Assembly: GCA_019359045.1 (NCBI GenBank)
Contig: JAHHIA010000013.1
Span: forward strand, 1 to 64,000
Reading direction: 5' to 3'
Length of the DNA stretch: 64,000 nucleotides
Origin: Scytolyngbya sp. HA4215-MV1
GTDB taxonomy: Bacteria; Cyanobacteriota; Cyanobacteriia; Leptolyngbyales; Leptolyngbyaceae
Shown here: positions 1 through 64,000 of the stretch, piece after piece
Position numbering within the stretch: position 1 is the stretch's first letter
Layout: every line of letters starts with the position of its first letter
Program-made: the position numbers and the translations under genes
The notes under the pieces: generated by a model
The model's database searches: none
Seen by the model: only the letters and a program-made list of their open reading frames with translations
Told to the model about the DNA's origin: nothing

Positions 1-49
1 AGTTAGCAGCACAGCAGGTCGGTTCTGTCGGATGCTATACAAGAGCTTT

Positions 50-78
50 TTGAAAACGATTGGATAAAGCTCTATACT
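50..78 (+). promoter_or_regulatory. sigma70-type promoter of the aldolase gene
   Basis: A -35 box TTGAAA (50-55) and a -10 box TATACT (73-78) are separated by exactly 17 bases. Transcription would begin near 85, giving a leader of about 100 nt before the ATG at 188. This is a match to the consensus read by eye; no start-site data exist here. Confidence 0.55.
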
Positions 79-187
79 TTTCTTAATCTCTTAAGGCGCG
101 TTTCTGCATAAAAGTGTTAGGGCGTATCCTAAGAATTAAACTTCTCTAAAAAAGCTAGCTGACCACAAGACACTAGGAGGATTCCCT

Positions 188-1267
188 ATGGCGCTCGTAC
201 CGATGAGGCTGCTGCTGGACCATGCGGCTGAGAATGGCTACGGCATTCCTGCTTTTAACGTTAACAATATGGAGCAGATCCAGGCGATCATGCAGGCTGC
301 TCATGAAACTGATAGTCCTGTGATTTTGCAGGCTTCTCGCGGTGCTCGTAAATATGCGGGTGAAAATTTCCTCCGTCACCTAATTTTGGCAGCGATCGAG
401 ACCTATCCCCATATCCCCATCGTGATGCACCAGGATCACGGCAACGAGCCAGCAACCTGCTACTCGGCGATTAAAAATGGCTTTACCAGCGTTATGATGG
501 ATGGCTCTCTGGAAGCGGATGCAAAAACCCCTGCCAGTTTTGAGTACAACGTTCGCGTAACGGCTGAAGTGGTGAAAGTGGCTCACGCGATCGGAGCCAG
601 TGTAGAAGGCGAATTGGGCTGTCTGGGTTCTTTGGAAACTGGACAAGGCGACAAAGAAGACGGTCACGGCTTTGAAGGCACCCTATCTCATGACCAACTG
701 CTGACTGACCCCGATGAAGCGGTTCAGTTCGTAGAAGCTACTCAGGTGGATGCGTTAGCCGTTGCCATTGGCACCAGCCATGGTGCTTACAAATTTACCC
801 GCAAGCCGACAGGTGAAATTTTAGCAATCAGCCGCATCGAAGAAATTCATCGCCGCTTGCCTAACACTCACCTGGTTATGCACGGGTCTTCTTCCGTTCC
901 CGAAGATTTGATCGCACTGATCAACCAGTACGGTGGCGCAATTCCCGAAACCTACGGGGTACCCGTTGAAGAAATTCAAAAAGGTATTAAGAGCGGTGTA
1001 CGTAAAGTGAACATCGACACCGACAACCGTTTGGCAATCACGGCTGCGGTTCGCGAAGCCCTGGCGAAAGATGCGAAGGAATTTGACCCCCGTCACTTCC
1101 TCAAGCCTTCGATCAAATACATGCAGAAGGTTTGTGCCGATCGCTATCAGCAATTTGGCACGGCTGGAAACGCTAGCAAGATCAAGCAACTCAGTCTAGA
1201 AGAATATGCTGCGAAGTACGCTAAAGGCGAACTGAATGCAGTGACCAAGGCAACTGTTGCGGTCTAA
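188..1267 (+). CDS. fbaA: class II fructose-bisphosphate aldolase
   Basis: Zn-dependent aldolase that interconverts fructose-1,6-bisphosphate with dihydroxyacetone phosphate and glyceraldehyde-3-phosphate. In cyanobacteria the enzyme also makes sedoheptulose-1,7-bisphosphate for the Calvin cycle. The 359 residues match the usual length of the cyanobacterial class IIB enzyme. The motif MHQDHGN near residues 80-86 carries the catalytic Asp83 and a zinc ligand His84. A second metal-binding region, VMHGSSSVP, and the phosphate-binding [12 protein letters not shown] motif follow in the expected order. The start is secure: a strong AGGAGG lies 9 bases before the ATG. The gene stands alone between its own promoter (50-78) and a hairpin terminator (1302-1330), so it is probably monocistronic. 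Cytoplasmic. Confidence 0.97.
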
Positions 1268-1301
1268 GCGATTAATCGTCTGAGTGTTTCATTCTTGTTA
1301 G

Positions 1302-1330
1302 AAAACCGGGTAGCAATACTACCCGGTTTT
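1302..1330 (+). terminator. intrinsic terminator after the aldolase gene
   Basis: A perfect 12-bp stem (AAAACCGGGTAG paired with CTACCCGGTTTT) with a 5-nt loop is followed by a short T run. It lies 35 nt past the stop codon. Because the stem begins with A's, it could also stop leftward transcription coming from the permease gene at 1409. Confidence 0.85.
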
Positions 1331-1408
1331 TAGTTGCTCTTTTGTTCAACTCAAACCCATTGCAATCCTTTGTCACGAACGGAATCAATACCAAGTGCAG
1401 CCGTTTTT

Positions 1409-2191
1409 CTAGCTAGACGCGCTCGTATAAAATCGCAAAGCAAACTTCCAAAACTGGTGCGAAGCAAACAGAAGAAAAATCGCCAATCCAGCAGCTGCGA
1501 TCGTCCAACCTATTTCTCCCCTACCCAAAATCACTTCAGCGGGGATTGTGGTTAAAAACGCAACAGGGACTACAAACGTAAAGAAAAATCGGTAGGCAAC
1601 TGGATATGCCGCGATCGGGAAGCGTCCAGCCTCTGTCAAACTCCGTAACACCTCTGTAACATTATAGATTTTGACAAACCAAATACTGGTTGCGCCTAAC
1701 ATGAACCAGAGGCTATAGAGAATGATTGCTCCCAGCACCAGCGGTATAACGCCTGCTAGATAATCTTGGCAGCTTAACCCCAATCTTGCTCCAGCGTATA
1801 GCACCAGGCAAATGCCAAATAACAAATCGGACATACCCCAGGGTGAGAGTGTGTGGGTCGAGAGCCAAAACTGAGAATTAATAGGCTTTAAGAGGACAAA
1901 ATCCAGGGTCCCTTGCTGGATGTGGCGCACAATTCGGTTCAGATTGGGAGACAAAAAGGTACTGGAAAAGCCTTGCAATAAAGTAAAAATTCCCATGACC
2001 ACTAACGACTCTTCCCAGCGCCATCCTTCAAAGGTGTAGCCGCCTTGATAAAACAAAGACAACCCCACCAGGTTGCCGACGAGTCCCCCCAAACTGCTCA
2101 ACGCTGCCAGAAAAAAGTTAATCCGATACTCCAACTCAGCCGCAATTGCAGTCGCCCAAAATAATCTCAGTACTTGCCAATAACGTTTCAT
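1409..2191 (-). CDS. ABC-2 family transporter permease (DUF990-like)
   Basis: Membrane subunit of an ABC exporter of the ABC-2 type. About six hydrophobic segments are visible in 260 residues, and the protein opens with a cytoplasmic start MKRYWQVLRLFW typical of the ABC-2 proteins once called DUF990. Reading could begin upstream at 2239, but the ATG at 2191 fits the family's usual N-terminus better. Family members normally work with a second permease of the same type and a separate ATPase; neither is next to it here, so the partners must lie elsewhere. The substrate is unknown; the family is often linked to export of lipids, polysaccharides or antibiotics. Confidence 0.8.
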   Translation of the reverse strand: MKRYWQVLRLFWATAIAAELEYRINFFLAALSSLGGLVGNLVGLSLFYQGGYTFEGWRWEESLVVMGIFTLLQGFSSTFLSPNLNRIVRHIQQGTLDFVLLKPINSQFWLSTHTLSPWGMSDLLFGICLVLYAGARLGLSCQDYLAGVIPLVLGAIILYSLWFMLGATSIWFVKIYNVTEVLRSLTEAGRFPIAAYPVAYRFFFTFVVPVAFLTTIPAEVILGRGEIGWTIAAAGLAIFLLFASHQFWKFALRFYTSASS

Positions 2192-2640
2192 TCGACTCTG
2201 CCACGCGATCGCTGCTTCGACCATATCACAGTGACTCATCTCCTGATGAGAGGGCAGATTTTAGAGGGACAGGGGTTGAGCACAGATTTTTGTGTCGATC
2301 GTAGTGTGAGCAACCCGCTCATAACGGAGACCAACCTGAAAACCCATACAGTCTTTTTTAACCAGCCCTTAATCAGCTTCGATGCTGACTGGGCACAAAA
2401 TAACGCCCTCAAACCAGGTTCTACCAAGACAAGACCTATAATTTTTAAAGTTTTTCTACCCCCTTGTATGCGAGTTTTATACAATCGTTAACTTTGTTCT
2501 CGCAGGTGCGATCTCCCTGAGGATTGGAGTTATTCTAAGAGCATGAAGTTGATCAGCTTCCCAAGTAAAGCAAATCGTTCATTGCCCAATAAAGAGGAGG
2601 TTAAATATTAGTTCCTCAGTCAATTTATTGGATTGGATTA

Positions 2641-2669
2641 TTGACAGGATTCAGTGTGGCTCTTATCAG
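2641..2669 (+). promoter_or_regulatory. candidate promoter of a small RNA
   Basis: TTGACA (2641-2646) matches the -35 consensus exactly. TATCAG (2664-2669) follows after 17 bases as a weaker -10 box. No protein gene follows on this strand, but a terminator hairpin ends about 200 nt downstream. Confidence 0.35.
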
Positions 2670-2675
2670 TTCCCT

Positions 2676-2875
2676 TTGCAAAAGATAGGGAGCGCTGTAG
2701 CTGAAATCTATCTGACTTTATGCGGATTGCTAGAGTCCCCTCTTCAGCACAACTCCGGGCAAACTCAACCTATGAAGAGGGAGCCGTTTCAAGAGTCCTA
2801 ATGAAATACTGTTGTTGCTCTTCAAAATAGCCTTGGCTTTGATAGCCCTTCTCATCTAGAGGAGGGCTATCGTTT
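2676..2875 (+). ncRNA. candidate structured non-coding RNA of about 200 nt
   Basis: The call is built from three visible parts: a promoter-like pair just upstream, an internal hairpin with a 9-bp stem (2738-2746 with 2773-2781), and a 13-bp terminator stem followed by GTTTTG at the 3' end. No open reading frame of note lies inside. The size is near that of 6S RNA, but no diagnostic 6S secondary structure could be recognised by eye, so no family is assigned. Confidence 0.3.
2841..2871 (+). terminator. hairpin terminator
   Basis: GATAGCCCTTCTC pairs with GAGGAGGGCTATC (13 bp with one T-G wobble) around a 5-nt loop and is followed by a T tract. It would end the candidate small RNA on this strand. 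Confidence 0.65.
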
Positions 2876-2940
2876 TGGGGTGGCCAGCTTGCCTCTCAAG
2901 GTGCAATTTGCTTGGAATTGTATAGCCCTTTTCAAGATTC

Positions 2941-2980
2941 TGAAGTACAGTGAGGGGGCTTTGCACACCTCTGTACTTCA
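2941..2980. repeat. 10-bp inverted repeat
   Basis: TGAAGTACAG (2941-2950) and CTGTACTTCA (2971-2980) form a perfect stem, extended by AGG/CCT after a 2-nt bulge. It lies just past the leftward small gene at 3003 and may stop its transcript, although no T run follows on that strand. Confidence 0.5.
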
Positions 2981-3002
2981 CTCAGGTGAAAACTGCTACA
3001 GA

Positions 3003-3212
3003 TCATGAACCGATCGAAAAAATTCCCTGGCTCAAGGCGATCGGGACAAAGGCAATTAGGGCAATATAAGCAACCCAAAGTAATCCCTGAGTGGCGCAAC
3101 AAAACGCATAGCTAAAGAGTTCGATTGTCGAAGGATTAACTGGCAATTCTTGTGAAATGATCTGATGCTTAGCTTGAGGAATCGATCCTTTGATCTCAGC
3201 GATATAACTCAT
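3003..3212 (-). CDS. small hypothetical membrane protein
   Basis: A 69-residue frame with a polar first half and one long hydrophobic segment near the C-terminus (GLLWVAYIALIAFVPIALSQG), which would make a single membrane helix. Two starts are possible, ATG at 3212 (used here) or at 3242. The ribosome-binding site is weak for either. It lies 95 bases beyond the end of the leftward exporter gene at 3308, so it could be the last gene of that transcript. I do not recognise a family. The membrane segment and lack of an overlapping gene make it plausible, but it may not be translated. Confidence 0.4.
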   Translation of the reverse strand: MSYIAEIKGSIPQAKHQIISQELPVNPSTIELFSYAFCCATQGLLWVAYIALIAFVPIALSQGIFSIGS

Positions 3213-3307
3213 GGATAAATGCCTAAGTATCACAATATCCAAAGTATATGAAGAGATTCTTAAGAAAGAAAGATCTTGGCAATTTGCTTTTGAAATTCGA
3301 TTGATAA

Positions 3308-4498
3308 CTAACGATTATTTGCGGGTATGACTTGATAGCGTTGACGAGTGGCGATCGCCACCACCAGCACACCCAAAGTCAAGATTCCTGCCAGATACAA
3401 AGGATATGCGTAAGTTTCTGGATGGGCTTGGTGAATCAACATCCCAGCAATCACGGGTCCAAATGCATTGGAAACCCCTAAGTAAGACGCATTCAACCCC
3501 AGTACAACCCCTTGATCTTTGGCATTTGCATTCAATGAAATCAATGAACTAACCATCGGTTGTACCAATGAATTGAATAACGAAAATAGGATGGCGACAC
3601 AGATAAAATAGGTAACATTTTGCCAAACTGGCATAAGCAAAAATGAGGTGCTGCGAATCAACAAACTCAGGAATAGAATGATGACTAGACTGAATTTTTT
3701 GGTCAGAATCGAAATTCCCCAAGTTTGCATTAAAACGCCCAATAAACCAAAAATCAAAAACATTAGGGTGAGGGATTCTTTGGTCTGATGCAAGACATGA
3801 ATAAAATAGGGTTGAAAGGCGTAGGTAAAGATGGTGAAGGTTGTACCAATCAAGAAGTTGAGAATGAAGAGAATCCCCACTCTGGGAAAGGTTAGACCTT
3901 TGATCAAGTTTTTAAGACCCAAATCAAAAAAGTGAGTTTTTGGGGGTGTTTTGGTTGTCAGGCTCTCTGGCAACCAGAAGAGGGTAATCAGCAAGGCAAT
4001 GAGTGCGATCGCCCCTGCAACTAAAAATGCCGCTCCCAAGGAAAACTGTTGGGCAACCAGACTAATGGCAGGACCCAGCACAAACCCCAACCCAAACGCC
4101 GCACCATTAATACCAAACCCCCTGGCTCGGTTCTCAGGCGTGGTGACATCCGAGATCACAGCTTGAGCAACCGAGGCATTGCCGCCCGTAATCCCATCCA
4201 GGAATCGGGCAAAAAAGAGGAGCCAAGCAGTGGATGCGGTTCCTGCAATTAAATTGGCGACAACAGTGCCCAATAAACTGATGATGAGTAAGGGTTTTCT
4301 GCCGAAGCGATCGGACAATTTACCAATCACAGGTGTGGCAAAAAACTGGGCGATGGCATAAGTTGAAAACAGAAGGCTGGTCTGAAAATCATTGAGACCA
4401 AATTGTCTGCCGTACAGATAGATGACCGGAATCAGGATAGTCAGGCTGAGTGAGTTAATCAGTGAAATCAGGGCGATGATCCAAAAATGGCGATTCAT
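3308..4498 (-). CDS. MFS drug-efflux-type transporter (TetA-like)
   Basis: A major facilitator with 396 residues and about twelve hydrophobic segments, the normal size for the drug:H+ antiporter-1 family. The conserved motif A between helices 2 and 3 is clear (GKLSDRFGRKPLL). A motif-C-like glycine/proline-rich stretch (GFGLGFVLGPAIS type) marks helix 5 and is typical of exporters. It is expected in the inner membrane, using the proton gradient to expel a small molecule. The substrate cannot be read from the sequence. The start ATG at 4498 is the only good one. It lies 46 bases beyond the leftward TPR gene and may be co-transcribed with it. Confidence 0.9.
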   Translation of the reverse strand: MNRHFWIIALISLINSLSLTILIPVIYLYGRQFGLNDFQTSLLFSTYAIAQFFATPVIGKLSDRFGRKPLLIISLLGTVVANLIAGTASTAWLLFFARFLDGITGGNASVAQAVISDVTTPENRARGFGINGAAFGLGFVLGPAISLVAQQFSLGAAFLVAGAIALIALLITLFWLPESLTTKTPPKTHFFDLGLKNLIKGLTFPRVGILFILNFLIGTTFTIFTYAFQPYFIHVLHQTKESLTLMFLIFGLLGVLMQTWGISILTKKFSLVIILFLSLLIRSTSFLLMPVWQNVTYFICVAILFSLFNSLVQPMVSSLISLNANAKDQGVVLGLNASYLGVSNAFGPVIAGMLIHQAHPETYAYPLYLAGILTLGVLVVAIATRQRYQVIPANNR

Positions 4499-4544
4499 GC
4501 TGGCAGGAAGAATGGTCTGTTCGTCATCCTACCGTGTCTATTGG

Positions 4545-5336
4545 CTAAGCCATGTTTCTGAGCATCTTTTCTGCCTTTTTTACCCAACGTAAATTCTTGC
4601 GATAGTGAAACGTTGGCGACGCTTTGACCTTTGCGAGCATTGTTTCCAGACAGTTCCGAGCAGCTTGGATATCGCCTTCTTGCTGCTGAATCGTTGCCAG
4701 CATCATGCAAGATTCTGGATGGCTCCAGTACTTCACGTCTTTTTCCAGATGGGTTTTGGCGATTTGCCAATCTTGTAGTTCAAATAAGGCTCTGCCGTAC
4801 AACAAAGAAGCTTCTCCACACTTGTAGTCGGCATCGAGGGCTATTAGCAACTCCAGATGGGTTCTCGCATCACTAAAACGGTTTTGTTGCATTTCGATAA
4901 ATGCCAATCCCCACAGCGCATTCGGGTTCTTGGGGTCTTTGTCTAACGCTTGCTGATAGGCGTTGATAGCTTTCTCAAAATCCCCAATTTCGCTCAGGAC
5001 GTTGCCTAACGCGACATCTTGATGGGCTTTGCCGATATTTTTGACCGCTGCTTCTGCTTTCCACAACGCTTGACGCAGCGTCCAGCGCTTGAAATAATTT
5101 GGCATCGGCAAATTCATCTGGGGCAAGCGATGAAACAGGAAATAAATGACCGCACCTGGAAAATTCAAAAAAATTAAAATCCATAACCAGGTGTTTCTTT
5201 CTGGGTCATTGCGAACACAGTCAAAAATCATCAACATCCAGAACCCGGTGGTTAGAAAAGCCAGAACCCCTATCATCAGCCAAACCCTCTTTGGGAGTGC
5301 GACGCTAATTTTGCAAAATGCAGACTTAGCCAACAT
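4545..5336 (-). CDS. PLDc_N-like two-helix membrane domain fused to TPR repeats
   Basis: The protein has two parts. Residues ~20-80 hold two hydrophobic helices separated by a short polar turn (DCVRNDPERNTW, then the helix ending in FPGAVIYFLFHRLPQ). This pattern resembles the phospholipase D N-terminal membrane domain (PLDc_N), here without any PLD catalytic domain. The remainder is helical with at least three tetratricopeptide repeats; DFEKAINAYQQALDKDPKNP is a textbook unit. TPRs bind other proteins, so this is probably an inner-membrane scaffold with its repeats in the cytoplasm. ATG at 5336 is preferred; a TTG at 5375 would add 13 residues. Function unknown. Confidence 0.8.
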   Translation of the reverse strand: MLAKSAFCKISVALPKRVWLMIGVLAFLTTGFWMLMIFDCVRNDPERNTWLWILIFLNFPGAVIYFLFHRLPQMNLPMPNYFKRWTLRQALWKAEAAVKNIGKAHQDVALGNVLSEIGDFEKAINAYQQALDKDPKNPNALWGLAFIEMQQNRFSDARTHLELLIALDADYKCGEASLLYGRALFELQDWQIAKTHLEKDVKYWSHPESCMMLATIQQQEGDIQAARNCLETMLAKVKASPTFHYRKNLRWVKKAEKMLRNMA

Positions 5337-5560
5337 GGATTCAGCAACTCGTACTGAATTGATTGGGCTACCCAAAATCTACCGTGCCATAGAGTAGATA
5401 CAGTTCTATGAGTAACTTTCCCAAAATTAACAAAAAATTATTCTAGTGAAGTTGAAACCAGTGAACTCAAGCAATTGGTTATATTCTTTTGTGTAGCCCC
5501 CTTAGCAGCAGAGGCATCGGCAACCATTGAACCCGAACCGTTATGCAGCGATCGCGACTC

Positions 5561-6286
5561 TTACTTAGCTGTAATTTCACTTGCGATGCCATTTAGCAAC
5601 TTTGATAGCTCATACGGACGACTCAACATCGCTGTATGTCCTGTATTGAGGGTTAAAATCTGTGCTCCAATGTTGGCTGCCATTTCATCCTGCTTTGATG
5701 GAGGCAAGAGTCCCTGATCCTGGAGCAACTTAATGTAGGTGCAAGGAACCGACGGCATTTGTAGCCGTGACACTGGCTCATAAAAGAGTGCAGGTGGCTC
5801 TGGATGTTTACCACCCGCCAAGACTTGTTGAATGGTTGCCTCATCCAGGTCATTGCACAGGGTTTTCCGCATATCTTCCTCCACCGCTGGATTCATGAAG
5901 GAAAGATTCCACGCCATTAATCGCAACCACACTGCTATTCCAAAACGTTCAGATGGACGAAAAATGGAAATTGCCGAACTCCCTTCTGGCGGGATATTGG
6001 CTCCTACAAAAATGATATGGACCACCCGTTGGGGCAACAACGTTGCAACGGTCGGGGCAAGAATACCACCAATCGAATGGGCAACTAAAATCACTCGCTT
6101 AAAGCCCACCGATTCAATTTGCGACTGAATGTACGTTGCAGAATCAGTAATCGTCAATCGGTTCAGGTTTCTGCCTGGAGCCGCACGACGCACAGCCAGC
6201 GCAGGAAAATCGAGCAGTGGAGTGATGCGCTCCCAAACCCAGGTATCAAGGCCACCGCCATGAATGAGGACGAAAGCTAAATCCAT
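5561..6286 (-). CDS. alpha/beta hydrolase
   Basis: A 241-residue alpha/beta-hydrolase fold protein. It opens with the oxyanion-hole strand FVLIHGGG and has the nucleophile elbow VAHSIGG, so the catalytic Ser follows His. An Asp and a late His (NTGHTAM near the C-terminus) complete a plausible triad. The size and layout match the esterase/salicylate-esterase-like group. ATG at 6286 is chosen because GGGGAG lies just ahead of it and the next gene ends 14 bases upstream. It is translated in tandem with the SnoaL-like gene, suggesting a shared small-molecule pathway, but the substrate is unknown. Confidence 0.88.
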   Translation of the reverse strand: MDLAFVLIHGGGLDTWVWERITPLLDFPALAVRRAAPGRNLNRLTITDSATYIQSQIESVGFKRVILVAHSIGGILAPTVATLLPQRVVHIIFVGANIPPEGSSAISIFRPSERFGIAVWLRLMAWNLSFMNPAVEEDMRKTLCNDLDEATIQQVLAGGKHPEPPALFYEPVSRLQMPSVPCTYIKLLQDQGLLPPSKQDEMAANIGAQILTLNTGHTAMLSRPYELSKLLNGIASEITAK

Positions 6287-6300
6287 ATCGCACTCCCCGA

Positions 6301-6711
6301 TTAAACTGCACTCAACTGCTGGCAAAGACCGAATTGATCCAAGGTTGCCCATCGCTCGCAAATCCGACCCTCCCGAATCCGCCACACTACAATTCCTTTC
6401 AAAATGAAGCGCTTACCAGTTGCTGGAATACCAAATAGTGGACCGGTGTGGGTGCCCTGCCAGGTATTGCGAACAACCACGCGATCGCCCTCGGCAATGA
6501 TGTCTTCGATCGTGACGTGCAGGTCGGGACAGTTCTGGTGTAGTCCACTGATGTGTTGGCGAACACCTTCTAAACCGGGCGCAAGACCTGGTGCGGCTTC
6601 GTGGTCGATAAAGTCAGCCGCCATGTCAGAATCAATCACCGCGAGATTTTTGTGATTAATCAGCTCTTCAAACTGCCGCCGGACAAGCCTTTTGTTGGTT
6701 TCAAGATCCAT
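6301..6711 (-). CDS. SnoaL-like ester cyclase family protein
   Basis: A 136-residue cone-shaped NTF2-like fold of the SnoaL/ester cyclase group. It has the conserved order NKxLVRRxFEELINHKNL, then FIDHEA, then a strand pair around GDRVVVRNTWQGTHTGPLFGIP and the C-terminal strand GRICERWATLD. Members act on small hydrophobic molecules or have no known activity; several secondary-metabolism cyclases belong here. ATG at 6711 is preferred over an upstream start because the homologous part begins there and AGGAGAG precedes it. It is followed after 14 bases by an alpha/beta hydrolase, so the two form an operon. Confidence 0.88.
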   Translation of the reverse strand: MDLETNKRLVRRQFEELINHKNLAVIDSDMAADFIDHEAAPGLAPGLEGVRQHISGLHQNCPDLHVTIEDIIAEGDRVVVRNTWQGTHTGPLFGIPATGKRFILKGIVVWRIREGRICERWATLDQFGLCQQLSAV

Positions 6712-6863
6712 ATCCAATGTGCTCTCCTGGTGTGTGGAGTATTGATAATCGATTGATGAGCAATTCCACATTGCCATAGCTTGGCTATGTTCTAAATATG
6801 TTGTTGGCATTTTTGAAACACTACCAAGACGATCGCTGATCGTAAACAGCCACCTTGCCAAAA

Positions 6864-8201
6864 TTACCCTTCATTCATATTGCGGTAAGTTGCAACTGCA
6901 GAAGGGGAAATTCGATTGAGATAGCGGAAAATCCAGTATTTGAAAATCGTGTCGAGAATCACCGGAAACGTTGCGATGAACAGGAAGATGAAATCGCGAT
7001 TAGCGGGTAAGCCTAAGTGCCGAGAAACCCCTTCCAGCAAAACTTCCCAGCCGTGCGGTGAGTGAAAGCCGACAAACATATCGGTAAACAGAATGATAAT
7101 AAATGCCTTGGCACTGTCACTCAGTCCATACACAGTTTCATCGATAAAAGATTTGAGGATAGCAATTTCTCGCTTATTAGTCGCAACCACAACCACAAAA
7201 GCAATTACAGAGAGAAGATCAGCAAACACATTGGCGATCGCGTCACTTCCTTCATCTCGATACTCGCGCTCAATTTCCTCAGCTTTTTCCTTCAGTTTTG
7301 TTTCAATTTCTTCCTGTGACAGAGGCGGCGCTTTAATTAAGTTTTGGAATTTCAGCTTTTCTTCAAATTTTTGCAGTTCTGCAAAAGCTTCTTCTTCGAG
7401 TTCAAAATTGATGAAAGTTGCGGCTGTTTCGGCAGCTCTCACTTGATGAACCATGGGTTCAAATAAGAAATTTTTAGATAATTGTTGAGTTAATAGAGGA
7501 ACGATGATGAGCAGCAGGATAAAGCGGACTGAAATTACCGTTTTAACTTTGGAATTGCGAAAGCTTTGAATCATCTGATCTTCAGATTTTGGATCGAGTT
7601 CTCGCTTAATTCGGTTCAGTGTTCCTAGAATCGAGCGCGGCAATACTCCTGTTTTGTCGAGTACACTGTCATTATTATCAATCGCGTCTGGATTGGGGCG
7701 AGACCCTAGGTCGTTGTCAAATCGATTATCAAAACTTGGATTGAGAGAAGAGACTGATTCAATGGGAACTAAAGCAGAAGAAACGGTTCTTTCAGGTTTA
7801 TACTTATCCAGAATCTCATCAATGAATTTGAGTTTTTCTAGGATGATGGAAGGCTGGTCTCTAGCTTCGCTGGCATACCGATTGGCAGCAGCCGAATTAG
7901 TCACTGTGGCAATTTGATTGGAAAGATTGACAACGGAACGACTGGTTTTAAATTCTGTTAAACGAATTTTGGCAATTTTCAGGTAATTTTGTAATTCAGC
8001 TTGAAAAAAAGCCAGCGCATTGTCGCTATAGCGATTGGATGCTGCTGATATTTTGCTACCATCAAAATGTTCGTCTTCGATCGCTTTAATCTTCAGTGCC
8101 GCATCATAAGCTTGATCCAAAGCTCTTTCGGGCGTTGAATAAAACCATCGGTTGGCATTGCGAAAGGATTGTTTTAAGGTGTTGAAAACAGATAGTTGCA
8201 T
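6864..8201 (-). CDS. pxcA: proton extrusion protein PxcA (CotA/CemA family)
   Basis: A cyanobacterial inner-membrane protein needed for light-induced proton release and related to the chloroplast envelope protein CemA. The 445 residues contain a long polar N-terminal half, typical of PxcA and absent from plastid CemA. The C-terminal half has about four hydrophobic segments. The conserved C-terminal signature is present: FHSPHGWEVLLEG, then HLGLP, then FPVILDTIFKYWIFRYLNRISPSA (shown in pieces). A charged stretch rich in Glu and Lys precedes the second membrane segment. The start ATG at 8201 is clear. It probably heads the leftward group containing the SnoaL-like and hydrolase genes, though 152 bases separate them. 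Confidence 0.93.
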   Translation of the reverse strand: MQLSVFNTLKQSFRNANRWFYSTPERALDQAYDAALKIKAIEDEHFDGSKISAASNRYSDNALAFFQAELQNYLKIAKIRLTEFKTSRSVVNLSNQIATVTNSAAANRYASEARDQPSIILEKLKFIDEILDKYKPERTVSSALVPIESVSSLNPSFDNRFDNDLGSRPNPDAIDNNDSVLDKTGVLPRSILGTLNRIKRELDPKSEDQMIQSFRNSKVKTVISVRFILLLIIVPLLTQQLSKNFLFEPMVHQVRAAETAATFINFELEEEAFAELQKFEEKLKFQNLIKAPPLSQEEIETKLKEKAEEIEREYRDEGSDAIANVFADLLSVIAFVVVVATNKREIAILKSFIDETVYGLSDSAKAFIIILFTDMFVGFHSPHGWEVLLEGVSRHLGLPANRDFIFLFIATFPVILDTIFKYWIFRYLNRISPSAVATYRNMNEG

Positions 8202-8482
8202 AACAAAAAAATCATCAGACTAATCGCTTCTGTGGCATTCCCCAAGCATTTGTGAGATAGCGGAATGAGAGGTCAAAGGGCAAGGATGGAGAAAAAGTTG
8301 CAATCACTCTCTACAAAATGAAATGAATTCATTGACACCGGCTGCCCATCCTCACAAAGTCTGGTCAGTTTTTTAACTGTAGCGCTTCTGAGAAAGATGA
8401 AATGATGCCAAGAGAACAAACATATTCTAGAGTTCAGGCGCTAGAGTACAAGGTATCTTAATGAATTTAACAGAGGAGCCTG

Positions 8483-10813
8483 GTGTCGTCTGAGTCAGTT
8501 TGGATAAATGGTTCCACTCGCAGTGGCAAGACAGCGGGTTTGATCCGGCATTTATGTCGTTGGATTCAAGCCCAGAGAGACTTGAGCAGGGCTGAAATCC
8601 GCCCGAATGAGCCAATAAATGCCAGTCGATTTTCGGGTCGGCGTCCATCGAGCAAAGGATTCTCATCTCCCCGACCCTTGCCTCCTCAGCCAACGCCTGG
8701 GATCTTGGTTTTTGCTGCGACTGGAGATAATCGTCTGCAACTCACTGATCGCATTGTCGAAACGACACGAGGCAGACCAGCAGTGTATTCCACTACGCCG
8801 CAAGGATTTTTTCGGGATGAGGTGATGCTCTTTTTCCCGCTGTTAATCGCGCGACTCAATTTGCAAGCGCAGTTTCCCTTACAGCTCCGTCCCGAAAACG
8901 AGCAAGAGTTGGCAACCCGACTGTGGCGATCGGTGCTAGCGCAAGATTTGGGTTCTCGCTTGGAAGCACTGGAATCTCGCCTGGTTAGACAAGTGCTGGA
9001 CCTGCTGCAACTGGCATCCCTCGCAGGAATTGACGTGACAGAGATTCCTACCCTATTGGCTCAAGGCTTAGCGCCGCCCGAAACTGAGGCGTATGGACAA
9101 ACTGCGGAGTTTCCGCTCTCACCCGATCGCACGGGTAAACTGTTGGAGCAGTGGCAATCCTGGTGTTTGGAGCGCGGTTTGTTAACCTATGGCATGATGG
9201 CGGGGTTATATGGTCAGCATTTGCTGCCCGATCCGACGTATCAACGCCACCTGGCGCAGCGCTATCAACTGGTGTTGGCAGATGATGTGGATGAGTACCC
9301 GGCGATCTCTCGTTCCCTATTTGAAGTTTTGCTCGACCAGGGGGCAATGGGAGTGTTTACTTACAACCCCGACGGTGCAGTACGTCTGGGACTAGGAGCT
9401 GATCCCCAATCTCTCGCAGAACTGGCAAACCGCTGTCAGATCGAATCGCTCACGCCGTTGCCAGCCGAGAAGCTGGGCGAGTTACTGCACGAGTCAGTTA
9501 TTGATCTGGTTACAAATCCTATCTTTTTTGCCAATTTACCAGACACAATTCAGTCCATCCAAACAACTTCGCGTGCTCAGTTGCTGCGCCAGGTGGGTGA
9601 GGTGATTGTCGCTGCCGTGAAATCGCACCAGATTGCGCCGCAAGAAATTGCGGTAATTGCACCGGGGATGGATGCGATCGCCCGGTATGCCCTGGGCGAC
9701 ATTTTGACCAAACAACAAATTGCCGTTGAATCCCTCAACGACCAACGCCCCCTCGCCAGCACCCCACTCATTCGGGCGTTACTTACCTTGCTCACCCTGG
9801 TATACCCAGGGATGGGACGACTGGTCAACCGCGAAGCGATCGCTGAAATGCTCGTGGTTTTGAGCCAGAAGTTTCGGTTTGAGCCAGGGTCTTCTCATCA
9901 GACTTCCGCCTCAGCTTCTGACTTGCCCGATGCTGCTCCATCGACTTTTTCCACTTCACAGATCGATCCAGCGCGAGCGGGACTCCTCGCTGACTATTGC
10001 TTTGAACCCCATCTGGAATATCCCCGGTTACTGCCCGCCGAGACCTTTTCCCGTTGGGATCGGTTGGGATTTCAGGCAACCGAGTGCTATCGAGATATCG
10101 TGCAATGGATCGAGGAGCAAAAAAAACAGCAAGAACAACGCCTGATCCCTAGCCCCGTTTCCCTAATCGATCGTGCCATCCAGCGCTTTTTTATGGGGGG
10201 GAGCTACTTACCCACCGATCAATTGGCTGCCTTGAGAGAGTTACTAGAAACCGCACAACACTATTGGGAAGTGGATAGTCGGCTCCGACAAAGTGCCAAG
10301 CAAAGTGCTGAATTTGTAGTCCCTGGTGCCGAACCTCTGTTCACTCAAATTGCCACTCTAAAAACTCAAACTGCCGCGACGGTTACCAACTTTATTCAAC
10401 TGTTGCGCCAGGGCACGGTCACGGCCAATCCCTTTCCCGTTCGTGCGATCGCCCCTGCCAACCCCGCCGTCACCCTTGCCAATGTCTTCCAATATCGCTC
10501 CCATCGCCCCCACCATCGCTGGCAATTTTGGTTGGATGTGGGATCATCCCGCTGGCTCACAGGGATTGATGCCCTGTTTGGCTACCCCCTCTTTCTGCAA
10601 AATTGGTCCGGCAGACCCCTTACTGCCGACGAAATCATGGCAGCCAACGAGCAACGTCTGCGCCGTATCCTCAAAGATCTGCTCAGTCGCACTGGCGATC
10701 GTATCTTCCTATGTCACAGCGACCTGGCAACCAATGGGCAAGAACAAGTCGGTCCCCTGTTGGCGTTGGTGAATGCTGCGGGGGCGATAGATTTGCAAGG
10801 GGTAGAGGAGTGA
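8483..10813 (+). CDS. UvrD/AddB-like helicase-related 'recombinase' protein
   Basis: A 776-residue P-loop protein. GSTRSGKT near residue 10 is the Walker A motif, placed at the very N-terminus as in UvrD/Rep superfamily 1 helicases and AddB/RexB. LVLADDVDEYP near residue 260 is a Walker B-like strand. EIAVIAPGMDAIARYALGD and a later region around TAATVTNFIQLLR resemble the second RecA-like half of such proteins. Several canonical helicase motifs are not obvious, so activity is doubtful. Cyanobacterial homologues are usually labelled 'recombinase family protein'. It is also possible that this is a degenerate AddB-like DNA repair subunit. The start is a GTG at 8483 with GAGGAG seven bases upstream. 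It ends 48 bases short of the convergent permease gene. Confidence 0.7.
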   Translation: MSSESVWINGSTRSGKTAGLIRHLCRWIQAQRDLSRAEIRPNEPINASRFSGRRPSSKGFSSPRPLPPQPTPGILVFAATGDNRLQLTDRIVETTRGRPAVYSTTPQGFFRDEVMLFFPLLIARLNLQAQFPLQLRPENEQELATRLWRSVLAQDLGSRLEALESRLVRQVLDLLQLASLAGIDVTEIPTLLAQGLAPPETEAYGQTAEFPLSPDRTGKLLEQWQSWCLERGLLTYGMMAGLYGQHLLPDPTYQRHLAQRYQLVLADDVDEYPAISRSLFEVLLDQGAMGVFTYNPDGAVRLGLGADPQSLAELANRCQIESLTPLPAEKLGELLHESVIDLVTNPIFFANLPDTIQSIQTTSRAQLLRQVGEVIVAAVKSHQIAPQEIAVIAPGMDAIARYALGDILTKQQIAVESLNDQRPLASTPLIRALLTLLTLVYPGMGRLVNREAIAEMLVVLSQKFRFEPGSSHQTSASASDLPDAAPSTFSTSQIDPARAGLLADYCFEPHLEYPRLLPAETFSRWDRLGFQATECYRDIVQWIEEQKKQQEQRLIPSPVSLIDRAIQRFFMGGSYLPTDQLAALRELLETAQHYWEVDSRLRQSAKQSAEFVVPGAEPLFTQIATLKTQTAATVTNFIQLLRQGTVTANPFPVRAIAPANPAVTLANVFQYRSHRPHHRWQFWLDVGSSRWLTGIDALFGYPLFLQNWSGRPLTADEIMAANEQRLRRILKDLLSRTGDRIFLCHSDLATNGQEQVGPLLALVNAAGAIDLQGVEE

Positions 10814-10860
10814 AGGAGTGGAAGGGTAGAGGGTAGAAGAGATATGCAAACCCATCACCC

Positions 10861-11733
10861 CTACCCTCGCCGATGCCCGTCCGTTACCTCACTTAACCCT
10901 TCGCCCAACAATGACAACCCCACCACCATCAGAGTCATTGCCAGCCCAGGAAACAGCGTTGTCCACCAAATGCCCGTCGGCAATGCGTCTAGAGCTTGCC
11001 GGAGGTCGTTGCCCCACTCTGCCACCTCTTCGGGTAGCCCTAAGCCTAGAAAACCCAAACCACCCAGGGTCAAAATGGCATCGGCGGCGTTGAGCGTAAA
11101 AAGAACGGGGACACTTTGAATCACATTCAGCAACAGGTAACGAGTCAAAATGCGCCAGGTGGAAGCTCCCATCGCCTGGGCTGCTTCCACAAATAGCTCG
11201 GTTTTGACGCTGACGGTCTGGTTTCGGACAACGCGATAGTATTGGGGGATATAGGCAATGCTGAGGGCGATCGCTGCATTCAAAATCCCGCGTCCTACCA
11301 CAAACGCCAGCGTCACCGAGAGCAAGAGTCCCGGTAATGTATAAATCGTGTCCATTAAGAACAGCAGCGCTCGATCGAGTCTGCCGCCGAGGTAACCGCT
11401 AAGGAGTCCCAACGGTAGCCCGATCGCCAAACTTAGCCCCGTTGCCAAGACCACCACCTGAAGCGCTGCCTGACTGCCAAACAGCGATCGCGAAAAGACG
11501 TCGTACCCCAAGCGCGTGGTGCCAAACCAGTGCTGCCAGGAAGGCGGATCATGGGGCGGATTGTCTAGAAACTCGGTGGGACTCTGAATCCAGCCCGCCC
11601 CCTGCAAAACCGGAGCCAGCAGCACTACGGCGATGAAAAAGAAGGTGATGACCAAACCGACCCGCATCATTCGGATAGACAGATTGGGTCGATCGACCTC
11701 TGAAGCAACCTTGGATAATGGCAATTGAGTCAT
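10861..11733 (-). CDS. Dpp/Opp-type ABC transporter permease (DppC-like)
   Basis: A 290-residue inner-membrane permease of the peptide/nickel class. There is an N-terminal membrane helix, a periplasmic loop containing HWFGTTRLGYDVFSRSL (the OppC/DppC N-terminal signature), then five hydrophobic segments. The EAA motif that docks on the ATPase is present: EAAQAMGASTWRILTRYLL. The C-terminus GLSLLGEGLSEVTD matches DppC, where it usually reads LGDGLRDALD. It would import a peptide, nickel complex or similar solute with a DppB-type permease, binding protein and ATPases, none of which is nearby. It begins 35 bases after the NTRC stop and could be co-transcribed with it. Confidence 0.9.
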   Translation of the reverse strand: MTQLPLSKVASEVDRPNLSIRMMRVGLVITFFFIAVVLLAPVLQGAGWIQSPTEFLDNPPHDPPSWQHWFGTTRLGYDVFSRSLFGSQAALQVVVLATGLSLAIGLPLGLLSGYLGGRLDRALLFLMDTIYTLPGLLLSVTLAFVVGRGILNAAIALSIAYIPQYYRVVRNQTVSVKTELFVEAAQAMGASTWRILTRYLLLNVIQSVPVLFTLNAADAILTLGGLGFLGLGLPEEVAEWGNDLRQALDALPTGIWWTTLFPGLAMTLMVVGLSLLGEGLSEVTDGHRRG

Positions 11734-11768
11734 GCGGTGGGGAAATCAAGACTTCTTCCATCTTCGCC

Positions 11769-13133
11769 CTAAAGGTGACTTTGGATCGTTGCCCGATACT
11801 GACTTTTTGGCTTCACCCCTTTCAGCTCAGCCACTTTTTCTTTCGCTTTAAAGAATTGAATCGTAGGAGTCCCCACAACGCCTGCGGCTTCCGCAATTTC
11901 GGGATCTTGTTCGATATCAATTTCGATGAAGTGGATTTTGCCATCAAACTCATCCACCACCTTATTTAGAATCGGTTTCAAAGTATGACAGGGACCACAT
12001 TGGGGTGATGCATACTTCACCATCATCAGGCGATCGCTCTCATGATAGAGCTTGCGTAAGGCGTAACTTCCTTCATGCCGAGTTTGAGTGCTATCAAACT
12101 CAGCCGCTTGCTCAGTTTCGGGTTTCTTGGTCGGCTGCTCCACCAATTTCTCGGCTTCAGTCTGATGAAATTCCTGTGCCAGTCCATTCAACGAGAGCCA
12201 GCGTTCTGCCAGCATGGCTGCCATGCAGCCCGTCCCAGCCGCAGTAATCGCCTGCCGAAATTCGTGATCTTGCACATCTCCGGCGGCATACACCCCTTCA
12301 ATATTGGTTTCCACTGACCCCGGTTTTGTGACGATATAGCCCACCTCATCCAGGTCAATCTGTCCTTTGAACAGAGCGGTGTTTGGGGTGTGCCCGATCG
12401 CATAAAACAACCCTTTGACAATTAATTCGCTTTCTTCGCCAGTTTGGGTATTGCGGAGTTTGATCCCTGTCATGTGGGTGGCATCCCCAAACACATCGAT
12501 CGCCTCGCTATGCCAATGCACCGTAATGCGCGGATTGCTCAACACTCGATCCTGCATTGCCTTGCTGGCACGCATCTGCCCGCCTCGGATCAGCAGATGA
12601 ACATGATCGCCATATTTAGTGAGATAAATCGACTCTTCCGCTGCGGTATCGCCACCCCCCACCACGGCTAACTCGGCTTGCCGGAAGATGGGCGTTGCCC
12701 CATCACAAATTGCACAAGCAGAAATGCCCCGGTTCCAAAAATCGCCTTCGCAGGGCAAACCCAACCGTTTCGCGGTTGCGCCTGTGGCAATAATCACGCT
12801 ATGCGCCTGGACTTCTCGCTCATCAGAGCAAATCACAAACGGACGCCGACTGAAATCTACCGAGATCACATCTTCGGTAAACAGCTCCGCTCCCCAGCGC
12901 ATTGCCTGTTCCTTCATCCGATCCATCAATTGGGGACCCATAATGCCCTCTGGAAAGCCAGGAAAATTCTCCACTTCTGTAGTAGTCATCAGTTGCCCAC
13001 CGGGCAACCCACCAGCTTGAAACCCTTCAAACACCAGCGGCTTCAAATTAGCGCGCCCAGCATAAATCGCAGCCGTATACCCTGCTGGACCTGATCCAAT
13101 GATGACTACATTTTCAATCGGTGGACTCGCCAT
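11769..13133 (-). CDS. ntrC: NADPH-thioredoxin reductase with fused thioredoxin domain (NTRC)
   Basis: One polypeptide holds a complete thioredoxin reductase and its own thioredoxin, the NTRC arrangement of chloroplasts and cyanobacteria. Residues 1-~310 bind FAD ([10 protein letters not shown] near 13-22; second GxGxxA motif [10 protein letters not shown] for NADPH) and carry the redox pair CAIC at 140-143. The thioredoxin domain spans ~345-454 with the CGPC site at 379-382. NTRC reduces 2-Cys peroxiredoxins using NADPH and helps adjust enzyme activity in the dark. ATG at 13133 is preferred; an upstream start would add 14 residues unlike the family. The gene symbol follows plant usage and should not be confused with the nitrogen regulator NtrC. 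Divergent from the methyltransferase gene at 13289. Confidence 0.95.
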
Positions 13134-13288
13134 ACCCAGGATAAACTCATAACGACTACGTTTAGTATAGTGCAAATCGGGTGAGAGCGGAAAACATTTC
13201 GCAATCTCGGTCAGTTGGTTTCTGGACAGGGCATATTCAAAGGTGACACTTTTGCATCTCCCATTGCCCCATTATCAGGAGAGATTTC

Positions 13289-14614
13289 ATGGACCCGCAG
13301 GCAAGCGATTTGCTTGAGAATATTCGTCAGCAATTTGACACCCTCCCTTACCCTCACTTTCCGCTAGATGCAACCCCAAAAGACATTCCGGGCCAACTTT
13401 ACCTCCACAGTTTGACCAATCCCTTTTACTTTCGCGATCGTCGAATCATTGATCCTACAGGTCGGTTGATTCTAGATGCAGGGTGTGGCAGTGGTTATAA
13501 ATCCCTGAGTTTGGCGATCGCCAACCCCGGTGCCCAAATTGTCGGGGTTGATCTGTCAGACGAATCCATCAAATTTGCTCGTCAGCGCTTGCAATACCAT
13601 GGTTTTGAGCAGGTAAAATTTCACACGTGCTTGTTAGAACATCTACCCTCTCTGAACTTGCAATTCGACTACATCAACTGTGATGAAGTGCTGTACCTGT
13701 TGCCCGATCCCATCGCCGGGCTGCGGGCGATGAAAGCAGTCTTAAAACCCGATGGCATCATCCGAGTCAATTTTCATAGCCTGTTTCAGCGAGCAGTTTA
13801 TCTACGTGGGCAAGAATTTTTTGCCCACTTGACTGAAAGCCATCTCCCTACCCAAGCCGAACGGATCGAACAGGTGCGCGTCGTCATGCGATCGCTCAAA
13901 GCAGAGGTGTTTCTCAAAAATGCCACCTGGAAACCCATCTACGAAACCGACGACGCCAGAGTTCTGACCAACTATTTGTTGCAAGGCGACAAAGGCTGGA
14001 CAATTCCCCAATTTTTCTCAGCCTTACAAGAAACTGAGTTGGCGTTTATCGGCATGGTGGACTGGCGACAATGGGATCTGACCCAGTTGTTTGAGTCCGT
14101 GGATGATCTGCCGATCGAGGTCGTCATGCATCTGTCAGAAACCTCTATCGCCGATCAACTCCACCTCTACGAACTGATCCATCCCGTGCATCGCTTGCTA
14201 GATCTCTGGTGCGGACACCCTACCCCACCCTCGCCTGCACCTCACCCCGCCACCTGGAGCACTGCTGCCTGGCAACGGGCGATCGTCCACTTCCACCCGC
14301 AATTGGTCACCCCAACCTTTCAAGAAGCACTGTTTGCCGCCGCCATGCAACTCACCAGCTTCGACTTCAACAGCCATTTGCGCCTCTCGGAAACACCTGT
14401 GACGGTCGAAGGCTCGATCGCTGCCTGGCTATTACCCTTAAGTCAATCCCCGCAAGCGCTACCTGCCCTACTCCACCATTGGCTGCAACTTAAACCCATC
14501 GATCCCATCACCTTAGAACCCACTCTCCAGCAAACCGCCTTGTCAGCCGTCCAGTCATGGCTTTTGCGCCTAGAATCTGCTGGCTATGTCTTACTCGAAC
14601 TACGCGATTCGTAA
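13289..14614 (+). CDS. class I SAM-dependent methyltransferase, first of a tandem pair
   Basis: A 441-residue protein with a Rossmann-type methyltransferase domain in the first half. Motif I is ILDAGCGSGYKSLSLA (~residues 67-82), followed by the acidic end of strand 2, GVDLSD, and FDYINCDEVLYLLPDP as motif IV. The second half (~residues 210-441) is a helical region of unknown role shared with the next gene. This layout is common among uncharacterised cyanobacterial proteins. AGGAGAG seven bases upstream supports the ATG at 13289. The neighbouring gene encodes a clear paralogue of identical length, so a local duplication occurred. The methyl acceptor is unknown. Confidence 0.88.
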   Translation: MDPQASDLLENIRQQFDTLPYPHFPLDATPKDIPGQLYLHSLTNPFYFRDRRIIDPTGRLILDAGCGSGYKSLSLAIANPGAQIVGVDLSDESIKFARQRLQYHGFEQVKFHTCLLEHLPSLNLQFDYINCDEVLYLLPDPIAGLRAMKAVLKPDGIIRVNFHSLFQRAVYLRGQEFFAHLTESHLPTQAERIEQVRVVMRSLKAEVFLKNATWKPIYETDDARVLTNYLLQGDKGWTIPQFFSALQETELAFIGMVDWRQWDLTQLFESVDDLPIEVVMHLSETSIADQLHLYELIHPVHRLLDLWCGHPTPPSPAPHPATWSTAAWQRAIVHFHPQLVTPTFQEALFAAAMQLTSFDFNSHLRLSETPVTVEGSIAAWLLPLSQSPQALPALLHHWLQLKPIDPITLEPTLQQTALSAVQSWLLRLESAGYVLLELRDS

Positions 14615-14653
14615 CCTCTCCATCTCCCCATCCCCTCATTTACCCATCCATCC

Positions 14654-15979
14654 ATGAACCCAACCACCAACACTCACAGCAAAGTGCGTCAAATGCACGA
14701 CGCAGAACCTTATCCCAACATCCCGATCGCCACGCTCCCTCAAGACAACCTGATTGACCTCTATCTCTATAATCTGGTCACTTCCTACTACCTGCGGAAT
14801 CGTCAAGTGATCTCGACTCAGGGAAAAGTGATTTTGGATGCAGGTTGCGGCACCGGATATAAATGTCTGAACCTGGCGTTTGCCAATCCGGGTGCCAAAA
14901 TTGTCGGGGTTGATTTTTCTGAACCCTCGATCGCGATCGCCCGTGAGCGCTTGCAATACCACAACATTGCCGATGCCGAATTTCACGTGCTGGCGCTAGA
15001 AAATCTGCCCAGTCTGGGGCTCCAGTTTGACTACATCAACATTGACGAAGTGCTCTATTTTCTACCCGATCCGGTGGCTGGGTTGCAAGCCGTGAAAACG
15101 GTTTTGCGTCCTGATGGTATCATCCGCACCAACTTTCACAGTTCACTGCAACGGTTTGTCTACTACCGTGCCCAAGAATTATTTTCCTTGCTCGGCTTGA
15201 CCGAGAGTTCACCTGATAAAGCCGAGTTTGACCTGACTCGCGGTATCATGCACGCTCTGAAAGAGGATGTTTTTCTCAAAAGCATGATCTGGAAACCCCA
15301 ATTTCAGACAGACGATCAAATGCTGCTGCAAAACTTCCTGAATCGGGGCGATAAAGGCTGGACGATTTCCCAGTTGTTCTCAGCGTTGCGAGATGCAGAC
15401 CTGGAATTCATTAGCATGGTGAATTGGTGGCAGTGGGATTTGACTCAATTGTTTCAGAACTTCGACGACTTGCCTGTGGATTTCATGATTCGCTTAGCAG
15501 AAATGTCTACAGAAGAACAGTTGCATTTATTTGAGTTATTCCATCCGATCCATCGCTTGCTGGATATCTGGTGTGGACATCCCGATGCAGCCCAGTCCTC
15601 TATGCCAGTTTTTCAATGGACGGTGGAGCACTGGCAACAGGCAACGGTGCATTTGCATCCTCAGTTCTGTACACCGATGATTCGCGATGAGATGGTCGAT
15701 GCCATTATTCAACAACACACCTTTGATTTGGGGCGTTATTTTCGCATGACCAATGAGCCCGTGACCCTGGATAGCACGATCGCGGCTTGTCTATTGCCCT
15801 TAGTTGAATCCCCTCAACCAATGCTGGCACTGGTGCAACGCTGGCAACAAATTCAGCCATTGCATCCTCTCACCCTGGAATCCATCACGGAGTGGGAAGC
15901 CTTTGATCGCATCAAAGATCTGCTGGTGTATCTGGAGGAGTTGGGGTATGTATTGCTGGAAACAGGGCGATCGGGGTGA
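14654..15979 (+). CDS. class I SAM-dependent methyltransferase, second of a tandem pair
   Basis: Paralogue of the gene just upstream, also 441 residues and alignable throughout. The N-terminal motif DAEPYPNIPIATLPQDN matches the partner's LPYPHFPLDATPKD. Motif I is ILDAGCGTGYKCLNLA and strand 2 ends in GVDFSE. The C-terminal region keeps landmarks such as GDKGWTI, NWWQWDLTQLF and HPIHRLLDIWCGHP. Divergence is spread over the whole length, so both copies are probably under selection and may have different acceptors. Only 39 bases separate it from the first gene. The leader is a pyrimidine-rich repeat (CCATCCATCC) with no Shine-Dalgarno sequence, so translation may depend on the upstream gene or be low. 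Confidence 0.87.
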   Translation: MNPTTNTHSKVRQMHDAEPYPNIPIATLPQDNLIDLYLYNLVTSYYLRNRQVISTQGKVILDAGCGTGYKCLNLAFANPGAKIVGVDFSEPSIAIARERLQYHNIADAEFHVLALENLPSLGLQFDYINIDEVLYFLPDPVAGLQAVKTVLRPDGIIRTNFHSSLQRFVYYRAQELFSLLGLTESSPDKAEFDLTRGIMHALKEDVFLKSMIWKPQFQTDDQMLLQNFLNRGDKGWTISQLFSALRDADLEFISMVNWWQWDLTQLFQNFDDLPVDFMIRLAEMSTEEQLHLFELFHPIHRLLDIWCGHPDAAQSSMPVFQWTVEHWQQATVHLHPQFCTPMIRDEMVDAIIQQHTFDLGRYFRMTNEPVTLDSTIAACLLPLVESPQPMLALVQRWQQIQPLHPLTLESITEWEAFDRIKDLLVYLEELGYVLLETGRSG

Positions 15980-16146
15980 TGGGACGATCCGGTACTGGGG
16001 TGATGGCCGGATGAGGGATGGCGTGCCTCTTTGCCAGAAGCTTGGAAAAGACGAAGAGAGGCTCTGCCCCTAACTCTGAAAAGTCTCGGTCACCTGCTAT
16101 ATTTCTGGGAGAACTGCTCACGTTTTTTTTGAATCATTCTTGAATC

Positions 16147-16539
16147 ATGACCCGTAAGATTATTCGGACAGAAACTGCTCCTGCCCCAGTGGGACCTTAC
16201 AATCAGGCGATCGCTGCTTCGGGCGAGTTCATTTTCGTGGCTGGACAAATTGCCCTGCACCCCAGTAGTGGACAAATTGTAGGAGAAGGCGATGTGACCC
16301 AGCAAACCGAACAAGTCCTGAACAATCTCAAGGCAATTCTAGAAGCCGCAGGGGTAACGCTGGCGGATGTGGTGAAGACCAGTGTGTTTCTCGCCAATAT
16401 GAACGATTTTGCTGCGATGAATGCCGTGTATGCTCAATATTTTGACGAAGCGATCGCCCCAGCGCGTGCCTGTGTGGAAGTATCTCGCTTGCCCAAAGAC
16501 GTGTTAGTGGAAATTGAATGTATTGCGGTGAAGTCTTGA
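16147..16539 (+). CDS. ridA: RidA family protein (YjgF/UK114)
   Basis: A 130-residue trimeric-type RidA protein. Landmarks are [10 protein letters not shown] at the N-terminus, [12 protein letters not shown], then [18 protein letters not shown], and the C-terminal active-site segment [23 protein letters not shown]. This segment contains the Arg that holds the carboxylate of the substrate in RidA enzymes. RidA hydrolyses reactive 2-aminoacrylate and related imines, sparing PLP enzymes. Size and motifs match the family fully. The histidine kinase frame begins 47 bases after its stop, so the two may share a transcript without an obvious functional link. Confidence 0.95.
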
Positions 16540-16586
16540 GAATCGCTGGGGTGAGTTTTGAACGTTTACCTGGTTCTAGCTTCACC

Positions 16587-18002
16587 ATGTTTCAAACAAC
16601 TCGTCGTCGGTTGGCTCTGTGGTACACCACAGTCACCGCAGTATTGTTGTTATTGTTTGCGAGTGGATTTTACCTCTATGTCCGCAGCACGTTAATTGAG
16701 CGGATTGACGATACGTTGAATCATGTGGTGGAGGTGGTGCAGCGATCGCTGGTGATTGAACCTGTCAATCCTCACACTGAGGGGGGACCGCTCCGTATCA
16801 ATGTCGAAGCGAGTTTTCGAGACAATGCCAGTACCGATGAAGATGACCATATTGACCTGGAGTGGTTTAGCCCAGACGGAGCCTTACTGTGGTCTACTTT
16901 TGCAGACTCGCTGAAGGTGCCACTGCACCCCAGTATTGATGGAGAAACGGTTGAAATTAATCGCACTGGAGAGAATGGGAATCTTTCTCCACCGACATTG
17001 CTGTTGCGCCAGGTGACCCACCGGGTGCAAATTGGGCAACAACTGATGGGTTATTTGCGGGTCAGCCACCCCTGGTTTGAGGTGACTAAACCCACTCGTC
17101 AATTGATAATTGATCTGAGTTTGTGGATTGGGGTGATTGTGGCATCGGTGGGTGCGATCGGCTGGTTTTTGTCGGGTTTGGCAATGGCACCTGTGCGCGA
17201 ATCTTACCAGCGGTTAAAGCAATTTACCGCTGATGCCTCGCATGAATTGCGTAGCCCGATCGCGGCAATCCAAACCAATGTACAGGTAGCACTTTCCGAT
17301 CCCAATCCCGATCCGGAAACGCAACAATATCACTTGCAGGTAGTGGAACGGCTCACCCGTCGCTTGGGTCGCTTGGTGGATGACTTACTGTTTCTGGCAC
17401 GGCAGGATAGCGGCATCGTGCAACCACAACGGGTCCCAGTTTCGCTGGATACGTTGCTGCAAGAGGTGGTTGAAGAGCAACGCGCGATCGCTGATGAGAA
17501 GGGGATTCAGCTATCGGTGAAGATCCAAGATGAACAGGATGGGGAGCAGGAGTTGGGAGTTGGAAGTCAGGAGTCAGAAGTTAGGAGTCAGGAGTCAGGA
17601 AGCAAACCAGCGAATCTTTTGACACTGTTTGCCGATCGTGACCAGATAGCGCGCCTTTTGATCAATTTAGTCAGTAATGCGATCCAGTACACGCCTATGG
17701 GGGGCAAGGTTGGCTTGCAGTTGGAACGGCTAGTGCGTACGAATACTTCTCAACTGCAAATCAAGGTTAGTGATACGGGAGTAGGTATTCCAGCAGACGC
17801 TCTACCTCAGATTTTCGATCGCTTCTATCGGGTTGATCCGGCGCGTGCCAGCACGAGTAAGGGGTCGGGCTTGGGTTTGGCAATCGCGCGGGCGATCGTG
17901 GAAAACCACCAAGGACAGATTCGCATTGAGAGCGCCGTAAATGAGGGGACGATCGTCACGGTGACCCTACCGCAAATCCGATTGGAAAGCGGGAAGGAAT
18001 AA
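16587..18002 (+). CDS. membrane sensor histidine kinase
   Basis: A 471-residue two-component kinase. A first membrane helix at ~10-32 and a second at ~175-200 flank a periplasmic sensor region. The HisKA domain has SHELRSPIAAI with phospho-accepting His219. The ATPase domain follows with the N box LVSNAIQYTP, G1 DTGVGIP and G2 GSGLGLAI. Overall layout resembles RppB/NrsS of Synechocystis, but no response regulator is adjacent, so it is an orphan. Between HisKA and the N box lies an inserted stretch of low complexity (ELGVGSQESEVRSQES), encoded by a 7-nt tandem repeat at 17549-17597. It probably forms a flexible loop. ATG at 16587 is preferred; a start at 16518 would overlap ridA by 22 bases. 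Confidence 0.9.
   Translation: MFQTTRRRLALWYTTVTAVLLLLFASGFYLYVRSTLIERIDDTLNHVVEVVQRSLVIEPVNPHTEGGPLRINVEASFRDNASTDEDDHIDLEWFSPDGALLWSTFADSLKVPLHPSIDGETVEINRTGENGNLSPPTLLLRQVTHRVQIGQQLMGYLRVSHPWFEVTKPTRQLIIDLSLWIGVIVASVGAIGWFLSGLAMAPVRESYQRLKQFTADASHELRSPIAAIQTNVQVALSDPNPDPETQQYHLQVVERLTRRLGRLVDDLLFLARQDSGIVQPQRVPVSLDTLLQEVVEEQRAIADEKGIQLSVKIQDEQDGEQELGVGSQESEVRSQESGSKPANLLTLFADRDQIARLLINLVSNAIQYTPMGGKVGLQLERLVRTNTSQLQIKVSDTGVGIPADALPQIFDRFYRVDPARASTSKGSGLGLAIARAIVENHQGQIRIESAVNEGTIVTVTLPQIRLESGKE
17549..17597 (+). repeat. heptanucleotide tandem array inside the histidine kinase gene
   Basis: Seven consecutive units fit GRAGTYR: GGAGTTG twice, GAAGTCA, GGAGTCA, GAAGTTA and GGAGTCA twice. The array is read through in frame. 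Its complement matches arrays in mutS (57193-57234) and in intergenic DNA at 60503-60537 and 33734-33754. Confidence 0.85.
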
Positions 18003-18016
18003 ATTATTTTCCCTCT

Positions 18017-18044
18017 TGACGTTGCGTAGTATTTTTGTAATATT
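18017..18044 (+). promoter_or_regulatory. promoter of the DIP1984 gene
   Basis: TTGACG (18017-18022) and TATAAT-like TAATAT (18039-18044) are 16 bases apart in an AT-rich segment, 74 bases before the ATG at 18118. Good consensus match by eye. Confidence 0.45.
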
Positions 18045-18117
18045 CGTATTACAGATAGATCGTCCTTGGCCAATTGGGTGGGCGATGCTTGCAGATGCAA
18101 CTGGGAGGTGAATCGTC

Positions 18118-18576
18118 ATGAAGCTGGCAGAAGCCCTGATTCTGAGAGCGGACTACCAAAAGCGGTTGGCTCAACTGAATCAGCGATTGGTCAATAATGC
18201 TCGTGTGCAAGAAGGAGAGCTATCGTCTGAAGATCCGCAGCAGTTATTGACAGAACTGGATGCGACGGTTGTTCAATTGAGACAACTGATTCAGCAAATC
18301 AACCGCACCAACTCGCAGACGGTGTTTCAGGAACAGAGGCTCTCGGATGCGCTGGCAGAAAGAGATACGCTGATGCTGAAGCGTAATGCCTACAACCATC
18401 TGGTGGATGCAGCCTCGTTACAGCAAAACCGCTATAGCCGTTCTGAGATTAAGTTCATCAGCACGGTGAATGTGGCTCAGTTGCAACGGCAAGTGGATGA
18501 CCTGTCACGGTGCTATCGCGAGTTGGACTCGCAAATTCAAGCGATGAACTGGCAGGTTGATCTGGTGGAAACCTAA
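18118..18576 (+). CDS. DIP1984 family protein
   Basis: A 152-residue, almost entirely helical protein. The sequence matches the DIP1984 family: it opens with KLAEALILRADYQKRLAQL, continues with INRTNSQT, and has the stretch LAERDTLMLKRNAYNHLVDAA in the middle. The end is YRELDSQIQAMNWQVDL. The family is annotated as septicolysin-like in some databases, but no role is established. Charged helices with heptad-like spacing suggest a coiled-coil oligomer in the cytoplasm. GGGAGGTG lies ahead of the ATG. It has its own promoter-like element and a hairpin 3' of the gene, so it is likely expressed alone. Confidence 0.85.
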   Translation: MKLAEALILRADYQKRLAQLNQRLVNNARVQEGELSSEDPQQLLTELDATVVQLRQLIQQINRTNSQTVFQEQRLSDALAERDTLMLKRNAYNHLVDAASLQQNRYSRSEIKFISTVNVAQLQRQVDDLSRCYRELDSQIQAMNWQVDLVET

Positions 18577-18631
18577 AAGATGAGGCGTATTTTAGTGAGT
18601 AGCCCGATCGGTTAGAAGCGAGCACAACCCG

Positions 18632-18648
18632 CCAACTGGGACAGTTGG
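18632..18648 (+). terminator. hairpin after the DIP1984 gene
   Basis: CCAACTG and CAGTTGG form a 7-bp stem with a 3-nt loop, followed by GCTTTATTT. A modest intrinsic terminator 56 nt past the stop codon. Confidence 0.5.
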
Positions 18649-18831
18649 GCTTTATTTCGCAAAATAAACCATCGCGTGTGGGGTTCATGCGGCACTGACC
18701 AATTAAATCCAGCATTGTCACAAGCGTATGGAGCATTGTTAATTTGCGTCACTACCTCGTGCTGGTCTATTCGGTTGGGTGAGGGTGGGTTTGGGGGAAA
18801 TACTACCTGGTGCAGGTGGAGAGTTTTGAGC

Positions 18832-20040
18832 ATGGCAATGGGATATTTTGACACCTCTGAGACGGCAGGGAACTCGCACAAGCTGCAAAGTCTCAGTTTA
18901 CTGGCAGCGGGTTGGCGACCGCTCTATCGGGAGCTGGATTGGGACTTTCTGAACAACTTGATGCTGAATGATACGCAAGAGTTAACCCAAAAGACGCTGA
19001 ACCTGATGGGGAATCTTGCCAATGCTGTAGGGCGGAACCAGTATACCTGGTGGGCAAATCTGCTCAATCTATTTTCTGAAAATACGCGCTATGACCTGGA
19101 TGAGTTTTGGGAATACATTACGCCCGATCCGCCTTATCCAGATTTCCGTTATCAAGAATCACTGAGTGCAGAGGTTCCGGCTCCCCGCTCGATCGATCGC
19201 AACATGATCGCGATCGACATTGTGCTGCACCAGCTGCGGGAACTCACCATCCTGCGGGTGCTGGATTGCTTGGGCTGTCCAGATTTGGTCATGCAATACT
19301 ACCTCGATCGCTATTTCTATCTGCCTCCCCAAAAGTTTGCAGGTTGGAAACGACTGGATGTGGTGAATACTGTGCAAGCCTGTTGGCAGCAACCAGATGT
19401 TTGGTTGCAGATTGAGACGTTCGATCGGGGCAAGCGGCTCTATACCCTAATGGCAAAGGAACTCGCCCCCTGGGTGAGCAAAGCCACCTACAACCTGGCA
19501 GTGATGCTGAGTGGCTATCAGAGTCGGGTCGGACAAGTGAATGCAGAATACCCCATTCGTAGCTTCCCCAGAGATGTACAAGATTTTAGTGATGCGGTAC
19601 AGCAGGCAATTTTTGACCAGCAGCGGTTGGCGGTGTTAGTCAGTGGTAAACCCGGAACGGGCAAAACTGCCTGGACGCAAGCGATTGCCAAGGAAATCCT
19701 GGTGCCACTGGGATATGTGATCTTTATTCTCGATCATGATGCGGTAGAACATTTTGTCCCGCCTAGCTATCTGGAACGCATTTGTCTAATCATCAATGAA
19801 GCAGACAATCTAGCACAAGACCGTGCAACGTTAGCGGCTCAAAGTAACACTCGCACAGAACATATTCTCAGTCTATTGGATGGGACGTTGTATCAGAGTG
19901 TGGTGGATCTCATCGGCAACCAAACGCGGCAGCGATTGGTGGTATTGATGACCTGTAATACGGTCGATCGACTTGATCCGGCAATGCTACGGAAAGGACG
20001 AGTTGACCTGACTTGCGAGTTCACTCACTGTTTTGTGTAA
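18832..20040 (+). CDS. AAA+ ATPase with unrecognised N-terminal domain
   Basis: A 402-residue protein. The last ~150 residues form an AAA+ module: Walker A GKPGTGKT (272-279), Walker B strand ICLIINEAD with N322-E323 in place of the usual D-E, sensor-1 strand VVLMTCNTVDRLDPAML and RKGRVDL, which matches the arginine-finger region of classic AAA proteins. The first ~255 residues are helical and rich in aromatic residues (QYTWWANLLNLF, REKxxW-like patches), and I do not recognise them. They probably select the client. Substitution of Asp by Asn in Walker B may lower ATPase turnover. ATG at 18832 follows GGAGAG; a frame open further upstream to 18676 has no such site and looks non-coding. Confidence 0.8.
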   Translation: MAMGYFDTSETAGNSHKLQSLSLLAAGWRPLYRELDWDFLNNLMLNDTQELTQKTLNLMGNLANAVGRNQYTWWANLLNLFSENTRYDLDEFWEYITPDPPYPDFRYQESLSAEVPAPRSIDRNMIAIDIVLHQLRELTILRVLDCLGCPDLVMQYYLDRYFYLPPQKFAGWKRLDVVNTVQACWQQPDVWLQIETFDRGKRLYTLMAKELAPWVSKATYNLAVMLSGYQSRVGQVNAEYPIRSFPRDVQDFSDAVQQAIFDQQRLAVLVSGKPGTGKTAWTQAIAKEILVPLGYVIFILDHDAVEHFVPPSYLERICLIINEADNLAQDRATLAAQSNTRTEHILSLLDGTLYQSVVDLIGNQTRQRLVVLMTCNTVDRLDPAMLRKGRVDLTCEFTHCFV

Positions 20041-20171
20041 GGCGATCGGGGGAAGGAGGCTCTGCCACTAATTCAACGGAGACCGTCTACCGCTTGGCAT
20101 GTCAATTTTTCCAGAATCCGTCAGGATAGAGTAACGGATGCCCCATCCCTTGTTTTTGCTTGGAGCTTGTT

Positions 20172-22052
20172 TTGAAGAACCTTCTCTCTACCACAAAATC
20201 GTCCCAGCGGGCTGCATCGACCTTTCCCCAACCTGCTCATCAGCCTCGATCGTCCCATTCAGATCCGCCGCTGAAACGCTTGATTGACTATGGACAGGCT
20301 TACCAACGTCAGATTCGGTGGGCGATCGTCTGTTCGGTACTCAACAAGCTTTTTGACCTGGCTCCTCCCGCTTTGATTGGCATGGCAGTGGATGTGGTGG
20401 TGAAGCAACAAGACTCTATCATTGCCCATTGGGGCATCAAAGATACCTTTGGACAACTGTGGGTGATCACGCTGCTCAGTTTTGTCATCTGGGGCTTGGA
20501 GTCCGTATTTGAGTATGCCTACGCCAGGCTCTGGCGTAACTTGGCGCAGACGATTCAGCATGAACTGCGGTTAGATGCTTATGCTCATCTACAAGAATTG
20601 GAACTAGCCTATTTTGAAGAACGCAGCACAGGCGGATTGATGTCGATTTTGAGCGACGACATTAACCAACTGGAACGCTTTTTGGATGTGGGTGCAAACG
20701 ATTTGATTCAGGTAGCAACCACCGTCCTCATTATTGGAAGTGCGTTTTTTATTCTGGCGCCCAGCGTTGCTTGGATGGCAATGTTGCCAATGCCGTTTAT
20801 TTTGTGGGGGTCGATCGCCTTTCAGCGTCGTCTGGCGCCTCGCTATGCAGCAGTACGAGAAAAAGTCGGGTTCCTCAACAGCCAATTGGCAAACAACCTC
20901 TCTGGCATCACCACAATCAAAAGCTTTACAGCGGAAGCCTATGAAGTAGGACGCATTCAAACCCTGAGTCAGGCATACCGTCACAGCAACGAACGGGCGA
21001 TCGTCCTCAGTGCGGCATTTGTCCCCCTGATTCGCATCATCATCCTGTTGGGCTTTGCTGCTACCCTGTTATTCGGCGGGTTAGAAGCTGCCCATGGCAC
21101 CATGTCGGTCGGCACCTACAGTGTGCTGGTGTTTCTCACCCAGCGGTTGCTTTGGCCCCTGACTCGTCTGGGTGAAACACTGGATCAATACCAACGGGCA
21201 ATGGCTTCGACCAATCGAGTGATGAATTTGTTGGATACACCGATCGCGATTCAATCAGGATCTTCACCCCTTCATCCCTTCACTCCTTCACCCCTTCACC
21301 CTTTCACCTCCGCACCCATTCAGGGAGAGTTAAGGTTGCATGAAGTCACATTTGCCTATCACGATCGCGCGCCTGTGATTCGGGATTTGTCATTGCAGAT
21401 TCCAGCCGGAAAGACGATCGCCATTGTCGGTTCAACCGGGTCAGGCAAGAGTACGCTGGTGAAGCTGTTGCTGCGGTTTTATGAGATCCAGTCAGGAACC
21501 ATTACCCTGGATGGGGTAGATGTGAGATCGCTGGATTTACGGGAGTTGCGGCAGGCGATCGGCTTAGTGAGTCAGGATGTGTTTTTGTTTCACGGAACCG
21601 TGTGGGAAAACATTGCCTATGGGACCTTTGCGGCTAGCCACGCAGCGGTGGTAGCAGCGGCAAAGGTGGCGGAGGCGCATGACTTTATTCAACAGTTGCC
21701 CCAGGGCTATGACACGATCGTGGGGGAACGGGGACAAAAGCTTTCAGGGGGACAACGGCAACGCTTGGCGATCGCCCGAGCAGTGTTGAAAGATCCGCCC
21801 ATTTTGATTTTGGATGAAGCCACTTCAGCGGTGGACAACGAAACCGAAGCCGCCATTCAGCGATCGCTGGAGCACATTACGCAGAACCGAACCACGATTG
21901 CGATCGCCCATCGCCTCTCAACTGTTCGCAATGCTGACTGCATCTATGTGATGGAGCAGGGCAAATTGGTGGAACAAGGACGCCATGAAGCGTTAGTAGT
22001 ACAAGATGGCATCTATGCCAGTCTGTGGCGCGTACAGATGGGTTTGCGCTGA
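20172..22052 (+). CDS. ABC exporter, fused permease and ATPase
   Basis: A half-transporter of the MsbA/lipid-exporter type, about 626 residues. A six-helix membrane domain fills ~50-340. The nucleotide-binding domain has Walker [10 protein letters not shown], signature [13 protein letters not shown] and Walker [11 protein letters not shown], followed by the H-loop AHRLST. It would work as a homodimer in the inner membrane; the cargo is unknown. Between the two domains is a Pro/His-rich insert, PLHPFTPS repeated almost exactly (8-residue period), produced by an octanucleotide array at 21262-21309. The start is uncertain: TTG at 20172 is chosen because GGAG lies six bases before it; TTG at 20160 is the alternative. 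Confidence 0.9.
21262..21309 (+). repeat. octanucleotide tandem array inside the ABC exporter gene
   Basis: Six consecutive 8-nt units follow CTTCACCC with few changes (CTTCATCC, CTTCACTC, TTTCACCT). Since 24 nt is three units and eight codons, the array encodes an 8-residue repeat in frame. A related array lies in intergenic DNA at 51423-51462. Confidence 0.85.
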
Positions 22053-22239
22053 GCAAATTTGTTTCTCTAGCGTGATCCATTCAGATCAAATCGCAACCCT
22101 GCCAGAATCATAGGTTCTGTTCTCGATCAGGCATAGCGATGTGGTGGACATTTCATCGGTTCGTGCCCCGATCGTCCCATTTTCTGAAACAAGGTTAAAC
22201 TCGAATTTAGCCCAGTCACCCTATCCCATCCGCTGATCC

Positions 22240-23628
22240 ATGACTCGACGTATCCTCGATCTCCTCCGCAGTGGGCAACCCAACGAAACCGTAACGGTCA
22301 AAGGGTGGGTTCGCACTAAGCGTGAGCAAAAAGAATTTAGCTTTGTAGAAGTCAACGATGGCTCCTCCATGGCAGGACTGCAAACGGTGGTGGGGCAAGA
22401 GGTGCCGGGATACGCTGAGACGATCAAACGCATCAATACGGGCGCTTCGGTGGAAATTGCCGGAACGCTGGTGGAGTCGCCTGCCAAAGGGCAGCGGATT
22501 GAGTTAAAAGCCACTGCCATCACAGTGTATGGTGAAGCCGATCCAGAAACCTATCCGCTGCAAAAAAAACGACATTCGTTTGAGTTTCTACGGACGATCG
22601 CGCATCTGCGGGCACGGACGAATACGCTGGGCGCTGTGTTTCGGGTACGTAATGCTGTCTCTGCCGCCATCCACCAGTTTTTTCAAGAACGGGGCTTTCT
22701 CTGGATTCACACCCCCATCCTCAGCGCTAGTGATTGCGAGGGTGCGGGTGAAATGTTCACTGTCACCGGGTTTGATCTCAAACAAGTCCCGCTGACGGAG
22801 GCAAAAGCAGTGGACTTCAGCCAGGACTTTTTCGGTAAGCAGACTTATCTCACGGTCAGTGGGCAACTGGAAGCCGAGATTATGGCGATGGCATTCAGTA
22901 ACGTCTACACGTTTGGTCCGACCTTCCGAGCAGAGAATTCCAATACGTCTCGTCACCTGGCAGAGTTTTGGATGGTGGAACCGGAGATGGCTTTCTGCAA
23001 CCTGGATGGCGATATGGATCTGGCAGAAGCGTTTCTCAAGCATATCTTCAGCCATGTTTTGGCAACCTGTCCCGAAGATATGGAGTTTTTTAACCAACGA
23101 ATTGATAACTCAGTGCTGGCAACCGCAGACAATATTATCAATAACGAATTTGCACGGGTGACCTATACCGAAGCCATTGGTTTGTTAGAAAAATCGGGTA
23201 AAACATTTGAGTATCCGGTGGAATGGGGACTGGATATGCAATCAGAGCACGAGCGTTATCTGGCAGAAGACTATTTCAAGAAGCCGACGATCGTCACCGA
23301 CTATCCCGCTCATATCAAAGCTTTCTACATGCGCTTGAATGACGACGACAAGACCGTGCGGGCAATGGATATTCTGGCTCCCAAAATTGGCGAAATCATC
23401 GGCGGTTCCCAGCGAGAAGAACGGCTAGATGTGTTAGAAAAACGGATACAATCAGTGGGGCTTGATCCTGCTCCCTACTGGTGGTATATGGATCTGCGCC
23501 GCTTTGGCACGGTGCCTCATGCCGGATTTGGGTTGGGCTTTGAGCGGTTAGTGCAATTCATGACGGGCATGGGCAATATCCGCGATGTCATTCCTTTCCC
23601 CCGCGCTCCCCTGGATGTGGAATTTTAG
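22240..23628 (+). CDS. asnS: asparaginyl-tRNA synthetase
   Basis: Class IIb aminoacyl-tRNA synthetase that charges tRNA-Asn with asparagine. The 462 residues match the bacterial enzyme. An OB-fold anticodon-binding domain is at ~1-105 ([25 protein letters not shown] in two pieces). The catalytic core follows, with motif 2 around [25 protein letters not shown] and motif 3 [12 protein letters not shown] near the C-terminus. [21 protein letters not shown] is diagnostic for AsnRS against AspRS. ATG at 22240 gives the expected N-terminus. Located on its own between an ABC exporter and a DUF29 gene. Confidence 0.97.
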
Positions 23629-23712
23629 CCTAAAATCCCATCTAGAATATGGCTAACTAGGTGTCTAAACAGACTTTCATCCATCACTCCAAACTGTGAG
23701 GGGTCGTGCAAA

Positions 23713-24168
23713 ATGGCAACCGAACTGGAAACGAACCGGAAAAGCTTATACGAAATAGATTACCTGCAATGGCTTGAAACCACAGCAGACAAGCTGAAGA
23801 TGCGAGATTACGCCAACATTGATTGGGAAAATTTGAGCGATGAAATTGAAGATATGGGACGGCGTGAGCGCAGGAGTTTAGAGCGCAATCTTGTGGTGAT
23901 TCTGTTGCACTTACTGAAGTGGCAATATCAAACCTCAAAAAGGGGTGGCAGTTGGAAGAGCAGTATTGTCGAACATCGGCGGCGGATTCGCAAAGCGCTG
24001 CAAGATTCCCCTAGCCTCAAGTCTTATCTGGAAGAGCTTTTTGCTGAATGTTATGGGGATGCGGTGGAACAAGCGATCGCAGAAACTGAACGACCCGCAG
24101 AGACTTTTTCATTAGACTGTCCCTACACCCTGGTTGAAGTTCTTGATGCTGAATTCTTGCCCGCTTAA
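23713..24168 (+). CDS. DUF29 family protein
   Basis: A 151-residue protein with the complete DUF29 pattern: YEIDYLQWLETTADKLKMRDY, then WENLSDEIEDMGRRERRSLERN, then LLHLLKWQYQ, GSWKSSIVEHRRRI and the acidic end. DUF29 proteins are numerous in cyanobacteria, often many copies per genome, and have no established activity. Charged helices dominate and no membrane segment is present. The ATG at 23713 has GAGGGG in reach. Placement between asnS and dapL seems incidental. Confidence 0.92.
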   Translation: MATELETNRKSLYEIDYLQWLETTADKLKMRDYANIDWENLSDEIEDMGRRERRSLERNLVVILLHLLKWQYQTSKRGGSWKSSIVEHRRRIRKALQDSPSLKSYLEELFAECYGDAVEQAIAETERPAETFSLDCPYTLVEVLDAEFLPA

Positions 24169-24232
24169 ATTTTTGCCCCCTGAATACCGCTGACTCTGCT
24201 TTACTGTTCTAAGGTATTCATCGCGATCGATC

Positions 24233-25468
24233 ATGGCAACTATCAACGACAACTATCTCAAACTCAAAGCAGGCTACCTCTTTCCCGAAATTGCCCGACG
24301 GGTGAATGCGTTTGCAGAAGCCAATCCGAATGCAGAAATCATTCGCCTGGGCATTGGCGATGTCACCGAACCTTTACCCGAAGCCTGCCGGATGGCAATG
24401 ATTGACGCGGTGGAGGAAATGGGACATCGCACCACCTTCAAGGGCTACGGTCCAGAGCAAGGCTATGCCTGGTTGCGAGAAAAAATCGCTGCCAATGACT
24501 TCCAGGCGTGGGGATGCGAAGTCGATGCCTCAGAAATCTTTATTTCCGATGGTTCCAAGTGCGATTGCGGCAACATTCTGGATATCTTTGGTGATGACAA
24601 CACGATCGCCGTCACTGATCCGGTTTACCCCGTTTATGTCGATACTAACGTCATGGCAGGGCATACCGGTGATACCAACGACAAAGGCGAATATGGCGGC
24701 TTGGTCTATCTGCCCATCACTGCCGATAACCATTTCACAGCCACCCTGCCCACTGAGAAAGTCGATCTGATCTACCTCTGCTTTCCCAACAACCCCACCG
24801 GCGCCGTTGCCACCCGCGAACACCTGCAAGCATGGGTAGACTATGCGCGATCGCACGGTTCCATCATCTTTTTTGATGCTGCCTACGAAGCCTTCATCAC
24901 CGAACCTGCCATTCCCCGCTCGATTTATGAGATTGCCGGAGCGCGGGAATGTGCGATCGAATTTCGTTCTTTCTCTAAAAATGCAGGCTTTACGGGAACT
25001 CGCTGTGCCTTTACCGTAGTGCCCAAAACCTTGACTGCCAAAGCTGCCGATGGTTCTGAGGTCGAGTTGTGGAAACTGTGGAATCGTCGCCAATCGACCA
25101 AATTCAACGGCGTATCCTACATCGTCCAACGTGGGGCAGAAGCCGTCTATTCTTCTGCTGGACAGGCTCAAACCAAGTCGCTGATCAGCTTCTACATGGA
25201 AAATGCTCGGATCATTCGGGAGCAACTCACTGCTGCTGGGTTGGCAGTTTATGGCGGGGTCAATGCACCCTATGTGTGGGTCAAAACTCCCGCAGGTCTC
25301 AGCAGTTGGGATTTCTTCGATAAGTTGCTGAGTACCTGCAATGTTGTGGGTACACCAGGGTCTGGTTTTGGGGCAGCAGGCGAAGGCTATTTTCGCATTT
25401 CTGCTTTCAACAGTCGTAAAAATGTGGAAGCTGCCATGCAGCGAATTACGGCGACGTTTAAGGCGTGA
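24233..25468 (+). CDS. dapL: LL-diaminopimelate aminotransferase
   Basis: PLP-dependent class I/II aminotransferase that converts tetrahydrodipicolinate straight to LL-diaminopimelate in the plant/cyanobacterial lysine and peptidoglycan pathway. The 411 residues match the family. It begins with the DapL-typical [20 protein letters not shown], has [10 protein letters not shown], the PLP-phosphate region [21 protein letters not shown], and the Schiff-base lysine K249 in [13 protein letters not shown] long reading frame on the opposite strand across the same bases is a by-product of codon usage. Monocistronic by spacing. Confidence 0.96.
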
Positions 25469-25655
25469 TCGGTCTAAGTTAAGACGATCGTCCTGAATGC
25501 GCAGCGCGTGTAGCGTAACATCATAACCCATACTCAGCCCCAGCCACTCATCGACTCATCCACCCAACGGTGGCTGCCTCGTCCGAAAATTGCTGTAAGT
25601 GAATGGGATCTCATGATCTCGATCGTTGACCAGCGCACCAGAACCCCTGTGAGTT

Positions 25656-25675
25656 AAAAAATCTAGCGATTTTTT
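25656..25675 (+). terminator. weak AT-rich hairpin
   Basis: AAAAAATC and GATTTTTT pair around a 4-nt loop, ending in GTGG. It could end the dapL transcript, but lies nearly 190 nt past its stop codon and the stem has little GC. Confidence 0.3.
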
Positions 25676-25746
25676 GTGGCTTTCGGGAAACCCGGTTACG
25701 CTATTGGGTGCAGTTTGCAGCGATCGATCGTCTTTGCCAATCCAAT

Positions 25747-26424
25747 ATGTTATTTAATCCCGTAAATCTGCCCTATTGGATTTTTCTGGGTGTTGGCGTC
25801 TCGTTATTTCTCATGGTGATTCTGTCGGGTGGGGGAGATCACGATACCCACCTGGACGCGAATACAGATGTCGATATCGATGGCGATTCCGGCGATTTTC
25901 ACTTTGGCGAAATGGTGAGTTGGCTGGGGTTTGGTCGAGCACCGCTCATCCTGCTCCTGGCAACGGACTTGAGCCTGTGGGGGTTATTGGGTTGGATGTT
26001 GAATGTGGGGTTGGGTGAAGCTTGGGGAAGGGTTCCCAACGGTTTTTGGGTGGGCATGATTCTGACGCTTTCCCTGGGGAGCGCATTGTTACTGGGTAGT
26101 CTGATTGCCCGCCCGATCGGTAAAGTGTTTGCCGCGTTTGGCGAAGATACCAGCAGCGATCGCCTGATTGGCTGCATCGGCACGGTTTGTTCTGCCACCA
26201 TTCCCATTACCGGAGACCAACGCATTGGACAGGTCAATGTGTTCGATTCTGCCCGTAACCTGGTCACGGTTAACGCTATCTTGCCCGAATGGGCAACAGT
26301 CTTTCCTCGTCTGGGAGAGAAAGTATTGGTGATCGATCGCCAAGCCCAGAACTACATCGTGATAGCCAAGGATAGTTCCGACCAAACGTTCTGGCTCAAT
26401 ACCGCGACTCAAACGGAAATCTAA
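25747..26424 (+). CDS. YqiJ/NfeD-like membrane protein with C-terminal OB fold
   Basis: A 225-residue inner-membrane protein. The N-terminus is one helix (LPYWIFLGVGVSLFLMVIL), then an Asp/His-rich loop (DHDTHLDANTDVDIDGD), then two or more helices up to ~120. The C-terminal ~90 residues look like the OB-fold of NfeD/YqiJ proteins (LIGCIGTVCSATIPITGDQRIGQV, then a final strand EKVLVIDRQAQNYIVI). This family is regularly encoded next to flotillins, as here, and thought to regulate them. The acidic loop might bind metal, an inference from composition only. ATG at 25747 is preferred to an upstream GTG at 25708 that would add 13 residues. Confidence 0.82.
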   Translation: MLFNPVNLPYWIFLGVGVSLFLMVILSGGGDHDTHLDANTDVDIDGDSGDFHFGEMVSWLGFGRAPLILLLATDLSLWGLLGWMLNVGLGEAWGRVPNGFWVGMILTLSLGSALLLGSLIARPIGKVFAAFGEDTSSDRLIGCIGTVCSATIPITGDQRIGQVNVFDSARNLVTVNAILPEWATVFPRLGEKVLVIDRQAQNYIVIAKDSSDQTFWLNTATQTEI

Positions 26425-26511
26425 TATTTTTCATAATTTTTTCATTTTTATCTCATAATTGATTCATAATTTTAGAATGCCATTTAATTCTGGCTCAGAA
26501 GTGAGGTCTCT

Positions 26512-28488
26512 ATGCTGTTTTGGCTCACCTTGATTCGCTCGCTGCCAGCGGTGCAAGTGCCCAGTTTGCCAACCCCACGCATCACAGCAAGCAACGCCCA
26601 AGCTGCCAGTCCCAAGCTGATGGTGCACAATCCGCATGTGGTGGCTCAGACACTGCCCCTACATCCCAGTTTTCCTGCTCAATTGGGTGGTGGGTTGCTG
26701 GTGTTTCCCGGTCTCGTTGCCGGACTGATTCTGCTGTTGTTGATTAGTGTTTGGGCATACACCCGCGTTTATGTGATTACCCCCAACAACGAAGCCTTTG
26801 TTCGGACAGGTGGGGTGTTCGTCAAAAAGAAAACCGTAATTCTCAATGGTGGTTGCATTGTGCTACCGGGGTTCCATGAGTTGACCCGAGTACCTTTGCG
26901 AGAAATTTCTATCGATGTGGAGCGGACGGGCAAATTGGCAGTCCGCACGCAGGACTATCTGCGGGCAGATATGCGAGTCACATTCTATGTGTGCATTAAC
27001 CCCACGGAAGAGGATGTGCTAACGGCGGCGGCGCGACTTTCTCAATACAATCGCATCACCTCAGACGATATCAAAAATGCCCTAGAAAAACGGGCAGATG
27101 ATGCGATTCGGGCGGCTGCCAAAAACAAGAGCCTGGCAGAAGTGGATTCGGATAAGTTGGGTTTTGCCCAAGAGGTGCTGAATCTGGTGCAGCAGGATTT
27201 GAGCAAGGTCGGGTTGACGCTGAATAACATTGCGATTTCGGAAATTCAGGAGAGCGATACTTACGACGAAAATAATTTCTTTGACGCGCAGGGGGTGCGG
27301 TTGCGGACGGAGACGATTCAGCGATCGATCCAGCAAAAGCGTGAGGTAGAGTTGACCACGCAGGTGGCGATCGAGCAAAAGGAATTGGATGCCCAGAAAC
27401 GATCGCTGCAAATTGAGCAAGAAAAAGAAAGCGCTCAACTAGAACAAAAGCTCCAGATTGAATCGCAAAAAGCTCAACGAGATCGGGAAATTCAGGAGGC
27501 ACAAGCAAGAGAAGCTGCCACGGCTCAGCGGACCCAAATTTTGCAAACTCAGGCAGTAGAAGAGGAAGAAATTCGCAAAAAGCTGGCAGTGCAGCAAAGC
27601 CAGATTGATGCAGATATTTCCCTAGAAGAGCGGAATAAAAAGCTCAAGGTGACGAAGACGCTGCAACAGCAAGAAGCGGAAGTGGCAGAAATTACCCGCC
27701 AGCAGACGATCGAATCCAATCGCTTACAAGCCCAGGTCGCAGTGGCAGAGTCGGAACGATTGGCACGACTCGCCCAAGAAGATGTGGCGATCGCGGTTGC
27801 CGGTAAGAAAAAAGACAGTTTTCTCGCCGAAGCCGAACGAGCCAAAGCAGAGTCTTCGGTTACAACTGCCTCTGAAGTAGAAAAAGCTGAACGGAACAAG
27901 CAACTGGCGATTATTGCCGCAGAACGCGAAGCCCAAGAGAAACGGGTGATCGATCAAAACGTAGTAGAAATCGATGCTTTCCGGCGACGGCGACAGGCAG
28001 AAATTGCCCAACAGGCGGCGGAACTGGAAGCCGAAGCCATCCGCACCCTGGCAGAAGCCAACCGCGACAAGACGCTAGCCGAAGCGAACGGTTTGCGCGC
28101 CCAGATGGAAGCGAAGAATGTGATCAGCAACGCCAATCTGACTGCCCAGATTATTACTAGCCTGTGGCCCCAACTGGCTGAGCGCTTGCCAGAAGTGTTG
28201 CAAGCTCTGGCACCACAACCAGGCGTGTTAGGTGATACTCGCATCTATGCCTTTCCCGGCAACAATGGCAACGGCAATGGCAATGCAGCGGCAGATGTGA
28301 ATAAGCTGTTGCTCTCAACCAGTGGTCTGGCATTGATCAATACATTGCTGGAGGATGGCAAGCTGGGTACGGTGTTGGGACAGGTGGGGAGGTTGCTTCA
28401 AGGGAAGGAGGTCAATCCCAACCTGGAGGCTGGAACGACGACGCAAGAAGTATCGACGGTGGAACCTGAACGGTTAGATCAGGTGTAG
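26512..28488 (+). CDS. flotillin-like protein (YqiK family)
   Basis: A 658-residue SPFH-domain membrane scaffold. An N-terminal hydrophobic segment (~60-85, GGLLVFPGLVAGLILLLLIS) anchors it. The SPFH domain follows (ITPNNEAFVRTGGVF, then VLNGGC-like and LTRVPLREISIDVERTG). A very long helical region (~250-560) rich in Gln, Glu and Ala with EARE-type repeats makes an extended coiled coil. The end is Gly/Asn-rich with a short C-terminal helix. Flotillins organise membrane microdomains as large oligomeric cages. The partner YqiJ-like gene lies 87 bases upstream in the same direction, making the usual operon. ATG at 26512 fits. Confidence 0.9.
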   Translation: MLFWLTLIRSLPAVQVPSLPTPRITASNAQAASPKLMVHNPHVVAQTLPLHPSFPAQLGGGLLVFPGLVAGLILLLLISVWAYTRVYVITPNNEAFVRTGGVFVKKKTVILNGGCIVLPGFHELTRVPLREISIDVERTGKLAVRTQDYLRADMRVTFYVCINPTEEDVLTAAARLSQYNRITSDDIKNALEKRADDAIRAAAKNKSLAEVDSDKLGFAQEVLNLVQQDLSKVGLTLNNIAISEIQESDTYDENNFFDAQGVRLRTETIQRSIQQKREVELTTQVAIEQKELDAQKRSLQIEQEKESAQLEQKLQIESQKAQRDREIQEAQAREAATAQRTQILQTQAVEEEEIRKKLAVQQSQIDADISLEERNKKLKVTKTLQQQEAEVAEITRQQTIESNRLQAQVAVAESERLARLAQEDVAIAVAGKKKDSFLAEAERAKAESSVTTASEVEKAERNKQLAIIAAEREAQEKRVIDQNVVEIDAFRRRRQAEIAQQAAELEAEAIRTLAEANRDKTLAEANGLRAQMEAKNVISNANLTAQIITSLWPQLAERLPEVLQALAPQPGVLGDTRIYAFPGNNGNGNGNAAADVNKLLLSTSGLALINTLLEDGKLGTVLGQVGRLLQGKEVNPNLEAGTTTQEVSTVEPERLDQV

Positions 28489-28514
28489 GTCACTGTAGAA
28501 GGGCCCTTTGAACC

Positions 28515-28546
28515 AATCCCCAGCTTTTCCGAAAAAGTTGGGGATT
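28515..28546 (+). terminator. intrinsic terminator after the flotillin gene
   Basis: AATCCCCAGCTTTT pairs with AAAAGTTGGGGATT around the loop CCGA (14 bp with one G-T wobble) and is followed by TTAGTTT. It lies 27 nt past the stop codon and separates the flotillin operon from the TIR-WD40 gene. Confidence 0.8.
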
Positions 28547-29034
28547 TTAGTTTAGGCAGCTTATAAAGCCATCGATCGCCTCACTCCTGGTGACGATGAG
28601 ATCTGAGGCGATCGCAGACACCCGATTGCTCCTGCCAATTTAAGGGCGATCGTAACTTCAATCCACAGCAGCATGGTACCTCAGGCATTCGTCAAGCTCA
28701 ATGCCAAAAGCAGGATTGCCACCGTCGCTTTTCCTCTCTTCCTAATTTCGGCATGGGGAGTAAAGTGCAGGTCAGAATTTAGAATGAATTTCTGATCAAG
28801 TAGACCTGCAACGAGTTTAAAGATCTGTAGTCCAACGGGTCGGACATCCCTACCGGATGCCTGATTCCTCTAATCTATGTTAAAGAAAAATATTGATTTT
28901 TTCAGGCAGAACTGTAATCACTAGGCTGCCTTGGCAGCAGTTCCTGAGAACTGAAGTTATTTGCCTACCAACTCCGCTGGATTTGCAGATAACTCAATGC
29001 CTACATCGTTCACATAATTTCCAACGGGTCTACC
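28547..29034. other. leader region of the TIR-WD40 gene
   Basis: No protein gene is visible in 488 bases. A weak promoter-like pair TTGATT (28893-28898) and TAATCA (28915-28920) with 16-bp spacing would give a leader of about 110 nt. Two HIP1-like GCGATCG sites occur near 28600-28650. The bases just before the ATG at 29035 (CGGGTCTACC) carry no clear Shine-Dalgarno sequence. Confidence 0.4.
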
Positions 29035-32000
29035 ATGAATCAGTTTCAGGATGCCTTTATCTCCTATGGTCGGGCTGACAGTAAAGCTTTTGCGAAGCGG
29101 CTCAACGATCGCCTTGTTGCCGAAGGATTAGAAGTCTGGTTTGATTTTGATGATATCCCTCTGGGCGTAGATTATCAGAACCAGATTGATGCCGGCATTG
29201 AACAAGCCGATAACTTCCTCTACATCATTGCGCCCCATTCGGTCAACTCTCCCTACTGTGGTAAAGAAGTCGAACTGGCACTACGACGCAACAAGCGCAT
29301 TATCCCGATCCTGCAGGTTGAGCAAATCACCCAAACCACCTGGCAGCAAAGGAACCCCAATGGCACCGATGCTGAGTGGGAAGCCTACAAAGCACGAGGA
29401 GCACATTCTAGCTTCCCGAACATGCATCCCGAAATTGCCAAGATCAACTGGATTTATTGTCGTGAAGGTATTGATGATTTTGAATCAGCCTTTGCAGGGT
29501 TGCGTGCCATCATGCAAAGGCAGCAGGACTATGTGCATCAACACACCGTGTTTCTGGCAGGGGCTTTAGCCTGGGAACGGCAGCAAAAACAATCTCGCTA
29601 TCTCTTGGTCGGCGAAGAACGGCAACAGGCGGAAACCTGGCTCAAAGTCCGGTTCAAAGATGAACAACCACCTTGTCTCCCCACTGATCTGCACTGTGAA
29701 TTCATTACTGAAAGCATCAAGAATGGTCAAAACCTGATGACTCAGGTGTTTCTCTCCTATGCAGAGGAAGAGATTGATGTCATGGAAAAAGTGCGTCGGA
29801 GTTTGCGACGCGAAGGATTCACCGTCTGGACTAATAAAACTGATATCCAAACGGGGGTAGCCTTTCAGGAAGCCATCAATCGTGGCATTGAGGAAGCCGA
29901 CAACATTGTCTATTTGCTCTCTCCAGCATCGCTCCAGTCTCTCTATTGCCGACAGGAAATAGAATATGCCTTGTCGTTGCATAAGCGGATCATTCCGCTA
30001 TTGGTCAAAACAACCGATCTGGAACAGGTCCCGTCCGCTCTACGAGATTTGCAGTACATCGACCTCACCGATAACGTGATGGAGGTAGACTACCAGCAAG
30101 ATGAGAGCCAGTTAATCCGTATCCTGCGGCAGGATGCTGCCTACTACGAAGAGCATAAGATGCTGCTGACCAAAGCGTTGAAGTGGGAACGGCAACATCG
30201 TAATCCCAGTATTCTGCTGCGGGGTTATAACCTACAACACGCGGAAGCGTGGCTGAAGGTGGGTAAGTCGCGATCGCAACATCCCCCTTTGCCAATTCAG
30301 GAAGCGTTGATTGCTGCTAGCCTCCAGCAACCCCCAGGCATTTCGCTGGATGTCTTTGTGTCCTATTCTCGCGCTGATTCTGACTTTGCCCGTCGCCTCA
30401 ATGATGCCCTGCAAATTCAAGGCAAAACCACCTGGTTTGACCAGGAGAGTATCGCTTCTGGCTCCGACTTTCAGCAGGAAATCTATCACGGTATTGAAAA
30501 TTCTAACCACTTCTTGTTTGTCATTTCTCCTAATGCTGTCCAGTCGCCTTACTGTGCCGATGAGGTGGAATATGCTCAGAAACTGAACAAGCGCATTATC
30601 ACTGTCTTGCATCGATCGGTGAACCCAGCGGAGCTGCATCCGGTGCTGGCAGCAGTGCAGTGGATTGACTTTAATCAACGAGAAGGGGAGTTTTCTGCCA
30701 ATTTCAAAGAGCTGCTACGTACTCTGGATAGCGATCCAGTCCATCTCCAAGCGCATACTCGTTTGCTGGTCAGGGCGATCGAGTGGGATAGCAGGGGACG
30801 CAAAGATAGCTTTTTGCTGCGCGGCGATGACCTGGAGGAGGCCGAACAATGGATGGCGCAGAGTAGTGGGAAAGATCCGAAACCAAGCAGCCTCCAACAA
30901 GATTATGTGCATTCTAGTCGATCGGTAGAGAACGCCACCCAGCAGGCCAGCCAGATTTTGCAGGCTGCTGCTGCGAAAGGCAGACAACGAGTACTGATTG
31001 GCACGATGGTAATGGCGATCGGGCTGGTTGTTGCGGGCATTGCTGGAGCCTATGCTTACAAAGCAGATGAACAGGCAAAAGCAGCTGATTATCAGGCAAA
31101 ATCTGCCAAAGAGCAGGCACAAATAGCAAAACAACAGGTTGTGGTCGCCAAAGACCAGATCAGCAAAGCTGAAATCAGAGAAAAGCATGCCCAAACTCGG
31201 CTGACTCAGTCCGCAATCGCCGTGAAAGCGGCAGAACATCACAAACAGCTAGCTCAACAGCAGGCACAGGCGGCTGAACAGCAACTCGCCACTGCTTCGG
31301 TGAAAACATTGCAGGCGGAGCAACAGCTTCAGCAGGCTCACCAGAAAATTGCTCTTGCCCAACAGAGTCTTACTCAAGCCCAGAAAGCCCAAAAAGAAGC
31401 ACAAGTAGGCACTTTTCTGGAACGGGAGGGAACAGATGTACTTAGGACGTTTCAAGCGCAACAGCTAAAGGCACTGCTTTCAGCCGTTAAAACTGGGAAG
31501 GCACTCAAATCCCTAGTCAAAGATGGGCGTCCGTTAGAGCAGTATCCTGCAATGAGTCCCGTTCTGGCACTCCAGACGATACTAAATCAAATCTTGGAAC
31601 AAGTGCAGTTGCATCATGCAGGAGGCGTTACCGCTGCCACTTATAGCCCAAATGGAAAATACATCGTCACAGCTTCAGACGACAGAACAGCCCATCTCTG
31701 GACTTCATCAGGGCAGTTAATTGCTGAGCTAAAAGAAAGTAACCCAGCTGAAAATAACGCTTACACTTCTGAACCAGCAATTGTCAGTTTTAGTTCGGAT
31801 AATCAACACTTTGTGGTCCGTTTAGCTAATGACAATATCGTTCGTGTCTGGAATATTGCAGGTCAGCAAACTGCTGAACTCAAGGGATCTCAATATATGA
31901 TCAGAAGTGTTGGGTTTAGTCCGAATGGCAAACGCATTCTGACGGCATCTCCTGACGACATGGCTGCTCGCATTTGGGACTTGTCGGGCCACCTAATTAC

Positions 32001-33582
32001 CGAATTGAAAGGACATCAGTCCCAAGTTTTGAGCGCCAGCTTTAGTCCTGATGGGCGGCGTATTCTGACAACCACAGGTGATGGATTTGTTCAGCTATGG
32101 CAAGAATCGGGGCAACTGCTGGTTGAATTCAAAGCGCATTCAGACTCGATCTGGAGCGCTAATTTTAGTCCGGATGGTCAACATTTTGTGACTGCTTCTG
32201 CGGATGCGACTGCTCGTGTGTGGGACCTGTCCGGTCGGCAAATTGCTGAACTCAAAGGGCATCAAGCGGGAGTTACTCAGGCGAGTTTTAGCCCAGATGG
32301 AAAATCGATTGTTACAGCTTCAGATGATAAGACAGCGCGGGTGTGGAATCTATCCGGTCAATTGCTGGCTGAATTGAGAGGGCATCAGGCAAGGGTCACC
32401 AGTATCAGCTTCAGTCCGGATGGACAGCGCATTGCCACAAGTTCAGATGATACGACTGCTCGTATTTGGGATTTATCCGGTCAATTGCTGGCTGAACTGA
32501 GAGGGCATGCGTATGCTGTATCGAATGCGAGCTTTAGCCCAGATGGACAGCATATTGTCACAGCTTCAATCGATAAAACTGCTCGTGTGTGGGATTTATC
32601 TAGGCTAACATCGCCAAAATCAGCCTGGACTGCATCTGCATCGATATTTTTGAGTCCCAATGGTCAGTATTTTCTGACGGTTCCTGACGACTATTCATCG
32701 GCTCGATTGTGGAATTTATCGGGACAACGCATTGCTGAACTAGCGGGCGGCTATATTTTTGCCGCCAGTTTTAGTGCTGATTCCAAGTATTTGGTCACTG
32801 CGTCAAACGACGCCACAATTCAGATTTGGGATCGATCGGGTCAGCCGATTGCCAAGTTCAAGGGCCCTCAAGAGCAGGTCACTAGCATCAGCTTTAGTCC
32901 CAATGGAAAATACATTGCGATGGCTTCCTATAACACGATCGCACAAGTCTGGGATCGCTCCGGTAAACAGATTGTCGAACTTAAGGGACATCAGGGGGCA
33001 ATCAACGGTCTCAGCTTTAGCCCAGATAGCCAATCCCTGGTTACCACTTCGACTGACAAAACGGCTCGTGTCTGGGATCTCTCAGGACGTTCGCTAGCAA
33101 TCCTCAAAGGGCATCGAGATTTGGTCTGGAAAGCTCGTTTCAGTCCCAACGGTCGGTATATCATCACGGCTGCCTTCGATAAAACCGCTCGGCTATGGAC
33201 CGTTTCGGGTCAGCTAATGGCTGAACTCAAAGGACATCAAGATTGGGTACGTACTGCCGACTTTAGTCCCGATAGTCAACGAATTGTAACAACCTCTGAT
33301 GATGGCACCGCAAAGATATGGGATTTGTCAGGTCGGTTGGTTGCTGAATTATCGGGACTCGGCAGGGCGAGCAATAATGCTGTTTTTAGCTCCGATGGAC
33401 AGCAAGTGGTTGTCGCTTCTAGTTATTACCATAATGTTCAGATTTGGCACGCTGGTAACTTAGACCAACTGATTACTCAAGGTTGTGGTTGGCTAGGGCG
33501 ATATTTACAAGATTCGCCAGAGTTGCTGGAAGGCGATCGTTCTCTTTGCGATGGCATCTTGAGTCAGCGCAGCAGCAAGTGA
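29035..33582 (+). CDS. triple-TIR, single-helix membrane, WD40-repeat protein
   Basis: A 1,515-residue mosaic. Three TIR domains begin near residues 6, 237 and 439. Each has the first strand (AFISYGRADS, VFLSYAEEEI, VFVSYSRADS), a BB-loop region and the helix with S/L-x-Y-C-x-x-E. The glutamate aligned with the NADase residue of SARM1-type TIRs is E78, E308 and E510. Each TIR is followed by a linker of pattern LL-x3-L/I-x-W-(E/D)-x-R-(x5)-LL-x-G-x3-x-AE-x-W. A membrane helix (~653-674) precedes a long Gln/Ala/Lys coiled coil (~677-800). From ~863 on come about 15 WD40 units (FSPDG...ARVWDLSG). No STAND or AAA ATPase lies between sensor and effector parts. In known bacterial systems TIRs deplete NAD or make signal nucleotides in defence or cell death; applying this here is inference. 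The gene stands alone, with terminators on both sides. Confidence 0.92.
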   Translation: MNQFQDAFISYGRADSKAFAKRLNDRLVAEGLEVWFDFDDIPLGVDYQNQIDAGIEQADNFLYIIAPHSVNSPYCGKEVELALRRNKRIIPILQVEQITQTTWQQRNPNGTDAEWEAYKARGAHSSFPNMHPEIAKINWIYCREGIDDFESAFAGLRAIMQRQQDYVHQHTVFLAGALAWERQQKQSRYLLVGEERQQAETWLKVRFKDEQPPCLPTDLHCEFITESIKNGQNLMTQVFLSYAEEEIDVMEKVRRSLRREGFTVWTNKTDIQTGVAFQEAINRGIEEADNIVYLLSPASLQSLYCRQEIEYALSLHKRIIPLLVKTTDLEQVPSALRDLQYIDLTDNVMEVDYQQDESQLIRILRQDAAYYEEHKMLLTKALKWERQHRNPSILLRGYNLQHAEAWLKVGKSRSQHPPLPIQEALIAASLQQPPGISLDVFVSYSRADSDFARRLNDALQIQGKTTWFDQESIASGSDFQQEIYHGIENSNHFLFVISPNAVQSPYCADEVEYAQKLNKRIITVLHRSVNPAELHPVLAAVQWIDFNQREGEFSANFKELLRTLDSDPVHLQAHTRLLVRAIEWDSRGRKDSFLLRGDDLEEAEQWMAQSSGKDPKPSSLQQDYVHSSRSVENATQQASQILQAAAAKGRQRVLIGTMVMAIGLVVAGIAGAYAYKADEQAKAADYQAKSAKEQAQIAKQQVVVAKDQISKAEIREKHAQTRLTQSAIAVKAAEHHKQLAQQQAQAAEQQLATASVKTLQAEQQLQQAHQKIALAQQSLTQAQKAQKEAQVGTFLEREGTDVLRTFQAQQLKALLSAVKTGKALKSLVKDGRPLEQYPAMSPVLALQTILNQILEQVQLHHAGGVTAATYSPNGKYIVTASDDRTAHLWTSSGQLIAELKESNPAENNAYTSEPAIVSFSSDNQHFVVRLANDNIVRVWNIAGQQTAELKGSQYMIRSVGFSPNGKRILTASPDDMAARIWDLSGHLITELKGHQSQVLSASFSPDGRRILTTTGDGFVQLWQESGQLLVEFKAHSDSIWSANFSPDGQHFVTASADATARVWDLSGRQIAELKGHQAGVTQASFSPDGKSIVTASDDKTARVWNLSGQLLAELRGHQARVTSISFSPDGQRIATSSDDTTARIWDLSGQLLAELRGHAYAVSNASFSPDGQHIVTASIDKTARVWDLSRLTSPKSAWTASASIFLSPNGQYFLTVPDDYSSARLWNLSGQRIAELAGGYIFAASFSADSKYLVTASNDATIQIWDRSGQPIAKFKGPQEQVTSISFSPNGKYIAMASYNTIAQVWDRSGKQIVELKGHQGAINGLSFSPDSQSLVTTSTDKTARVWDLSGRSLAILKGHRDLVWKARFSPNGRYIITAAFDKTARLWTVSGQLMAELKGHQDWVRTADFSPDSQRIVTTSDDGTAKIWDLSGRLVAELSGLGRASNNAVFSSDGQQVVVASSYYHNVQIWHAGNLDQLITQGCGWLGRYLQDSPELLEGDRSLCDGILSQRSSK

Positions 33583-33606
33583 TGATGAATCTGCCCCCAA
33601 TATAAA

Positions 33607-33644
33607 AAACAGGCATTCGTGGAAAACCACAAGAATGCCTGTTT
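33607..33644. terminator. bidirectional terminator
   Basis: AAACAGGCATTC pairs with GAATGCCTGTTT, extended by GTGG/CCAC around an AAAA loop with a 2-nt bulge. Read leftward it is followed by a six-T run; read rightward by TTTAATT. It lies 24 nt past the stop of the TIR-WD40 gene. Confidence 0.85.
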
Positions 33645-33733
33645 AATTCAACCAGAAAGAGAGGAGTGAGCCTGGATTGGCTCAACTCCCAATTGACCTA
33701 GTAGAACTTGGCGGAAATCTTGCCTAGCATTCT

Positions 33734-33754
33734 GACTCCTAGCTTCTGGCTCCT
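33734..33754. repeat. heptanucleotide array within an inverted repeat
   Basis: Three units GACTCCT, AGCTTCT, GGCTCCT sit between the inverted sequences CATTCTGA (33729-33736) and TCAGAATG (33754-33761). Same sequence family as the arrays in mutS and before rbgA. Confidence 0.6.
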
Positions 33755-33903
33755 TCAGAATGGTTGCCCGACTTACGCCCCCAAGTACTAAGTAGGTAGC
33801 CCTAATTAATTGTAAGAAAGGGATTTAGAGGCTGTGCCCCTAGGCAGAGGGGGTTACCCCCTCCACCCCCAAAAACATCTTCAATTTAATTTAGCCCAGC
33901 TAC

Positions 33904-35598
<1,695 letters not shown>

Positions 35599-35685
35599 AT
35601 GGATGAGTATTAATGGTGTTACAAAGCTTGAGCAATCGAGATCCTCCTGGATAACTCAAACTTCCAACCTTAAAACTCATCATTC

Positions 35686-35997
35686 CTAGGCAACGATCGC
35701 CAGAATGTCTTTCTCAGACAGGAGAACGTACTCTTCACTACCCAGTTTGATATCCGTCCCGGCATATTTAGAGTAGAGAACTTTGTCACCGACTTTGACT
35801 TCTACTTCTTGACGGGAGCCATCATCGTTGCGTTTGCCAGGACCCACAGCTGCGATTTCGCCCACCTGGGGTTTTTCTTTGGCAGTGTCGGGTAGCAAGA
35901 TACCACCAGCGGTTTTTTCTTCGGACGCACTCACTTTGATAAAAACGCGATCGCCCAAAGGCTTAACAGTAGAGACACTTAGAGACACAGGAGCCAT
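35686..35997 (-). CDS. groS: co-chaperonin GroES
   Basis: The 103-residue lid of the GroEL chamber. It has the family pattern [12 protein letters not shown], the mobile loop [19 protein letters not shown] that binds GroEL, and the end [15 protein letters not shown]. The start is the ATG at 35997, with GGAGGA eight bases upstream; a frame open to 36024 adds residues not found in the family. First gene of groESL. The leader to the CIRCE operator is about 185 nt, so the transcript carries a long untranslated leader or the promoter lies nearer than the operator. Confidence 0.97.
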
Positions 35998-36181
35998 ACG
36001 AAATCCTCCAGACAATAGATTCAATGAAACGAGGTTTACCAGTTAAAATCCAATACAAGTCAGACTTTCAGTCTGAGTCTTAGCGCATTTTCGCCAAGAG
36101 ATAGGGGCTTTGCTGACAGATGCCTGAAACAATTCAGCCCATCATTCACAATCCCTTCGTCTATCTATCCAGAGTCTTAAT

Positions 36182-36208
36182 TTAGCACTCTCCGGCTATG
36201 AGTGCTAA
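36182..36208. promoter_or_regulatory. CIRCE operator (HrcA-binding inverted repeat)
   Basis: TTAGCACTC, nine spacer bases, GAGTGCTAA: an exact match to the consensus CIRCE palindrome. HrcA represses groESL through this site in many bacteria including cyanobacteria, releasing it on heat shock. It lies in the divergent region between groES and the ferredoxin gene. Confidence 0.96.
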
Positions 36209-36264
36209 TTTAGCTGAGGACGGTTAACGATCGCAACTTTCTTTGATGTACGGGTTCCCGAACT

Positions 36265-36690
36265 GTGACCAATTCCGCTGATCTCTCATCTGCTGATTTT
36301 TCTGAGACTTGTTCTAGCACTCTTTCTGCCTGTGTGCGGGCGTTAGGGCTATCTACGATTCAACGCCACCTGTTTCTCTGTGCCGACCAAACCAAACCTA
36401 AATGCTGCTCCAAAGAGGTGGGTTTAGAAGCCTGGGATTACCTGAAGCGTCGCCTCAAAGAATTGGGGTTGGATCAACCTACGGCAGATCGACCCAGTTG
36501 CATTTTCCGCACCAAAGCAAATTGCTTGCGAGTCTGCTGCGAAGGTCCGGTGCTGCTGGTCTACCCCGATGGCGTCTGGTATCGCACCGCTACTCCCCCC
36601 GTGATTGAACGCATCATCCAGGAACATTTGCTTGGCAACCAGGTTGTGCAGGAATACGCTTTTCTGGAACACCCCCTACCAGAACCTTGA
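36265..36690 (+). CDS. thioredoxin-like [2Fe-2S] ferredoxin
   Basis: A 141-residue protein of the thioredoxin-fold [2Fe-2S] ferredoxin family. The core starts at ~33 with [16 protein letters not shown], holding the first cysteines of the cluster site. The second pair is in [20 protein letters not shown], followed by a helix ending EHLLGN. These features match the Aquifex-type ferredoxins and the NuoE-like fold. It probably carries electrons in the cytoplasm, partner unknown. The first ~30 residues are Ser/Ala-rich and may be flexible. The start is a GTG at 36265; no ATG is in frame nearby. Its 5' end is only 57 bases from the CIRCE operator, so HrcA might affect it too. Confidence 0.85.
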
Positions 36691-36836
36691 GCTGAGTAAC
36701 TTTCAAAAAAAGTATAGATCTCTTCTAGCGACAGCTTGCCCCATCTGTGGATTTTGGCAGTGACCGTCTCTGATCGCATGATTGCAGATTTCTGGGGACG
36801 ACTGGATGAAACACTAGGAGAATTGAGTCGCCGAGT

Positions 36837-38558
36837 TTACAAAGGTCTCAAATTCTTCAAGATTGCCAAAATGCAATCTGCTTTCAGAAGAACGAGTTGG
36901 TCTGTCTGCAAAACCGTACAACGATCGCCCACCTTTGCCAGGGCAGGCATTTTTCCTTGTTGCAACTGGACGATCGCTTGAGCCGTCACGGGTTGATATT
37001 GCTTTAGCCAGCTATCCTGAGCTACAAATGTTGCTGAAAACGCCCGTTTATCGAGCAGCCAATGGGTCACGCCATATTTCTGAATGAGCTGTTGTATCAC
37101 CGCTGGGTCAGTACTGTATTGCGCGTCAATCAGTTCCAGAACACGTTGCCGAAATTGCCGATAATAGCCCCAATGGTAAGGAATCGCATATTCTTCAGCC
37201 ACTAAAACCGATCGTCCTGCAAATGTAGGCAAATTGCTTGCCTCACCGGACAGAGATGCAACCAGACTGGTTTTCGGCTGGGCTGTCAAATAGCGATAGA
37301 GCGTGGGTGCGGTTCCTGTTACGTAGGTGTTTTTGGGAAAATTGTTGAGCGACAATGGGTAAAGCACCAATAGCACCATTGTCAACACAACCAACCCATT
37401 TGTCAGCACTGCTCGACGCTCGGATAACCCGACCCAGCGAAACAAAGCATCTAGCAAAATGGTAAGCGCGATCGCGGCTGACAGCGCCATCACAATCCGC
37501 AAGTTGTGCTGCGTATAGCGACTGGGCAAATGCAACTTGAACAACAACAAATGCGCCAACCCAAACCAGATGAAGCCCGTGACGATGACTTGCCAAAATA
37601 GCCCCATCCCTACCTGAATTTGCTGCACCAGGGGAAACCGTTTTGGGAAGCGGAGTAGCACTGGTAAGCCCAATGCGGCACAAAAGAGCGGTGGATCGAG
37701 GGCAGGCTGAATGCCACTCCGTCCCCCCCAGATCCAGTACTTACCAAAATCATCATAAAAAAACCGCGATCGTCCACCGGGCAAAAACTCTGGCAAGGTT
37801 CTAGCTTGTGCCGCCTTAATCACAGGTCCAAATTCTGAAGAAGCCAGGACATAGGGCAACATCACTGCTGCCACAACCACTAATCCCGACAAATACAAAC
37901 GACGATCATCCAGATTTTGGCAGAGGTGCAGCCGTCCCTCTCGCCATTCCCACAAGCGGAGAAAGAGAATTCCCGCAGCTACCAACACATACTGTGGATA
38001 AAAGCCCCCTAATAACGCGATCGCAACCCAGCAAAGAAGCCACGATCGGCGCAGTAAATAAAACAAAAACGCTAGAAACAAAAGATTGAGAAACGATCGT
38101 GGCGAAGCTGAAGCCAGATCATCTCGCATCCAAAAGTTTTGGTTGAATAACAACGTGGCAACAAACGCTGTTGCCGGAATTGGAATAATTTGTAAGCACA
38201 AGGCAAAACAATATACCGTCGTCAATACTGCCAACACCGTAGGCAGCACCTTGCTCAACAGCAAAGGCGTGATTCCCAACTTTGCCAGAAGCCAATACAG
38301 TCCCGTATAAGCCAGCGGTGCAACCGACTGAAAATAGTCTGCAATCAAATCTTTGGGAAACAAATCGGGGTCGATAAACCGCTGCATCCAGAACACATGC
38401 TGCCGTGCATCGTCTTGTACTACAAACTCGCTAACGAATGCCTGCCGCCAACACAGCACTCCATACACGACTGCAAAAGCAAGACTGAGACTGACCCAGA
38501 AGGTTCGATTAGCCGGGGTGCTTTTGGCGGTGAGTAGTTTGTAGAGCGAGATTGTCAT
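36837..38558 (-). CDS. polytopic membrane protein, GT-C-like, paralogue A
   Basis: A 573-residue protein with about ten hydrophobic segments. After the first helix comes a polar loop with VVQDDARQHVFWMQRF, then DLIADYFQSVAP. An acidic pair in this first outside loop is what GT-C glycosyltransferases use, so a lipid-linked sugar transferase is possible, though no family was recognised with certainty. The last ~150 residues form a soluble outside domain with conserved blocks (SLSGEASNLPTFAGRSVLVAEEYAIPYHWGYY in pieces, YGVTHWLLDKRAF). The same blocks appear in the next gene (38758-40521), which is a clear paralogue. Both are leftward, 199 bases apart. Confidence 0.75.
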   Translation of the reverse strand: MTISLYKLLTAKSTPANRTFWVSLSLAFAVVYGVLCWRQAFVSEFVVQDDARQHVFWMQRFIDPDLFPKDLIADYFQSVAPLAYTGLYWLLAKLGITPLLLSKVLPTVLAVLTTVYCFALCLQIIPIPATAFVATLLFNQNFWMRDDLASASPRSFLNLLFLAFLFYLLRRSWLLCWVAIALLGGFYPQYVLVAAGILFLRLWEWREGRLHLCQNLDDRRLYLSGLVVVAAVMLPYVLASSEFGPVIKAAQARTLPEFLPGGRSRFFYDDFGKYWIWGGRSGIQPALDPPLFCAALGLPVLLRFPKRFPLVQQIQVGMGLFWQVIVTGFIWFGLAHLLLFKLHLPSRYTQHNLRIVMALSAAIALTILLDALFRWVGLSERRAVLTNGLVVLTMVLLVLYPLSLNNFPKNTYVTGTAPTLYRYLTAQPKTSLVASLSGEASNLPTFAGRSVLVAEEYAIPYHWGYYRQFRQRVLELIDAQYSTDPAVIQQLIQKYGVTHWLLDKRAFSATFVAQDSWLKQYQPVTAQAIVQLQQGKMPALAKVGDRCTVLQTDQLVLLKADCILAILKNLRPL

Positions 38559-38705
38559 GGGATAGAGGAGTGCGGAGAAAGATAGCGAGACCCGAAGACT
38601 TGGAGATAGAGGAGATATAGAGCAAGGGAACGGTTTTGAGTTTTGAGGATCATCACTCCTCGATTCCTTTATCCCTCCAGCTTTTACCTGCTTATGCCCT
38701 CAACT

Positions 38706-38747
38706 CAGTTATCTGATATTTGATATCAGTTATCTGATATTTGATAC
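38706..38747. repeat. 21-bp direct repeat, two copies
   Basis: A 21-base unit beginning CAGTTATCTGATATTT occurs twice head to tail (38706-38726 and 38727-38747) with one difference at the last base. It lies just past the stop codon of paralogue B and before paralogue A. Confidence 0.9.
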
Positions 38748-38757
38748 CGGATGTAGA

Positions 38758-40521
38758 CTACCGATCGCCTCTCAGAACACAGTCTGCTGACAGTAAAATT
38801 AAGCCTTCGGTTTTAAGCACAGGACATTTTTCTGCTAGAGGCAAAAGAGCGGGCAGCGTGCCTTGTTGCAGTTGAATGATTGCTTCGCGGGTGCTGGGAT
38901 ATTGCATCAGCCAGTTATTTTGCAGCAAATATTCTGGCATGAAAGCAGCCTGGTCAAGTAGCCAGAAATCGATGCCATATTGACGAATGAAGGCTTGGGT
39001 TTTGGTGATATCGGGACTGTATTGGGCACGCACTAGGTCTTCGGTGCGCTGGCGAATTTGGCGGTAGTAGCCGAGTTGATAGGGAATGGCGTACATCTCA
39101 CTGACCAGAACCGATCGCTGGGCAAAACTTGGTAGGTTGTTGGCTTCTTTGGCAACAGAAGCAACCAATGTTTCCTTAGGTTGTTGGGTTAGAAAGTGAT
39201 ATAGGGCAGGCACTTCGCCACGTTTATATTTAGCAAAGGGAAAGCCGATGGTTGCGGGGTAAAGCAACAGGACGATCGCCCCAATCACAGCAACCCCTTG
39301 AGCCACGAGCCAGCGACGTTGTTTTCGCATTGCCCAGTGAAATAAGGCATCGACCAACAACACCAGTGTGATGCCAGCAGACAGGGCAAGCACAATAGGT
39401 ATCGTATGCATGGTATAGCGGCTGGGCAGATGCAGCTTGAACAGCAGTCGATGTGCCACCCAAAACATGCCCAAAGACGCCAGTAAAACTCGGAGGAGCA
39501 ACGAGAGCCGATCGCTCAACTGCACCGCTAGGGGAACCCGAAACCTCTCCACCAGTAAGAACGGCAGCAATCCCCCTACCCAAATCAATGGCGGCAGATC
39601 CTGTGGATCAGGCAAGATGCCACTCCGCTTGCCATAGAGCCAAAATTCCCAAGGATTTTGGTGAAAGAAGGGGGTTCTGCCATTAGGCATAAACTCTGGC
39701 ATGGTTTGGGCGACAGTCAAACTGGCGGCTGGGCCAAACTCGGACGACTGTAACCCGTAGGGCAACATGACCAGAACGGCAGTTGCCAAGCCAGCAATGC
39801 AAAAAAGAAAGTCTTGCCGATCTCGCGACCAGCGAATTCTACCTGCTTGCCAGACGAGCGGTTGCAGCAAGAGCACACCAGCCAAAACAAATAACACTTG
39901 CGGATAAAACAGCCCCTGGAGTGCCACCATCACCAGGCAAGGGATCAATTTACGACGCGATAAGTAATACAAAAAAGCCAGCACCAGGGGATAGACAAAC
40001 GATCGGGCTGTACCCGAAACCAGGTCATATCGTACCCAGAGTGCCTGATTGAGCAAGAGGGTGCTGGCAAATGCTGCTGCCGGAATGGGCAACAGTTCCA
40101 GACACAGCCCAAAGCAATACCCAGTTGCGATCAATCCCAAGATGGGGGGCATTAACTTATTCAAGACAAAGGGAGAAATGCCCATCCCATTCATTAGTCG
40201 GTAGAAAGTGGCATACCCTGGCGGGGCGACGGATTGATGGTAATCAGTAATTAAGTCACCGGGGAATAAATTCGGATCAGCAAAGCGCTGCATCCAAAAT
40301 ACATGTTGTCGGGCATCGCTATCCACTAAATACTCTCCTCGGAAGGCATAAGAGAGCACCAAACCGCCGCAGAGTATGGCAAAGGCTAGGCTCAGCCCAA
40401 ACCAAACCCAAACCTGAGTCCGGGAAGACTTTGCTAGGGGCGTTGTGAGAAAACTCCAGAAAGTGGGGAGATCACCCGGTATCATTCCAGGACATGGGTT
40501 GAAAGGTGGATAAATAGTCAT
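38758..40521 (-). CDS. polytopic membrane protein, GT-C-like, paralogue B
   Basis: A 587-residue paralogue of the preceding membrane protein. It keeps the same plan: helix, outside loop with LVDSDARQHVFWMQRFADPNLFPGDLI in pieces, about ten further hydrophobic segments and a soluble C-terminal domain with VASVAKEANNLPSFAQRSVLVSEMYAIPY in pieces. The first acidic residue of the loop is D-S-D here against Q-D-D in paralogue A. RLLFKLHLPSRYTMH is nearly identical in both and could line an active site or lipid groove. The start ATG at 40521 is clear. Function unknown; a cell-surface glycan or lipid modification role is an inference from fold type only. Confidence 0.75.
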   Translation of the reverse strand: MTIYPPFNPCPGMIPGDLPTFWSFLTTPLAKSSRTQVWVWFGLSLAFAILCGGLVLSYAFRGEYLVDSDARQHVFWMQRFADPNLFPGDLITDYHQSVAPPGYATFYRLMNGMGISPFVLNKLMPPILGLIATGYCFGLCLELLPIPAAAFASTLLLNQALWVRYDLVSGTARSFVYPLVLAFLYYLSRRKLIPCLVMVALQGLFYPQVLFVLAGVLLLQPLVWQAGRIRWSRDRQDFLFCIAGLATAVLVMLPYGLQSSEFGPAASLTVAQTMPEFMPNGRTPFFHQNPWEFWLYGKRSGILPDPQDLPPLIWVGGLLPFLLVERFRVPLAVQLSDRLSLLLRVLLASLGMFWVAHRLLFKLHLPSRYTMHTIPIVLALSAGITLVLLVDALFHWAMRKQRRWLVAQGVAVIGAIVLLLYPATIGFPFAKYKRGEVPALYHFLTQQPKETLVASVAKEANNLPSFAQRSVLVSEMYAIPYQLGYYRQIRQRTEDLVRAQYSPDITKTQAFIRQYGIDFWLLDQAAFMPEYLLQNNWLMQYPSTREAIIQLQQGTLPALLPLAEKCPVLKTEGLILLSADCVLRGDR

Positions 40522-40743
40522 GCTCTTGGACAGAGCACTTCGCGTAAGGGCGAATGCAGAAAATCATACTTTAATTCAGCCATGCCGCAGACCGAGATCG
40601 CCCAGTGACTTCCTTTCTTCCCGCACGGATTATCAGTCATGGAGGATTGCTATAGGATGGTAGGCAGTGTCAGGCTGCACTTGACTCACTACGGTACACC
40701 CATCTGCGACAAACCCTGCTAGTGTTACTTTTTACGGTCACCT

Positions 40744-41637
40744 ATGGGTAAACGTCATCCAGAATCGCAAGACTCCCGTCGGACGATCTCCCCAACAGAT
40801 TTCGGCGTAGTGTTGATGATGCTCTTGTCGATCGCCTTGCTGAAGCCGGTGCGTCTAACCGATTTCCAAGCCCAGTTTCAATCCTCCAGGTCAGTTTCGT
40901 CAGCACCTTCTTCTGCATTTGACCCATTTCGATCAGCCGTCAACCAGGCGATGCAAGCAGCTATCTTGACCCAATCTGCCCACACCGAAGAAGACTGGGC
41001 AACGGTTGTGGCCACATGGCAGGCGGCGATCGTCCGGATGCAAGCGGTGCCCCCTTCTAGTCGTCACCATACGCTGGCGCAGCAAAAAGTCATAGAATAC
41101 CGACGCAACCTGGCTTACGCCCAACAAAAAATGAGTACCAGCCCTCATCTGGCAAAAGTAGGAACCCAAGTCAGCGATCGTTCCCTCGACGCAACCCCAA
41201 CAAAAACGCCCCTTGCTCTCAACTTGCGTCCTTCTATCAATGACGACAAGGCAGACAATGACTACAAGACAGGAATTTTAGGTCATCCCGACGCCGACAG
41301 CGATCCCTTCCTGGCAACGCCCGCAACCCTGCAACCGCGCAACTGGATGATGCTTGCCAAAACTCAAGACCAAACTTATTACATCGACGCCGAAAGCCTA
41401 AGCCGCAACCTACCCTATGTTGAGTTTTGGCAACGCATCTACAGCTTACAGTCCAACCATTCAGCCGAACTGCAAGACCAGCGCATTCTGGCAAATTGTC
41501 AGACCTTTCAGTTTCAGCTCAAAGAGACAATTCACTACCAGAAAGGTAAAATTCACCGCACGACTCCCAAAACCCTCGAAACCCCTCCCAATGGTGGCGC
41601 TCAGATGCGCTTGATCAACAGCGTTTGTGCCCAGTAA
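40744..41637 (+). CDS. hypothetical secreted or anchored protein
   Basis: A 297-residue protein not assigned to a family with certainty. A hydrophobic segment at ~20-38 (FGVVLMMLLSIALL) could be a signal anchor. A helical module follows (~62-130) with the pattern TEEDWATVVATWQAAIVRMQAVP and AQQKVIEYRRNLAYAQQK, a motif often seen in cyanobacterial secreted proteins. The C-terminal ~100 residues begin NWMMLAKTQDQTYYIDAESL, with two cysteines (ANCQTF and SVCAQ), resembling the beta-strand layout of surface-adhesin-E-like domains. So it probably acts outside the membrane. Alone on its strand, 83 bases before hslO. Confidence 0.65.
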   Translation: MGKRHPESQDSRRTISPTDFGVVLMMLLSIALLKPVRLTDFQAQFQSSRSVSSAPSSAFDPFRSAVNQAMQAAILTQSAHTEEDWATVVATWQAAIVRMQAVPPSSRHHTLAQQKVIEYRRNLAYAQQKMSTSPHLAKVGTQVSDRSLDATPTKTPLALNLRPSINDDKADNDYKTGILGHPDADSDPFLATPATLQPRNWMMLAKTQDQTYYIDAESLSRNLPYVEFWQRIYSLQSNHSAELQDQRILANCQTFQFQLKETIHYQKGKIHRTTPKTLETPPNGGAQMRLINSVCAQ

Positions 41638-41720
41638 GAGAACTGCAGCGATCTCGGTTAGACGCTGAACGAGACGTTTAGAATAGAAATGTTAAGACTG
41701 TTAAGAAACGTAAGGTTGGC

Positions 41721-42629
41721 ATGGCGGATCAGCTAATTCGGGCAACAGCCGCTGATGGAGGAATTCGGATGGTGGGCGTGATTACCACTCGCCTAGCCGA
41801 AGAAGCCAGACAACGGCACAAACTTTCCTATGTGGCAACGGCGGCGTTGGGGCGAACCATGACCTCAGGCTTGCTGCTTGCTTCTAATATGAAACGCAAC
41901 GAAGCACGGGTGAATTTGCGATTTAAGGGCAATGGGCCCCTGGGCGGCATTATGGTCGATGCGGGCATGGATGGCACTGTGCGAGGGTATGTGGACAATC
42001 CCGATGTCGAGTTACCCCCGAACGATCGCGGCAAACTGGACGTGGGTGGGGCGGTAGGGGCAGATGGCTATCTCTACGTTGTACGCGACGTAGGCTATGG
42101 CTACCCTTATTCCAGTACCGTCAACCTGGTCTCTGGTGAAATTGGGGACGACATCGCTCATTACCTGGTCACTTCTGAACAAACGCCCTCGGCTTTAGTT
42201 GTAGGGGTCTTTGTTGGTGAGAGCGGAGTAACTGCGTCTGGTGGGATTTTGCTTCAGGTTTTGCCCAAAGCCGCTAATGACGAACAACTGGTACAACTGT
42301 TGGAATCTCGCATGTCCAGTTTGTCCGGATTTACCCCACTGCTGCGGGAAGGGAAAACACTCCCCGATATTTTTGAGCAATTGTCAGGCGATCTGGGTTT
42401 GGAAATTTTGCCAGAAGTGCAATTAGTTCGGTTCCACTGCGGTTGTTCTTTCGATCGTGTCCTCGGTGCCCTGAAAATGCTAGGAGAAGTCGAGCTTCAA
42501 GACATGATCGAAAAAGATAATGGCGCTGAAGCCACCTGTCACTTTTGTGGAGAAATCTACCAAGCCAGCAGTGCTGAGCTGGAGCAGCTGATTTGGGATT
42601 TGCAGGAAGAAAAGAAGGCGGAGCATTAA
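41721..42629 (+). CDS. hslO: redox-regulated chaperone Hsp33
   Basis: A 302-residue cytoplasmic holdase switched on by oxidation. The N-terminal domain shows LSYVATAALGRTMTSGLLLASNMK and NLRFKGNGPLGGIMVDA. The C-terminal redox switch binds zinc through C240-x-C242 and C273-xx-C276 (FHCGCSFDR and CHFCGEIY). All four cysteines are present, so the switch should work. Length is usual for the family. ATG at 41721. It fits the stress-related neighbours but is transcribed on its own. Confidence 0.97.
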   Translation: MADQLIRATAADGGIRMVGVITTRLAEEARQRHKLSYVATAALGRTMTSGLLLASNMKRNEARVNLRFKGNGPLGGIMVDAGMDGTVRGYVDNPDVELPPNDRGKLDVGGAVGADGYLYVVRDVGYGYPYSSTVNLVSGEIGDDIAHYLVTSEQTPSALVVGVFVGESGVTASGGILLQVLPKAANDEQLVQLLESRMSSLSGFTPLLREGKTLPDIFEQLSGDLGLEILPEVQLVRFHCGCSFDRVLGALKMLGEVELQDMIEKDNGAEATCHFCGEIYQASSAELEQLIWDLQEEKKAEH

Positions 42630-42693
42630 GCGTGTTGAGGAAAGGGGGTGATGGGTAGATGGGGAAAATTAAAGAATTGAAGGATGATGTAGA

Positions 42694-42730
42694 GTCTCCT
42701 GGCTCCCTTGACTTCTGCCTCCTGCCTCTT
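42694..42730. repeat. heptanucleotide-type array, intergenic
   Basis: Units of CTCCTGG/GACTTCT/GCCTCCT/GCCTCTT type follow in a 7-nt rhythm after hslO. Same sequence family as the other arrays in the window. Confidence 0.5.
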
Positions 42731-42856
42731 GCCCCCCTGCATCAACTGCGGATTCCTGTCTCAAATATTTGGCTTTTTCAAAAGTTGGGGTAGGATGGCA
42801 TCTATTGCAAATGGGTTGTTTGAACCCTGGTAAAAATTCTTGGCTGAATCGGACCT

Positions 42857-44908
42857 ATGACCAGAGATTACCGGACTCCAGACCCCCGATCGCGCGCTCG
42901 GTCTTCCCCAGCGAATCGAGATCCTTCTCTTGTCAAGCCGCCAGCGCTACCGATCGATCCCATTGCGCCAGTGCATCCAGGAAAGCCTCAAGGGGGGCGC
43001 AGAGGAGCACAGTCGCGGCTGCCGCCCGGGAGGCGATCGCTGCCCCCTGAGCGTTCACAGCCAATGATGCCGATGAGATCGCGCGTTCTGCCGCGTCCGC
43101 CAAGACCACCAGAACCTCCGCCCACTCAATCGGTGCAAGTTCCTCCCTGGCTCAAGAGTTGGCGGTTTTGGGCGATTTCTAGCATTCTGGCATCGGGCGG
43201 TATCGGCTTTTTGGCGATCGCGATGTTGTTCAACTTGCCAGCCTTACCCAATTGTCCGGCGATTTTTTGGCCCATGGCTTCCGCGTCGTTGCGTCTATCT
43301 TGCGCGCAGATTGCTGCCAATAAGCAAACGCTGAAGGATTTATTGGAAGCAATCAAACTGGTCAATAGCTTACCGGCTGATCATCCCTTACGAGCCGAAG
43401 CCGATCGTTTGACCGAGCAATGGTCTCAAGACATTTTACGTCTGGCAGAAGGCACTTTTCAGGATGGCAAGATCGCGGAAGCCATTCGGGCTGTACGGCA
43501 AATTCCGAATACTGTTTCGGCATATGCACTGGTCGAAGCGCGAGTACAGCACTGGCAAAAAATCTGGTCTGAAGCTGAGGCAATTTTTAAGCAAGCCAAG
43601 GCTGAGATGGGAAAAGAAAACTATGGCAATGCTTTCCGGCAAGCAGTGAAGTTGTTGTCGGTGGGCAATAGCTATTGGGAAACCGTCAAGTATCAGGAAC
43701 TGACCAAACTGATAGCGGTTGCCCGGGCTGAAGGCAGCAAACTGGTCAAAGCACGACGGTTAGCTGAAGAGGGAAATTTGGCTGATTTGTTGACCGCGAT
43801 CAAGCTGGTTGAAAGTATTCCGACGACCAGTCAACTGTATGGGCAAGCACGGGCGGCGATCGGCGAAATTGGGCACAAAATGCTGGATTTGGCAGAAGTG
43901 ACCCTCAACCATAAAGATCTGCAAGGCGCGATCGCGATTGTCCGCAAAATCCCTGGCAGTGCTGGTATCAAGGCAGAAGCGGAAGATTTCATCGCTCTGG
44001 CACGGGCACGGGCAGAAATCTGGACAGATAGTGTTGCTGGAATTGAAGATGCGATTCAACAGGCACAAAAGTTGACCCCTGATCGCCCCCTGTACCGCAA
44101 AGCCCAGCAGTTGATTGCACGCTGGCAGTTTGAAATCAATGATGTGGGACATCTGGAGCAGGCGCGCGAGTTGGCACAGCCGGGTACAGTCGATGCACTT
44201 TCGGCCGCCATTGCTGAAGCAGCAAACATCCCTAATGGAAATCCTCGGTGGGACGAAGCCCAGCACGAAATCAGGCGATGGACGACTCAAATTCAAACCA
44301 TTGAAGATCGTCCTCTGTTAGAACAAGCAGAACAAGTCGCAAGTGCAGGGGATATCCTCTCTTTACAAGCCGCGATCGAAACGGCTCGTCAGATCGAACG
44401 CAACCGGGCGCTTTTCAGTACTGCTCAGCAAAAAATCAATACCTGGACCCAACAGATTCAGCGCATTCAAGATCAGCCTTATCTCGATCAGGCGCGGACA
44501 CTGGCAGATAGCGGCAATCTCACCGATGCGATCGCGGTTGCCAAACAAATTCAATCCGGACGCGCACTCTACGACCAGGCGCAGAATGACATTCGCAGTT
44601 GGCAAAATCAGGTGCAGGGTCAGCAAAACTTGCGAGAAGCCTACCGACTGGCAAATGGGGGTAGCCCCGATGCGCTGGCAAGTGCAATTTCCGTAGCTCA
44701 GAGGATACCCACTGCCAGCGCTGCTCGCTCGGAAGCAGATTCTTTGATTGACCAGTGGAGTTGGCAAATTTTGGAAACAGCAAAGTCTCAAGCAGGGGTA
44801 GATTTATTGGGCGCGATCGCGACGGCTCAAAAGGTGCCTCCCCGCACTGAAGCCTACGCCGAAGCCCAACTGCAAATTGCTGGCTGGAAAAAGCAAATAG
44901 GGCAATAA
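42857..44908 (+). CDS. membrane-anchored protein of ~50-residue helical repeats
   Basis: A 683-residue protein. Residues 1-~95 are rich in Pro, Arg and Ser and likely disordered in the cytoplasm. One membrane helix follows (~100-125, FWAISSILASGGIGFLAIAML). From ~150 to the end come about nine imperfect repeats of ~50-58 residues, each with the pattern A-x-x-LA-x2-G-x3-L-x2-AI-x2-A-x2-I-x5-LY-x2-AQ-x2-I-x2-W. Clear examples start at LEQARELAQPG, LLEQAEQVASAG, YLDQARTLADSG and LREAYRLANGG. The units look TPR-like in being paired helices but have another consensus. Their orientation suggests a periplasmic solenoid. Some homologues are annotated as chromosome-segregation-ATPase-like, which the sequence does not support. 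Ends 13 bases before the convergent YdcF gene. Confidence 0.75.
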   Translation: MTRDYRTPDPRSRARSSPANRDPSLVKPPALPIDPIAPVHPGKPQGGRRGAQSRLPPGRRSLPPERSQPMMPMRSRVLPRPPRPPEPPPTQSVQVPPWLKSWRFWAISSILASGGIGFLAIAMLFNLPALPNCPAIFWPMASASLRLSCAQIAANKQTLKDLLEAIKLVNSLPADHPLRAEADRLTEQWSQDILRLAEGTFQDGKIAEAIRAVRQIPNTVSAYALVEARVQHWQKIWSEAEAIFKQAKAEMGKENYGNAFRQAVKLLSVGNSYWETVKYQELTKLIAVARAEGSKLVKARRLAEEGNLADLLTAIKLVESIPTTSQLYGQARAAIGEIGHKMLDLAEVTLNHKDLQGAIAIVRKIPGSAGIKAEAEDFIALARARAEIWTDSVAGIEDAIQQAQKLTPDRPLYRKAQQLIARWQFEINDVGHLEQARELAQPGTVDALSAAIAEAANIPNGNPRWDEAQHEIRRWTTQIQTIEDRPLLEQAEQVASAGDILSLQAAIETARQIERNRALFSTAQQKINTWTQQIQRIQDQPYLDQARTLADSGNLTDAIAVAKQIQSGRALYDQAQNDIRSWQNQVQGQQNLREAYRLANGGSPDALASAISVAQRIPTASAARSEADSLIDQWSWQILETAKSQAGVDLLGAIATAQKVPPRTEAYAEAQLQIAGWKKQIGQ

Positions 44909-44921
44909 AAATTTCCCTCGA

Positions 44922-45713
44922 CTAAATCCATCCCTTCAGCCAATAAATCGCCATGCCTACATATTCTTTGAGCACACGGGTGGTTCTTCTCAATTTCTCA
45001 ACATCGGGAATGATATTCAGCAACGTCCCTTCTGGAGTCGATTGCAGTTCGTCGATGGATTGTTGCGTGACACTAAAATCAGTTGGCGCTGCGATCGCCT
45101 CAATTCCGAGTTTTTTGAAAATACGGAGTGATCGGGGCATATGAAAGGCGGAGGTCACCAGCAATATTCGCCGAATACCCTGCGTTGCCATAATTTGCTT
45201 TACATTCACCGCATTCTCATAAGTATTGAGCGAAGTCGGATCTTGCAAAATTGCCGCCTGAGGCACTCCCATCGTCTCAATCAACGTTGCCATATCACTC
45301 GATTCTGAGGGACCGCTCATTCTCCAGTCAATCCGTCCACCGCTGAGAATCACTTTGGTTGCTTTGCCTTGTCGATAAAGTTTGGCTGCGTAGAGTACCC
45401 GATCGCCTTCATCCAAGATCTCAACCCAGGGACGCGGTGGATTTTGAGAGATCGTGCTGCCACCCAATACCACAATCGCATCCGCGGCTGGCAATTCGCC
45501 CTTCGGCAGGTTTTGCCACTCCAGAGATCGTGCCAGTTGCATTGCAACCCACCCATTACTGCCGAATAGCAAATAAATCAATGCCAGCGCGATCGCCCCT
45601 GCTGCCAAGCGTGGACGGCTCCACAGGCTGACCAACGCCACAATCATCAAGAGGCAAGCCAACCCTAACGGATAGATAAAGAGAGGGAGCAGTTTAGACA
45701 GGAACAGAAACAT
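44922..45713 (-). CDS. YdcF/ElyC-like DUF218 membrane protein
   Basis: A 263-residue protein. Two hydrophobic helices occupy ~1-55. The DUF218 domain follows: DAIVVLGGSTI, KVILSGGRIDWR, then TYENAVNVKQIMATQGIRRILLVTSAFHMPRS. Its Rossmann-like fold and the conserved Asp, Gly and His-Met-Pro-R motif are typical. E. coli ElyC, of the same family, affects peptidoglycan and undecaprenyl-phosphate metabolism. It starts 8 bases after the ABC exporter gene and is last in the galE-led operon, which fits a role in lipid-carrier or envelope sugar metabolism. ATG at 45713. Confidence 0.88.
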   Translation of the reverse strand: MFLFLSKLLPLFIYPLGLACLLMIVALVSLWSRPRLAAGAIALALIYLLFGSNGWVAMQLARSLEWQNLPKGELPAADAIVVLGGSTISQNPPRPWVEILDEGDRVLYAAKLYRQGKATKVILSGGRIDWRMSGPSESSDMATLIETMGVPQAAILQDPTSLNTYENAVNVKQIMATQGIRRILLVTSAFHMPRSLRIFKKLGIEAIAAPTDFSVTQQSIDELQSTPEGTLLNIIPDVEKLRRTTRVLKEYVGMAIYWLKGWI

Positions 45714-45721
45714 GGCGCTGC

Positions 45722-47734
45722 TTACTTCTGTTGTTTGACGCTATATTCCAAAACTTCCAGGGTCTCTAAAAGACGCACTGCTGAGCGATAGGCTTCCTCG
45801 GTCATTTCCCCTTGTTCATCTACGTTATCCACCAGTCCATCCACAATCAGTCGCAGTAACCCAATTAAAGAACTGAGACGTGAGCGGATTTCGTAAGAAG
45901 TTTTGGTGAGGGTGGCTTTATAAACTGCATCAGAAACTTGTTGCGGAGTTTCACTAAACTGCATGGAGTAGAGCCGAGTATAGTATCCGCCCTGCTTCAG
46001 CAGTTCTTCGTGCGTCCCAACTTCTACCACCCTTCCCTTATCCATCACTGCAATCTGATGTGCTTTTTGCACCGTTGAAAGTCGGTGAGCAATGACCAGC
46101 GTTGTTCGGTCACGACTCAAATCGTCGATCGCCGATTGTACCAATCGTTCAGAAACGGTATCCAACGCACTGGTTGCCTCATCCAAAATCAAGACTTCCG
46201 GATCTTGCAATAACGCTCGGGCGATCGCCAAACGTTGCCTTTGTCCGCCAGAGAGCAGCACACCCCGATCGCCGATCAGTGTATCGAACCCCTGAGGCAA
46301 TCGTTCAATAAACTCGTAGGCATTGGCTCGTTTAGCCGCTGACATAATTTCTTCGTCTGTCGCATTGAGTCGAGCGTAGGCAATATTGTTGCGAACCGTA
46401 TCATTGAACAAAAAGGTTTCTTGGCTGACAATACCCATCGATCGCCGCAGGGTTTTCATATCGAAGTCGCGTAGATCGGTGCCGTCAATTCGGATAATGC
46501 CAGAGGTCGGATCGTAAAAACGCGGCAATAAATCTGCCAGGGTCGATTTTCCAGCTCCTGAGGAACCCACTAGTGCCAGCGTGGTTCCGTGCGGTAAGTA
46601 CAGATCCACATCCTGGAGCACCCAATCGCCAAACCCAGGATAGCGAAAGCTCATCTGCTCAAACTTCACGCCCTGTTTCATGCCCGTATAGGGGATAGCC
46701 CCATTCACCATCATGGGCTTGTTATCCAGTCGCAACATGTCCCCCACAATTTCAACACTGGGGGAAGAATTGGCGAACTTACTGCGGGCGTTATTCAGGG
46801 TGGCAATCAGAGGCATGACCCGGAACAGTACCAGCAAGTAGGTCAGTAGTACGGTCGAGAGGGATTCAATTTGGGAAGCAAACAAGGCGCGCCCCAGTAA
46901 CACAATCAAAAGCAGTGCAATAATCCCTGAAACCTCGTTCATGGGAGACACGGCGGCATAGTTTGCCTGGGATTGAAAGTCAGCTCTTTCTCGATTTTCA
47001 ATGAGTTGAGTGATGTGTTCGTATTCGCGGTCTTCATTGCCCATTGCCTTAACTAACCGCATTCCACTCAGCACCTCAAACACACGGATTGAGTAGAGCT
47101 TGGAGAGTTCAGATAGGGTTTGCCCAAATTCTTTAGCGCGTGAGATGGAATACTGGTTCACCAGAGCGACCATTGCCAGCAGAAAGGTAGAGGCGATGGT
47201 AAGAGTCCAGGAAATCCAAATTAGTAAACTGATAAAGACAAGAATCGTAATCCCTGTCGTGACCATATTGATCACGGAGTTGATGGCGATCGCGGCCCGC
47301 CCGACTTCACCTCCCAGACGGTTCGTAATGTCACCAATTTTTGTCTTGGCATAATAATCCAGATCCACGTCTAGGAGCAGCCGCAACCCAATTTTGCGGA
47401 GATCCGCCGTTAATCTACGGGTGAGCGAACTGGCAACCAACGTGCTGGCATAAGCCGCTAAATTTTTGAGAATAATTGCTAGGACAATGGCTGCTGCCAT
47501 CACCCCTAGCCGATAAGCGGGTGGCAATCCATCAAAAGGAGCTGTCAGCACTCGAATGACGGGCGGAGCATTGTGGAGAGCAACTTTTTGTCCTAAAAAG
47601 TCCAGCAATACCGGCATAATCAGGGCAATACTGATGCCATTGAAAAAAGCACCAGAAAATCCCAGCGCGATCGTCAAAAAGACCAAACCCGGGTATTGAC
47701 GAACAAACTGGAAAAAAAGCTTCTTGAAAGACAT
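45722..47734 (-). CDS. ABC exporter (HepA/MsbA-like) with HisKA-like C-terminal tail
   Basis: A 670-residue fused permease-ATPase. Six membrane helices fill ~15-320. The ATPase domain has Walker A GSSGAGKSTL, signature [13 protein letters not shown], Walker [13 protein letters not shown] and H-loop AHRLSTV, ending near 590. About 75 residues beyond the normal end form two helices: SYEIRSRLSSLIGLLRLIVDG and EEAYRSAVRLLETLEVLE. These copy the shape of a histidine-kinase dimerisation domain (SHELRTPL...), but Tyr replaces the phospho-accepting His. It lies in an operon with galE and a glycosyltransferase, so the cargo is probably a lipid-linked glycan, as proposed for HepA of heterocyst-forming relatives. 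AGGAAG precedes the ATG at 47734. Confidence 0.92.
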   Translation of the reverse strand: MSFKKLFFQFVRQYPGLVFLTIALGFSGAFFNGISIALIMPVLLDFLGQKVALHNAPPVIRVLTAPFDGLPPAYRLGVMAAAIVLAIILKNLAAYASTLVASSLTRRLTADLRKIGLRLLLDVDLDYYAKTKIGDITNRLGGEVGRAAIAINSVINMVTTGITILVFISLLIWISWTLTIASTFLLAMVALVNQYSISRAKEFGQTLSELSKLYSIRVFEVLSGMRLVKAMGNEDREYEHITQLIENRERADFQSQANYAAVSPMNEVSGIIALLLIVLLGRALFASQIESLSTVLLTYLLVLFRVMPLIATLNNARSKFANSSPSVEIVGDMLRLDNKPMMVNGAIPYTGMKQGVKFEQMSFRYPGFGDWVLQDVDLYLPHGTTLALVGSSGAGKSTLADLLPRFYDPTSGIIRIDGTDLRDFDMKTLRRSMGIVSQETFLFNDTVRNNIAYARLNATDEEIMSAAKRANAYEFIERLPQGFDTLIGDRGVLLSGGQRQRLAIARALLQDPEVLILDEATSALDTVSERLVQSAIDDLSRDRTTLVIAHRLSTVQKAHQIAVMDKGRVVEVGTHEELLKQGGYYTRLYSMQFSETPQQVSDAVYKATLTKTSYEIRSRLSSLIGLLRLIVDGLVDNVDEQGEMTEEAYRSAVRLLETLEVLEYSVKQQK

Positions 47735-47803
47735 GCAACGCTTCCTGCTAAGGGTTAGGGCAATTAAAACGCACTAGTAAGGATGGATCATCGCTGGTAG
47801 CAA

Positions 47804-49018
47804 TTATTGCAAACCCAGGATCATCTCTGAAAGAATTGCTGCCATTGCATCAATACTATAGTGCTTCACACATCGTTCCCTCGCTTTCACTGCTAGATGA
47901 TTTGCCTGATCCAGGTTTTGAAAAATCCACTGAAGTTTATCCGCAATTTGGTCAGGAGCATTGGCATCTACCAGGTAACCGGTCTCTCCCAAGATCTCGG
48001 GAATGTCACCCACACGGGTTGATAGGATGGGTTTTGCCATTGCCATGGCATCGGTCAGCTTCAAGGGAAACTGGGCATTGGCAGTCGGGGTGTTGCGCTG
48101 TGGTACGACCACCACATGAGCTGCTGCCACGACCTCTGGCATCTGTTCGATCGGGTGTCGAGGCAACTTAATCATCCAGCGTCCCCACTGTTCAATTAAC
48201 CGATCTTCGTAGTCATCTGGTTTTCTGCCCCCTGCAATCACCAGCCTCAGGTCAGGTTGATTCAACCGATCAAGTGCCATGAGTACATCTTCCAATCCCT
48301 TATGAGGACGAGCAGTACCCGGAAACATCAGCACCCGATAATTGCTGAGACCATAGCGCTGACGGCTGATTTGCGGGTTTACTCGACTGGGATCAAACAG
48401 ATCAGTATCCCGCCCATTGGGTAAGTAGACACCCCCAAACCGATTTTTCAAAAATCCAGTGTTAACGGTTATCCCATCAGCATAGCGAACCATTTTTTCC
48501 ATCCCTTCCAGATAGAAAGGATGATCCACCTCGTGCCGCAAAGCACCTTGTTTCTTTAAGATGTCCCTGAAAAATTGCTTAGGGGTAGGGCGGTAACGGT
48601 GCTCATCCCCCCCATGCCAGCTCAGTTCCCAATCGTCAATATCTACCAAAACGGGACGTTTGGTTTGCAGCTTTCTCAGCAACGCCACGCCCAGACTGGT
48701 CAGTTTGGGCTTAATTGCGTAGATCAAATCGCCGTCAATGTAGGGAAGTAGGTGTTTGAGCCGATCCAGGGGACGGGTGACATCAGAAAAGGCGATCGAC
48801 TTAACGGATAATCCCTTGGGCGGCGGCGGGTATAGGCTATCTCCTGAACTAAAACCGACAACTTCCACGTTCTCTGCCAGCCGTTGCAGGACTTGGGCAA
48901 CCAGATACACTCGCGTTGTCCCGCCACCCGATAGATCAGGGGCGATCACAGAAATTTTTAAGGGTTTGGTGGGTTGCTGAAGTTTCAAGATCCCTAAAAG
49001 ACCAGTGGGGGTTAACAA
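47804..49018 (-). CDS. family 4 glycosyltransferase
   Basis: A GT-B fold glycosyltransferase of about 404 residues. The N-terminal domain has SGGGTTRVYLVAQVL, typical of the acceptor half. The donor-binding domain has GTARPHKGLEDVLMALDRL and the nucleotide-sugar motif NAQFPLKLTDAMAMAKPILSTRVGDIPE (in pieces), with the conserved E-type position filled by KLTDAMA. It would add a sugar from an NDP-sugar to a lipid or glycan, and the next-door galE supplies UDP-galactose. The start is uncertain: TTG at 49018 gives a short leader peptide with no clear ribosome-binding site. The true start may be an alternative codon a few residues further in, before LKISVIAPDLSGGG. Confidence 0.88.
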   Translation of the reverse strand: MLTPTGLLGILKLQQPTKPLKISVIAPDLSGGGTTRVYLVAQVLQRLAENVEVVGFSSGDSLYPPPPKGLSVKSIAFSDVTRPLDRLKHLLPYIDGDLIYAIKPKLTSLGVALLRKLQTKRPVLVDIDDWELSWHGGDEHRYRPTPKQFFRDILKKQGALRHEVDHPFYLEGMEKMVRYADGITVNTGFLKNRFGGVYLPNGRDTDLFDPSRVNPQISRQRYGLSNYRVLMFPGTARPHKGLEDVLMALDRLNQPDLRLVIAGGRKPDDYEDRLIEQWGRWMIKLPRHPIEQMPEVVAAAHVVVVPQRNTPTANAQFPLKLTDAMAMAKPILSTRVGDIPEILGETGYLVDANAPDQIADKLQWIFQNLDQANHLAVKARERCVKHYSIDAMAAILSEMILGLQ

Positions 49019-49027
49019 GTGGAGGTG

Positions 49028-50026
49028 CTAGGTATGTCGTTTTTGGTGCCACGACCAGGCATGAGCCATGAGGCTCGACAAATCGGTGTATTGAGGTTGC
49101 CAGCCTAGTAGCATTCTCGCTTTGTCGCTACTGCCCACGAGCGCGGGAGGATCACCGGGGCGACGATCGCATTCCTGCACTGGAATCACCTGTCCGGTAA
49201 TCTTGCGAGCAGCTTCAATCACTTCTCTCACAGAGAACCCAAGACCATTGCCCAAGTTAAAAGCCTGACTCTCGCCGCCCTTCAATAAGTATTCCAATCC
49301 CAAAACATGGGCGGTTGCCAGGTCAGACACATGGATGTAATCGCGCACGCAAGTGCCATCTACGGTGGGGTAGTCGGTGCCAAAAATGGAAATCTCATCC
49401 CGCCGACCTAACGCAGTTAAGAGCACAAGTGGGATGAGATGGGTTTCGGGATTGTGGTCTTCCCCGAGCAACCCATCGGGGTCTGCCCCAGCAGCATTAA
49501 AGTAGCGAAAACAGACGGCTTTTAACTCGTGAGCAACATCGAAGTCGGCAAGGATTTTTTCGACCATCAACTTACTGGCTCCGTAAGGGTTGATGGGATT
49601 TTGCGGGTGGTGTTCTGGAATTGGGATGAGATCAGGAATGCCGTAGGTGGCACAGGTCGAGGAAAAGACGAATTTCTTAATAGACGCTGCTACCATGGCT
49701 TCGAGCAAGGTCAGCGTGCCGACTACATTGTTGCGATAGTACTTGCCGGGGTCTGTCACCGATTCGCCAACGTAGGCATAAGCGGCAAAGTGCATGACCG
49801 CAGCAATCTGGCGGGTGGCAAATAAGTGATCTAGCAGCGTGCGATCGTTGGTATCGCCAATCACCAGTTCTGTTTTGAGGACATCTTCGACTAGTTCCCG
49901 ATGCCCATATACCAGATTGTCCAGGACAATTACTGAATAGCCCGCTTTTTTCAGTGCTAGTACGGCATGGCTACCGATGTAGCCTGCTCCGCCAGTAACT
50001 AAAATGGTGTGTTCCGTTTGACTCAC
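49028..50026 (-). CDS. galE: UDP-glucose 4-epimerase
   Basis: A 332-residue short-chain dehydrogenase that interconverts UDP-glucose and UDP-galactose using bound NAD. The Rossmann motif GGAGYIGSH opens the protein. FSSTCATYG supplies the catalytic Ser/Thr and YGASK the Tyr-Lys pair. The C-terminal half has the sugar-binding FRYFNAAGADP, GTDYPTVDGTCVRDYIHVSDL and NLGNGLGFSVREV. All core features are intact. The start is GTG at 50026 with AGGAAC upstream. It leads a tight leftward operon (9, 69 and 8 base gaps) with a glycosyltransferase, an ABC exporter and a YdcF protein. Confidence 0.96.
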   Translation of the reverse strand: MSQTEHTILVTGGAGYIGSHAVLALKKAGYSVIVLDNLVYGHRELVEDVLKTELVIGDTNDRTLLDHLFATRQIAAVMHFAAYAYVGESVTDPGKYYRNNVVGTLTLLEAMVAASIKKFVFSSTCATYGIPDLIPIPEHHPQNPINPYGASKLMVEKILADFDVAHELKAVCFRYFNAAGADPDGLLGEDHNPETHLIPLVLLTALGRRDEISIFGTDYPTVDGTCVRDYIHVSDLATAHVLGLEYLLKGGESQAFNLGNGLGFSVREVIEAARKITGQVIPVQECDRRPGDPPALVGSSDKARMLLGWQPQYTDLSSLMAHAWSWHQKRHT

Positions 50027-50275
50027 GTACCTGGTTCCTGTTAAGTCCGAAGGGGGTTGAAGGGGAAAGAATCACACATTGCCTGTAGCTGCTGAGGGAA
50101 TGCTGTCCGAGGATTGAGTTATCTCACGAGTCAGTCGATTATTGGCAAATCTTTTTGGGGACTTGAAATTCTCGACGTCGGACGATTCGCTAGTAAAATC
50201 TTGGGAAAATACTTGAGCTTTGAATGAGCGCGCTAAAACAGCCTCAAGTTTAACGTCTAATAAAGTTCGCAGTCT

Positions 50276-50509
50276 CTAATGGGTTAGCTTTAGCCGCCCC
50301 ATTTGTAGGTCATCCAAGATCCGATTAATTTGAGCACGATCGTCCTGAGTCACTCTGCGGTTAGAGAGAAGGGTTGAGGTCAAATGAAAATGTTCCTGAG
50401 GGGTGATGTGCCCCCGCGATAGGATTTGCGAAACGAGAACTGGAATGCTCAAATCAGGCTCAACTTGCAATATCTGCAACACGTTCGATACTGGATGGTT
50501 AGTATTCAT
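50276..50509 (-). CDS. small conserved-type hypothetical protein
   Basis: A 77-residue helical protein with no membrane segment or cysteine motif. It reads as four amphipathic helices: NVLQILQVEPDLSIPVLVSQ, then a segment ITPQEHFHLTSTLLSNRR, then VTQDDRAQINRILDDLQMGR. The final helix is strongly charged. This arrangement recalls small helical proteins found throughout cyanobacteria, but I cannot name a family. ATG at 50509 is favoured; a start at 50551 would add 14 residues. It is divergent from gloB, 122 bases away. Confidence 0.65.
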   Translation of the reverse strand: MNTNHPVSNVLQILQVEPDLSIPVLVSQILSRGHITPQEHFHLTSTLLSNRRVTQDDRAQINRILDDLQMGRLKLTH

Positions 50510-50631
50510 ACTGTTTTCCAATTGTTCAATAGGACGGGCGGCTTTGGGCAAAGCTTGAATGATTACATCGTAAAGAATCGATAAAATCTATTTAGTTCAG
50601 TAATTTTTTTGTCAAATTACACGCTCTCCCC

Positions 50632-51405
50632 ATGCAGATTCATCGCCTCCCTGTGCTTTCAGATAACTACATTTTTCTACTGAATGTTCCGGAGCAAAAG
50701 ATTGCAGCGGTGGTTGATCCCGCAGTTGCTCAACCTGTTTTGCAACACTTGCAAGCTCTGGATACACAACTGGTCGCAATTTTGAATACGCACCATCATA
50801 GTGACCACGTGGGTGGGAATCGGGAACTTTTGCAACAGTTTCCAGCAGCGATCGTCTACGGCGGAGCAGAAGACAAAGGACGAATTCCTGGGCAACAGGT
50901 GTTTTTACAGGAGGGAGATCGGGTTAGCTTGGGCGATCGCACCGCTGACGTTTTGTTTGTCCCCGGACACACTCGCGCCCACATTGCCTACTATTTTGCC
51001 CCGACTCATGCCAATGAGCCAGGTGATCTATTTTGTGGCGATACTTTATTTGCCGGGGGGTGTGGTCGCTTATTTGAAGGCACCCCAGCACAAATGGTGG
51101 CATCGCTGAGTAAGCTAAGGGCATTGCCAGACACTACTCGCGTCTGGTGTGCCCATGAATATACCCTTAAAAACTTGAAATTTGCGCTGACCGTAGACCC
51201 AGTGAATGCAGCGCTAAAAACTCGTTTGGAGGAGACCCAATCGGTTCGTGATCGGGCAGAAGCCACGGTTCCTTCTTGGCTCGGCACCGAGAAACAAACC
51301 AATCCTTTTCTTCGCTGGGATCAACCCGCTTTGCAGCAAGCAGTGGGCATGAATGATGCTGTTAGGACCTTTGCGCGACTGCGGGGAATGAAGGATCAAT
51401 TTTAG
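50632..51405 (+). CDS. gloB: hydroxyacylglutathione hydrolase (glyoxalase II)
   Basis: A 257-residue metallo-beta-lactamase fold enzyme. It hydrolyses S-lactoylglutathione, the second step of methylglyoxal removal. The metal site [10 protein letters not shown] is complete. Further ligands are [11 protein letters not shown] (His), [18 protein letters not shown] (Asp) and [13 protein letters not shown] (His). The C-terminal helical domain with NPFLRWD is typical of glyoxalase II and binds glutathione. Length and start (ATG at 50632) are normal. No operon partner is seen. Confidence 0.96.
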
Positions 51406-51422
51406 GAGGTAGTCTTTCCTCA

Positions 51423-51462
51423 ACCCATCCACCGCTTCACCCATCCACCCTTTCACCCATCT
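51423..51462. repeat. octanucleotide array, intergenic
   Basis: Five 8-nt units: ACCCATCC, ACCGCTTC, ACCCATCC, ACCCTTTC, ACCCATCT. Related in type to the array within the ABC exporter gene at 21262-21309. It lies between gloB and malQ. Confidence 0.75.
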
Positions 51463-51594
51463 CCTCCCCTCTCTTCTCCGTTCTCTACCGAAACGCAGAA
51501 GTCCCCTCTTCGCTTCCGTGTTACAGTCTTTACATTTGTGGCGCTACCAGAGTCGCTACAGTATTTTTTTGTTCAGTTTTTAACGGAAGTTATC

Positions 51595-53100
51595 ATGCCA
51601 ACTCCCAGAGCCAGCGGTATTTTGCTCCATCCCACTTCACTTCCAGGACGGTTTGGCATTGGGGATTTGGGCTTAGAAGCACTCAAATTTATTGATTTTT
51701 TGGCGGGTAGTGGGCAGCAGTATTGGCAGGTTTTGCCTCTGGGACCCACGGGATATGGAAATTCTCCTTATATGTGCTACTCCGCGATGGCGGGGAATCC
51801 GCTTTTGATTAGTCTGGAGTTGCTGAAGGATGAAGGCTTGCTGACGGATGAGGATTTGGCACAGTTGCCAGAGTTCTCTACCGATCGGGTCGAATTTGAG
51901 CGGGTGAATGAGGTCAAACTGCCGCTACTGCAGAAAGCTTGTGAGAACTTTAAGGTGCAGGCTTCGGACATCCAGCGCAAACGGTTTGCTGGGTTCTGCG
52001 AAAGTAAGGCGTATTGGTTGGATGACTATGCGCTATATATGGCGATCAAGCAAGCGCAGGGAGGTACAAGCTGGCATACCTGGGAGCCAGAACTGGCAAA
52101 ACGTCATCCCGATACCATGACTCAGTGGCAGCGCCGACTGCCTAGTGAAATTTTCTTCTACAAGTTTCTCCAGTTTGAGTTCTTTCAGCAATGGTCTGAG
52201 TTAAAGCGCTATGCCAACGATCGCGGTATTCATTTAATTGGTGATATCCCGATCTATGTGGCACATGACAGCGCCGATGTTTGGGCAAATCCAGAAAATT
52301 TCGTTTTGAATGTAAAAACGGGTGAGCCTGCCATGATGGCGGGTGTACCCCCCGATTATTTCAGTGCCACTGGACAACTTTGGGGCAACCCAGTTTACAA
52401 CTGGGGACGATTGCAAAAAACGAATTTTAAGTGGTGGATTCAGCGCTTTCAGGCATTGCTCGACTATGTAGATGTGGTGCGGATTGACCATTTCCGCGGC
52501 TTTGAGTCATTTTGGGCAGTGCCACAGGGGCAAACCACAGCAATGCGGGGAAAATGGGTCAGGGCGCTGGGGCATGAACTGTTTTCGACGATCAAAGAAG
52601 AATTGGGGCATTTAGCAGTGCTGGCAGAAGATCTGGGGATCATTACGCCAGAGGTGGAGGCATTGCGCGATCGCTTCGAGTTTCCTGGGATGAAGGTGCT
52701 ACATTTCGCTTTTGGGTCTGACCCTGGCAACCCCTTTTTGCCGTTCAACTATCCCCGCAACTGTATTGTTTATACAGGGACGCATGACAATGACACGACA
52801 GTGGGATGGTTCAATCAACTACCTGACTACGATCGAAATAATTTAGAAAGTTATTTAGGCAGTATTAGTCCGGATGGGGTGCATTGGGACATGATCCGCT
52901 TGGCGCTCAGTTCGACCGCTAATCTGGCAATTCTGCCACTGCAAGATGTGCTGGGGCTGGATACAGAGGCGCGGATGAACTTTCCCAGCAAGCCTGAAGG
53001 CAACTGGGAATGGCGCTATCGGTCTGACATGTTGGTGGATGAAAACCGCGATCGGTTGGCGCGGCTGACCTGGTTGTTTGGACGATCGCCGCATCGGTAA
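51595..53100 (+). CDS. malQ: 4-alpha-glucanotransferase (amylomaltase)
   Basis: A GH77 enzyme of 501 residues that shuffles alpha-1,4-glucan chains, here most likely for glycogen degradation. The N-terminus RASGILLHPTSLPGRFGIGDLG is the amylomaltase signature. The catalytic nucleophile Asp lies in VRIDHFRGFESFW, the acid/base Glu in AEDLGIITPEV, and the third acid in TGTHDNDTTVGWF. Everything needed for activity is present. ATG at 51595 with GGAAG upstream is preferred; a GTG at 51538 would add 19 residues not seen in the family. Confidence 0.96.
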   Translation: MPTPRASGILLHPTSLPGRFGIGDLGLEALKFIDFLAGSGQQYWQVLPLGPTGYGNSPYMCYSAMAGNPLLISLELLKDEGLLTDEDLAQLPEFSTDRVEFERVNEVKLPLLQKACENFKVQASDIQRKRFAGFCESKAYWLDDYALYMAIKQAQGGTSWHTWEPELAKRHPDTMTQWQRRLPSEIFFYKFLQFEFFQQWSELKRYANDRGIHLIGDIPIYVAHDSADVWANPENFVLNVKTGEPAMMAGVPPDYFSATGQLWGNPVYNWGRLQKTNFKWWIQRFQALLDYVDVVRIDHFRGFESFWAVPQGQTTAMRGKWVRALGHELFSTIKEELGHLAVLAEDLGIITPEVEALRDRFEFPGMKVLHFAFGSDPGNPFLPFNYPRNCIVYTGTHDNDTTVGWFNQLPDYDRNNLESYLGSISPDGVHWDMIRLALSSTANLAILPLQDVLGLDTEARMNFPSKPEGNWEWRYRSDMLVDENRDRLARLTWLFGRSPHR

Positions 53101-53284
53101 GATAGGGGGATAGGGTGACGGAGTGGTGGGGCAAAAAATCCTGGTTCCTATGCTCCACTGTGGAAGGGCTTCAGAAGGGCTGCTGACTCAAGGGATCTTT
53201 TTCTTGGGTAGGTGGTTTCCAGACGCTGCGGCGATCGCCGCTGGCTTGGATAAACTAGAAACGAAGTCTCTAGGCGGGCTCACC

Positions 53285-54054
53285 ATGTTTTTACAATCTC
53301 CTTCTCGATCGCAATCAGAGATTGTCTATCCGGATAGCGACGGTCAACCGATGGCAGATAACACCAAACAGTTCCGCTGGATTGTTGTCATTCAGCAAAA
53401 TTTGGACTGGTGGTTCGCCAAAGATGCCAATGTGTTTGTGGCAGGAGACCTCTGCTCTGGTATCCGGTTGAGGGAGAACCGACCATTCGCTGTGCGCCAG
53501 ATGTAATGGTGGCACTGGGCAGACCGAAGGGCGATCGCGGCTCCTACCAGTAATGGAAAGAGGATGGCATCGCCCCGCAGGTCGTGTTTGAAATTCTCTC
53601 GCCAGAAAATCGGCTGACTGCGATGAACAAGCAGCAGGTATTCTATCAACGGTATGGCGTAGAAGAGTATTACCTGTATGACCCAGACACGGACGATTTA
53701 AGCGGTTGGCTACGAGTTGATGGCACCTTTGATGTGATTGATCCGATCGAAAACTGGTTTAGCCTCCGATTGGACATCCGCTTCGATCTATCGGGTGAAG
53801 AACTTCAAATTTTCTATCCTGATGGCACTCCTTTTTTGAGTTACGCCGCGATCGCGCAGCAGGCAGAAACCGCCCGTCAACAAGCAGAAACCGCTCGTCA
53901 ACAAGCGGAAATCGCCCGTCAACAAGCAGAGCAAGAAGAACAGGCTAGGCTTGATGCGATTCCGCGCTTATTGAACCTGGGCTTGGGCGTTGAGCAAATT
54001 GCAGAAGCACTGGGGCTATCGGTTGAATCAGTTCAAGCGGCGATCAGGCATTAG
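53285..54054 (+). pseudogene. broken Uma2 (DUF820) family gene
   Basis: Two frames together spell one Uma2 protein, a restriction-endonuclease-like fold common in cyanobacteria. The first part (from ATG 53285) runs to VFVAGDL near 53451, then loses frame. The expected continuation LWYPVEGEPTIRCAPDVMVALGRPKG is found in another frame, where a TAA at about 53553 also stops it between SYQ and WKED. The rest (53584 on) restarts in VFEILSPENRLTAMNKQQVFYQ, and the active-site acidic residues remain readable. The C-terminus holds a 21-nt repeat (53863-53925) giving three AETARQQ-like coiled-coil heptads. One frameshift plus one nonsense mutation makes an active product unlikely. Confidence 0.85.
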
Positions 54055-54155
54055 CTGATGCTTGGGGCTGGGATTGGAAACTATGGACTACGGATTATAG
54101 ACTTTGAGCTATTGCACACGACTCCACAATTGCAAATCCAAATGCTGAACTCGTA

Positions 54156-55937
54156 TCACTTGCTGGGTTGGGGTGTTCTTCGCATCTTCTCAATCCCGAT
54201 CGCTGCCACCCACAAAGTCACCAAGACAACACCAATGATCTGATCTCTGGTCTGCAATTGTTCGCCGATGATGAACCAGGCAAGCAAAACGGTAAAAGCA
54301 GGACCACTGGCACCCACCACCGACGCAAACGCTCCCCCAATTAAGGGAATGCCGTAATTATTTAGCAAGTATCCTACTAGCGTGGTCACTGCCAGCATAC
54401 AGGCTCCCCCCCAAAGCCCCATCCAGTTAATCGGTTCTGCTGGGTTAAGGGGAAAAAAGAGCAAGCTGATAGAAGAGGAAAAGAGGATCGTCCAAAAGTT
54501 AATGAAGCTGAAGGGAATGGGGTGCAGCTTTAGCTTTTGGGCGCAAATTTGGGTCAAGATGACGTAGAAGGCGAAAGCAATGCCAGAGGAGATCGCTGCT
54601 GCCGCTCCTAGGGTGGGATTGCCCATGGGGTTAGCTTTACCCATGGGAATTGCCAAAAAACACCCTAGATAAATGGTGACAATCGACAGGGTGAGAAAGA
54701 AACTGGGACGATCGCCAAAAAACCGCCAGGAAAGCAGCACTGTCACTGCTGGATAGATAAAGAAAATCGTAGTGGCAATGCCTGTGGAAATGTTACCCAA
54801 CGCCAGGTAAATCAAAAATTGGGAGAGAAATAGGAAAAGCCCACTGCCAATGACTCGCAACAGCAAGGGACGATTTTTGCGAATCGTAAGAACTTGCTTG
54901 AGATCGCGCCAGATAGGGGGATGCAAGCGCGGCGCCAACAAAAACATCAACGGTGCTACCATCAGCATCCGCATCAGCAATAGCAACAGAGAATTGCTCA
55001 TGCTAGGTTTGACAAAACCACCGATCGTAAACAATCCCAAAATCGTATTTTCTTTCAGGATCACCCGAACCACCACATTCTGAAAAGACAAAGTGATGGA
55101 AGATAACAGCACCAAAATCAATCCCAACTGGATTTGTGAAAACCCTCTGGGCTGAGGTTGCGCTGACGGAAGCCCCCGATCGGGTTCAACGGGGGGTGCA
55201 GGAATGACAGGCACTGGTTCAGGACGGGGCAGGCGATCGAGCACAGGCTGAGTGGCAACTCCGTTGGTCGCCAGGGTTGACCCAGCCCCCACGCGCGGAA
55301 TAGCAGGAGTCGTCAACTGGGCTTCCATTTGCAAGCGAGAAGCCTCGGTCTGCAACTGTTCTCGCAATCGATTGACGAGGGATTCCAAAATGGCTTCACC
55401 CTGTTGCTCCAGACTATACATCTGGCTCAACTGTTGCGAGAGCAAGCTATGATAGCTCCCCAGTTCTTGCTGAATCGACTTAAATGTATTACTGAGCGTC
55501 GCATCCAGCGATGCTAAGAGACGATAAGCATTGTCGCTGTAGCGGTTGGTGAGCGGCGCATCGTTTAAGGACCCGTCGCCAGAAGCTGAAGCGGCTGCCA
55601 ATTGATCCAATCGGGTTGCCAGTTGCTTTTGCAAATGAACGGCGAGTGTCTGCGCCAGTTGCTTTGCCCAAATCTGCTGTTGCGCCAATTGCTGTTCGGA
55701 GAGCGCTTGAAATCGTTGTGATTGCAATTGGCGCTGCTGCGATTGCAATTTTTCGACCTCTTCCACCAGCCGCGACTTTTCTGCTCGTAACCGCAAAATG
55801 TCTTGAGACATTTGGGTGATGAGTCCCTGGTGCAAGGTTTCCAGTTCTTGAGTGGCGAGTCTCAAAATATTTTCAACACCTTGCATATCGGTGGATGTAG
55901 ACCGATAGTTCTCTGGTTGCCCCCCCACTTGCACCAT
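54156..55937 (-). CDS. EamA/DMT-type transporter with long coiled-coil N-terminus
   Basis: A 593-residue fusion. Residues ~1-215 are helical and rich in Gln and Glu (QELETLHQGLITQMSQDIL, then EEVEKLQSQQRQLQSQRFQ), a coiled coil in the cytoplasm, followed by a Pro-rich linker to ~280. From ~285 to the end come ten hydrophobic helices in two EamA halves, the drug/metabolite transporter layout. The second half includes SSGIAFAFYVILTQICAQK and GASGPAFTVLLAWFIIGEQL. Ordinary DMT proteins have ~300 residues, so the first half is an added domain. It includes NRYSDNA, also present in PxcA in this window. AGAGGAC supports the ATG at 55937. The solute is unknown. Confidence 0.88.
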   Translation of the reverse strand: MVQVGGQPENYRSTSTDMQGVENILRLATQELETLHQGLITQMSQDILRLRAEKSRLVEEVEKLQSQQRQLQSQRFQALSEQQLAQQQIWAKQLAQTLAVHLQKQLATRLDQLAAASASGDGSLNDAPLTNRYSDNAYRLLASLDATLSNTFKSIQQELGSYHSLLSQQLSQMYSLEQQGEAILESLVNRLREQLQTEASRLQMEAQLTTPAIPRVGAGSTLATNGVATQPVLDRLPRPEPVPVIPAPPVEPDRGLPSAQPQPRGFSQIQLGLILVLLSSITLSFQNVVVRVILKENTILGLFTIGGFVKPSMSNSLLLLLMRMLMVAPLMFLLAPRLHPPIWRDLKQVLTIRKNRPLLLRVIGSGLFLFLSQFLIYLALGNISTGIATTIFFIYPAVTVLLSWRFFGDRPSFFLTLSIVTIYLGCFLAIPMGKANPMGNPTLGAAAAISSGIAFAFYVILTQICAQKLKLHPIPFSFINFWTILFSSSISLLFFPLNPAEPINWMGLWGGACMLAVTTLVGYLLNNYGIPLIGGAFASVVGASGPAFTVLLAWFIIGEQLQTRDQIIGVVLVTLWVAAIGIEKMRRTPQPSK

Positions 55938-56468
55938 TCTCGTTGTCCTCTGAATCAGAAATCGTTAGTCAGCAGCAGCGTTGTGTTGTCCCAATTGGGC
56001 GATCGCTTCATATATTCCTGCTCCGCCAAATCGAGTTTATATCCTGCCAGAAGTTTTGAAAGAGTTATTTAGATGAAGGATGAACTAATCTATTTTTTAG
56101 TCGTTAACATACTAGGGTGCGTGAATATTTAGGATGGCAGTTCAGTACCCCTTCCCTAAATACTAAGGGATGAGGAGGAAAGGGTATCCAGATTTTTATG
56201 CTGGGGTTTCGAGAAGTGAGACATGACTAAGAGGTTGAACCTGCATCGATTGTAGTCAGGCTCGTTTGAAATGAATCAATAAGTTAGAGATTTGTCGTAA
56301 AACAGCAAAAACAGATTACCACTCTCGTGAATATATAATTTGATGCTTGTAGCCAATTAGAACGTTTTTTGCAGTTCCGCTGTTCAGCAATTGTAGTGAA
56401 AACGATCGAGCAGTCTTCAAGAAAATTGAAATCCTAAATTAAATGCCTCAATGGAAGCACCTCATCAA
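55938..56468. other. intergenic region between mutS and the DMT gene
   Basis: About 530 bases without a convincing gene, AT-rich compared with its surroundings. It should contain the end of the mutS transcript and the promoter of the leftward DMT gene. I see no strong hairpin terminator, tRNA or repeat array in it. Confidence 0.4.
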
Positions 56469-59303
56469 TTAAGTGCCAAAAATGTCAAGTTGTTCCATCG
56501 GCGATCGCTCAGCAGCAGAACGATATTTGCCATTTTTTTCTTGAACCCCTGGTTCTGATTTCCCCCCTTTGCGTAAGCCAACTGCAATCCGGGAATGCTT
56601 CTCAATTTGGCTCATGACTTGACGTGCCCGTTGAATCACCGGAGTCGGTAATCCGGCTAGGCGTCCAGCTTCAATACCATAGGAGCGATCGGCTCCACCG
56701 GGCTGAACTTTGTGCAAAAAGATGATTTGATCCGGCATTTCTTTTACCGTGACCTGGTAATTGGCGATGTTGGGCAAAAGCGATGCCAGTTCGTTCAGTT
56801 CGTGGTAATGGGTGGCAAAAATGGTGCGGGTGCGGATCTCGGTTGCCAAATGTTCTGCCACTGCCCAAGCGATCGACAACCCATCAAACGTCGCCGTGCC
56901 GCGACCAATTTCGTCCAGCAAAACCAGCGATCGTGGCGTGGCATGGTTCAAGATATTGGCAGTTTCGTTCATTTCTACCATAAAGGTAGATTGTCCTGTT
57001 GCCAGATCATCCACCGCCCCCACCCGGGTAAAGATGCGATCGCAAATGCCCAGGCGGGCAGTTCTGGCTGGTACAAACCCCCCCACCTGTGCCATCAGTT
57101 GAATCAACCCCACCTGGCGGAGATAGCAGCTTTTGCCACTGGCATTGGGACCCGTGAGAATAATTAAATCGGGAGGACAAGTTCTCCCAATCTCCCGACT
57201 CCTAACTCCCAACTCCCGACTCCTAACTCCCGACTCCTGTTTCTCCCATTCTGGACTCCCCAATTCCGTCGAGTTAGGCACAAAGAACCCTGCTGGCAGC
57301 GATTGCTCCACCACGGGATGGCGACCCTCAATAATGTGAATTTCGCGTCCTGTCCCCACGGTCGGACAACAATAGCCCTGGTAAACTGCCACCTCTGCCA
57401 ACGCACAAAGCACATCTAGAGCCGCGATCGCGCTGGCAACCTGGCGGATCAAATCTGCCTGCTCGGCAACTTTTTCTCGCAGCTCAGTGAAGAGCTCGTA
57501 TTCCAGTCGGTGCAGGGCTTCGCTGGCATTGAAGATGCGCGTTTCCCGATCTTTTAGATCGGGGGTAATGTAGCGTTCTTCATTGCTGAGGGTTTGCTTG
57601 CGAATGTATTCGGTAGGGGCTTGTTCCGCTTTGTTACGCGAGATGCTGATGTAGTAGCCAAAAGTCTTGTTGTAGCCCACTTTTAGGGTGGGAATGCCTG
57701 TGCGCTTGCGTTCAGTCGTTTCCAGTTCGGCGATCCATTGCTGGTCCGCTTCGACCTGTTGGCGCATTTGATCTAAGTGGGCATTTACCCCTGATCGAAT
57801 CAATCCGCCTTCGGTTAAGTAGAGGGGCGGGGTCTCTACCAGGTGGGCGTGCAGATAGGTGCCCAACCCTTCCAGTTCAGGGGGCGTAGTTTGCAGGGCA
57901 CAAAGATAAGGGGCATGACACCCTGCCACTAGTGTAGACAAATCAGGCAGCTTTTCCAGGGAATCTGCCAGGGCAACCAGATCACGGGCATTGGCAGTGC
58001 CTGATCCGGCGCGTCCGGTCAGACGTTCCAGGTCGTAGATTTGACGCAAGAGTCGTTGCAAATCTTGTCGCAGCGAACCGTGCTCGACCAGTTCTTGAAT
58101 AGTGGTTTGGCGGGCACGGATGGCAGCAATATCCAGTAAAGGTTGTAGCAACCAGCGTCGCATAGCACGCCCTCCCATCGAAGTCACTGTCTTGTCCAGC
58201 GCCCACAATAAAGAGCCATGAAACGTGCCATCGCGGCTAGTTTGGGTAATCTCCAGATTGCGGCGCGTCTGGTGATCCAGAGTCAGATATTCGGTCAGGG
58301 TATAGGTGCAGAGCGGCTGAAGCAAAATCCTTTGCAGAGAAGAGGTTTGAGGTTTGAGGTTTGAAGTTGGACTGACTTCTCCTGGCTCCTGGCTCCTGGC
58401 TCCTGGCTCCTGTTTCCCCCGCTCAGAAGTTGTTTCGATATATTCCAACAAGCCGCCTGCCGCCCGCACTGCCAGGGGCAGGTGCTCACATCCCATGCCT
58501 TCCAACGAGCGCACTCGAAACCGTTGCAACAAACGCTGACGCGCTTCGGTGGGAGCAAAGGGGGCTTGAGTTCGCAAGGTGTAGCAAAGCTGAGTTGGTA
58601 GACAGTCGGGAAGTTGATCCGATTTTTCGCCCGATCGCAACAACTGTGCAATATCAGGGGCATTGGTTGGCACCAGCACTTCAGCCGGTTGTAGCCGCAT
58701 CAACTCTTGCGTCAGTTGTGCCAGGTCGCTGGATTGAGTCGTGAGAAATTCTCCGGTAGAGATGTCGGCATACGCCAACCCCCAATGGTTGCCAGCCATC
58801 ACCACTGCTGCCAGAAAATTATTGCGCCGAGCATTGAGCATTCCCTCTTCCAGCACCGTGCCGGGGGTAATGATGCGAGTCACTTCTCGCTGTACCAGGC
58901 GCCCCTGCGCTTCCGAAGCATCTTCCATCTGGTCGCAAACGGCAACCGCATAGCCTTTTTCCACCAAAAGGGCACAGTAGCGATCGAGGGCATGATGGGG
59001 AATTCCTGCCAGCGGCACCCGTCCAATTTCCTTGCCCCCATCTTTGCTGGTCAGCACCAGTTCTAGTTCCCGCGCTACCGTAATGGCATCTTGAAAAAAT
59101 GTTTCAAAGAAATCTCCCACTCGGTAGAGCAACAGCGCATGAGGATACTGGTCTTTTAGCTCCGCATAATGGCGCATCATCGGGGTCAGCGCATCACGAT
59201 CCACCGATCGATGATCCGCATACCGCACCGCGTGCTTCATCAGTCGTTCTGGGAGACCCTCGATCGGGGCAAATTCGGCAGATGCATCGGGAGGAACAGT
59301 CAT
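56469..59303 (-). CDS. mutS: DNA mismatch repair protein MutS
   Basis: Recognises mismatches and starts repair together with MutL. About 944 residues, longer than the ~850-880 usual in the phylum. The N-terminal mismatch domain has [14 protein letters not shown], the Phe-x-Glu-containing motif that stacks on the mismatch. The ATPase domain has Walker [15 protein letters not shown], Walker [22 protein letters not shown] and ATHYHEL. Excess length comes partly from two low-complexity inserts made of 7-nt repeats: one at 58342-58410 between the connector and lever domains, one at 57193-57234 just before Walker A. Both are in frame. ATG at 59303 is preferred; a start at 59330 is possible. Confidence 0.95.
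57193..57234 (-). repeat. heptanucleotide array just before the MutS Walker A
   Basis: Six units of TCCYRAC (TCCCGAC, TCCTAAC, TCCCAAC, TCCCGAC, TCCTAAC, TCCCGAC). Read on the coding strand the array gives a peptide of the type [15 protein letters not shown], very similar to the insert in the histidine kinase at 16587-18002. Confidence 0.9.
58342..58410 (-). repeat. two heptanucleotide arrays in the MutS middle region
   Basis: Units of GAGGTTT three times plus GAAGTTG (58342-58369), then TGGCTCC four times (58383-58410). They encode the low-complexity peptide between [10 protein letters not shown] and the conserved LQRILLQPL of MutS, for example [11 protein letters not shown]. Confidence 0.9.
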
Positions 59304-59549
59304 GGGGAAAGCAGAGGGAGAGAGGGACACGGAGTTGCAGAGAGAGGAAGAAATGGCTTGATTTCTTGGGGTCGTATTTTCGTTGAGAGACCGTGGAACA
59401 GGATTTCTGTCCCAACCTGCTGCGATTTTATCGCTAGAGCCTGATCACGAGCCACAAGTTCAACGGGTAAAATCTTTTGGGAAATCCCCCAAAAGTTCCT
59501 CATTATCTCCCCTTATACTTTGACGTTCCCCACTGCCTGTTTCTCTCCT

Positions 59550-60416
59550 TCACTCTTCCGGTGGACATTCCAACCCGATCGTTCCCAACAGTCCTTTGCG
59601 AAAGTCGTTCAAAATGTGGCGGGCAGTGCGTTCGATGTCTCCCTGGTAGCGCAGGTTGGAGAGCATTTCCAGATAAGTTTCGCCACTATAATCAGTGGGA
59701 TCAAGGTCATAGCGGGTCTGGAGGGGGCGATCGGGCAGTTTCCCAGGAACTTCTACTTGAAGCTGCTTGAGCAAGTCTACCAGAGTGGCAGTGACGCGTT
59801 GGTTGTCGTATGAAGCTTCGCCGATGTCGTCACAAATTGCCAGCTTAAGGGCAGCCAATTGGTCGTTGAGCTTGACGGGCAACACACCCGGCGCATCCAG
59901 CAGTTCTATTTGGTCAGAAATCCGCACCCAGCGCAACTGACGAGTGACTCCGGCTCGTCGGGCACTTTCAACCACACGACGTTTGAGCAGACGATTGATC
60001 AAAGCTGATTTGCCCACATTGGGAAAGCCAATCACGACCGCACGAACAGGGCGAGGCAACATCCCGCGATCACGCCTTCGGCGATTGACGGCTTCTCCAG
60101 CTGCCTGAGTCGCTTTCAACAACGCATCCACCCCCCGCCCATCCTGAGCATTGGTGAAGTAGGGGATGTCCCCCTGCGCCTTAAACCAGGCTTCCCACCG
60201 TCGCCGCAGATCTGGCGGAATCATGTCCACTCGGTTCAACACCAGCACTCGCCCTTTCTCCCCAATCCATTGCGCAATGTCAGGATGGTGGGTGGATAAC
60301 GGGATGCGCGCATCCCGTACCTCCAACACGACATCCACCAGCTTGAGTTGCTCCCGCAGAGATTTTTCTGCTTTGGCAATGTGACCGGGATACCACTGAA
60401 TTGGGGGGGTGGACAT
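59550..60416 (-). CDS. ylqF: ribosome biogenesis GTPase RbgA/YlqF
   Basis: A circularly permuted GTPase of 288 residues required late in assembly of the large ribosomal subunit. The motifs come in the permuted order: G4 (NRVDM), then G1 IGFPNVGKSALIN, then G2 region and G3 DAPGVLP. Preceding these is the family's N-terminal WYPGHIAKAEKSLREQ, and KLVDVVLEVRDARIP. The C-terminal ANTAR-like helix region ends in LGTIGLE. ATG at 60416 is chosen because the homologous part begins within a few residues; the open frame to 60521 only translates intergenic repeat DNA. Cytoplasmic. Confidence 0.95.
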   Translation of the reverse strand: MSTPPIQWYPGHIAKAEKSLREQLKLVDVVLEVRDARIPLSTHHPDIAQWIGEKGRVLVLNRVDMIPPDLRRRWEAWFKAQGDIPYFTNAQDGRGVDALLKATQAAGEAVNRRRRDRGMLPRPVRAVVIGFPNVGKSALINRLLKRRVVESARRAGVTRQLRWVRISDQIELLDAPGVLPVKLNDQLAALKLAICDDIGEASYDNQRVTATLVDLLKQLQVEVPGKLPDRPLQTRYDLDPTDYSGETYLEMLSNLRYQGDIERTARHILNDFRKGLLGTIGLECPPEE

Positions 60417-60502
60417 GGGATGAAGGGGTGGGGGGAGACACAGGTTGGAGGGTGGAGGAAGAGAGGGGTGAAGGGGTAAAGAAGTAAAGGGGATGTTTTT
60501 TT

Positions 60503-60537
60503 GACTCCTGACTCCTAGCACCTGGCTCCTACTCCCT
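60503..60537. repeat. heptanucleotide array between the USP and ylqF genes
   Basis: Five units: GACTCCT twice, AGCACCT, GGCTCCT, ACTCCCT. It follows a purine-rich stretch of GGGTGAAG-like units at 60420-60495. Same family as the mutS and histidine kinase arrays. Confidence 0.8.
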
Positions 60538-60547
60538 ACCCTACTCC

Positions 60548-60955
60548 CTAAGGCACAATCAAAACCGGACAGGGCGAGAGATTGATTACGCGATTAGTGA
60601 CGCTGTCGGCGACGCCTTCTTCGGTCAAGCCCAAGCCCCGACAACCCATAATAATCAGGTCGGCATTGCGTTCGTCAGCGACATCGCAGATGGTGAAGGC
60701 GGGCTTGCCCTCTCGTTCAACAATTTCAGCTTGAATGCCTTGTTGAGCGAAAAGGGTCTTAGCGGTTTGCAGCAATTCGGCGATCGCTTCGGGTGACAAA
60801 ACAGGTTCGTTTGTCGCCCCTTCTTCATCGGGTGTTTCAACCACTGACAAAATCACTAGATGGCTGTGATGAAACTTGACCAGATCAGCAACCGTTTCTG
60901 CCGCTTGCCGCGACTCCCGGCTTTGGTCAATGGGAAATAAAACGGTTTTAAACAT
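60548..60955 (-). CDS. universal stress protein
   Basis: A 135-residue single UspA domain. It opens with FKTVLFPIDQSRESRQAAE, and the nucleotide-binding loop is IIMGCRGLGLTEEGVADSVTNRVI, closing with CPVLIVP. The G-x2-G-x9 spacing for ATP binding is present, though the next Gly before Ser is Asp. So ATP binding is likely but not certain. Proteins of this kind form dimers and respond to starvation, redox or energy stress. ATG at 60955. It is transcribed leftward, divergent from pgk. Confidence 0.93.
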   Translation of the reverse strand: MFKTVLFPIDQSRESRQAAETVADLVKFHHSHLVILSVVETPDEEGATNEPVLSPEAIAELLQTAKTLFAQQGIQAEIVEREGKPAFTICDVADERNADLIIMGCRGLGLTEEGVADSVTNRVINLSPCPVLIVP

Positions 60956-61132
60956 GGTGCGGATCTCCGGTATACGGACTTCGGTAGAATGTTGACGACG
61001 TAGAAAGCAATTCGCGACCAGCCATCAGTTACCAGCCAGGGGATGAGTTTACGATCTCAAGTAGATTAAACACTCACGACCACAAGCAAAGCCATAAAAA
61101 AAGCTGATAGCTGAATGCTCGGTACCGAATGC

Positions 61133-61161
61133 TTACCGATTTCGTAGACAATAGGTATAAA
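61133..61161 (+). promoter_or_regulatory. candidate promoter of pgk
   Basis: TTACCG (61133-61138) and TATAAA (61156-61161) with a 17-bp spacer. Transcription would start only ~17 nt before the GTG start codon, just ahead of the AGGAGG at 61171-61176. Other promoters further upstream are possible. Confidence 0.4.
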
Positions 61162-61184
61162 GACTCATTTAGGAGGTAGCTTCT

Positions 61185-62405
61185 GTGCCCAAAAAAACTG
61201 TAGCAAATTTATCGCCCTCTGATTTAGCTGGTAAGCGGGTTTTGGTACGGGCAGACTTCAATGTCCCCCTGGATGAGCAGGGTAACATCACAGACGATAC
61301 TCGAATTCGTGCCGCCCTCCCCACCATTCAAGAACTGACATCCAAAGGTGCAAAGGTCATTCTCACCAGCCACTTTGGGCGTCCCAAGGGTGATGATTTT
61401 GCTTCTCGCGTCTCTGACAAATTCCGCCTGACCCCGGTTGCTGCGCGACTGTCAGAACTGTTGGGCAAAACTGTGGCTAAACCAAGCGACTGTATCGGTG
61501 CCGAAGTAGAAGCCGCTGTGGCGGCCATGCAAGATGGGGATGTCATTTTGCTAGAAAACGTGCGTTTTCATAAAGAAGAAGAAAAGAACGATCCAGAATT
61601 TGCCAAACAATTGGCATCCGTTGCCGATTTATATGTGAACGATGCCTTTGGTACGGCTCACCGTGCTCATGCTTCGACTGAAGGAGTCACCCACTATTTA
61701 AGTCCATCGGTAGCTGGATTTTTGATTGAAAAAGAACTGAAGTATTTACAAGCCGCGATCGAAAATCCTCAGCGCCCCCTGGCAGCTATTATCGGCGGTT
61801 CCAAGGTTTCTAGCAAAATCGGCGTGATTGAAACCTTGTTGGATAAGGTTGATAAACTGCTCATCGGCGGTGGCATGATCTTTACCTTCTATAAGGCAAG
61901 AGGCTTGAATGTCGGTAAGTCACTTGTAGAAGAAGACAAACTGGAATTGGCAAAGACTCTGGAAGTAAAAGCCAAAGAGAAAGGGGTAGAACTGCTGCTA
62001 CCGACCGATGTAGTGGTCGCTGATGCCTTCTCTGCCGATGCCAATACCCAAACCGTTAGCATCAACGACATCCCCGATGGCTGGATGGGCTTGGATATTG
62101 GTCCCGATTCGGTCAAAGTCTTCCAGGATGCGCTGGCAAGTTGCAAGTCGGTAATCTGGAATGGACCCATGGGCGTGTTTGAGATCGATAAATTTGCTGT
62201 GGGAACGGAGGCGATCGCGCACACGCTTGCAGGCTTAACCGCCACTGGAGCCACCACCATCATCGGCGGTGGAGACTCTGTTGCCGCAGTCGAAAAAGTC
62301 GGCGTAGCAGACAAGATGAGCCACATTTCCACTGGCGGTGGTGCCAGCCTGGAATTGTTGGAAGGCAAAGAACTGCCCGGTATCGCCGCCCTCAATGATG
62401 CCTAA
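61185..62405 (+). CDS. pgk: phosphoglycerate kinase
   Basis: Transfers phosphate between ATP and 3-phosphoglycerate, in both the Calvin cycle and glycolysis. The 406 residues match bacterial PGK. Substrate loops are intact: [32 protein letters not shown] and [14 protein letters not shown]. The nucleotide side shows ILGGSKV-like ([18 protein letters not shown]) and the end [27 protein letters not shown]. The start is a GTG with a strong AGGAGG eight bases ahead, so start is secure. It has its own promoter-like element and a terminator. Confidence 0.98.
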
Positions 62406-62436
62406 TCTCCAATGATTTTTCGTTAAGCGATCCCCA

Positions 62437-62475
62437 CGACAGCCCCTTTTTTCTTGAAGAAAAAAGGGGCTGTCG
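62437..62475 (+). terminator. strong hairpin terminator after pgk
   Basis: A 19-base arm CGACAGCCCCTTTTTTCTT pairs with its exact complement around a small loop, followed by TTTGCG. Thirty-nine bases in all, 32 nt past the pgk stop. Confidence 0.9.
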
Positions 62476-62612
62476 TTTGCGTGGAATTTTTGACTAAGTC
62501 CGCAAAGGTTGGTAACAAACCCGAACGCCCTCCCGTAACCGTCGTTGATCGCAGTGAATCCAGAAAAATCGAGTAGCTTAGTGTTGCAATCCCTGATCGC
62601 GCCCTGATCCCC

Positions 62613-64000
62613 ATGACGCATTCAATTTTTTCTCGCAAAGCCTATCTGCCAGTCCTCTTCTCGCTGACTTTGTTCGTCAGCTTGCTGTCGCCGTTGGCAG
62701 GGCAGGCGATCGGTAAAAACAGTGCCGCCCTCACTGCGCCATATTTCTCATCTCCTACTCACGCCTCTCTTCTAGCCCAGGCTCAACCAGATACTCCTGA
62801 TGCTGATCGCCTGATGCAACAGGCGCTGATTCAACTGAATGAGGAAAGATTTCAAGAAGCGGCGCAGTCCTATGAGCAGGCGATCGCGCTCTATCGCAAT
62901 TCCTCGCGAGACGATCGTGCCGAGCAGATTGCAGAAGCCGAGTTAGGGTTCGCGAAAGCCACCTTACTCTTGAAAGACTATCCCAAAGCAGTTTTACTCT
63001 GGGAGAAGCAAGTTGCTCAAGAGCGACCTTCCGTTAGCGCCCTCTCTTTGAGCAACTTGGGGCTGGCCTATTTTTCAGTCGGCAGGTATGCCGAAGCCGA
63101 AACTACCCTGCGAGAGGCGATCGCTCGGTGGGAATGGCTACGAGCTAAGTATGGCGATGGCGACACCGCCAAGATTACCTACTTTGAGCAACATGCCCAC
63201 ACTTACCGACTCTTGCAAAAGGTGCTGGTCGCTCAAAACCGTCCCGAAGCCGCTCTGGAAGTGGCAGAACTCAGCCGTGCCAGAGCCTTAGCAGAACTAT
63301 TGGCACAGAGATCGATCGCCCAATCAGCAAAACCCCTCAACCTCAACCAGATCAAGCAGATTGCCAAAGCCGAGAATTCCACTCTCGTAGAATATTCTTT
63401 GATTGGTTCAGAAGTGCGTGTACTAGGCATTGAGCCGGACGAAGAAACCGATCTTTTTATCTGGGTCATTCCTCCCAACGGCAACATTACCTTTCGTCAG
63501 GTCAAACTACCTACAACCTCGCTGCAACCCTTGTCAGAACTGGTACTCAAAACCCGTGAAGAAGGAATTGGGGTACGTGGCCGCGGGGTGGCAAACCGCA
63601 AAGGGAACACAGTTGATCCACCCCTGCCCGAGCTTAAACAGCTTTACCAATGGCTCATTGAACCAATTCGCGATCGCCTACCCACTGATTCCACCGCCCG
63701 CATCACGTTCATTCCCCAGGGTTCCTTATTTCTCACCCCCTTTGCTGCACTACAAAATCCCGCTGGCACCTACCTCATCCAGGAACACACGCCTCTGGTT
63801 GCCCCTTCTATCCAAGTTCTAGAACTCACCCAACACCTCAATTCCAAAAGCACTGGAGCAGCACCACTCTCCTCAGCGCTAGTCGTTGGCAACCCCACCA
63901 TGCCCAGCCTGCCTCCCGCTCCCGGTGAACCCCCAGAGCCTCTTGCTAGTCTCCCCGGTGCAGAACGAGAAGCCAAAGCGATCGCGACTCTACTCAACAC
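62613..64000 (+). CDS. TPR-CHAT domain protein, cut by the window end
   Basis: The first ~462 codons of an open frame that runs off the right edge. A signal-like helix (~10-32, YLPVLFSLTLFVSLLSPLAGQA) is followed by a short linker ending LAQAQPD, suggesting export. Two or three TPR units lie at ~68-190 (FQEAAQSYEQAIALY, ALSLSNLGLAYFSVGRYAEAE). The CHAT protease domain begins near 250 with LVEYSLIG, and ITFIPQGSLFLTPFAAL is the conserved strand. ASLPGAEREAKAIA is the segment before the catalytic His. The His and Cys themselves lie past the window. CHAT proteins are relatives of caspases and separase. A start at ATG 62613 fits the signal segment. Confidence 0.88.
   Translation, partial: MTHSIFSRKAYLPVLFSLTLFVSLLSPLAGQAIGKNSAALTAPYFSSPTHASLLAQAQPDTPDADRLMQQALIQLNEERFQEAAQSYEQAIALYRNSSRDDRAEQIAEAELGFAKATLLLKDYPKAVLLWEKQVAQERPSVSALSLSNLGLAYFSVGRYAEAETTLREAIARWEWLRAKYGDGDTAKITYFEQHAHTYRLLQKVLVAQNRPEAALEVAELSRARALAELLAQRSIAQSAKPLNLNQIKQIAKAENSTLVEYSLIGSEVRVLGIEPDEETDLFIWVIPPNGNITFRQVKLPTTSLQPLSELVLKTREEGIGVRGRGVANRKGNTVDPPLPELKQLYQWLIEPIRDRLPTDSTARITFIPQGSLFLTPFAALQNPAGTYLIQEHTPLVAPSIQVLELTQHLNSKSTGAAPLSSALVVGNPTMPSLPPAPGEPPEPLASLPGAEREAKAIATLLN

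Follow-up and report, generated by a model that had tools for sequence, protein, structure and literature searches.

The heptanucleotide arrays inside the mutS gene of Scytolyngbya sp. HA4215-MV1 are very probably heptamers of the STRR (short tandemly repeated repetitive) type that entered two permissive loops of the protein and expanded there, as part of a genome-wide seeding of such arrays in and between genes. They are real and do not arise by chance; they are probably not an artefact, and they are not special to mutS. In our judgement, they represent a mutational liability common to many genes. The window, i.e. the whole stretch of DNA analysed, is 64,000 nucleotides long, and the features of mutS are listed in Table 1.

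The product of the gene is a MutS1, having domains I–V together with the conserved ATPase motifs. MutS_I, II, III, IV, and V were all matched in Pfam, and the protein scores above the cut-off of the NCBIfam MutS model. The Walker A motif corresponds to G727–S734, and its residues are invariant across the alignment. The genome (G000; 6.6 Mb, 33 contigs) contains a single full MutS1 match, and the two further matches are MutS2. The true start of the gene might be the ATG at 59303, ten codons in.

TRF detected three heptamer arrays at two sites of the mutS ORF, and the reading frame is open through all of them, as the first-pass annotation had described. Both sites given in that annotation are real, but the stretch 58342–58410 merged two different arrays, which have different units and are approximately 10 nt apart, and the array placed at 57193–57234 extends slightly wider (57184–57237). 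Written on the window strand, the CTCCTGG array of loop 1 has 4.9 copies with 100% matches and the GAGGTTT array has 3.9 copies with 95% matches, whereas the CTCCCAA-type array of loop 2 shows 78% matches at period 7 and 93% at period 21. All three have the tandem 7-nt unit of STRRs. The best lag-7 run in mutS, given by the pure array, was 27/27, and the maximum across 500 sequences drawn from a first-order Markov model of the gene was 18. This means that the heptamer periodicity is not due to chance, and chance periodicity was rejected.

Table 1. Position of mutS and its heptamer arrays in the window
Feature	Position	Strand	Description
mutS (MutS1)	56469..59330	minus	953 aa from GTG; domains I–V
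Loop 1, array 1 (coding-strand order)	58379..58412	minus	AGGAGCC x 4.9, pure; approximately residues 307–318, RSQEPGA heptapeptide
Loop 1, array 2 (coding-strand order)	58342..58368	minus	CAAACCT x 3.9; approximately residues 321–330
Loop 2 array	57184..57237	minus	RGGAGTY x 7.6, degenerate; approximately residues 699–716, ten residues ahead of Walker A

Escherichia coli MutS (7ai5_A) was aligned by HMMER on either side of both inserts. In this alignment, loop 1 has 45 residues here and 17 in E. coli, and loop 2 has 35 and 9, respectively. By the Pfam borders, loop 1 is located between MutS_II (end 304) and MutS_III (start 354). In the AlphaFold2 model (32 aligned sequences; mean pLDDT 76.5, pTM 0.72), pLDDT falls below 50 at residues 304–332 and 697–716, which are the two inserts. 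Values below 50 are also seen at residues 1–4, 6–36, 772–779, 843–865, 867–882, and 913–953. Both inserts are therefore predicted to be disordered, which agrees with the earlier proposal that the inserts before Walker A and in loop 1 form loops. From the predicted disorder and the E. coli alignment, a putative surface position is assigned to both.

The loops were then compared among relatives, for which 80 of at least 592 candidate genomes were sampled, so that near relatives may be missing. In the first sample, all 39 genomes, including G000, match the MutS query, G020 only at the MutS2 region and G032 only with a short piece. In the family, the MutS core was matched in 40 of 42 genomes, including G000, the exceptions being G020 (98% complete) and G042 (69% complete). 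The lack of a MutS1 core match in so complete a genome as G020 may mean that mutS has been lost or falls into a gap of the assembly. Loop 1 was extracted from 40 family genomes and loop 2 from 39, because G056 is cut off ahead of loop 2. With a lag-7 periodicity of 15 of 18 or more as the threshold, an array was found in loop 1 or loop 2 in 15 of 40 species and 9 of 19 genera of the family. By the same score, no array was found in the N-terminal part at residues 20–297 (0/39), the core at 344–687 (0/40), the ATPase part at 723–905 (0/39), or the tail at 906–953 (0/37).

The first-pass annotation had suggested such an alignment as a check on its reading, and the inserts proved not to be fixed: both the loop length and the repeat unit vary. 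Inserts of fixed length in the relatives are thus rejected. The units differ by genus (AAACTCA, ATCCAAA, CCACTCC, GGAGTCA, CCTCGAC, and others). In genus g7 (8 species), the loops are short and alike, and in genus g4 (7 species), they are long and every one is different. Repeats in loop 2 are also present in G026 and G035, outside the family. Loop 2 of G009 additionally carries a 20-nt palindrome, and in the G009 genome a 22-nt palindrome pattern has 49 forward matches (up to 2 mismatches; control 0). Small repeats of more than one type have landed in the two MutS loops.

The RGGAGYY unit in three tandem copies (up to 1 mismatch) has 145 matches in this genome, and the reversed pattern has none. 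The dispersal over the genome that is characteristic of STRRs was thus found for RGGAGYY. It was not found for the GAGGTTT/CAAACCT unit of loop 1, which is rare in this genome (7 matches; reversed control, 10). An abundant family is therefore not the source of every array. In the 42 genomes of the family, the number of RGGAGYY matches ranges from 0 to 501, with a reversed control that is not zero everywhere and reaches 83 in G005. The lengths of the two MutS loops follow this load, with rho values of 0.77 (n = 40) and 0.75 (n = 39), and of 0.70 and 0.77 on 19 genus means; because the genomes are related, p-values for such correlations are optimistic. The length of MutS2 also follows the load (rho 0.72; n = 36, leaving out three genomes that lack a match and three whose frame is split). 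For MalQ, the correlation is weak (rho 0.55; n = 36, leaving out six genomes whose match is partial or split), and its length spans only –3 to +6 residues. It should be mentioned that MutS2 ranges between 795 and 921 aa in the 36 family genomes and tracks the length of MutS loop 2 (rho 0.90, n = 34). In-frame heptamer arrays were observed in the MutS2 of three genomes (L190 in G000, L208 in G022, and L240 in G012).

Stretches around RGGAGYY arrays, 100 in total, were analysed for arrays inside other genes: this genome contributed 40, drawn from 100 listed of the 145 matches and not including mutS, G022 contributed 19, G012 27, and G009 14 of approximately 29 places. An array was regarded as in-gene when the open frame reached at least 50 aa on either side. 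On this definition, 57 of 105 arrays are in-gene (20/45 in this genome, 14/19 in G022, 16/27 in G012, and 7/14 in G009), and they are distributed over 56 ORFs. The first-pass annotation had considered STRRs within a core repair gene unusual; these counts from four genomes do not support the view that STRRs within genes are unusual here. Random positions in this genome and G022 lie in open frames in 29 of 40 cases (Fisher p = 0.06 against the arrays); genes are thus avoided mildly at most. The sense orientation is found in 56 of the 57 in-gene arrays. The unit GGAGTCA reads GVRSQES in all three frames, and its reverse holds TGA, which closes the frame. The sense bias is therefore partly caused by the definition itself.

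The carriers in this genome are MnmE, a hybrid histidine kinase, an ABC protein, a protein kinase with WD40 repeats, MenC, a hydantoinase-like protein, CrtD, MutM, a TPR-CHAT protein, nicotinate phosphoribosyltransferase, a molybdopterin oxidoreductase, DnaX, MutS2, a CocE/NonD hydrolase, and Mfd; among its 19 array ORFs, two were scanned without a family and two were left out of the scan. The carriers in the other three genomes include GyrA, RecJ, MutS2 (twice), RecN (twice), UvrA, PBP1C, and magnesium chelatase subunits; MutS2 of G012 was named by position, and L249 was left out of the scan. The stretches contain only part of Mfd, RecJ, and UvrA; the scores of Mfd and RecJ do not reach the curated NCBIfam cut-off, and the name UvrA comes from its Pfam domains. 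In mfd of this genome (L192), heptamer arrays are present at three places.

These observations suggest the following course of events. A genome-wide process would seed STRR arrays within genes and between them, the arrays presumably arriving by insertion and slippage. An in-gene array would persist only under three conditions: the length must change by a net multiple of three, the unit must be free of stop codons in the sense direction, and the loop must tolerate a disordered insert, such tolerance probably being near-neutral. MutS seems to offer all of this at two places, and as a result different genera filled both loops with different repeats. A slip of one unit would inactivate MutS, so that occasional mutators might appear as a by-product.

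Alternatively, the arrays might be a selected mutation-rate switch, in which slipped-strand mispairing reversibly shifts the mutS frame and produces transient mutators, as proposed for the 6-bp repeats of mutL. As the first-pass annotation had anticipated, changes in unit number shift the frame: in silico, gain or loss of one or two units truncates MutS to 342–366 aa (loop 1) or 711–769 aa (loop 2), and three units retain the frame. A frame shift on a one-unit change, as in a contingency locus, is thus predicted for the mutS arrays, and the mutL gene of Salmonella offers an experimental precedent (PMC2955026). With regard to the repeat tract, the first array of loop 1 is pure with 4.9 copies, but the loop 2 array is degenerate, with 78% matches. 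The latter contains two out-of-frame TAG triplets at a distance of 21 nt, as would be expected under selection for the frame. Furthermore, neither the units nor their positions are conserved from genus to genus, dozens of unrelated genes carry an equal liability, and the split mutS genes of relatives break outside the arrays. In G005, the frameshift is in the Walker A region just past loop 2 and not in the array, so that this genome was rejected as a natural off state; the frameshift may be a sequencing error. The other split genes break near residue 143 (G010), residue 772 (G008), and residues 354 and 800 (G030, outside the family). The DNA identity of the mutS core between species of one genus is 74–87%, and the species are therefore too distant for single slips to be watched. 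The data lend no support to a selected switch, which we regard as very unlikely.

The switch might also be a distributed and unspecific one rather than a single one. According to this idea, heptamers in STRR-rich cyanobacteria favour genome-maintenance genes (MutS, MutS2, MutM, Mfd, DnaX, RecN, RecJ, UvrA, and GyrA), and random 7-nt slips would provide a standing supply of reversible repair-defective cells. Repair, replication, and topology genes account for 11 of the 56 array ORFs, MutS not counted, and 0 of the 29 random ORFs (Fisher p = 0.013), in an uneven comparison in which random ORFs were named at 1e-60 in NCBIfam (21/29 unnamed) and the array ORFs of this genome at 1e-5, with functional classes picked after the names were seen. 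The 11 are MutM, DnaX, MutS2 three times, Mfd, GyrA, RecJ, RecN twice, and UvrA. When orthologues are collapsed by name, 8 of approximately 52 array ORFs belong to genome maintenance (p = 0.046). Strong family matches are more frequent among array ORFs (22/30) than among random ORFs (8/29; p = 0.0007), and this alone would raise the genome-maintenance share. The heptamer of Nostoc sp. PCC 7120 is reported to be spread randomly over functional classes (PMC4692102). The excess is considered to be a post-hoc lead, and the distributed switch built on it seems very improbable.

It is very unlikely that the inserts are adaptive, in the sense of contributing a useful surface, for instance a segment for binding or regulation. 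The two loops are extended across many genera and the insert peptides are mostly hydrophilic, but sequence, length, and unit differ between genera and even inside genus g4, genus g7 does with short loops, and the inserts are predicted to be disordered.

A reason at the level of nucleic acids appears highly improbable as well. Here, a G-rich first half and a C-rich second half would pair in mRNA or single-stranded DNA, and the resulting hairpin would drive insertion or regulate expression. Among the 31 MutS loops of at least 75 nt, which are related by descent, the second half has the lower GC skew in 29, and the first half is purine-richer in 30. Around the arrays of this genome, GC skew likewise decreases from upstream to downstream in 16 of 20 in-gene cases and 14 of 20 others, so that the G-rich-to-C-rich order is not confined to the loops. 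Six of the 31 loops fold at z < –2, one of them at –5.96. However, the other 25 fold no better than z = –2, and the loops of this genome have positive z values of 1.42 and 1.18, i.e. they fold worse than shuffled sequences. An RNA hairpin as a general loop feature is therefore rejected. The conserved G-rich-to-C-rich order itself is not accounted for by simple tolerance.

An assembly or sequencing error is extremely unlikely: short repeats are error-prone, but the frame is retained through three arrays, and nine genera show comparable loops in genomes assembled independently, among them G013 (single contig) and G005 (3 contigs).

STRR heptamers have reportedly been described in cyanobacterial RNase P RNA (Vioque, in 1997). 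Cyanobacterial heptamers also occupy the P6b stem of the trnL intron, where the repeat class was replaced repeatedly in different lineages (PMC4476775). The mutS arrays resemble both systems in that 7-nt repeats colonise an element of a functional gene that is tolerant and variable in length. Unlike the repeats there, which build paired stems, those of mutS are translated and must keep the frame. The GGGGA(C/T)T heptamers of Nostoc sp. PCC 7120 are dispersed, as seen here, with 68% intergenic and the rest partly intragenic, but recurrent protein loops are not described in the accessible text (PMC4692102). The Salmonella mutL switch is similar in that tandem repeats lie within a mismatch-repair gene and their copy number affects function; its 6-bp units keep the frame, whereas a one-unit change in the mutS heptamers would not. 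The survey of mutL and mutS in the same source screened motifs of 1–6 nt only, so that heptamers fall outside it (PMC2955026). The TAACTGA heptamers of Beggiatoaceae also form dispersed arrays, and 25 ORFs contain or overlap them; however, they are mainly intergenic and upstream of start codons, and the unit has a forward stop (PMC4679880). Among the top-ranked open-licence PMC papers, no title or abstract opening dealt with heptamers inside cyanobacterial MutS.

Cyanobacterial heptamers are thus more than spacer elements: repair and housekeeping proteins have them within their reading frames, and in MutS the same two loops are occupied again and again across genera. At every in-gene array, a single slip would inactivate the gene. 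Should changes in unit number be frequent, mutators would often arise in these bacteria.

Some further repeats were observed beside these arrays. A histidine kinase gene (RppB-like; window 16518–18002, plus strand) holds a GGAGTCA-type array at approximately 17543–17604 inside its open frame. At a uvrA-like ORF of G009 (G009:C336:13618-13773, L256), the dispersed palindrome AGACGCGATTAATCGCGTCT is located approximately 110–130 nt from a GGAGTCA-type array. A dispersed element starting with TAGTACTTTGGRGYRTAAGTTRGGCAACC has 17 matches in G000 (up to 2 mismatches; control 0), one of them in the window at 33762–33790 on the minus strand. The copies at L162, L172, L179, L180, and L194 contain a short heptamer array in the middle of the element, which may be a small mobile element carrying STRR units.
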